DNA from: a candidate division WWE3 bacterium RIFCSPLOWO2_01_FULL_39_13
GTDB taxonomy: Bacteria > Patescibacteriota > WWE3 > 2-01-FULL-39-13
Assembly: GCA_001772665.1 (NCBI GenBank)
Contig: MEVH01000015.1
Location: forward strand, 13,223 to 50,283
Length of the DNA stretch: 37,061 nt
Reading direction: 5' to 3'
Shown: one piece after another, positions 1 to 37,061 of the stretch
Layout of the letters: each line of letters begins with the position of its first letter
How positions within the stretch are numbered: the stretch's first letter is position 1
Notes under the pieces: model-generated
What the model was told of the DNA's origin: nothing
The model's input: the letters and a program-made list of their open reading frames with translations, nothing else
Database searches by the model: none
Translations under genes and position numbers: made by a program

Positions 1-1352
1 ACAAAAGATATAAAAAAGAAGTAGAAATCAACTGGTACGAAAAATGCAAAAAGCTGGATTTTAAAAAACTTCCGAATCACGAAACTCTGCCAGAAAATCT
101 TGATAAAACAAAACACCTCCTATTAATTCCTACGGTAAATGAAAGCTTTGAAATTTTAAATGACTCAATAGGAGCAATAACTAAAGCAAATTACCCAATG
201 GAAAATATTGTTTTAGCTATTGGAACCGAAGAAATTGGCAGAGACCAGGTCTCGGATGTGATAAGGAGGCTGAAAGAAAAATATGGTGAAAAACTTCCAA
301 GGATTCTGCATTACATCCACCCAAAAGGAATTCCCGGAGAAATTGTCGGGGTTGCATCTCCGAACCGCGCATGGGCAGCAAAACATGCAGTAGAACAACT
401 TAAAAAGGAGGGTGAAAACATGAATAATTACATTTTCACCACATTTGACTCAGACTGGAGGCTCCATCCAGAATTCCTGCCACGCGTTGCATATGAGTAT
501 CTTACTGACGCAAAAAGATTCAACAGATTTTACGAAACCGTCGTGCATCTTTTCAGCAACAATATTTGGGATGTTCCGATTTTGTCGCGCATAGAAGCAA
601 ACAATGTAACCCTTGGAGTGCTTTCAAACTGGTCGTCAGGACAGCTCTTTGCTACGCCTAAAGAAACTTTCACCTGCTATTCATGCGCACTAGACACCCT
701 GATCACATCTGAGTACTGGGATACAAGATTCATTGACGATACAGTATTTTACTGGAGGGCGTTTAAAGCCCGAAAAGGAGATTTCGGCGACCGGCACTTT
801 TATATCCCAATCTACGGCGACGCAACAGGAGGATCAAACCTGCTGACAGCATACAAGAACTTGTATAAACAACTTGTAAGATGGGGCTGGGGAAGCGTCA
901 CTACTGTTATGGCAATAAAGGCAATTCTTGCTCATGCTGACAATAAGTCCTCTTTATCAGACAGAATTATGTGGATTTATTCAAAAGTCGAGAGGCACCT
1001 TTTCATGCGCACCGCAGTATTTCTTATAACATTTGGCTTTTCAATAATTACGCTCGTGAACGCTGCCTTTAAAAACTCCTCTACTGTTTACGGACTTCCC
1101 CAGCTTATGAGCATAATTCTTACCGGAGGGCTCTTAATGTTCATCCCGGCAACCTACATCCGCCTCAAGCTTTATGAAAACCATCTGCCTAAAAATTTCA
1201 CAAAGGTAAAAAGAATTTTAATGTGGCTTGAAGGTCCGGTAGTAGGGATAAATCTTTTGACTTATTCGTTTATACCATTTGTGTATGCAGAGACAATGAT
1301 GATGCTTGGGAAGCTTCCAAAAGTGACGTTTTATACACCGAAAACAAGGTAG
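1..1352 (+). CDS. Glycosyltransferase family 2-like membrane protein (5' partial; open frame runs off the left edge)
   Basis: Frame is open from nt 3 (KRYKKEVEINWYEK...LLLIPTVNESFEILNDSIGAI) into the listed ORF; QxxRW motif (YKQLVRWGWG) of processive GT2 enzymes followed by C-terminal TM segments. Confidence 0.8.
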   Translation, partial: KRYKKEVEINWYEKCKKLDFKKLPNHETLPENLDKTKHLLLIPTVNESFEILNDSIGAITKANYPMENIVLAIGTEEIGRDQVSDVIRRLKEKYGEKLPRILHYIHPKGIPGEIVGVASPNRAWAAKHAVEQLKKEGENMNNYIFTTFDSDWRLHPEFLPRVAYEYLTDAKRFNRFYETVVHLFSNNIWDVPILSRIEANNVTLGVLSNWSSGQLFATPKETFTCYSCALDTLITSEYWDTRFIDDTVFYWRAFKARKGDFGDRHFYIPIYGDATGGSNLLTAYKNLYKQLVRWGWGSVTTVMAIKAILAHADNKSSLSDRIMWIYSKVERHLFMRTAVFLITFGFSIITLVNAAFKNSSTVYGLPQLMSIILTGGLLMFIPATYIRLKLYENHLPKNFTKVKRILMWLEGPVVGINLLTYSFIPFVYAETMMMLGKLPKVTFYTPKTR

Positions 1353-1365
1353 TATAATTCAGCCA

Positions 1366-1686
1366 ATGACTCCACTAGCACACCTTTCAAGCAGCCTTCT
1401 AATTTATCAACTACCGCGAGCTTACGCACGCGGTATGCTGTAGCGTCGCTTCGTTCCTTGCATTCCCACCTTCGGTGGAAAAGTAATGCTCGCTTTGCGA
1501 GTTTTATGGCTCAAATCCCTCGACCTTACGGTCGGGGTATTTCGCTCGCATTATAAAGGCGCTGTTCTCTACAACCTCAACTTGCCAACAGGGCTAATCT
1601 TTGTACTGGCGCTTGCCGGATCTTTCGCTCCGGACATTGATGGACTGTCGGATTTCTACGGAGAATTAAGCGCCGAAAAATGGTAA
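1366..1686 (+). pseudogene. YdjM-like membrane-bound metal-dependent hydrolase, interrupted by the 154-bp repeat
   Basis: MTPLAHLSSSLLIY before the repeat and KGAVLYNLNLPTGLIFVLALAGSFAPDIDGL after it are in the same frame; joined they read as a YdjM/DUF457-like N-terminus (MTPLAH...GSxxPDID). TATAAT 7 nt upstream of ATG 1366. Confidence 0.6.
1404..1557 (+). mobile_element. Multi-hairpin repeat copy 1 (candidate non-autonomous insertion element; core 1408-1550 flanked by TTAT)
   Basis: 153/154 identical to 25614-25767 (only difference G1448 vs A25658). Contains serial hairpins TACCGCG..CGCGGTA, CCACC-TTC-GGTGG, CTCGC-TTT-GCGAG, CGACC-TTAC-GGTCG. Confidence 0.85.
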
Positions 1687-1695
1687 AATCGCATT

Positions 1696-1998
1696 ATGCA
1701 GATAGACTTTATTGACCAGAACAAACTGCGGAGGCAAATTAAATCCATCATCAAAAGCAGTCTTGGGCCTAGCTACAGAGTCTACTTTTTCGGTTCAAGG
1801 GTAAAAGGAAACAATTTAGAAAGATCCGATATAGACATCGCCATTGGTGGACCTCAAAAAGTATCAGCCTCCAAAAGGCTTGACTTGCAGGATCAAATTG
1901 ATAATCTTCCCTATCTTTATAAATTTGATATAGTTGACTTGAATTCTATGCCTAAGGAGTTTTCACAGAAAATTATGATTAATGCTGAGGAGTTCTAA
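1696..1998 (+). CDS. MntA-like minimal nucleotidyltransferase (antitoxin of HEPN/MNT pair)
   Basis: GSX10DXD motif exactly: GS-RVKGNNLERS-DID; 100 aa; adjacent HEPN gene. Confidence 0.85.
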   Translation: MQIDFIDQNKLRRQIKSIIKSSLGPSYRVYFFGSRVKGNNLERSDIDIAIGGPQKVSASKRLDLQDQIDNLPYLYKFDIVDLNSMPKEFSQKIMINAEEF

Positions 1999-2002
1999 TT
2001 AA

Positions 2003-2371
2003 ATGGAAAAACTAAGTGATTTCTCCAATTCGCTAAACAGACTCGAGGAGGCGCTGAAAGTCGATAAATCAGATATTTCCCGCGATTCTGCAATTAAGAG
2101 GTTTGAGCTGGCTTTCGACTTAGCCTGGAAATGTATTAAAGAATTCTCAAAAGACCAGGGGCTGGAATGTTACTCGCCACGAGACTGTTTTAAAACAGCT
2201 TTCGAGCTGAAGCTTATTGATCATGATGAAAAATGGCTTGAAATGATACAATCTCGCAACGAGTCGGTTCACCTATATAACGAGAAAGGTGCTGAGAATC
2301 TTTTCTCCAAATTACCTGAATTTCTGAACTTGCTTAAAGGACTTAACGAGAACCTGAAATCTCGATACTGA
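2003..2371 (+). CDS. HepT/HI0074-like HEPN protein (toxin of HEPN/MNT pair)
   Basis: RX4HXY motif (RNESVHLY) in a 122-aa helical protein directly downstream of the MNT gene. Confidence 0.8.
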   Translation: MEKLSDFSNSLNRLEEALKVDKSDISRDSAIKRFELAFDLAWKCIKEFSKDQGLECYSPRDCFKTAFELKLIDHDEKWLEMIQSRNESVHLYNEKGAENLFSKLPEFLNLLKGLNENLKSRY

Positions 2372-2440
2372 GCGAACATCCTCTTCTGATGGCATCCAGG
2401 GGGAGAGCTCTGCCCCATACTCTTTGCTATAATCTAGTTA

Positions 2441-3379
2441 GTGATTCTTCAGACTGAAAATAAACTTTACCACTTTGTACGGGCGGTCCGCCCGAGACAG
2501 TGGATTAAAAACGGCGTTGTCTTTGCCCCGATTATTTTTAAAGGAGAGCTTTTTGAGATAGACTTCTTTTTCAGAACAGTACTAGCATTCATATACTTTT
2601 GTGTTATAGCATCAGCAATCTACCTTATCAATGACTGCCGTGATCTTGAAAGCGACAGAGCGCATCCAATCAAAAAAGATAGACCGATAGCTGCAGGAAA
2701 AATAAGTGTAAAAGAGGCATTGACGGCAGGGCTAATAACTTTAGCAACAGCAATCCCATCAGCTTATATTCTTATTGGAAGTTATTTCGGAACGGTTCTG
2801 CTTTTCTACACAATTCTTCAATTCGCCTATATATTCAAGCTTAAAAACATAATAATTGTCGATGCACTGGCAATTGCAACCGGGTTTATTTTGCGCGTTT
2901 TTTCCGGAGCCCTTGCTATTCCTATATCTATCTCATCATGGCTTGTTCTTGCCGTAACGGGTGTCTCGCTTCTTTTGGCATTTGGAAAGCGCCGGGCAGA
3001 AAGAACACTTTTGCAGGCAAAAGGAATTTCCAACGAAAAAACAAGAAAGCTTCTTAAGCATTACCCTGACACTTTGCTGGACTCAATGATTTCGATGTCA
3101 GCATCATTCGCGATTATTACCTATTCTCTTTTCACATTTCAGACTTCTCCTGATAGAGGAATTGGAGTAATCCTTGAGGAATTTCTGCCGTCAACGTTAA
3201 TTGGGGCAAAACTCTTGATGCTTACAATACCTTTTGTCATCTACGGTGTCGCCAGATACCTTTATGTAATTTATGAAAAAAGGCAGGGAGAAAGCCCTGA
3301 AAGGATCTTAATAAGTGACAAGCCTCTGCTGTTTAATACAATTTTGTGGGCTGTAATAGTAATTTTCATTACGAATTAA
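2441..3379 (+). CDS. UbiA-family prenyltransferase, decaprenyl-phosphate phosphoribosyltransferase-like (GTG start)
   Basis: VRPRQWIKNGVVFAPIIFKGELF and NDCRDLESDRAHPIKKDRPIAAG motifs; polytopic. Confidence 0.85.
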   Translation: MILQTENKLYHFVRAVRPRQWIKNGVVFAPIIFKGELFEIDFFFRTVLAFIYFCVIASAIYLINDCRDLESDRAHPIKKDRPIAAGKISVKEALTAGLITLATAIPSAYILIGSYFGTVLLFYTILQFAYIFKLKNIIIVDALAIATGFILRVFSGALAIPISISSWLVLAVTGVSLLLAFGKRRAERTLLQAKGISNEKTRKLLKHYPDTLLDSMISMSASFAIITYSLFTFQTSPDRGIGVILEEFLPSTLIGAKLLMLTIPFVIYGVARYLYVIYEKRQGESPERILISDKPLLFNTILWAVIVIFITN

Positions 3380-3401
3380 AAGGAAATCTCGCTGCAATCT
3401 A

Positions 3402-4880
3402 CTATTGTCCAGGTGCGCGCGCTTTCTTGAAAATGTTGGCCATAGAAATTCCAAGAACGACAAGTGCGGCGATGGTCGCGACAGAAAGCGCGCGCACCCT
3501 GCCCTGTGTAGAAATTCCCACAAAGACCAGCAGAAACGCAGTTATCCAGTAAAAAACAGCCACTCTTGTTTTGCTCCAGCCGAATTTCTCTAAAAGAAGA
3601 TGATGCAGGTGCTCTCTGTCTCCCCAGAAAGGCATCTGTCCGCGCCTTATCCTTCTAATAATTGCAAACATTCCATCCAAAAACGGAATCATTAAAACCA
3701 GAAGAGTCGTCGCCACTTTTGTACTTCCGACAATAGACAATGCAGCAATAATCAGACCAGCAGAAGTCGCGCCAAAGCCCCACAAAAGCTTTTGAGGCGG
3801 CCATGTAAAAACAGCCATTCCCAGCCCCGCCCCAGCTGACAGCGTGGCAAGTTTAATAAATACCGCTGCCTGGGGATCTGTTTCAAGTGATCCAAGCATT
3901 AAAACAGCAATAACTATTGACGCTGCAGAAACCAGTCCGGCATATACTCCGTCCGTTCCGTTCGCAAACGACATAAAATTCATAGACCACCACATCCACA
4001 TCACCGCAGCAAGAACTCCAAGATAATAAACCTTATGCTCGCCCATAAAATCAATTACATATTTAAGCCCATCCAGCTTAATTGCCTCGCCAAACGGGTT
4101 TGGAATATAAACTAAAATTATTCCAGACATGACAGTAATAAAAACCGCCAGAATCTGCAAAAACAACCTGGTATAGGGGCTCATATCTCTTTTATCATCT
4201 CTCAGCCCCACGACAACGCAGATTGCTGCTCCGATAAGTATTCCAATAATTCTTTGGCTGGACAATATGGGAAGAATAAAAAGTGCTGGAACTAATATTC
4301 CAAGAAAATACGCCAGCCCCCCGGCGCGCGGAACCGGTTTGGTCAAAAGCATGGCTGGATGTTTGTGAATTAGCGGATCATCCATAAAACCATATTTTTT
4401 TGCAATTTTTATCACTAATGGAACTGCAGCCAGAGTTGTAATAAAAGCAAGCAATACCGGGAATACAATTATCCTGATCCAGACAGGAAGAATGAGTTCA
4501 GAGTGAGAGGTCAGCACTACTATTCGGAGAATATAAAGATTAAAAACTAAATTTATAATAAAAGAGCCTGCTGAATAAAATTTCCCTGCCTGTATATTTC
4601 CGGCCGACTGCACGCGCATCGAGATAACGATATTTGTGATTAAGAGGATAAGCCCCGCAATTAAAACTCCTTGTATAGAATTTTTTGGAGCAAGCTGATA
4701 ATCCCCCCAGGGCATAGAATAAAATAAGGGGATAATTTGGGGGATCCTTGAGAATGAATAATAAACGTAAGAAATGGTCGAAAGACTCACAGCCAAGTTC
4801 ATGATATTTAATATGAGCGATGCTTTATTATTTTTTATCAGGAGCAGGTTGATTTTAGGAAGCTTTAACTTAAAAGCCAT
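3402..4880 (-). CDS. MraY/WecA-type glycosyltransferase family 4 (polyprenyl-phosphate sugar-1-phosphate transferase)
   Basis: PRAGGLAYFLG, GLRDDKRDMSPYTRLFLQ, NFMSFANGTDGVYAG, GDREHLHHLLLEKFGWS motifs. Confidence 0.88.
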   Translation of the reverse strand: MAFKLKLPKINLLLIKNNKASLILNIMNLAVSLSTISYVYYSFSRIPQIIPLFYSMPWGDYQLAPKNSIQGVLIAGLILLITNIVISMRVQSAGNIQAGKFYSAGSFIINLVFNLYILRIVVLTSHSELILPVWIRIIVFPVLLAFITTLAAVPLVIKIAKKYGFMDDPLIHKHPAMLLTKPVPRAGGLAYFLGILVPALFILPILSSQRIIGILIGAAICVVVGLRDDKRDMSPYTRLFLQILAVFITVMSGIILVYIPNPFGEAIKLDGLKYVIDFMGEHKVYYLGVLAAVMWMWWSMNFMSFANGTDGVYAGLVSAASIVIAVLMLGSLETDPQAAVFIKLATLSAGAGLGMAVFTWPPQKLLWGFGATSAGLIIAALSIVGSTKVATTLLVLMIPFLDGMFAIIRRIRRGQMPFWGDREHLHHLLLEKFGWSKTRVAVFYWITAFLLVFVGISTQGRVRALSVATIAALVVLGISMANIFKKARAPGQ

Positions 4881-4925
4881 TGATATTAATGTACTATCGA
4901 AAGGGTCACATCACAAGTTTAAAGG

Positions 4926-5357
4926 TCACTTCAAAACAATGAGAAAGAGGCTTATTTCAGAATAGGCTAATGAATCGTCTTTCATGCTTACCTCAAGATC
5001 AGCGCTTAACGGATTCATTATCAATTTTGCTTCAACCCCTTTTTCGGCAAGATCATTTGGAACAGCAGCGATTACTTTATAGCTGTCTCCTAGGTATTTC
5101 TCGGGAAGCACATTGTAAAACTTCTCGGTACGGCTTTTTCCAAGATTCAGTTTAAGGCTAATTTCCTCAGCGACATCAACGGCGGGGTTCTTGTTTATAG
5201 CTTTAGTATCAACGACGCCGAGAACGGCAGAGTCAACAGCCAAAGGCATTTGAGGCTGACTCTCCTCGTATCCCTCAAACCAAAAAGTTCCAAGCGGAAG
5301 CGCCAAAAGTACCGCAAGAAAGACTATTAATGCAGACGTATTTATAATTTTCCTCAT
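4926..5357 (-). CDS. Hypothetical exported/membrane-anchored protein
   Basis: ORF with N-terminal hydrophobic segment; 4-bp overlap with upstream membrane protein gene. Confidence 0.55.
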   Translation of the reverse strand: MRKIINTSALIVFLAVLLALPLGTFWFEGYEESQPQMPLAVDSAVLGVVDTKAINKNPAVDVAEEISLKLNLGKSRTEKFYNVLPEKYLGDSYKVIAAVPNDLAEKGVEAKLIMNPLSADLEVSMKDDSLAYSEISLFLIVLK

Positions 5358-5995
5358 ACAAGAATCTCCTCTTTTATTTCTTCGAACTTTATTACTTTCG
5401 GCTTTCTTGGACTGTCAGGCTCAAAACTTTTTCGGTCAGTAATAATTTCCTTCTCCAGATCAATTAACAGCATTGCGGAAGACAGAATTGTTACAGTAAA
5501 TGCGCCCCAAAAGAGCAAGTAGCTTGAAAGACCGAAATAAGCCTGAAACCCAAAAATTATCGTCGTGATCCAGGCATACGAAAGCCAGACAAAGGCCTGG
5601 GAAAAAATTATTTCTGTAGCCTCAATTAGTTCACTCATGTCCATTTCAAGAAGCCGAGCCGATAAACGTGGAGAGATATGAGTGTCATGAAAAATGTGAG
5701 CCTTTACTACAACCCATATTAAGCCTGCCACAACGGCTATATACATAAAAAGGGATGAGTATGTGTTAATTTCAATATATTCTGCGGGGGTGGTGAAAAT
5801 GAGGCGGAAGCCCTCTACATTGTAGGAGGCTCCCATATAGTTTGCTAAAAAGACGATTGCTGTAATTTTCACAAATACAAGTAAAACAGCAGGGAAAATG
5901 GCGTAGTCTATAAGTTTTACCAGAGTTTTTGAATACATGGCAGGGAAATATACCTTCCTTGTTCGATCATAGTATGTTTGGTATTTATCCGTCAA
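5354..5995 (-). CDS. Hypothetical multi-pass membrane protein
   Basis: 213-aa ORF with several hydrophobic helices; overlaps next gene by 4 bp. Confidence 0.55.
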   Translation of the reverse strand: MTDKYQTYYDRTRKVYFPAMYSKTLVKLIDYAIFPAVLLVFVKITAIVFLANYMGASYNVEGFRLIFTTPAEYIEINTYSSLFMYIAVVAGLIWVVVKAHIFHDTHISPRLSARLLEMDMSELIEATEIIFSQAFVWLSYAWITTIIFGFQAYFGLSSYLLFWGAFTVTILSSAMLLIDLEKEIITDRKSFEPDSPRKPKVIKFEEIKEEILV

Positions 5996-6042
5996 TACTG
6001 GCGTGAAGGTTTAAGAACCGCCATCTTATCCAGAGCGTCTTT

Positions 6043-7233
6043 TTACTCTACTTTCTCTACATACTGCTCTGAGCCGGATATCCATCCTTCTTTTCCTTCT
6101 TCATAGGGGATCTTATACCAGCCGTTTTTCTCTTCAAGCACTTTGAACGTGGCACCGGTTTCAGCCTTAGAGACCTGCTCTGCAGCAGTGCTTGCATCTA
6201 CTCTTATTCTTAAATAGCCAAGTGAATTTTCTTTTATCTTTACACTAAATCCTGTGCTTGTACCGACTCCGGAAGTTCCAGCCTTTGCCAGTGACTCTTT
6301 TGCGCTGTCGCTTAAATCGGGGCTCTGAGATGATCCAAGATATGCCATAAAAACTTCGCCCTCGAAATTTATGTCCTCAGGCTTTATTTCATTTCCCCCT
6401 TCGTCGTATACTTTGCCGTTATCAGCAATCATATAATTGAATTTTTCAGCTTTGTAGTTTCCAAAAGAAGCCACAGACCGCGTTTTCAGCCAGTAATTAA
6501 TTGCTTTTGCCCACGCCTGTTTATCGGCAAAAGCCGGATCAGATACGCTTGAAAAATTAATAAAGTGGACTCCATTTGCCACACCTTCAATGCTTGTAAC
6601 CTCAGAAGGTATAGGTCTTAAGAACATGTCCACTCTAATGTTGAGATCGTATCCCTGCATAACTTTTACGTCAACTAATTGATCCTCGTATCCATCCTTT
6701 TTAAACATAAGATTGTACTTGTCGTCATCATTTTGTTTTAACAGCTCTTTAGTTTTAAATTTAATGGGAGTTTTCCCAATCTCAACGCCGTCGACGATCA
6801 CAAGAACATCCGATACATCGGGGGACACAACAGAAATAACTTTGTCAGAGCCTCCTGTTTTGGTAAACCATAGATTCTGGCCCGAACTAAAGGAGCTGTT
6901 TACTCCAAGGTCGCGTTTTATGATTGCTGCTGTGCCGGCAGCAGGTTTGATAATTGTAGAATAAGAGCTGTTTTCTCCGTTTATATCAACATCGACTTTG
7001 CCTGTGAAAACCCGTTCTGTATAAACTGGAGTTTCGCCAAGATCCTTTCCATTTATCAGCACTGCAGCCTTGCCATTTTCTGTATCAACGCTTATTGCTG
7101 CGTTGCCGATTTCACCTTTATATGAATTAAAAATCAAAAAGCCGATGGACGCAACCACCGCAATAGATAAAACGATCGTAACGATCTGGTATACATCAAA
7201 TTTCTTCATATGAACAAAGGATACCACATTCAA
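6043..7233 (-). CDS. PEGA-domain and SH3b-domain membrane-anchored protein (likely start at internal ATG 7209)
   Basis: Two PEGA-like repeats (AAVLINGKDLGETPVYTERV; VLVIVDGVEIGKTPIKFKTKEL), C-terminal bacterial SH3 (LGYLRIRVDAS...GWYKIPYEEGKEGWISGSEQYV). Confidence 0.7.
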   Translation of the reverse strand: MNVVSFVHMKKFDVYQIVTIVLSIAVVASIGFLIFNSYKGEIGNAAISVDTENGKAAVLINGKDLGETPVYTERVFTGKVDVDINGENSSYSTIIKPAAGTAAIIKRDLGVNSSFSSGQNLWFTKTGGSDKVISVVSPDVSDVLVIVDGVEIGKTPIKFKTKELLKQNDDDKYNLMFKKDGYEDQLVDVKVMQGYDLNIRVDMFLRPIPSEVTSIEGVANGVHFINFSSVSDPAFADKQAWAKAINYWLKTRSVASFGNYKAEKFNYMIADNGKVYDEGGNEIKPEDINFEGEVFMAYLGSSQSPDLSDSAKESLAKAGTSGVGTSTGFSVKIKENSLGYLRIRVDASTAAEQVSKAETGATFKVLEEKNGWYKIPYEEGKEGWISGSEQYVEKVE

Positions 7234-7265
7234 AATCTATAGTGTTATTGTAAATCTGGCTCGAA

Positions 7266-7414
7266 CTAATACTTTTTTGACGACCAGCGGATAACTATTA
7301 CTAGGCTATCCTCTAAAGCTTCCATTGCATGGGGAATGTTAGGATCATAAAATCAACTATCCAACCATGATATTTATCTGAAAAATCTTTTACACTGCCT
7401 GTTTTAATTGTCAT
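7266..7414 (-). pseudogene. Internally deleted cupin-type gene remnant
   Basis: Minus strand starts MTIKTGSVKDFSDKYHGWIVDFM and, in another frame, ends IPHAMEALEDSLVIVIRWSSKKY*, resembling the two ends of a cupin protein. Confidence 0.4.
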
Positions 7415-7448
7415 CTTGGTATTTTAGTATTATAGACTTCTCAATCGT

Positions 7449-8264
7449 TTAATCTATGCACTTTATAAAGTAACATGTTTTTTCTTTATGCATTTTGTTT
7501 CTTTTAGTGTATTTCGAGATAAAATCCGAGGATTCGATAGAAAACTCTGAGTTTTTTATTTCTTTGACAAACCTGGTGTCTTTCATTGCTGGAATGAAAC
7601 CGTCGGTATAAAGGCATATTAGATCATTAGATTTAAGAGACTCTTCTCCGCACTGGACGAATTTATCAAATCCCTCTCTTCCATCAATTGCTCCATAGCC
7701 TAATGTTTGACCATCTATTTCAAAAGAATTATTTCGGTAATCTTTTCTCCATGCCTTTCTTTCCTCGGGTTTTGTCCAATCATAATGAGCTTTGTAATAT
7801 TCAGCAGAAATATTCACATAAGACTTCAAAGTTGGATGATCGACTAAATCGTCAGAAAAAATTGAAAAGAAACTATCATCCAATACATAATAAATAAGTT
7901 TATCCTTTTTTATAATTATAAGTGCAAATACAACTGCTCCAATTGTAAAAGCATTATTTTCTCGGTTTTTATATAGCTCTGAAGACCTGTTAAATTTCAT
8001 CACTTTCTGATTGATAATCTTCACAGCTCTTTTTATATCAGAAAGCTCCTTTTCTGTATTTTTTAATTCTGAAATAAATGTGCTGCAAATGATTTTGGCG
8101 ACTTCAGCTGAATCAGACGGGCTTGGATAAAGCCCGTCCTGCAGATCATGCGTTATACCATCTGCAACAACAAAAATATTTTCATGATTAGCATAAAAAT
8201 CCTCTTGAGGAAGATAAGGCTTTTCTAAATTGTTTTCGTGGTAAACAAAAAACTTAAGCTTCAT
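7449..8264 (-). CDS. PP2C-family protein phosphatase-like protein (start re-assigned to ATG 8264)
   Basis: FVVADGITHDLQDG and LICLYTDGF motifs; the M at 8264 lies 7 nt after TATAAT, and the track's N-terminal 49 aa look non-coding. Confidence 0.6.
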   Translation of the reverse strand: MKLKFFVYHENNLEKPYLPQEDFYANHENIFVVADGITHDLQDGLYPSPSDSAEVAKIICSTFISELKNTEKELSDIKRAVKIINQKVMKFNRSSELYKNRENNAFTIGAVVFALIIIKKDKLIYYVLDDSFFSIFSDDLVDHPTLKSYVNISAEYYKAHYDWTKPEERKAWRKDYRNNSFEIDGQTLGYGAIDGREGFDKFVQCGEESLKSNDLICLYTDGFIPAMKDTRFVKEIKNSEFSIESSDFISKYTKRNKMHKEKTCYFIKCID

Positions 8265-8337
8265 AGGCGGAATTATATCAGCAATCATCCGGTAGCATGT
8301 TCTGAGCCTGCTAAAATCGGGGGCTGATATGGTACAG

Positions 8338-9243
8338 CTAGTCAGGTGCTTCCCTTTTTCTCCACCGGAAGTATCCTGCAGCTTCCGGCATCGATACCGC
8401 TGTAGCGACAATCAAGCCTCCAACTATCTCATTTACCGTTAACCGCTGATTCAAAAAAATCCATCCAAAAGCTGATGCAAAGAGTATTTCGCTCGATAAT
8501 ACTATTGTCCCCAAGTTTAGATCAAAATATTGGAATCCGATAACCAGCAGATAATTAAAGAGAACCAAAAGTCCTCCAGAAATAATAGCTGCTGAAATAG
8601 ATGGGAAAGTCAATTTATCTGCAAAGAAAAGCGACTGCTTAAAGTACATTGCAAAGGCTCCAGATATTACAATTCCTCCAGCCATTGGCACCGCCGCAAT
8701 TATTATCCGATCCATCCTTTCCGCTAAATGTTTTCTAAAACCATTAGAAACTACATCTAACAGTCCAGCCAATAAACCAAGCAGCACACCCCAGTTCAGC
8801 AAGTTACCTGAGAATGGGTTTGAGAACATTATTAGTCCAATAATTGCCAGCATAAGAGAAATGAACTTAAGTTTTGTAAGCTTTTCATTAAATACAAAGG
8901 CACCTATTATCAAACTTGCAGTGAACGCAGCCATATAAAAAGAAAATGTTGCCAAGGCTATCTTTGTAAAGAGAATGGAAAGTGTATAAAAAATTATTCC
9001 AAAAGGGAAAACTACACCAAGGAGTAATGTGTCTTTCGAAAACAGTACTTCTCTCTTTATGGCTGTCTTCTTAAAAAGAAGTACAGCTACCACAAATAGT
9101 GACGCAAGTAAATATCTGAAGAAAATCTGCTGAAAAGAGCCGAGATCTTCGTTTATGATAGTAATCCAGACCCCAAAAGATCCGTAACCGATAGCGCTTA
9201 GCAGTATTGCAACGAAACCTCTGTTTCTTGTTGAAACATTCAC
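8338..9243 (-). CDS. EamA/DMT-family transporter (GTG start)
   Basis: About ten TM helices in two repeats; ...ILFASAFGWIFLNQRLTVNEIVGGLIVATAV typical of the EamA C-terminus. Confidence 0.8.
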   Translation of the reverse strand: MNVSTRNRGFVAILLSAIGYGSFGVWITIINEDLGSFQQIFFRYLLASLFVVAVLLFKKTAIKREVLFSKDTLLLGVVFPFGIIFYTLSILFTKIALATFSFYMAAFTASLIIGAFVFNEKLTKLKFISLMLAIIGLIMFSNPFSGNLLNWGVLLGLLAGLLDVVSNGFRKHLAERMDRIIIAAVPMAGGIVISGAFAMYFKQSLFFADKLTFPSISAAIISGGLLVLFNYLLVIGFQYFDLNLGTIVLSSEILFASAFGWIFLNQRLTVNEIVGGLIVATAVSMPEAAGYFRWRKREAPD

Positions 9244-9282
9244 CCTCAGATTATATCAGCAGCCGGTACCAATAACTGAAAG

Positions 9283-9344
9283 TGGTGGTGAGGGTGAGAA
9301 TCGGTCGCCACAGGCGACTTTCAGACCGGTGCCATGACTCACCA
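9283..9344 (-). other. Truncated tRNA-Phe-like copy with hairpin replacement
   Basis: Minus: TGGTGAGTCATGGCACCGGTCTGAAAGTCGCCTGTGGCGACCGATTCTCACCCTCACCACCA; shares anticodon-region and 3'-end sequence with tRNA-Phe at 9371-9446. Confidence 0.8.
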
Positions 9345-9370
9345 ATTAACTTATCCTCTACACCTTCTTC

Positions 9371-9446
9371 TGGTGGTGAGGGTGAGAATCGAACTCACAT
9401 AGCCGGTTTTTCAGACCGGTGCCGTGACCAACTTGGCTACCTCACC
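9371..9446 (-). tRNA. tRNA-Phe(GAA), CCA encoded
   Basis: GGTGAGG...CCTCACC acceptor, CCGGT-CTGAAAA-ACCGG anticodon arm, GTGAG-TTCGATT-CTCAC T-arm, ACCA end. Confidence 0.95.
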
Positions 9447-9472
9447 AAAATTTCAAACACATTATTTTATCA

Positions 9473-9532
9473 TGGAGGCCCGTATCGGAATCGGTCGCCA
9501 CAGGCGACTTGCAGACTCATGCCTTACCTCCA
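9473..9532 (-). other. Truncated tRNA-Cys-like copy A
   Basis: Minus: TGGAGGTAAGGCATGAGTCTGCAAGTCGCCTGTGGCGACCGATTCCGATACGGGCCTCCA; start of an 86-bp tandem unit. Confidence 0.8.
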
Positions 9533-9558
9533 TCCATTATCTTATCCATCGCTATATC

Positions 9559-9618
9559 TGGAGGCCCGTATCGGAATCGGTCGCCGTAGGCGACTTGCAG
9601 ACTCATGCCTTACCTCCA
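9559..9618 (-). other. Truncated tRNA-Cys-like copy B
   Basis: Same as copy A except for the hairpin loop (plus strand CACAGG vs CGTAGG); exactly 86 bp from copy A and 86 bp before intact tRNA-Cys. Confidence 0.8.
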
Positions 9619-9644
9619 TCCATTATCTTATCCATCGCTATATC

Positions 9645-9718
9645 TGGAGGCCCGTATCGGAATCGAACCGATGGTGAGAGTTTTGCAGACTCATGCCTTG
9701 CCACTTGGCGAACGGGCC
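9645..9718 (-). tRNA. tRNA-Cys(GCA), CCA encoded
   Basis: GGCCCGT...ACGGGCC acceptor, GAGT-CTGCAAA-ACTC anticodon arm, ATCGG-TTCGATT-CCGAT T-arm, TCCA end. Confidence 0.95.
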
Positions 9719-9721
9719 ACA

Positions 9722-9976
9722 CTATAAATTTAAATTATCTCCTAACTTCTTTTTAATTTGCTCCCTTCCTCGTCCACTCTTGATAAACTTTTCTCTTCTT
9801 TCAGCTTCAAACTTTTTTTTATAACATTCAAAATAAATCAACACAGGTTTCTGCCCACGAGTTGTTCTAACCTGACCGTTTAAATGCTCTAGCATCCTCC
9901 TGTCTAAATTATTCGTATATCCATAATAAAACCTGTTATTCTTTTGTCTAAGGACATAGACATAATACATTTTCAC
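9722..9976 (-). CDS. Small GIY-YIG nuclease-domain protein
   Basis: YYVYVLRQKNNRFYYGYTNNLDRRMLEHLNG...ERREKFIKSGRGREQIKK; classic GIY-YIG/UPF0213 pattern. Confidence 0.9.
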   Translation of the reverse strand: MKMYYVYVLRQKNNRFYYGYTNNLDRRMLEHLNGQVRTTRGQKPVLIYFECYKKKFEAERREKFIKSGRGREQIKKKLGDNLNL

Positions 9977-9978
9977 CG

Positions 9979-10066
9979 AGACCCGTATCGGAATCGGTCA
10001 CCGTAGGCGACTTGCAGACTCATGCCTTACCACCCTCCTACGGCGGGCATGCTTGGCGAACGAGCC
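9979..10066 (-). other. tRNA-Cys-like copy C with two hairpin insertions
   Basis: Minus: GGCTCGTTCGCCAAG[CATGCCCGCCGTAGGAGGG]TGGTAAGGCATGAGTCTGCAA[GTCGCCTACGGTGAC]CGATTCCGATACGGGTCT; acceptor pairing kept through G-U pairs. Confidence 0.75.
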
Positions 10067-10088
10067 AAAGAATCTTTCTTCAAAGGAA

Positions 10089-10094
10089 ATTATA
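10089..10094 (-). promoter_or_regulatory. Candidate -10 box (TATAAT) for the tRNA/GIY-YIG transcript
   Basis: GGTATAATTTCC on minus strand, 22 nt upstream of copy C. Confidence 0.4.
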
Positions 10095-10166
10095 CCAATT
10101 AAAAGCTTTACTGGACACGCAAACCACGTCTTCGTCTATTCTTTGGGTCTATGATATTATCTTTCT

Positions 10167-11012
10167 GTGGATCTAAAAGAAATTGAGGCAAAATCCATTC
10201 TTGTTAAATCGAATCTTCCTGATACCGATTATGTAATAAATCCATACACTGGATGCAGTTTTGGATGCACTTATTGCTACGCCAGCTTTATGGGCAGGTT
10301 CAACGGAAAAACTTTTGATGACTGGGGGAAATATGTCTTTGCAAAAACCAATGCTCCTAAGCTTCTAGAAAGACAAATCAAAAGTATTAAAAACAAAGGC
10401 AAAGGAAAAACTGTTTTTCTAAGCTCAGTAACGGATCCTTATCAAGGGATAGAGGCTAAATATAAACTCACGCGACAATGTTTACAGACACTTTTCGAAC
10501 ATGACTTTCAAGGACTAGTTGCAATACTTACTAAATCAGATTTAGTTTTAAGGGATTTAAACATCCTCCAAAAGCTACACCATGTGGAGGCTGGATTAAC
10601 TATCACGTCAACTGACGACTCTATTTCAAGGTATTTTGAAAAATATGCTCCCGCAGTGTCTAGAAGACTGAAGGCTTTAGCCACACTTAACAAAGCTAAA
10701 ATTTCTACGTATGCATTTATCGGCCCTTTGCTCCCTCACTATATCAGCAAAGAAAAGGAACTGGACAAACTGCTAAAGGCGATTGCCGACACAGGCACAA
10801 AAGAAGTCTACGTAGAGCATATTAATTTGACCAGTTACATATTGGGAAGACTCAGAAAAGAAATGAAAAATGCCGATCCGAAAATTTTAGACACATTCTA
10901 TAAATCCAAAAACAAAAAATACCAAGAAGAACTGGACAAAATAGTAGAGGATTTGTGTAAGAAGCACAAACTTAAGATTCGTCTAGGGAAAACCATAAAA
11001 CATGGGCAATAG
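10167..11012 (+). CDS. Radical SAM protein, SplB/Rv2578c-like
   Basis: NPYTGCSFGCTYCYA (CxxxCxxC) and FLSSVTDPYQGIEAKYKLTRQCL; GTG start. Confidence 0.8.
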   Translation: MDLKEIEAKSILVKSNLPDTDYVINPYTGCSFGCTYCYASFMGRFNGKTFDDWGKYVFAKTNAPKLLERQIKSIKNKGKGKTVFLSSVTDPYQGIEAKYKLTRQCLQTLFEHDFQGLVAILTKSDLVLRDLNILQKLHHVEAGLTITSTDDSISRYFEKYAPAVSRRLKALATLNKAKISTYAFIGPLLPHYISKEKELDKLLKAIADTGTKEVYVEHINLTSYILGRLRKEMKNADPKILDTFYKSKNKKYQEELDKIVEDLCKKHKLKIRLGKTIKHGQ

Positions 11013-11209
11013 AGATAGAATTAATCTAAGTAGAGATTTACTCCTTTCGACTCCTCTTCTTGTCATCCCAATCGCTCAACTGCCAACTACTTATTGACAC
11101 TCTCTGGGTTGGTCTGCTATATTTTGACCCGATAGTATAAATATTAGTTATTATTTCGAGGATAATTGGCGCTTTCAAAAATCTGAAAACCCCAATTCCA
11201 AAAACAAAT

Positions 11210-11503
11210 ATGAAGATAAAACCTATATCAGATAAGGTCGTTCTTAAACTTTTAGATCCTAAAGAAAAAACCTCAGGAGGAATTTACCTCCCAGACGAAG
11301 CCCAAGAAGAAACACATTTAGCAGAAGTCATAGCAGTCGGCGAAGGAAGATTTTCTGAAAGCGGACAGCTCATAAAACCCGGCGTTAAAAAAGGCCAGAA
11401 AGTCCTTATCAAAGGCAAATGGGCCGGAGACAACGTAACCATAGACGGCGTCGAATACAAAATAGTCAGCGACACCGACATTTTAGCTGTAGTCGAAGAT
11501 TAG
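11210..11503 (+). CDS. groES: Co-chaperonin GroES
   Basis: KIKPISDKVVLKLLDPKEKTSGGIYLPDEAQEE...VDGVEYKIVSDTDILAVVED. Confidence 0.97.
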   Translation: MKIKPISDKVVLKLLDPKEKTSGGIYLPDEAQEETHLAEVIAVGEGRFSESGQLIKPGVKKGQKVLIKGKWAGDNVTIDGVEYKIVSDTDILAVVED

Positions 11504-11581
11504 TTGCTTAGTTTAAAAAATATCAATTAGTTCAAGAAGCTATAGTATTTTTCTCTAACTTCTTGGGATCACAAATAAAAT

Positions 11582-13213
11582 ATGCCAAAACAAATTATAT
11601 ACAAACAGGAAGCCCAGACAAAACTCAAAAAAGGAGTAGACGCAGTTGCAAACGCAGTCGGCGCAACCATGGGTCCGCTCGGTCGGAATGTCGGGTTGGA
11701 AAAAACATGGGGAGCTCCAACTGTAACCCACGATGGCGTAACCGTAGCAAAAGAAATTGAGCTTAAAGACAAATTCGAAAACATTGGGGCAAAGCTCGTT
11801 TTAGAAGCAGCCACCAAAACCAATGATGTTGCAGGCGATGGAACCACTACTGCTATACTTATCGCCCAGGCGCTTGTTGAATCAGGACTCAAAAATGTCG
11901 CAGCAGGAGCCAATCCAATGTTTGTCCGCCGTGGCCTTGAAAAAGCGGTCAAAGAAGTAACTGCAAAAATCAAAGAAATGGCAAAAGATATAAAAGTGGA
12001 TGAACGCACACAGGTAGCAACCAACTCAGCGCAGGATCCGCAGATCGGCAAAATAATCGCCGACGCCATGCAGAAAGTCGGCCCTGACGGCGTAATCACC
12101 ATAGAAGAAGGCCGAAGCCTTGAAATGGAGCTAGAAACCAAAGAAGGAATGAACTTCGACAATGGCTATTTATCGGCATACTTCGTAACTGATCCCGACA
12201 AGATGGTCGCAGAGATTGAAGATGCACATATTCTTATAACTGATAAAAAAATAAGCACCCTTCAGGATCTGGTTCCAATGCTCGAGAATCTCGTTAAGTT
12301 AACGCAGAATCTTGTAATAATTGCAGAGGATATCGAAGGCCAGGCTCTAGCCACTCTAGTAGTCAATAAACTGCGCGGATCTTTAAAGGTTCTTGCGGTA
12401 AAAGCTCCAGGATTCGGCGATAGAAGAAAATCAATGCTTGAAGATATAGCAGCGGTCACCGGCGGGCAACTCATAAGCGATGATGTCGGCAGAAAGCTGG
12501 ATTCTGTGACTATTGAAGATCTCGGCCGTGCAGATAAAGTCATTTCAACCAAAGACGACACAACTATCGTCGGTGGAAAGGGAAACAAAGAATTAATCAA
12601 AGCACGCGAAAATCAGATCAGAAAAGAAATGGATGAATCTACAAGCGACTACGATAAAGAGAAACTGCAAGAAAGACTTGCAAAACTTATAGGAGGAGTC
12701 GCAATAATAAGCGTAGGCGCAGCAACTGAAGCAGAGATGAAAGAGAAAAAGTACCGTGTAGAAGACGCTGTCAATGCCACTCAGGCCGCAGTGGCCGAAG
12801 GCATTGTCCCAGGAGGAGGAGTCGCATTTCTTAAAGCAAGAAGGGTTTTAAACAGCCTTAAGCTTGACAAAGAGGAACAAGTGGGAGTTGAAATCCTTCA
12901 CGAGGCGCTTGAAAAGCCTTTCAGAAAGCTTGCCGAAAATGCCGGTCTTGAGCCCGGAATGTACATAAAAGAGATAGAGGATAATCTTTCTAAAAATATA
13001 GGACTTAATGTAATGACTGGAGTACTTGAAAATATGCTCGAAGCCGGGATAATTGATCCCGCGAAAGTAACCAGAAGCGCGGTGGAAAATGCCGTCAGCG
13101 TTGCTATAAGCATTATTACAACTGATGCATTAATTGCAGATGAACCTCAACCAGAAAAACCCGAACCAGGAGCCGGAGGCGGAATGCCGGGTGGCATGGG
13201 CGGAATGATGTAA
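11582..13213 (+). CDS. groEL: Chaperonin GroEL
   Basis: [36 protein letters not shown]-terminal [11 protein letters not shown]. Confidence 0.98.
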
Positions 13214-13233
13214 AACTCAGATATCTAAAAACT

Positions 13234-13276
13234 CCCGGAGGTTGTCCGAAAAAGCCTCCGGGGTTGACTCTTTTTT
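13234..13276 (+). terminator. Rho-independent terminator after groEL
   Basis: CCCGGAGG-N13-CCTCCGGG followed by GTTGACTCTTTTTT. Confidence 0.8.
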
Positions 13277-13300
13277 CCAACACAAATAATCTATCTATTA

Positions 13301-13744
13301 TTATAATGATATCTTCTTTATTACTGCATCGGGCTCCATTCTGATTACCCCAATTTTGTCAAAATCCTTGTCATATGAAATCACTATCCACTCTCGGCTT
13401 GAAACATTATCTATAGAGGATATTAATGCATCAATATACTTTACAGATTTATCGTTATAGATCCTAAGCGCACCTTCATAGTTGTACTTGTCCACGATAT
13501 CAAGCCCGTGGAGATTATGTATACTTTGAAGCGAGTAAATTACATCTTCTTTTGAAAGCCTGTAAAACGACTTCAGTGTCCAGACTATTTCCGCTAAAAT
13601 AATCCCTGCAGTAACCGATTTAACCTTATTCATTTTAACAAGCTTCAAAAACCCTACACAGTCATTAAACATTCGTGCATCATCTTTTATTATTGTTCTC
13701 AGAAAAATATTAGAGTCAATAAAATAGGTTTTAGACTCTTTCAT
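13301..13744 (-). CDS. PIN-domain protein (VapC-like toxin)
   Basis: YFIDSNIFLRTIIKDD N-terminus; overlaps AbrB-like gene by 14 bp. Confidence 0.75.
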   Translation of the reverse strand: MKESKTYFIDSNIFLRTIIKDDARMFNDCVGFLKLVKMNKVKSVTAGIILAEIVWTLKSFYRLSKEDVIYSLQSIHNLHGLDIVDKYNYEGALRIYNDKSVKYIDALISSIDNVSSREWIVISYDKDFDKIGVIRMEPDAVIKKISL

Positions 13745-13964
13745 AGTTTTTCTCTAACGATTCTCTCGCCAAAAGGATGGATTTATTTCCTTTCGACTTG
13801 AACTTTCCCGCAATATCAAGGATGTCATGCGTAGGCACAACTTTTATATTCTTCCCAAAAGCCTCTATCTTTACTTTGTCATAAATCTTTATTCCAAGAT
13901 TGTCCCTTATCGTTTTTGGAAGTGTTATCTGTCCTTTTTGAGTAACCGTAGTCACATAAGTCAT
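13731..13964 (-). CDS. AbrB/SpoVT-type antitoxin (VapB-like)
   Basis: TVTQKGQITLPKTIRDNLGIKIYDKVKIEA. Confidence 0.85.
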   Translation of the reverse strand: MTYVTTVTQKGQITLPKTIRDNLGIKIYDKVKIEAFGKNIKVVPTHDILDIAGKFKSKGNKSILLARESLEKNYERV

Positions 13965-14092
13965 ACCAACACTATAAGTATTACTGCGACCCTTGTCAAT
14001 ACCGGCTAGCGCAACTGAACAACCTTGAAGCCACAGAGATGCCTAAGTTCTAGACTCACTTTGTGTTAAAATCTCAATATTAAGATTAAGAT

Positions 14093-14818
14093 ATGCTGTC
14101 AGAAATTTTCAATAAATATCACATAGAACTTCTGAACGGGCTTAAGAAACATATTAAAAAAGAAGGATTGCAGAAACCCGAAAGCGGTAATAAGTACATT
14201 GGGACGAAAAGAATTTACTACAACATCAAGACAGAAGTAATAAACAATCTTGTAAAAAACTGGATAAAGGAGCATAAGAATCTTGGGATTTCTGAATACA
14301 CCGAATTGCTGAATTCCCTTTTTAAGGGCGAATCGCACGAGGAGTCTTCATTGGGAGGAAAACTCTTGGGATATCTGCCCAAATTAAGAAGTGAGCTGAA
14401 TCCACAAGCAATTGACAAATGGCTTGACAATGCAGATGGATGGGCAGAGGTGGACTGCATATGCCAGGCAAACTTTACCTCAAAAGAGCTCCTTCAGAAG
14501 TGGATTGAATGGGAAAATCTTATATCTAAATTCTCCACAGATAAAAACGTGCATAAAAAGCGCGCCAGCCTGGTCCTGCTGACAAAGCCAGCAAGACAAT
14601 CAGATGATTCTAGAATATCCAAACTCGCCTTTAAAAACATAGAAAAGCTGAAAGGTGAAAAAGACATTTTGATTACAAAAGCAGTTTCGTGGCTTCTGCG
14701 GGATCTTATAAAAAACCACCGCAGGCAAGTTGAAGACTATCTGTCGAAAAAAGGAGACTCACTTTCCAAAATTGCGGTGCGCGAAACTAAAAAAAAGCTT
14801 TTAACAGGAAGAAAGTGA
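14093..14818 (+). CDS. DNA alkylation repair protein, AlkD-like HEAT-repeat fold
   Basis: Helical protein with WAEVDCICQ and VSWLLRDLIKNHRRQVEDYLSKKGDSLSKIAVRETKKKL. Confidence 0.7.
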   Translation: MLSEIFNKYHIELLNGLKKHIKKEGLQKPESGNKYIGTKRIYYNIKTEVINNLVKNWIKEHKNLGISEYTELLNSLFKGESHEESSLGGKLLGYLPKLRSELNPQAIDKWLDNADGWAEVDCICQANFTSKELLQKWIEWENLISKFSTDKNVHKKRASLVLLTKPARQSDDSRISKLAFKNIEKLKGEKDILITKAVSWLLRDLIKNHRRQVEDYLSKKGDSLSKIAVRETKKKLLTGRK

Positions 14819-14933
14819 AAAATCCATTGGGACATTCCATCTTCGCGGATTGTAAATACTGCCTTTGAAGTTCGTTTACGACAAACCTCCTCAGCTACAC
14901 ACAAAATATGTCTGCGTGATAAACTTCTTGTAT

Positions 14934-16241
14934 ATGGATCAGGCTGAAAACAAAGTGCAGGATCCAGCTTTTCCTGCCAAAGATATTCCTAAAGAAAACT
15001 CAATGCTGCCGGATATGTCGGGAGAAGACAATGGAAGCAAGGTAAATCAGTCAGAATATGCAGAAAAATTACCATTATTTTCAAGACAGCAAATTAGAAA
15101 GTATATGTCTAAAGCTGTATTACTCTTCTTAATTATTTTTTTAATTCCCGCTGGAATTTTCGCATATAAAAAATTCTGGCCGATGACTCAAACGCCGACT
15201 CCTGCACCACCGCCCGATGAAAATCCAATAATCCCTCCTCCGCCCGAGAAACAACCTGTACTTTTGGCCTATGTGAAAAACCAGAAAGAAATATGGGTTG
15301 CCGACAGCAATGGTGAAAACAAAATAAAAGCTGCTGAGCTTCCCCCAGGATCTCTAAAAACTTTTACAGCTCTAAACTGGAAAGCCAAAGACAAAATCGC
15401 CTATTCAAGCTGTGAAGAAAAAACCGGATGTGACCTTGTCACCATCGATCTTAACGATAAATCAACATCCCTTGAAGACAGAACAAAAGCAACAATAATA
15501 AGAAAATTCACTTTCAGCACTGACGATAATTATTTGGCATACATAACCGATGACACTAAAAATACAAACTTATATCTTAGAACAGGCGCAATAACTTCAA
15601 GTCTGGCATCCTTTAGAACCGCTGTTGACGAAACAAAAGTCAAATCAAGGGTCTTGTTTACAAAAGACAATCAGTACGTTGTCTTTTCAACTCTCCGCAA
15701 AGACCTTATTCCTTCAAAAGAAGATAAAACCAAAATGACAGAACTTATATATCCAATAATTTATGCTTTCAGCCCAAATGGAGCAAAAGTAGACGAGATA
15801 AGAGACGCAGCCGATCCGTTCCTTGTTGAAAACAACCTAATAGGATACACACAATCAGGAAAGTTTTTATACAAAGAAATAGGATCAACCGAATTCTCTG
15901 AAATTACTGAATCATCTGGACTTCAACTGGTGATGTCTCCAGACAAAACCAAAATCGCCTACTGGAAGACAGATGATGAGTTTGCAACCTCTGTAGTCCT
16001 CGGATTATTTGAAACCAAAACAAATATCCACCGCAACATTATAAGGGGGGTAATCCTTCCCGTCTGGCTCAGTGATGATAAATTAATCGGAATAAAAGTA
16101 GACAACTGCATTGGTGAAAGCTGTCTGCTGTACGAATTTAAAACTGCAAGCATTGGAATCATTGATATAAACAACGGAAACATTCAGTTAATTGACCAGG
16201 GCAAATCCATTACCGAGGTTTCAACAAATAATGCCTATTAA
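14934..16241 (+). CDS. Single-pass membrane protein with TolB/WD40-like propeller domain
   Basis: TM (AVLLFLIIFLIPAGIFAY), proline-rich linker, repeated IAYxxx/IWVADSNGENKI beta-propeller-like motifs; start re-assigned to MDQAEN. Confidence 0.55.
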   Translation: MDQAENKVQDPAFPAKDIPKENSMLPDMSGEDNGSKVNQSEYAEKLPLFSRQQIRKYMSKAVLLFLIIFLIPAGIFAYKKFWPMTQTPTPAPPPDENPIIPPPPEKQPVLLAYVKNQKEIWVADSNGENKIKAAELPPGSLKTFTALNWKAKDKIAYSSCEEKTGCDLVTIDLNDKSTSLEDRTKATIIRKFTFSTDDNYLAYITDDTKNTNLYLRTGAITSSLASFRTAVDETKVKSRVLFTKDNQYVVFSTLRKDLIPSKEDKTKMTELIYPIIYAFSPNGAKVDEIRDAADPFLVENNLIGYTQSGKFLYKEIGSTEFSEITESSGLQLVMSPDKTKIAYWKTDDEFATSVVLGLFETKTNIHRNIIRGVILPVWLSDDKLIGIKVDNCIGESCLLYEFKTASIGIIDINNGNIQLIDQGKSITEVSTNNAY

Positions 16242-17823
16242 AGAAGAAACAATTGAAGGATCTGCAGGAAGAAGGCATCCTGTTCCGCAAAATGTAATGG
16301 ATGTCGAATTCAAAGTTGTTGGAGACCTGACGGTAAGACAGCTCATGTACCTGTTCGCAGGGATGAGCCTTGCCTACATATTCCATAAATCCGGGCTTCC
16401 TGCATTCTGGAGATGGGTATTTATGCTTCTTATTGGAGGATTATCTGTTGCTGTTGCATTCGTTCCGATACAGGAAAGAAGCCTTGATAAATGGCTTATC
16501 AGTTTTATAAAGGCGATGACCGGTCCTGGGCAGAGAGTCTGGAGAAAATCTTACACTCCTCCCGCATATTTTCTGGCTGACTATGCGCAGATAATTAGAA
16601 ATGAAATTATTACTCTAACACCTGCCAAAAGCCGCAGCAAACTCGACGAATATCTTGGCCAGCTGCCAGAAATCCAAACCGATATAGACAAATATGAAGA
16701 TATGAATCTTAAAAACATACATTCGGCATTTGCAAGCTCAACTGCCGATCTGCCGATTGATATACCTCAATCAGATAGACTCCCAGACATGAGAGGCACC
16801 CCAGCAGTTGCTCTAGAAACCCAAGAGGAACCCGAACCATCTGAACTTCCAGAATTTAAGCTTCCAGGGATAAAAACTTCTGAGGCAAAGACACCCGAAG
16901 TCAAGACTTTGAAACCCGCCAAAAAGAAAATGGATCAGGATGAAATAGAATCAAAGCTTGATTTTATGGAAGGATTCGACAGACGCCCGGTTAAAATCGA
17001 CATTACATCTCCGGGTCCGATAGATAGAGCTTTAGTCAATCTTCCGCCTGAATTAAGGGGAGAAATAAATATAGCCACCAAATCAAAACTTCCCACAACA
17101 ATTCTCACAGAAGATGTAGAAGAAATAAAAAGACAGGAAGACAAGCTTGCAAAACAGGCAGGCGAACTTCTCGAGGTTATGAAGAAGGCGAGAGTACAGC
17201 TTAAATACAGCGCAGACGATCCTTCTCAGAATGAAGGAAGAATAGAATTTTACAGGACAAAATACGAAAACATTTCAAAGGAAAGAGAAAAAATATCAGA
17301 AAAAATAAGCCAGAGCAAAGGAAAAGGCATAGACCAGGATCAGGCAGACAATGTTTCTCTAGAAGTTAAAGACACCGTGAAATCTCTGACAGAAAACAAC
17401 CGTAACCTGAAAAATAAGCTAACACAGATACAATCAGAACTGGATTTTCTTAAAGACAAAGCAAAGCAGATTGAAATGGCAGGAAGTCAAAGCACATCAA
17501 CAACTCCAGCCGACACCGGATCAGGATTAGCTGCTTCTCCAATCGGCTTTAATAATGCCGATCCAAATGTCATTACAGGAATAGTAAAAGGGAGGAGCGG
17601 AGATTTGGTTGAAGGCGCGGTAATTATAATAAAAGACGGTGACGGAGACGTTGTTAGAGCTCTAAAAACAAACAAGCTCGGCCAGTTCAAAACACAGACC
17701 TCTCTGCCAGACGGAAAATACACCATAGAAGTAATAAAAGGCGGAGAGAAGTTTGATATAATCTCGGTTAAAGCCACAGGAAAAAATATTCCACCAGTCT
17801 ATCTTGTTGCAAAAGAGACATAA
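16231..17823 (+). CDS. PrgI-family (VirB3-like) protein with coiled-coil and C-terminal carboxypeptidase-regulatory-like beta domain
   Basis: HPVPQNVMDVEFKVVGDLTVRQLMYLFAGMSLAYIF N-terminus; ITGIVKGRSGDLVEGAVIIIKDGDGDVVRALKTNKLGQFKTQTSLPDGKYTIEV C-terminus. Confidence 0.8.
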   Translation: MPIKEETIEGSAGRRHPVPQNVMDVEFKVVGDLTVRQLMYLFAGMSLAYIFHKSGLPAFWRWVFMLLIGGLSVAVAFVPIQERSLDKWLISFIKAMTGPGQRVWRKSYTPPAYFLADYAQIIRNEIITLTPAKSRSKLDEYLGQLPEIQTDIDKYEDMNLKNIHSAFASSTADLPIDIPQSDRLPDMRGTPAVALETQEEPEPSELPEFKLPGIKTSEAKTPEVKTLKPAKKKMDQDEIESKLDFMEGFDRRPVKIDITSPGPIDRALVNLPPELRGEINIATKSKLPTTILTEDVEEIKRQEDKLAKQAGELLEVMKKARVQLKYSADDPSQNEGRIEFYRTKYENISKEREKISEKISQSKGKGIDQDQADNVSLEVKDTVKSLTENNRNLKNKLTQIQSELDFLKDKAKQIEMAGSQSTSTTPADTGSGLAASPIGFNNADPNVITGIVKGRSGDLVEGAVIIIKDGDGDVVRALKTNKLGQFKTQTSLPDGKYTIEVIKGGEKFDIISVKATGKNIPPVYLVAKET

Positions 17824-18515
17824 TGGCCAGTAAAATCTTGGCGACAACACAGGAACATCTAGACATAGCCGATATAAAAGATAATATTGTTGTATTAAAA
17901 AACGGTGGTGCAGTCATAGTTCTTGAGACAACTGCAATAAACTTCGATCTTCTTTCGCTAAGAGAGCAGGATGCAGCCATCGCTGCCTTCAGCTCACTTT
18001 TGAATTCCCTTTCATTCCCTATACAAATTACAATGAGATCAAAAAGGATGGACATCAGCGACTATCTTGAAAAAGTTAAAGAAGTTGAAGCAAAACAATC
18101 AAGTTCGAAAATAAAAGAGCAAATAGTCGCCTATCGGACATTTATAAAAGATGAGCTTGTAACAAAAGGCGAAGTGCTGGACAAGAAATTTTATGTTTCT
18201 GTTCCTTACAAAACTTTCCTTCCGTCAAGCACGCCTTTTGGCTGGATTGAATCACTAATAGAAGGAAAGAAAAAAGGCCAAGGGAAAATAAATGTTGACA
18301 AAATTCTACAAGAAGCCAAAGCAGATCTTGCTCCAAAAATTGATTTTATGATAAAAGAATTTTCACGAATCGGGATCAAAGCTTTACAGCTTAATACGGC
18401 TGAGCTTATAAAATTGTTCTACGAGATATACAATAGCGAAACTTCGCAGACGCAAAAAATCCGCGGGGATATTAATGAGTATACTTCGGCGCTGGTAGAG
18501 CCAAAAATCGCATAA
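17823..18515 (+). CDS. VirB4/TraC N-terminal-domain-like protein (separate ORF)
   Basis: Between PrgI and the VirB4 ATPase; ALKNGGAVIVLETTAINFDLLS-type N-domain, 1 nt from the ATPase ORF. Confidence 0.6.
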   Translation: MASKILATTQEHLDIADIKDNIVVLKNGGAVIVLETTAINFDLLSLREQDAAIAAFSSLLNSLSFPIQITMRSKRMDISDYLEKVKEVEAKQSSSKIKEQIVAYRTFIKDELVTKGEVLDKKFYVSVPYKTFLPSSTPFGWIESLIEGKKKGQGKINVDKILQEAKADLAPKIDFMIKEFSRIGIKALQLNTAELIKLFYEIYNSETSQTQKIRGDINEYTSALVEPKIA

Positions 18516-18516
18516 A

Positions 18517-20967
18517 ATGGGTATAAACCTGCCGTTTTTAAAAAAGAAAGAAAGAAATTCAGATCCAAAGACAGAAAACTCTGCTGGTACTGAAACAAAG
18601 AATTCTGAAAATCCCAACGAATCAAAAGTCGCTGCTGCAGCTTCATCTTTTGTAATGAAGAAAAAGATGGAAAATATTGAAAATGAATCAACTGCTGAAA
18701 GAAAACTGGCAAAAGGAATTCCAAGTGTTCAGGATATCATTGCTCCAAGCGCGATAGAAGTAGATTTCAACTATCTTAAAATCGGCGACAAGTATTTCAG
18801 GACTCTCTTTGTATCAGGCTATCCCCGCTTTGTAGGAGCAAACTGGCTTGAGCCGATAATAAACTTCGACCGCTCCATTAATATCACAATGTTTTATTAT
18901 CCGATTAATGCAAGAAACGTTCTTGACGACCTGAGACGCAAAATTGCAGAAATGGAGGCGACAATCAATATTGCCCGCGAAAAAGGCCGAGTAATCGACC
19001 CGGCTGTCCAAGCTGCCCTCGGTGATGCAAAATCATTACAGGAACAGCTTGTAAAAGGCATAGAAAGGTTCTTCCACTTCTCTTTTTATGTCACGATATC
19101 AGCCGACACGATAGATGAACTTAACAGTGTCACCTATCAGGTTGAATCAACGCTTGGATCCCTTTCTTTAATATCCAAAAAGGCAACGCTTGAAATGGAG
19201 CAGGCTTTTCAGACAAGCATCCCTGTATGCCTCGACAAACTGCAGGTAATCAGGAATATGGATACAACCTCTGTAGCCACAACATTTCCATTTACATCTT
19301 CAGAACTTACCGCCAACGAGGGAATTTTATATGGAGTAAACCAGCACAATGGCTCGCTTGTAATTTTTGACAGGTTTTCGCTTGAGAACGCAAACTCTGT
19401 GATATTTGCAAAATCAGGCGCAGGAAAGTCTTATCTTGTAAAACTAGAGGCTCTCAGGTATCTGCTTTTTGGAGTTGATGTCATTGTAATTGATCCTGAA
19501 ACTGAATACAGACGGCTTTGCGAAGCAGTAGGAGGAGAATATATTGACTTCAACATGAAGAGCAAGGCGAAAATCAATCCTTTTGAACTGCCCGAAACTG
19601 CAGAACAGGAAGATCAGCTTAGTTTAAAGATCCTCAGCCTGCATGCACTTTTAAGAATAATGCTTGGAGATATGTCCCCGTCTGAATCGGCAATACTTGA
19701 CCGCGCCCTTGTAGATACTTACCGTCTGAAGGGGATCACACAGGATCCAACAACACAGAATAGGGAGCCTCCGCTTCTTGAGGATCTCTACAAGGTCCTT
19801 CTGGCCATGGATGAGCCTGAATCGAAGTCTCTTGCCGAAAGAATGGAAAGGTACCTTAAAGGGTCTCTTGCGGGGATTTTTGACCAGCGCTCGAATGTTG
19901 ATTTAGACAACAGCTTTTCTGTGTTCTCAATAAGAAATTTGGAGGATGTTTTAAGGCCTATCGCTATGTTTATGATACTTGATTTTATATGGACGAAAAT
20001 CAAGCATGATATGAAAAAGAGGCTTTTGATACTTGATGAGGCCTGGACTCTTATGAGATACCCAGATTCAGCTGCTTTCGTTTACTCGCTTGCAAAAAGA
20101 GCCAGAAAATACTACCTGGGATTAACAACTGTAACTCAGGATGTTGCTGACTTTCTTAATACCGACTACGGAAAGGCGGTTGTAACAAACTCGTCTATAC
20201 AGATTCTGCTTAAACAGCATCCGGCAGCAATAGATAGAATAGCCGAGGTGTTTTACCTTTCAGAAGGAGAGAAGAATCTTCTTCTTTCAGCTGGAATCGG
20301 AGAGGGCCTCTTTTTTGCAGGTGCAAATCATGTTGCGATTCAGGTAAGGGCATCAGCCCAGGAACATAGGCTTATAACTACAAATCCTGAGGAGCTTTTG
20401 AAAATGAAACGTGAATCTGAAATAGATCCTGAAATTTTAAAATCGGCTCAAAGGACTGGTACTTCCGGGGGAATGCAGGCGACGGCTCCAACAATGACTG
20501 AGACGGAATATCAGACCCCAACTAGTAACGCTGAAATACAGACAGAGGCACCAGAGATACAGCCAGATGTTTCAATGGACCAGACAGAAATTCTGGAATC
20601 TCCAATAGGAGCTCCACAAATTCAGCCTGAAGCGCCGGCGTCTGAAACAGTAGCTCAAAAATGGAGTTCAGCAGCCCAGACTCAGACAGCTCCAATGGCG
20701 CCAAAGAGGCCTGCTCCGCAGCTTCAAAATTTGAAACAGTATCAGAATCAAAACCGTACTCAAACACCACCACGGCCATCACCGGAACAAACCCAGCCGG
20801 ATCCACATTCTCCTGAACCAATCAAGGATCAAGACCCATCAATACCTCCAAAACCAGTACAGAGTCAAACCATACCTCCACAAAGACCCGTAATGCCAAA
20901 TCCCTACTCAACAGGCCTTGACGAACAAGGAGATTTTACAAAAGGAACAATAAATCTGAACCAGTGA
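18517..20967 (+). CDS. VirB4-family type IV secretion ATPase with long Q/P-rich C-terminal tail
   Basis: Walker A FAKSGAGKSYLVK, Walker B KRLLILDEAWTLM, YYLGLTTVTQDVADFL. Confidence 0.9.
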   Translation: MGINLPFLKKKERNSDPKTENSAGTETKNSENPNESKVAAAASSFVMKKKMENIENESTAERKLAKGIPSVQDIIAPSAIEVDFNYLKIGDKYFRTLFVSGYPRFVGANWLEPIINFDRSINITMFYYPINARNVLDDLRRKIAEMEATINIAREKGRVIDPAVQAALGDAKSLQEQLVKGIERFFHFSFYVTISADTIDELNSVTYQVESTLGSLSLISKKATLEMEQAFQTSIPVCLDKLQVIRNMDTTSVATTFPFTSSELTANEGILYGVNQHNGSLVIFDRFSLENANSVIFAKSGAGKSYLVKLEALRYLLFGVDVIVIDPETEYRRLCEAVGGEYIDFNMKSKAKINPFELPETAEQEDQLSLKILSLHALLRIMLGDMSPSESAILDRALVDTYRLKGITQDPTTQNREPPLLEDLYKVLLAMDEPESKSLAERMERYLKGSLAGIFDQRSNVDLDNSFSVFSIRNLEDVLRPIAMFMILDFIWTKIKHDMKKRLLILDEAWTLMRYPDSAAFVYSLAKRARKYYLGLTTVTQDVADFLNTDYGKAVVTNSSIQILLKQHPAAIDRIAEVFYLSEGEKNLLLSAGIGEGLFFAGANHVAIQVRASAQEHRLITTNPEELLKMKRESEIDPEILKSAQRTGTSGGMQATAPTMTETEYQTPTSNAEIQTEAPEIQPDVSMDQTEILESPIGAPQIQPEAPASETVAQKWSSAAQTQTAPMAPKRPAPQLQNLKQYQNQNRTQTPPRPSPEQTQPDPHSPEPIKDQDPSIPPKPVQSQTIPPQRPVMPNPYSTGLDEQGDFTKGTINLNQ

Positions 20968-21130
20968 AACGCTGCCTCAGGATATCAGGGTGATCCCGTT
21001 TACCACAGTCCCTCTTTAACGTTGCCGTCGCAACCTTTTACACGTTTTAATAGTTTTTCAATCACAAGTTTATCTTTAACTAAAGTCAACTTTACTAGAT
21101 TTTTCTTTAATAAGCTTTAAAATCTAACCA

Positions 21131-21829
21131 ATGAGAGAACGAGAAATACATCCAATTCAGGCTGAAGTCCTCAAATTTCTCCTTTTCAAACCAAAAGCCA
21201 GGTATTCAGAACTAAACATTACACGAATCACATCAGACCATTTTAATTTTCACATAAAGCAACTACTAAAAGAGGGTCTTGTAATAAAGACCGAAGACGG
21301 ATTATACGAACTTACTACGACAGGAAAGGAATTTGCAAATCGCTTCGATACACAAAAAGTTGAAATAGAAAGACAAGCTAAGATTGGAGTGTGCATGTTA
21401 TGTAAGCACAACAAACATAATGAGACTTATCTTGTCCAACAGAGACTGAAACAGCCATATTATGGATATTTTGGATTTATCACAGGGAAAATCACATGGG
21501 GCGAAACTGTTTATGAAACTGCTAAAAGGGAACTAAAGGAAGAAACCGGACTTAATGGAAGCCCAAAGCTTGTTGGAATAGAACACAAGATGGATTTTTC
21601 AAAAAAAGACAAAACATTACTAGAAGATAAATTCTTTTTTATAATAAAAGTAGCTAATCTTAATGGGGAACTCGCCGAAGAGTTTGACGGCGGAAAAAAT
21701 ATCTGGATGCCTAAAAAGGAAATACTAAAACTTCCCAATCTATTTCATGATGTCCCGCTTCTTATATCAATGGTCGAAAAAGAGACGATAGAGGTTTTGG
21801 AGAAGAAGTACTACGTCGAAAGTTACTGA
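21131..21829 (+). CDS. Winged-helix domain fused to NUDIX hydrolase domain
   Basis: N-terminal wHTH (FNFHIKQLLKEGLVIKTEDGLYELTTTG); Nudix box GKITWGETVYETAKRELKEETGL. Confidence 0.85.
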   Translation: MREREIHPIQAEVLKFLLFKPKARYSELNITRITSDHFNFHIKQLLKEGLVIKTEDGLYELTTTGKEFANRFDTQKVEIERQAKIGVCMLCKHNKHNETYLVQQRLKQPYYGYFGFITGKITWGETVYETAKRELKEETGLNGSPKLVGIEHKMDFSKKDKTLLEDKFFFIIKVANLNGELAEEFDGGKNIWMPKKEILKLPNLFHDVPLLISMVEKETIEVLEKKYYVESY

Positions 21830-21941
21830 TACTCTATTTAAACTTCTGATAAAAAAATTATCAAAAAACTCAAAAGGGTCAAATGGTAGCACTTCAAAGG
21901 GAACTGTCTAAAACGGAACGGTTCCAAATGTAAACGTAATA

Positions 21942-22466
21942 CTACCCCCACATTGCAATTAAAGAGGGATATCTTTTTATCCTGAGGTGATCCATTAACG
22001 CTAAATTCCAGCCGGTGTGTAGAATCTCATGAGAGTTTAGACTCCATAATGCCACGGTCACACCAACAGGATTTCGGCTCCATGGAACCCTTGTTACCTT
22101 CTTATTTATCTCTGGATCACACAAAAACGTAAACAGCTCACGATTAGCGTTTGCCAGTTCCTTAAGCAACTTTTCTTTCGACATCTCTTTAAAAGCTAAT
22201 GTTTTGACAGATATAGAACCAAACTTTATTTCTCCTGCTTGGGCACCATCCAAGTAACTCCTTTGTACACTTATCTGGTGAGCAACACTCTCTCGAGGAG
22301 TATCAGATTTCGTTTCGAGACTGTCTACCATTCGAAAATCGTACTTATCCTCAGGGATTAGCTCAAAGAAATCGCGGTTGATTCCCCAGCTCCTTAAATA
22401 TGCAGTCCAAAAAGCCAAAGCCCCTGGATCTGTCATCTTTGATGTTTCTAACGTCTTTGTGTCCAT
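21942..22466 (-). CDS. DinB-family protein
   Basis: PRESVAHQISVQRSYLDG...LNSHEILHTGWNLALMDHLRI; spaced His residues of the DinB metal site. Confidence 0.65.
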   Translation of the reverse strand: MDTKTLETSKMTDPGALAFWTAYLRSWGINRDFFELIPEDKYDFRMVDSLETKSDTPRESVAHQISVQRSYLDGAQAGEIKFGSISVKTLAFKEMSKEKLLKELANANRELFTFLCDPEINKKVTRVPWSRNPVGVTVALWSLNSHEILHTGWNLALMDHLRIKRYPSLIAMWG

Positions 22467-22485
22467 ATTGCTGCTTTGAACACCC

Positions 22486-23595
22486 CTACCAGTTTGCCTT
22501 CATTGGCATGACGATGTATAAGTAGTGATCTTTGCCTTCGAATTTGAAAAGACCCGGTTTAAGGGGTTCTGAAATTTTAAAGACAAGATCGTCTTCGGTG
22601 GCATTTGCCAGAAATTCAAGCAGATATTTTGCATTAAATGCTATTTCGACCTCTTCGCCGGTGACCTCTGCACTCATTTCGTTGCTGCTGCTCCCAGTTT
22701 CTGTCGGCTGGGATATAGACTCAACAGATCCTTTTTTAACAACAAGCTTTACCATATTACCGCTTTCGCGAGAGAAGATATTGGCAAGCTTAATCCCATT
22801 TTCAAATTCCGATTTGGATATATGAACTTCAGAACTGAATTCTGCAGGAATTATTGACTGATAATCAGGATATTCTCCATCTATTATCCTAAAATGAGCC
22901 TCCATATCGGCTGCTTTCATCGCAACAAGGTTACGCTCCGGATCAACAACCAGGGTTAACTTCTCGTCCTCAGTTACAAACGCCCGCCCGACTTCAATAA
23001 AAGACCTGGCAGGAACAATAAACTCAATTTTCTCAGAAACGCTTTTGCCAAGCTTCATTTTGTACTCCGCCATTCTAAAGCCATCAGTACCAGCAAAAAT
23101 TATTGAGGAGCCTTCTGCCTTGCAGTAAATTCCAGTCAAAACCGGCCTTCCCTCGTCTGATGCAACCGTAAAACCGACAAGCTGGAGAACCTGCGTAAAT
23201 TCCTTTGCGGATAACTCCACCTCTAGACCTTTATCAACAAGATCAATAGTTGGGAATTCCCCGGCGTCTGCTCCTGCAAAACTTGCACTGGATTTATCGG
23301 TATTAACCTTAAAAATCGACCCTTTCAGCTCCGCATCAATTTTTTCCCCAGAAACCTGAGATACAAATTCAGCAAGAAGCCTTGCCGGAACAGCAATTGC
23401 CCCATCGCTGTCAACCTTGGCGCCGATCTTTGCAGTAATTGAAAGCTGCAAACCCGATGCCGTCATGCTAAGCCTTCCCTTTTCGGTCTTGATAAGAACA
23501 TTTGATAAAATGGGCATCGAGGTACGGGAATTAATGGCCTTGCCGACAACATTAAGCCCCTTGAAAAAATTTTCTTTTAGTACAGTAAACTTCAT
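22486..23595 (-). CDS. dnaN: DNA polymerase III beta subunit (sliding clamp)
   Basis: MKFTVLKENFFKGLNVVGKAINSRTSMPILSNVLI...HYLYIVMPMK. Confidence 0.97.
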   Translation of the reverse strand: MKFTVLKENFFKGLNVVGKAINSRTSMPILSNVLIKTEKGRLSMTASGLQLSITAKIGAKVDSDGAIAVPARLLAEFVSQVSGEKIDAELKGSIFKVNTDKSSASFAGADAGEFPTIDLVDKGLEVELSAKEFTQVLQLVGFTVASDEGRPVLTGIYCKAEGSSIIFAGTDGFRMAEYKMKLGKSVSEKIEFIVPARSFIEVGRAFVTEDEKLTLVVDPERNLVAMKAADMEAHFRIIDGEYPDYQSIIPAEFSSEVHISKSEFENGIKLANIFSRESGNMVKLVVKKGSVESISQPTETGSSSNEMSAEVTGEEVEIAFNAKYLLEFLANATEDDLVFKISEPLKPGLFKFEGKDHYLYIVMPMKANW

Positions 23596-23597
23596 AA

Positions 23598-24065
23598 TTA
23601 TTCCTTTGCACCCAGAGATATAATAATCTTCCGGTTAAGCCCCTCCCCTTCGGAATGGGATGAAACCCCTTCAATCTTTGAAATCTTTTCGTGGACAATT
23701 CTTCTCTCAAAACTGTTCATCGGATAAAGTGCGATCTGTTTGCCTATTTCTTTGGCCTTGCTCGCAGCACTTTCTGCCAGATCAGCAAGCTTTTGGTTGC
23801 GCTGTCCGCGGTAATCGGCAATATCAACCATAACTCTCGCTTCGTCTTTGAATTGCTTGTAAACGGCAACATTTATAAAGTGCTGAAGCGCACTAAGATT
23901 TTCTCCTCGGTAGCCTATAAGAAGATTTGCGCTGCCGGTTTCAATATCAGCCTTTAAAACCGACTCGTCTGAGTCATCAAAACTGACCTTAAACTCCATC
24001 TCAAGAAAACTGCCCAAGCTTTCTAAAAGAGAACCAATCATAGACTTAACCCTATCTTTGTCCAT
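23598..24065 (-). CDS. Jag/KhpB-like KH-R3H RNA-binding protein
   Basis: NLLIGYRGENLSALQHFINVAVYK (KH), MNSFERRIVHEKISKIEGVSSHSEGEGLNRKIII (R3H). Confidence 0.93.
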   Translation of the reverse strand: MDKDRVKSMIGSLLESLGSFLEMEFKVSFDDSDESVLKADIETGSANLLIGYRGENLSALQHFINVAVYKQFKDEARVMVDIADYRGQRNQKLADLAESAASKAKEIGKQIALYPMNSFERRIVHEKISKIEGVSSHSEGEGLNRKIIISLGAKE

Positions 24066-24070
24066 ATTTA

Positions 24071-24838
24071 TCAGCTTTGGCCGGCAGGTTTCTTTTTGGC
24101 TAAAGCGTACTGTAAAACTATAAGAAACGTTGACACAAACCAGTATAAAACAAGACCCGACGGAAGCCTAATACCGATAACAAGAGTCATTATCGGCATT
24201 AAATAAGTCATCTGCTGCTGCATATTATACATAACATCGTCTTTTTTGTCAGTGGTATCCTTAACAGGTTTCTCCATTTTTCCTGCAGTTGCCATGGTAT
24301 ATTTTGACATTAGAAACTGAGCCCCAGCCGCAAGAACAGGAAGGACATATACCGGGTCAGGTTTAGCCAGGTTAAGATACAAGAAGGTCGTATTCAGCCG
24401 GGCTCCTTCAGCAAATTTAAGAAAATCCCAGTTGTAAAGAAGTGCATTTATTTCTGCGACGGCAACCCCATTTGCAGCCAGCAGGTTCGTAAAAACCTTA
24501 TACAAAGCCAAAACCACGATAAGCTGTACAATTTGCGGAAGGCATCCAGCAGCAGGATTTATCCCGTGCTCGCGGTAAAGCTCCATTTGCTTTTTGGCAA
24601 AAACCTGTTTGTTTTTATATTTCTTTTTGAGCTTCTCTATTTCGGGCTGAAGAGCCTTCTGTTTCTGCGCCAGTTCTAAAGCAGGCTTTGACAAAGGATA
24701 AGTAACAACGCGGATAACCAGCGTAATAGCAATTATAGCCAAACCGAAATTGCTGAAGAAAAGATGATAGAAAAGAACCAGAATATTAAGTATGGGGATA
24801 TATAAAAGCGTATTCCAGATTTCAGAAAATATATTCAT
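24071..24838 (-). CDS. yidC: YidC/Oxa1 membrane insertase
   Basis: FSNFGLAIIAITLVIRVVTYPLSK...GINPAAGCLPQIVQLIVVLALYKVF. Confidence 0.96.
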   Translation of the reverse strand: MNIFSEIWNTLLYIPILNILVLFYHLFFSNFGLAIIAITLVIRVVTYPLSKPALELAQKQKALQPEIEKLKKKYKNKQVFAKKQMELYREHGINPAAGCLPQIVQLIVVLALYKVFTNLLAANGVAVAEINALLYNWDFLKFAEGARLNTTFLYLNLAKPDPVYVLPVLAAGAQFLMSKYTMATAGKMEKPVKDTTDKKDDVMYNMQQQMTYLMPIMTLVIGIRLPSGLVLYWFVSTFLIVLQYALAKKKPAGQS

Positions 24839-25095
24839 TATTTAACCGGGTCACATCCTCCCTTAGAAAACGGGTTGCAGCGGATGATCCTCCATATAGA
24901 CATGAATCCTCCCTTTACGATCCCGTATTTTTCCAAAGACTGATATGCATACTCAGAACAACTCGGCTCAAACCGGCAGACTTTTACTCCTAATCCTTTT
25001 AAAACACCGCGATCAAGAGAAATCCACCTCTGATAAAAACGTATCAATTTCTGTATCAATACTTTTGGCGTCAACGGCAATTTTACCATTTTCAT
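24838..25095 (-). CDS. yidD: YidD membrane protein insertion efficiency factor
   Basis: RFYQRWIS...CRFEPSCSEYAYQSLEKYGIVKGGFMSIWRIIRCNPFSKGGCDPV. Confidence 0.95.
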   Translation of the reverse strand: MKMVKLPLTPKVLIQKLIRFYQRWISLDRGVLKGLGVKVCRFEPSCSEYAYQSLEKYGIVKGGFMSIWRIIRCNPFSKGGCDPVK

Positions 25096-25387
25096 TAATC
25101 AGAGTTTTTTTAGGAATAAACACATAATAATAATATTTTGCAAATTTATCGATTTTTTTTCTGACGCTGTCCAGAACCATCCTTCTTATTTTATTCTGCG
25201 TTACAGCTTTTTTGCAAAACCGGTTTGAAGCTATTACAGCAAACTTTTTATCTGCTTGACCCTCGAAGGCTTTTTCGTCTTTGCGAAGATACTTCACAAT
25301 CAGGTGAGAAGCGTGAAAGGTATCTCCACCGTTTAAAACAGCCCTGAAATTATATCTTGTTTTTAAACTGTATTTTCGGTTAAGCAA
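25013..25387 (-). CDS. rnpA: Ribonuclease P protein component (TTG start)
   Basis: KKFAVIASNRFCKKAVTQNKIRRMVLDSVRK; gene order. Confidence 0.88.
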   Translation of the reverse strand: MLNRKYSLKTRYNFRAVLNGGDTFHASHLIVKYLRKDEKAFEGQADKKFAVIASNRFCKKAVTQNKIRRMVLDSVRKKIDKFAKYYYYVFIPKKTLINENGKIAVDAKSIDTEIDTFLSEVDFS

Positions 25388-25401
25388 TGGGAATTGTTAA
25401 C

Positions 25402-25557
25402 TCAAGACTTTTCGCCCCGGTTTATTGCGAGACGAACTCTTCCCCTAGCCCTTCTTCTGCTAAGAACGTTTCGGCCGTTTTTGGTAGACATCCTTTTTAG
25501 GAATCCGTGTTTTCTGTTTCCTTTTTTAACTTTTGGCTGCCAGGTTTTTTTCGGCAT
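25402..25557 (-). CDS. rpmH: 50S ribosomal protein L34 (absent from the supplied ORF track because it is short)
   Basis: Read on minus strand: [51 protein letters not shown]. Confidence 0.96.
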
Positions 25558-25562
25558 ATTAA

Positions 25563-25591
25563 GATATAAGAAAACACTGCCGAAAACTCAA
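25563..25591 (-). promoter_or_regulatory. rpmH promoter
   Basis: TTGAGT - 17 nt - TATATC, -10 ends 5 nt before the rpmH ATG. Confidence 0.6.
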
Positions 25592-25613
25592 ACTTATCCT
25601 CAGCAGTAGGAAA

Positions 25614-25767
25614 TTATCAACTACCGCGAGCTTACGCACGCGGTATGCTGTAGCGTCACTTCGTTCCTTGCATTCCCACCTTCGGTGGAAAAGTAATGCT
25701 CGCTTTGCGAGTTTTATGGCTCAAATCCCTCGACCTTACGGTCGGGGTATTTCGCTCGCATTATAAA
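25614..25767 (+). mobile_element. Multi-hairpin repeat copy 2, between rpmH and dnaA
   Basis: 153/154 identical to 1404-1557, same orientation; core 25618-25760 flanked by TTAT. Confidence 0.85.
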
Positions 25768-25826
25768 ACTACTAACTGGTGGGATTTTAGCACATCCAAT
25801 GGATTATTGGAAAGCGCAGATATCCG

Positions 25827-25856
25827 TGTGGACAAATACTTATTGACTGTGGATAA
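25827..25856 (+). promoter_or_regulatory. Two DnaA-box-like sites upstream of dnaA
   Basis: TGTGGACAA (25827-25835) and TGTGGATAA (25848-25856, reverse complement of TTATCCACA), same orientation, 21 bp apart. Confidence 0.7.
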
Positions 25857-25871
25857 GTCTGGGAATAAAAT
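25843..25871 (+). promoter_or_regulatory. dnaA promoter overlapping a DnaA box
   Basis: TTGACT - 17 nt - TAAAAT; spacer contains most of the TGTGGATAA box. Confidence 0.6.
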
Positions 25872-25880
25872 GAACCAGCA

Positions 25881-27290
25881 ATGGAATCCCCAAACTATGC
25901 TGACCTTTGGAATACAGTAAAAGGAGAACTTGAAATTGTATGCAACCCGATGCACTTTAAAACGTATATACCTGGAGTATATATCAAAAATATCGATACA
26001 AACGACAAAATTATTGAAATAACGGCATTAAGCGATCTTCAAAGAAATTTTCTGGAAGACCGGATGTATGGATACCTGAAAAGGATTATTGCCAAAACAA
26101 TCGGTTCAGAATACAGCCTAATATTCAGCATCACCAAGAAGGAGGCCTCAAAGATAGCACTTGATGATCTTGGCCCGCTTTTTAGACAAGATGTTTCGTC
26201 TTTAACAACCGGGCAAATGGTTCAAAACCGTACCGATCTTTCAGAAACCGGACTAAACAGCCAGTATACGTTTGATAGGTTTATTGTCGGCAACAGCAAC
26301 CGGCTGGCATACGCCGTTTCTACAGCAATAGCAGATTCTCCGGGAAAAGTTTACAATCCATTCTTTTTGTATTCCGGCGTCGGAATGGGAAAGACACACC
26401 TGGTACAGGCGATTGGGCATGAGATTCTTAAAAAGCACCCTAATATGACTGTCCTTTATAAAACCGGTGAGCAGTTTTTAAACGAAGTAGTCGAGGCTCT
26501 GCGAAAAGGCAGAGGAGGAAGTGATACGAAAAGGAGCGAATTGAAATCCCGCTACCGCAATACAGATGTATTAATAGTAGACGATATCCACTCAATTGCG
26601 GGAAAAGATACAACCCAAGAAGAATTCTTTCACACGTTTAATGCCCTGCATATGGGGCAGAAGCAGATAATACTAACGTCAGACAGAGCCCCGCATGAAA
26701 TCAGAACGCTTGAAGAAAGGCTTTCGTCAAGATTTGCAAGTGGCATGATTGCCGACATCCAGCCACCTGATGTCGAAACTAGGCTTGCTATTCTTCGCGA
26801 CCGGAATGAAGAAATGAAGCTTCAAGCTTCGGATGAGGTACTCGAATTTATCGCCGGGGTATCTTCTGCCAATATAAGGGAACTCGAAGCAAAGCTTCTT
26901 CAGACAGTCACAACGGCTAAAAGCACTGGACGAGATCTGAACCGCGACACTGCAATATCAATTCTAGGAGAGATCGATAAGAACAAACCAGTTCATATAA
27001 CTCCGAATGTAATAATGAGAGAGGTCGCTAAATATTACGGAGTAACATTAAAAGAACTTAAGGGGCAAAGACGAGTAAAAACTCTTGTTTATCCAAGACA
27101 GATGTGTATGTATATTTTAAAGCACACAGGGAAAATTAATCTTCAGGCTATTGGAGACCTGCTTGGTAATAGAGATCATTCAACAGTCATACACGGAATA
27201 GGGAAAGTTGAAAAGCTTTCAAACAACAATGTATCTATTACCAAAGAGCTTGATCAAATTAAATACGCCATTATTAATGCGAATGAATAA
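25881..27290 (+). CDS. dnaA: Chromosomal replication initiator DnaA
   Basis: Walker A YSGVGMGKTHLVQAIG, DVLIVDDIHSIAGKDTTQEEFFHTFNAL, C-terminal DNA-binding GNRDHSTVIHGIGKVEK. Confidence 0.98.
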   Translation: MESPNYADLWNTVKGELEIVCNPMHFKTYIPGVYIKNIDTNDKIIEITALSDLQRNFLEDRMYGYLKRIIAKTIGSEYSLIFSITKKEASKIALDDLGPLFRQDVSSLTTGQMVQNRTDLSETGLNSQYTFDRFIVGNSNRLAYAVSTAIADSPGKVYNPFFLYSGVGMGKTHLVQAIGHEILKKHPNMTVLYKTGEQFLNEVVEALRKGRGGSDTKRSELKSRYRNTDVLIVDDIHSIAGKDTTQEEFFHTFNALHMGQKQIILTSDRAPHEIRTLEERLSSRFASGMIADIQPPDVETRLAILRDRNEEMKLQASDEVLEFIAGVSSANIRELEAKLLQTVTTAKSTGRDLNRDTAISILGEIDKNKPVHITPNVIMREVAKYYGVTLKELKGQRRVKTLVYPRQMCMYILKHTGKINLQAIGDLLGNRDHSTVIHGIGKVEKLSNNNVSITKELDQIKYAIINANE

Positions 27291-27775
27291 CCCCTTACTA
27301 TGCCTTGTTGTCCAAATTAATAACAAATTATCCACGGTTCCCTAGATACTTGTTATATATATAAATACAGTAGAAGTATAAGCAGGGAACGTGGGTATGT
27401 TAATAAGTTTAAAATTTATTAATCTTGCAGAAAATTTTCTGTTACCCTCTGTTGATAAATCTGTTTTTCTTTTGAAACATTATCGTCAGACATTTGTCAT
27501 AAGATTTTAACGTAAATATCACCATAGGTGAAAGTTGATAAAGTATACTTATTCGGGTGTTATTTTGTTTATTAATCACATACATATACACAAACGCCTG
27601 TAATAAAATACTAAGTATTCCACGTTAACTTGATATAGGACACCGCTCTGCGACCGAGTGTTTGTCCCGATGAAACTGTTGTCTTAGCAGCACTTTTAGA
27701 GCGGTTTACGTTCGCAGCAGGTAAAATACCGCGGCCTTCTTTCTTATCTATTTGATAATGGTAAAATCTATTTGA
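27291..27775 (+). other. Candidate origin-associated intergenic region (oriC-like)
   Basis: ~485 nt AT-rich non-coding DNA after dnaA; TTATCCACG at 27328-27336 inside an imperfect inverted repeat flanking TTATATATATAAATA. Confidence 0.45.
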
Positions 27776-29080
27776 ATGACCAAGATAAAAAAGATTCTTT
27801 TAATCCTTTTAGCATTTGTCCTTTCGCTTGGACTTGTTTTGTCGGGAATATTTTTAATCCGCAAGTATTTATTGCCTCCCTCCGTGCCTCCTGCCGATAT
27901 GAATGTTACGCTTGAATACTGGGGTGTTTTTGAGCCACCGCAGGTTATGTATCCTCTTATTAAGAAATATCAAAAGACCCATCCAAAGGTGACAATCAAT
28001 TACACGCAGAGAACTTTTGAAAATGATTTCTCACGATATAGAGGGACTTTGCTTACCAGGCTGAAGGAAGGTTCCGGGCCAGATATTATGCGTGTCCATT
28101 CGACCTGGATTCCTGCGTTTTACAATGAGCTTAGCCCCGTTGATTCTTCTATATCTTTAGAGGATTTTACTAAAAGGTTTTATCCTGTTGCAAAAGATCA
28201 ATGCGTCACAACAAGCGGACAGATCTTGTGCATTCCTTTGATGTATGACGGCCTGGTTCTTCTTTACAATAGGGATATGTTTAATGCTGAAGGCTTGACT
28301 GTACCGGAATCTTGGGATGAGCTTAGAGAAGATGCGATAAAACTGACCAAGCGTACAAGAGAGCAAGTCACGCGAGGAGGTGCTGCACTTGGGACTGCAT
28401 CCAATGTCTCTAATTCATCAGATATCTTAGGATTAATGCTTTTACAAAGTGGCGTAAAAATCCCAGATGCATTCGACTCGGCTGCTGCAGTTTCGGCTGT
28501 GACCTTCTATACAAATTTTTTCAAGGCTGATAAGGTCTGGGATGATGCTATGCCGGATTCGATTGTTGCTTTCGCAGCCCAAAAGACTGCTATGGCGTTT
28601 GGGAACAGCTGGCAGATCTTGGAAGTTTTATCTCTTAATCCGACTTTGAATTTTGCAGCTGCTCCTGTGCCTCAGCTTCCGAATGCCGATGGGACATTGA
28701 CTAAAGAAACATTGGCATCGTTTTGGGTAGAAACTGTTTCTGCCGATTCTGATCCTGCAAAGAAGAAAGCTGCATGGGATTTTTTGAACTGGCTGAGTCA
28801 GCCCGAACAGCAGGTTATGCTTTATAGCGAGGAATCGAAATACCGGCGTTTCGGCGAAATTTACAGTGATGTTTCTCTAATGGATAATATTAAGACCACC
28901 CCTTATATCGGTGCAATTGTCCAGCAGGCTCCTTGGGCTGTTGCTTTGCAGATCGCTGATCAGTCGGGGAATGATAAATATGTAGATGTAATGAACTGGA
29001 TCATAGATCAGATTCTGGCCGGAAAGGAGCCATTGAAAACCTTGCAGACAGCAAAGCAGAACTATGTGAAGCTCAAATAA
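27776..29080 (+). CDS. Membrane-anchored extracellular solute-binding protein family 1
   Basis: N-terminal TM; VTLEYWGVFEPPQVMYPLIKKYQKTHPKVTINYTQ...GPDIMRVHSTWIP; IPLMYDGLVLLYNRDMFNAEGLTVPESWDEL. Confidence 0.88.
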   Translation: MTKIKKILLILLAFVLSLGLVLSGIFLIRKYLLPPSVPPADMNVTLEYWGVFEPPQVMYPLIKKYQKTHPKVTINYTQRTFENDFSRYRGTLLTRLKEGSGPDIMRVHSTWIPAFYNELSPVDSSISLEDFTKRFYPVAKDQCVTTSGQILCIPLMYDGLVLLYNRDMFNAEGLTVPESWDELREDAIKLTKRTREQVTRGGAALGTASNVSNSSDILGLMLLQSGVKIPDAFDSAAAVSAVTFYTNFFKADKVWDDAMPDSIVAFAAQKTAMAFGNSWQILEVLSLNPTLNFAAAPVPQLPNADGTLTKETLASFWVETVSADSDPAKKKAAWDFLNWLSQPEQQVMLYSEESKYRRFGEIYSDVSLMDNIKTTPYIGAIVQQAPWAVALQIADQSGNDKYVDVMNWIIDQILAGKEPLKTLQTAKQNYVKLK

Positions 29081-29186
29081 GGATCATCCCGTAACCAGGG
29101 TTACCCCGTTTACCCTCGTCCCTCAAAAATGCTTTCATTCCTATCCGTTTTCATTTGTTTAGAAAAAGTTTAGCTTTGTGTTATTT

Positions 29187-29621
29187 TTATCTGAATAAGG
29201 AGAATTTCTTAGTTATCTCTTTAATCTCATCGGTGCGTCCAAACATGCATATTCCGTAGTACTCCAGGTCGGTTTCATACGTGGAGTTGGTTGTATCCAT
29301 CTGTTCCTGCGATGTCCCAACTGTCATGGTGCTTGTGAAATCAGTAAATTTTATTCCAGAATTTAACGTGGCAATTCTTATATTTCTGATCTGATTTGAG
29401 TTGTTAGCAGAAAGAACGATAAATGGAAAGTGAGATATATTTGGATGGATACCGGAGTCTTTGTCTTTGTACTGCAGAAAGCACATTTTTTCTGGGTTTT
29501 CATATCCTCCCGCCAGCCCTACTGTCATGTGTCCTAACGCATTCATGAGCTTACCCGTTTCTATCTTGCGATTTAACACAGCAGTAAATCTCCATGTGTT
29601 CTCGTCAGGAAGTGATCCCAT
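29187..29621 (-). CDS. DUF2000-family protein
   Basis: AVLNRKIETGKLMNALGHMTVGLAGG; C-terminal YGICMFGRTDEIKEITKKFSLFR. Confidence 0.7.
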   Translation of the reverse strand: MGSLPDENTWRFTAVLNRKIETGKLMNALGHMTVGLAGGYENPEKMCFLQYKDKDSGIHPNISHFPFIVLSANNSNQIRNIRIATLNSGIKFTDFTSTMTVGTSQEQMDTTNSTYETDLEYYGICMFGRTDEIKEITKKFSLFR

Positions 29622-29697
29622 TTTAATATTATATTACACATTGCAAAGACAATCATTTATAATACCTGCATAAGTATTTGAATTTCCCGCCCTTTGT

Positions 29698-31971
29698 ATG
29701 GACAAAGTCTACAACCACAAAAAATCAGAACGCAGAATTTACGAGATGTGGGAGAAATCCGGTTATTTTACCCCAAAAATCGATAAATCAAAAAAGCCGT
29801 TTACAATCCTCCTGCCTCTTCCTAATGCAAGCGATCCTATGCATATGGGGCATGCTCTTTTTACCATAGAGGATATACTCGTCAGATGGCACAGAATGAT
29901 GGGTGATCCAACGCTTTGGCTTCCAGGAGGCGACCACGCAGGGATCGAAACCCAGTATGTTTTCGAGAAACACCTGGCAAAAGAAGACCAGAGCCGTTTT
30001 GATTTTGACCGAAACACTTTATACAAGATGATTTCGGAATTTGTAGAAAAAAATAAGGATATTAACCGGGATCAAATGAAACATCTTGGGTTTTCTCTCG
30101 ACTGGACCCGCTACCACTACAGCCTTGAGCCCGAAATTGTTGAGAAGGTTTTAGAGACTTTTCGAAAGCTCCATTCAGACGGTCTGATTTACCGAGGAGA
30201 GCGTCTTGTTAATTACTGCACTAAATGCGGGACTGCATTTTCTGATCTTGAAATTGACCATGTTGAAGAAACTGGTTCCCTTTATTATCTTAATTACGGT
30301 TCTATTCAAATTGCAACTGCGCGTCCTGAAACAATTTTTGCAGATGTGGCAGTAGGAGTTAATCCAACCGACAAGCGCTACAAAAATATTGTCGGCAAAG
30401 AAGCGGTAATTCCTCTTATCAATCGCAAGATACCAATAATTTCCGATGACCTGGTTAAAAAAGATTTTGGAACAGGAGCCCTTAAAATTACTCCAGCTCA
30501 TGATCCAGCGGATTATGAAATCGGGCAGAAGCATAAGCTCCCTATTATTAGATCAATAGATCTAAGCGGAAGGATGATTAATGTCCAAGAAAAATATGCA
30601 GGGATGAAAATTCTCAAAGCACGCGAGGCGGTGCTTGACGATCTTAAAATCGCAGGAAGTCTGGTAAAAATTGAACCGCTTGTTCACACTATCAGCTCCT
30701 GCTATAGGTGCAAAACGACAATAGAGCCAATGCTTATGCCACAGTGGTATGTGAAAACCAAGCCTTTGGCAGAGCCCGCAATCAGGGCCGTTAAAGAGGG
30801 CAAGACAAAAATTGTTCCAAAAAAGCGCTTTGAGAAAATGTATTTCAGATGGATGGAAAATATCACCGACTGGAATATTTCGCGCCAAATCGTATGGGGA
30901 CCGCGGATTCCTGCATGGTACTGCCTGGATTGTAATCCTAATATAGAGATCACTTTTCTGGATAAAAATGGAGGAAAGATCTCCAGAAAATACACAGAAT
31001 TAAAAGGGAGATACACGTTTGCCGAAATAAAAGGAGGACTTCAGTCGCTTACTGCTCCGGTTGAGTCGGAATATTCGTTAAACGATAAAGCTGGCCAAAA
31101 GAGACCGGATGCATGCATACAGTGTGAGAAATGTGGCGGTAAAAACATCCTGCAGGAAACTGATACTTTTGACACATGGTTTTTATCCGGCCAGTGGCCG
31201 GTCACAACTCTCGGATATCCTGATTCAGAGGATTTTAAATATTTCTATCCAACATCAGTTTTAGATACTTTATGGGATATTCTCTTTTTCTGGGTTGCAA
31301 GAATGATAATGTTTGGACTTTATTTAACAGGGAATGTTCCTTTTAAAGTCACCCATATGCATGCCAGGGTTGTTGATGAGAAAGGACAGAAAATGAGTAA
31401 AAGCAAGGGAAATGTGATAAATCCAATTGAGATGGCAGACAAATACGGGGTCGATGCAGTTAGAATGACGCTCATTTACGGAGTTTCTCAGGGCAGCGAC
31501 GTTTCAGTAAGTGACGACAAAATCCGCGCAATGCGAAACTTCGCTAACAAAATCTGGAATATAGGCCGGTATATACTGGGGTCTTTTGACAGAGCTGGGT
31601 ATAAAAGTTATGAGGATGTTCCCTTGTATTCTCCAGACATGGAAGGATTGACAAAAGAGGATAAAGCAATCGTTAAGGATCTTAAAAAACTGATTAAATC
31701 AGTGACAGAGAATCTTAAAAAATTTAGGTTTGATTTTGCTTCAGAAGAAATCTACCAGTTCATCTGGCACAGATTTGCAGATGAGTATCTGGAGTATTCA
31801 AAGGAAAGAGCAGGAAATGGAGATAAAGCCTGCTTGTCAATTCTTTTTCATGTCTACAAAAACTGCCTTAAACTTCTTCATCCTTTTATGCCTTTTGTTA
31901 CCGAAGAAATCTGGGGACAAATTCCGAAAGCAGAAAAGGATCCTCTTATAATTTCGAAATGGCCGAAGTAA
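29698..31971 (+). CDS. valS: Valyl-tRNA synthetase
   Basis: PLPNASDPMHMGHALFTIEDILVRWHRM, GTGALKITPAHDPADYEIG, KMSKSKGNVINPIEM. Confidence 0.96.
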   Translation: MDKVYNHKKSERRIYEMWEKSGYFTPKIDKSKKPFTILLPLPNASDPMHMGHALFTIEDILVRWHRMMGDPTLWLPGGDHAGIETQYVFEKHLAKEDQSRFDFDRNTLYKMISEFVEKNKDINRDQMKHLGFSLDWTRYHYSLEPEIVEKVLETFRKLHSDGLIYRGERLVNYCTKCGTAFSDLEIDHVEETGSLYYLNYGSIQIATARPETIFADVAVGVNPTDKRYKNIVGKEAVIPLINRKIPIISDDLVKKDFGTGALKITPAHDPADYEIGQKHKLPIIRSIDLSGRMINVQEKYAGMKILKAREAVLDDLKIAGSLVKIEPLVHTISSCYRCKTTIEPMLMPQWYVKTKPLAEPAIRAVKEGKTKIVPKKRFEKMYFRWMENITDWNISRQIVWGPRIPAWYCLDCNPNIEITFLDKNGGKISRKYTELKGRYTFAEIKGGLQSLTAPVESEYSLNDKAGQKRPDACIQCEKCGGKNILQETDTFDTWFLSGQWPVTTLGYPDSEDFKYFYPTSVLDTLWDILFFWVARMIMFGLYLTGNVPFKVTHMHARVVDEKGQKMSKSKGNVINPIEMADKYGVDAVRMTLIYGVSQGSDVSVSDDKIRAMRNFANKIWNIGRYILGSFDRAGYKSYEDVPLYSPDMEGLTKEDKAIVKDLKKLIKSVTENLKKFRFDFASEEIYQFIWHRFADEYLEYSKERAGNGDKACLSILFHVYKNCLKLLHPFMPFVTEEIWGQIPKAEKDPLIISKWPK

Positions 31972-32087
31972 GTCTGTCTTGAGCGTATTCACTTTTTTCT
32001 CCTAATCAGATTTGCAAGCTGCCTCGCGTCGGTCTTTACGAAATGTTGATTCTCTGCTATCTTAATGTAGGTTGTTTAGTTGTCCGG

Positions 32088-32113
32088 GTGAGGTTTCCTC
32101 ACTTTTTCTTTTT
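32088..32113 (+). terminator. Intrinsic terminator/attenuator-like hairpin upstream of nusA
   Basis: GTGAGG-TTT-CCTCAC followed by TTTTTCTTTTT. Confidence 0.7.
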
Positions 32114-32144
32114 AGAAAGGCAACCACAGTAAAATAACAAAAAT

Positions 32145-33311
32145 ATGCCGATAACAGAGTTTACAGCAGCGCTAAACCAAGTAGCTGCAGAAAGAAATAT
32201 ATCAACAGAAGAAGTAATTGCAACTTTGAAAGAAGCCTTGGTTGCTGCTTACATGAAAGATCATCCTATAGAGGAAGAAGAAATCGAGAAGCTTTCGGCC
32301 GACATAGATTCTGATAGCGGTGAAGTAAAGGTCTTTTTCGACAAAAAAGATGTCACCCCTGCAGGTTTTGGACGCATTGCATCGCAGACAGCCAAGCAGG
32401 TAATACTTCAGAAAATCCGCGAAGCAGAAAAAGAATCAATTGCAAACGAATACCGTGAACTGATCGGAACGATAGTCCCTGGATACATTTTCAGAATAGA
32501 TAAAGACACCGTAATAATGGATGTTGGAAAAACCCAGGGCATTCTCCCCTTTTCAGAGCAGATTCCTAATGAAAGATATTCAGTAAACCAGAAGTATAAA
32601 GTTTTGGTAAAAGAAGTTACAGACAAAGACGAAGGTGGCTCCGCGATAATTCTTTCGAGAAAAGATCCAAGATTTATAGAGGAGCTTTTTAAACAGGAGG
32701 TTCCCGAAATCGAATCTGGTGTTGTAAAAATAGAGGAAATTGCACGCGAGGCGGGAGAAAGAACAAAAGTCGCGGTATCCTCTTCAGATGATAAGGTCGA
32801 CCCGTCAGGGGCATGTATTGGCCAAAGGGGAATACGCGTCCAGGCGGTTACCGACGAGTTAAACGGAGAAAAAATCGACATTATAAATTATCACCCAAGT
32901 CCTGATAAATTTATCGCACTATCCCTTTCACCCGCCCATGTCGTTGACATTATGCTGAACGAAGAAGAGCATAGTGCTGTGGTAATCGTTTCAGAAGATC
33001 AGCTTTCTCTTGCAATAGGAAATCACGGCCAGAATGCCCGTCTGGCTGCAAAACTTACTGGATGGAGGATAAATATCAATGGGCCCGAAGGATCGGAGAA
33101 GAAGACAGAGGGCGAAGGCAAAGAAAAAGATCGGAAGAACAGTAAAGATAAAGCAAAAGATGAAAAAGAAAGCAAATCCAAGACGAAAAAACCCGTCAAG
33201 ACCGCGAAGAAAGAAAAAAAGGGCAAAGATAAACCCAAAAAAGAGGTCTCCGGCACAGACCCCGAGAATAAGCAAAAAGATTCTGAAAACACCGAAGATG
33301 GAAAAGAGTAA
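32145..33311 (+). CDS. nusA: Transcription termination/antitermination factor NusA with Lys-rich tail
   Basis: S1 and KH motifs: VDPSGACIGQRGIRVQAVTDELNGEKIDII; LAIGNHGQNARLAAKLTGWRINI. Confidence 0.96.
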   Translation: MPITEFTAALNQVAAERNISTEEVIATLKEALVAAYMKDHPIEEEEIEKLSADIDSDSGEVKVFFDKKDVTPAGFGRIASQTAKQVILQKIREAEKESIANEYRELIGTIVPGYIFRIDKDTVIMDVGKTQGILPFSEQIPNERYSVNQKYKVLVKEVTDKDEGGSAIILSRKDPRFIEELFKQEVPEIESGVVKIEEIAREAGERTKVAVSSSDDKVDPSGACIGQRGIRVQAVTDELNGEKIDIINYHPSPDKFIALSLSPAHVVDIMLNEEEHSAVVIVSEDQLSLAIGNHGQNARLAAKLTGWRININGPEGSEKKTEGEGKEKDRKNSKDKAKDEKESKSKTKKPVKTAKKEKKGKDKPKKEVSGTDPENKQKDSENTEDGKE

Positions 33312-33319
33312 AGTTCATT

Positions 33320-34846
33320 ATGGTAAAAAAGAAAAGTCAGCAGAAAACAGAAGAAAAGGCTGTCTACAGGCCTCCTATAGTTACGTTAATGGGTCATGTC
33401 GATCATGGCAAAACATCGATTCTTGATGCAGTAAGAAAATCAAAACTAACGTCCCTCGAGTCTGGTGGAATCACCCAACATATTGGTGCCTACACAATTG
33501 AAAACAACGGGAAGAAGATAACTTTTATAGATACTCCGGGACACGAAGCGTTTTCGCAGATGCGCGCCCGCGGAGGAGCTGCTGCAGACATAGTAATACT
33601 TGTCGTTGCAGCTGACGACGGCGTTATGCCACAGACTAAAGAGGCGATAATGCATGCCAAAGCTGCAAATGTTCCAATAATCGTGGCAATTAACAAATGC
33701 GATCTTCCTTCAGCTGATATCATGAGAGTCAAAAGACAGCTGGCTGAAAATAATATCCCAGTTGAGGGCTTTGGGGGTGATGTTGTTGCAGTCGAGGTGT
33801 CTGCGCTGAAAGGCACAGGCATAAATGAGCTTCTTGATGTAATCCTTTTAATTGCTGAAATGAATAAAGACAAACTTTCAGCAGATCCAAACGGAGTTTT
33901 TGAGGCTCTTGTTATCGAGTCGAGGCATGATCCGAAAAAAGGCATAATGGTATCGGCTGTTGTAAAAGATGGGACTCTAAATTTGAGAGATGAAATTTCT
34001 GCAGGAGAAGCAGAAGGCAAGGTTCGGTCTTTATCGAATTCGCTCGGAAAGGTTGTAAAATCGGCTGTTCCAGGTGACGCAGTTGAAATTCTGGGATTTT
34101 CTGACCTTCCGCAGTCTGGGGATGTAATAAAGAAAAATGAAGAGAAAGGTTCAAAATCGAGTCTGGGCAAAGAATCTGAGACATCAGAAATTTCGGGGGC
34201 GATGGAAGCTCCAGTGGCTTCAGAAACTCCGATTGATCCCCTTACCGGCAAGAAAATCCTTAATCTTTTAATAAAAGCTGATACTGCAGGGACATGCGAA
34301 GCAATTGTTTCATCAATAAATAAGCTTAAAGTTGAAGAAGCTATCCCGAATATCCTCTTATCAGGCGCAGGAGATGCCAAAGAGTCAGATGTTCTGCTTG
34401 CTTCGTCAGGAAGAGCAGTAATTATGGCATTTCGCGTAAATGTCCCGGCCTCTGTTTTAGAGCTTGCCAAAAGCCATAAGGTGATAATTCGCGAGCATGA
34501 GATAATTTATGCTCTTATTGAGGAAGTCGAAGACGCACTTCAGGGGGTTCTTGAAATAGAAGAGGCGAAAGTTAAAGGGAAAGGCCTTGTTATAAAAGTT
34601 TTTACACTACCAAAGTCTAACATGAAAGTGGCGGGAACCCTAGTTGAAGGTGGAAGATTCAAGGTCGGATCAAGAATTGGAATATTTAGGGAAGACAACG
34701 AAACTCCAGTTTATGTCTCACGCGTGAAAAGTCTTCATATCGGCGCTGGAGAAGTTAATGAAGCAAAAAAAGGCGAAGAATGCGGAATACTTTTAAAGCC
34801 AGCCATTGACGATATACAGCTAGATGATGTTATTGAGATCCTTTAG
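33320..34846 (+). CDS. infB: Translation initiation factor IF-2 (short form)
   Basis: RPPIVTLMGHVDHGKTSILDAVR, DTPGHEAFSQMRARGG, NKCDL. Confidence 0.97.
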   Translation: MVKKKSQQKTEEKAVYRPPIVTLMGHVDHGKTSILDAVRKSKLTSLESGGITQHIGAYTIENNGKKITFIDTPGHEAFSQMRARGGAAADIVILVVAADDGVMPQTKEAIMHAKAANVPIIVAINKCDLPSADIMRVKRQLAENNIPVEGFGGDVVAVEVSALKGTGINELLDVILLIAEMNKDKLSADPNGVFEALVIESRHDPKKGIMVSAVVKDGTLNLRDEISAGEAEGKVRSLSNSLGKVVKSAVPGDAVEILGFSDLPQSGDVIKKNEEKGSKSSLGKESETSEISGAMEAPVASETPIDPLTGKKILNLLIKADTAGTCEAIVSSINKLKVEEAIPNILLSGAGDAKESDVLLASSGRAVIMAFRVNVPASVLELAKSHKVIIREHEIIYALIEEVEDALQGVLEIEEAKVKGKGLVIKVFTLPKSNMKVAGTLVEGGRFKVGSRIGIFREDNETPVYVSRVKSLHIGAGEVNEAKKGEECGILLKPAIDDIQLDDVIEIL

Positions 34847-34917
34847 AAAATGTTCAGAGAATATTTATAAGTCCTGCGTTGCTTTACTCTCATGTTGCCT
34901 TCGTGTATAGTTTGGGT

Positions 34918-35453
34918 GTGGCACGTAAGAACATAGAAATAGAAATTCAAGTTAAGATAGAGAGGCCAGCACCACTGTTACGATTCTTAAAGGAGAATGG
35001 AATCTTGGTGAAAAGGTGCAGCAAGTAGACACCTATTACACTCCTAAACATAGAGATTTTACTCAAGTCAGGCCGGTTAGTGAATGGCTGCGACTGAGAG
35101 ATTCGGATAGCAGATACTACATTACTTATAAAAACTGGCACCATGAAAAAGATGGAGGAAGTCATCATTGTGATGAATACGAAACCGAAATTGGCAGCCT
35201 TGAGCAGGTGGAAAAGATCTTTAGTGTATTAAACTTTAAAAAATTAGTGTCTGTTGATAAAAAGAGAGAAGTTTGGAATTTTAACGATTACGAAATAGCA
35301 ATTGACGCAGCAAAAAATACAAAACCTCCCGAAATTAAAGACAAAATGATAACTTTTCTGAAATCTTTAAAGATTGGGGAAATTCGAAGGAATTACGTTG
35401 GATATCCTTATCAGTTATTATTTCCCCGGGAGATTGAACATTTCAAGCAATAA
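34918..35453 (+). pseudogene. CYTH-domain protein with apparent frameshift
   Basis: GTG 34918: VARKNIEIEIQVKIERPAPLLRFLKENGILVK..., continuing in another frame as KVQQVDTYYTPKHRDFTQVRPVSEWLRLRD. One extra A in the A4 run at 35011-35014 would join them. Confidence 0.75.
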
Positions 35454-35465
35454 TAGGGTAAGTTC

Positions 35466-36734
35466 TCAGACTTTAAACAGTGAAGGAAAGGCTTTGTTTC
35501 CATTTAGGGTTAGTTGCCTTTTTCCCGTATTCTGTACTCTTAGGATGTATTGTTCTAATAGTGGCACTGCAAAGGAATAATTTCCGTTACTATCCCTATA
35601 TAATAATCCTGCTGTAATAAGTCGTCTGAACATTTGACTTACTTGTGATCTTCCAAAGCTTTTTACTTTGCTTTTCTTCGAAATTACAACAATCTCATGA
35701 ACCTTGAACTTTGTTTTTCCTGAATTTGCTATTAGCATAAGTAAATCTCTTTCCCTTTCTGTTGCTCTCGCCCATCTGCCAGCAAAAAAATCGCTGTCCA
35801 GCTTTTGAATAATTGCATCCATAGGTATTGATAATTTTTGACCTGCATTAACTTGTTGTAAGAAAACATCGAAAACTTCTCTACAAATGTATTGTATAAA
35901 GAAAGGGTATCCGCCTGACTGCAACACAATTTCATTTATCGCCTTTTCATTAAATTTCAAAGGATGTTGTGTTTTTTCGATAGGCTTGACGATTGCTTTT
36001 TTGCTTTCTTCGTCCGTGAGTTTTTCCAATATTACTACATGGAATAGTCTTTCTGAGTATGTTCTTGTTTCTACCAAGTTTGCAAGCAACATAGGTAATC
36101 CTGTCAGAACAAGAATAAAAAGTATGTTCTTTTTTTGTATATAGGTGAATACGTCTAGCAATAAAGATAATGGATATTGTTTATCTTCCGAATGATCGCT
36201 TAATGTTTGAGCTTCGTCGTAAGCAAAAACTATACCTTTGACCGTTCGAAGATTTGATATGTGTTGCCAAACCATTTCAAGGGTAGCCTTGAGTTTGTCA
36301 CTAATGAAACCAGGGACATTATTAAAATAAGCTGCAAGGTATGAATAATTTAGAAATATATCATTTGTCTTTTTATCGCTATTAAATCCAATTTAATTCC
36401 TATTAATAGTCCCGATTTTAATATTAGAAGTTATAAGTGCTATATCTGTCAATATACGCATTGCCATGGTTTCTTCGCTAACACTAACACTTTCTGCACA
36501 GTCAGTCCCTGCCCATAGCCAATTTCTCTTGCGTGCAACTGACTTAAGACTTTCTAACAGTACTGTTTTCCCAATCCCTCTTAAACCAGAAATTATTAAA
36601 TTTTTCAAGATGGTGTTTTGTTTAAGTAATCTATCAAATTCTTGAATTTCCAAATTTCTCCCGGCCAAATATGGGGGGGTATGGCCTGCCCCGGGGCGAA
36701 ATGGGTTTTCTAATGTTTCGTTTATGTTAGTCAT
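35466..36734 (-). pseudogene. AAA+/STAND-like ATPase interrupted by an in-frame TAA
   Basis: Walker A IISGLRGIGKTVLLE in upstream ORF; GIVFAYDEAQT in downstream ORF, same frame; TAA at 36393-36395 (minus), with IGFNSDKKTNDIFLNYSYLAAYFNNVPGFISDKLKATLE readable directly after it. Confidence 0.75.
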
Positions 36735-36755
36735 TCTTGTAACGTTATATTATTC

Positions 36756-36767
36756 ACTAACGTTAGT
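36756..36767. repeat. Perfect 12-bp palindrome ACTAACGTTAGT upstream of the AAA+ gene
   Basis: Self reverse-complementary; lies just upstream of the AAA+ start region. Confidence 0.7.
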
Positions 36768-36812
36768 CAATGTACTTGCTACATACTAATACGTTCGTAT
36801 AATCTTCGGGGT

Positions 36813-36850
36813 GTTACAGTGCGTTAGTCCATAGGCTAACGCACTGTAAC
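36813..36850. repeat. Perfect inverted repeat, 15-bp arms, 8-nt loop
   Basis: GTTACAGTGCGTTAG-TCCATAGG-CTAACGCACTGTAAC. Confidence 0.95.
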
Positions 36851-36904
36851 GTCTGCTGTTTTATGGTCTTTACTATGAACACGTTTACGAGAAGAGAACA
36901 AATA

Positions 36905-36964
36905 GTTTGTCATCCAAAACCCTGTTTTTCTTACCCTGTTAGATCATATTGTTTGTCATCCAAA
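36905..36964. repeat. Direct repeat pair GTTTGTCATCCAAA (36905-36918 and 36951-36964)
   Basis: Identical 14-mers 46 bp apart; the second contains the dyad GTTTG-TCATC-CAAAC. Confidence 0.85.
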
Positions 36965-37018
36965 CTATGAACTATAGATCGCGCAAAACAAAACTGCAGT
37001 TTAGGATAAAATTAATGG

Positions 37019-37061
37019 ATGAAAGATTTCATCCTGTCCAAGGAGGAGTGCAACATACTAT
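37019..37061 (+). CDS. Start of an unidentified gene running off the right edge (MKDFILSKEECNIL...)
   Basis: ATG 6 nt after a TAAAAT -10-like box, matching the start architecture elsewhere in the window. Confidence 0.4.
   Translation, partial: MKDFILSKEECNIL

Follow-up and report, generated by a model that had tools for sequence, protein, structure and literature searches.

A short palindromic sequence occurs twice in the window (the whole stretch of 37,061 nucleotides that was analysed, from a candidate division WWE3 genome, hereafter G000), one copy lying within a YdjM-like reading frame. This raises the question of whether the sequence is a mobile element, where exactly it begins and ends, and which machinery moves it. 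It is considered here, with a probability of about 0.6, as a short mobile element devoid of a transposase, from a family not described before, inserting precisely at TWAT/AA (the slash marks the insertion point) and moved by a Y1 (HUH) route.

Copies in the window and the YdjM-like frame

The two repeat copies listed by a first-pass annotation, made from the letters alone, were recovered at 1401-1557 and 25611-25767 with 99% identity across 157 nt, and the 147-nt elements that they contain differ by a single base (Table 1). Their palindromic, hairpin character was borne out as well, the predicted fold of copy 1 being better than 200 of 200 shuffled sequences on both strands (z of -3.3 and -4.2). 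Neither the window nor seven related loci gave an Rfam family for the element.

When the 147 nt (49 codons) from 1408 to 1554 are taken out, the two flanks fall in one reading frame, and the joined 57-aa flank peptide is collinear with positions 1-47 of Pfam YdjM (PF04307) across the junction (E-value 0.0015, 18.5 bits, for a family cut-off of 29). The interrupted YdjM-like gene of the first-pass annotation is thus retained as regards the common frame and the match spanning the junction, with two corrections: the insert holds an in-frame TAG stop 33 nt from its start, so that the gene is broken, and what copy 1 interrupts is already just an N-terminal remnant.

Copy 2 is inserted at a putative replication origin region, the rnpA-dnaA spacer (window 25590-25880), where the GC skew changes sign; a perfect DnaA box (TGTGGATAA) is found at 25848, 84 nt from the copy.

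Table 1. Element copies, their parts and the YdjM-like remnant, in window coordinates
Feature	Positions	Strand	Remarks
Element copy 1	1408..1554	+	147 nt, CAAC...TTAT, between T1407 and AA1555; bounds from empty sites in relatives and from 27 sites
hp1 of copy 1, left stem-loop	1412..1435	+	TACCGCG AGC TTAC GCA CGCGGTA; compensatory changes
Module A of copy 1	1443..1485	+	43 nt; 0 to 3 tandem copies at other sites of the genome
Right part of copy 1	1486..1554	+	hp2 arm ATGCTCGC, hp3 (1517-1537), terminal GCATTAT
Element copy 2	25618..25764	+	147 nt; spacer between the rnpA side (-) and dnaA (+), just upstream of dnaA
hp1 of copy 2	25622..25645	+	match to the R1 covariance model, 64.3 bits
Module A of copy 2	25653..25695	+	43 nt
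YdjM-like remnant, N-terminal part left of insertion	1366..1407	+	joined flanks match PF04307 1-47, below cut-off
YdjM-like remnant, continuation right of insertion	1555..1686	+	same joined-flank match to PF04307

Boundaries and modular organisation

The base to the left of the element was T in 25/25 sites and was preceded by A in 23/25, and the right flank began with A in all 25 sites (AA in 23/25). The element ended with TTAT at its right side in 27/27 sites, whereas the left four bases were TTAT in only 10/27; the 17 remaining sites had other left flanks (TAAT, AAAT, CAAT, ATAT, ATGT, TTGT, and AAGA in one damaged copy). Being invariant while the left flank varies, the right TTAT is part of the element. 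The left flank is a preferred, degenerate target, TWAT, and no duplicate of the right end, and insertion takes place between T and AA(A) without target duplication. The first-pass annotation had described a 143-nt core bounded by a 4-nt TTAT target duplication. TTAT is indeed present on both sides of both window copies, but the duplication does not hold for the 27 sites, and the element proper is 147 nt long, right TTAT included. Terminal inverted repeats are absent (left end CAACTACCGC, against ATAATGCGAG for the complement of the right end).

CAAC opens the basic unit (about 48-117 nt) and is followed by the stem-loop hp1, the linker TGCTGWA, a right-end stem AATGC...GCATT and then AT. The left start varies (CAAC, AAAC, GAAC, CAGC and similar), and hp1 and a TGCTGWA-like linker were present in all copies, as was a right-end stem (AAT...ATT) closing beside the terminal AT. 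In nearly every copy this stem begins at a constant distance from the linker; its length is clearly above chance expectation in just 7/27. For hp1, which begins only 4 nt from the left boundary, 25 two-sided changes were counted over 16 sequences, affecting 7 of the 10 pairs; the covariation score was 0.413 against 0.135 for shuffled alignments (0/500 shuffles as high), and the pairing was lost when the partner was shifted by 1-3 columns.

In G000, copies carry module A 0, 1, 2 or 3 times, plus a 21-nt insert in the hp1 loop; the right part (1486-1554 type) is kept in copies devoid of module A and in those of the Roizmanbacteria genome and of G716 (see below). At one locus (L006), an element copy is fused to the right end of another element. 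The element is modular, with growth by modules in G000; the modules may arise by slippage, by unequal recombination, or by insertion of one unit into the TTAT end of another. At the same locus, a 90-aa ORF (ending IKEGKYIDIRVVDNKQTSEEE) has about 60 nt of its 3' end (about 375-436) repeated about 1.2 kb downstream (1620-1686), adjoining an element copy.

Distribution, empty sites and insertions in genes

In G000 (801 kb), 28 matching stretches were found at about 18 places, as copies and remnants. Relatives of the element were found in four more genomes of the class of G000, namely G001 and G002, which also share its family, and G011 and G012. A second class yielded three: the Roizmanbacteria genome (G392), plus G716 with five copies and G490 with one weak copy, the latter two from a search of 374 genomes of that class. 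The family thus spans two classes of Patescibacteria. Of 380 genomes drawn from the phylum, only 5 contained the element, so that its occurrence is rare and patchy. A public record, that of WWE3 bacterium CG_4_9_14_0_2_um_filter_35_11, likewise contains the G001 copy, which points to WWE3/Katanobacteria for G000 as well. Phage and plasmid collections gave no match to the element. A viral origin was rejected: 18 pattern matches in IMG/VR were taken as chance, since they were scattered and had no matching right part after the linker, and a stricter 19-nt pattern gave none. Pattern matches in Prevotella were discarded too, the two inspected being coding-sequence coincidences and the other Prevotella/Bacteroidales matches having the same spacing.

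Empty sites, which the first-pass annotation had suggested looking for in relatives, were found in two settings. In G716, three element copies sit in the loop of a multi-copy host repeat, of which empty paralogues read CACTTCCCTTAATAACATCTTCC (L149, L162, and L146 with one difference); the filled repeat L142 reads TTAAT[109 nt]AACATC, base-exact against the empty TTAAT/AACATC. Both gain and precise loss fit these sites. The second setting is recG of G001, where a copy of 75 nt (25 codons) lies in frame (ENISKY, insert, KGILEKLD). The recG of the sister genome G002, of the same genus, reads KKHKAISEKLD with no insert, and none is present in G000 or G004. Among 38 genomes of the class with a match, only G001 spans the insert region; about 35 others besides G002 are without insert, the matches of these other homologues stopping short of residue 109 of the 149-residue query, where the insertion lies, or barely beyond it. 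Gain rather than loss is firm for recG, since all relatives are without the insert. The empty sites leave an overlap ambiguity of at most 1-2 nt (T or AT). Precise presence/absence, together with the spread to many sites, establishes that the element is mobile, as the first-pass annotation had proposed.

Besides the element, G716 contains another mosaic palindromic repeat in multiple copies (ACAAGTTTC.CACTTCCCTTAATAAC ... GAAACTTGT), with 30 matches in this one genome (L142, L146, L162, L165-L171).

Copies in G000 are mostly intergenic. Out of 21 sites tested for open frames, three had an open in-frame copy: recG of G001, a hydrolase-like gene of G002 (19 codons, antisense orientation; a PDB search with this protein gave no match) and, near its start, an AAA/DUF4143 ATPase gene of G011 (23 codons). 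The inserts in the YdjM-like remnant and at a gene start in G012 are multiples of three that contain stops, and in G011 the element lies at the stop codon of infC (identified by eye). All five inserts with the gene frame continuing on both sides are multiples of three, which is suggestive of selection in this small sample; many intergenic copies are likewise multiples of three. Taken as a whole, the wider picture of a hairpin-recognised single-strand mobile repeat, circulating between Patescibacteria classes, growing by modules and extending conserved proteins, RecG among them, by in-frame peptides, and so acting as a source of protein change in reduced genomes, is judged unlikely.

One more copy (L099, near 1501-1580) lies just upstream of the start of a glycyl-tRNA synthetase-like gene, and adjoins a stretch resembling a T-box leader (GGGTGGAACCGCGG, other strand; by eye, with no Rfam match).

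Relation to known elements and mode of mobility

Small palindromic mobile repeats are already well known from pneumococcus, enterobacteria, Rickettsia and haloarchaea; a search of the literature on palindromic or miniature elements in these phyla (candidate phyla radiation) gave nothing relevant. The closest type is that of the PATEs (palindrome-associated transposable elements) of Haloquadratum, which derive from IS200/IS605-type elements and go down to 52 bp (PMC3119063). As in PATEs, there are no terminal inverted repeats, palindromes are found near both termini (the covarying hp1 and the right-end stem), base-precise empty sites in relatives and flank statistics indicate no target duplication (with the T or AT overlap ambiguous), and complete copies (48-190 nt) are too short for a transposase gene. 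Unlike PATEs, the element is bacterial (Patescibacteria), has hp1 4 nt from its left end and carries extra internal modules, and no parent IS605-type element was found among 13 Y1 loci examined.

With the ends of IS200/IS605 elements, IS608 in particular (PMC5934647), the element has several features in common: its hairpins are sub-terminal, it inserts 3' of a short target that stays in the left flank, its right end bears a short cleavage motif, and nothing is duplicated; it differs in having neither tnpA nor tnpB inside, and a left target (TWAT) less strict than the TTAC of IS608. Fixed left and right parts, variable tandem internal modules (here of 43 nt) and elements lying in or beside each other recall the pneumococcal BOX (PMC3049150), but BOX is tied to ISSpn2 by terminal inverted repeats, which are absent here, and the likeness is one of architecture, with no sequence relation claimed. 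Like the Rickettsia palindromic elements (PMC10969869), it is short, palindromic and found in frame inside unrelated protein genes; unlike them, it is open in frame at only 3 of the 21 tested sites, its G000 copies are mostly intergenic, and no conserved peptide was shown. Dispersed hairpins and mosaic arrays are shared with REP/BIME sequences (PMC8266576). We consider it as a new family of PATE-like type, with BOX-like modularity in G000.

By analogy with PATEs and IS200/IS605 elements, the element would move in single-stranded form, its hairpins serving for recognition, and the mover would be a Y1 (HUH, IS200/IS605-type) transposase supplied in trans, a route already proposed for PATEs. At the right end, the GTAA that precedes the stem is able to pair with TTAT, and GAAA could do so less well. 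At the left end, CAAC adjoins the target, so that cis pairing of a left guide is impossible; with hp1 only 4 nt from the boundary, there is no room for a guide in the manner of IS608. A Y1_Tnp gene was found in 5/5 element-bearing genomes of the class against 22/42 overall, a weak association (a chance of about 3% under independence of the genomes, which does not apply). The genome-encoded TnpA, RAYT or IS with matching ends that the first-pass annotation called for was not found among the 13 Y1 loci. The IS200-like gene of G000 (L035), truncated near a contig end, was rejected as mover, its end hairpin being different. Since no transposase with matching ends was found, the HUH route is what we infer as most likely, the mobility itself being shown by the empty sites.

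A precise mobile element moved by a non-Y1 agent, such as a recombinase or the unexplained route of the Rickettsia palindromic elements, is possible though rather doubtful. The 13 Y1 loci, none with matching ends, the Roizmanbacteria genome G392, which gave no Y1_Tnp match, and the nearness of hp1 to the left end, at odds with the IS608 guide scheme, all speak for such an agent, whereas sub-terminal hairpins, a fixed right tetranucleotide and a similar left target, with neither inverted repeats nor duplication, form the IS200/IS605 pattern (PMC5934647, PMC7290912). Integron attC, Xer dif and bridge-RNA (IS110) sites were rejected, their defining motifs being missing.

Other explanations fare much worse. 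TTAT on both sides of both window copies, and of 10/27 sites overall, is what a classical MITE of a DDE transposase with a 4-nt target duplication would leave; this is very improbable given the 17/27 sites without left TTAT, the right TTAT at all 27, ends that are no inverted repeats (CAACTACC, against ATAATGCG when the right end is complemented), and empty sites permitting an ambiguity of only T or AT. We give no more credit to a REP element mobilised by a RAYT (TnpA-REP): RAYT-like Y1 genes (about 190-260 aa) do occur in G001, G002, G011 and G012, but the GTAG or similar tetranucleotide that stands before REPs (PMC8266576) lies 5' of neither hp1 nor hp2, and several of these genes have flanking palindromes of their own, unrelated to the element. 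Thus, of the "MITE/REP-like" label given by the first-pass annotation, the mobile, non-autonomous and palindromic character is kept, and both family names are dropped. A conserved non-mobile RNA or a terminator resembling a repeat would account for the covarying hairpin, the mostly intergenic copies and those at stop codons; as sole explanation it is refuted by the precise empty sites, and it is very improbable, the unrelated contexts (inside recG, the hydrolase and the AAA ATPase gene included) and the lack of Rfam matches counting against it too. The Y1-moved element remains the preferred reading. With its base-precise empty sites, covarying hairpin and natural in-frame insertions, the family offers a tractable case for testing how elements devoid of a transposase spread through very small genomes.

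The RAYT-like Y1 genes at L130, L134 and L136 have their own flanking palindromes (e.g. GGGGTCTGACCCC and CCTCGGGGGTTAAAG), each different, and these loci are regarded as separate REPtron-like systems in WWE3. Within the window, at 9282-10061, 86-nt repeats containing GGCCCGTATCGGAATCGGTCGCC alternate with tRNA-Phe and tRNA-Cys genes.
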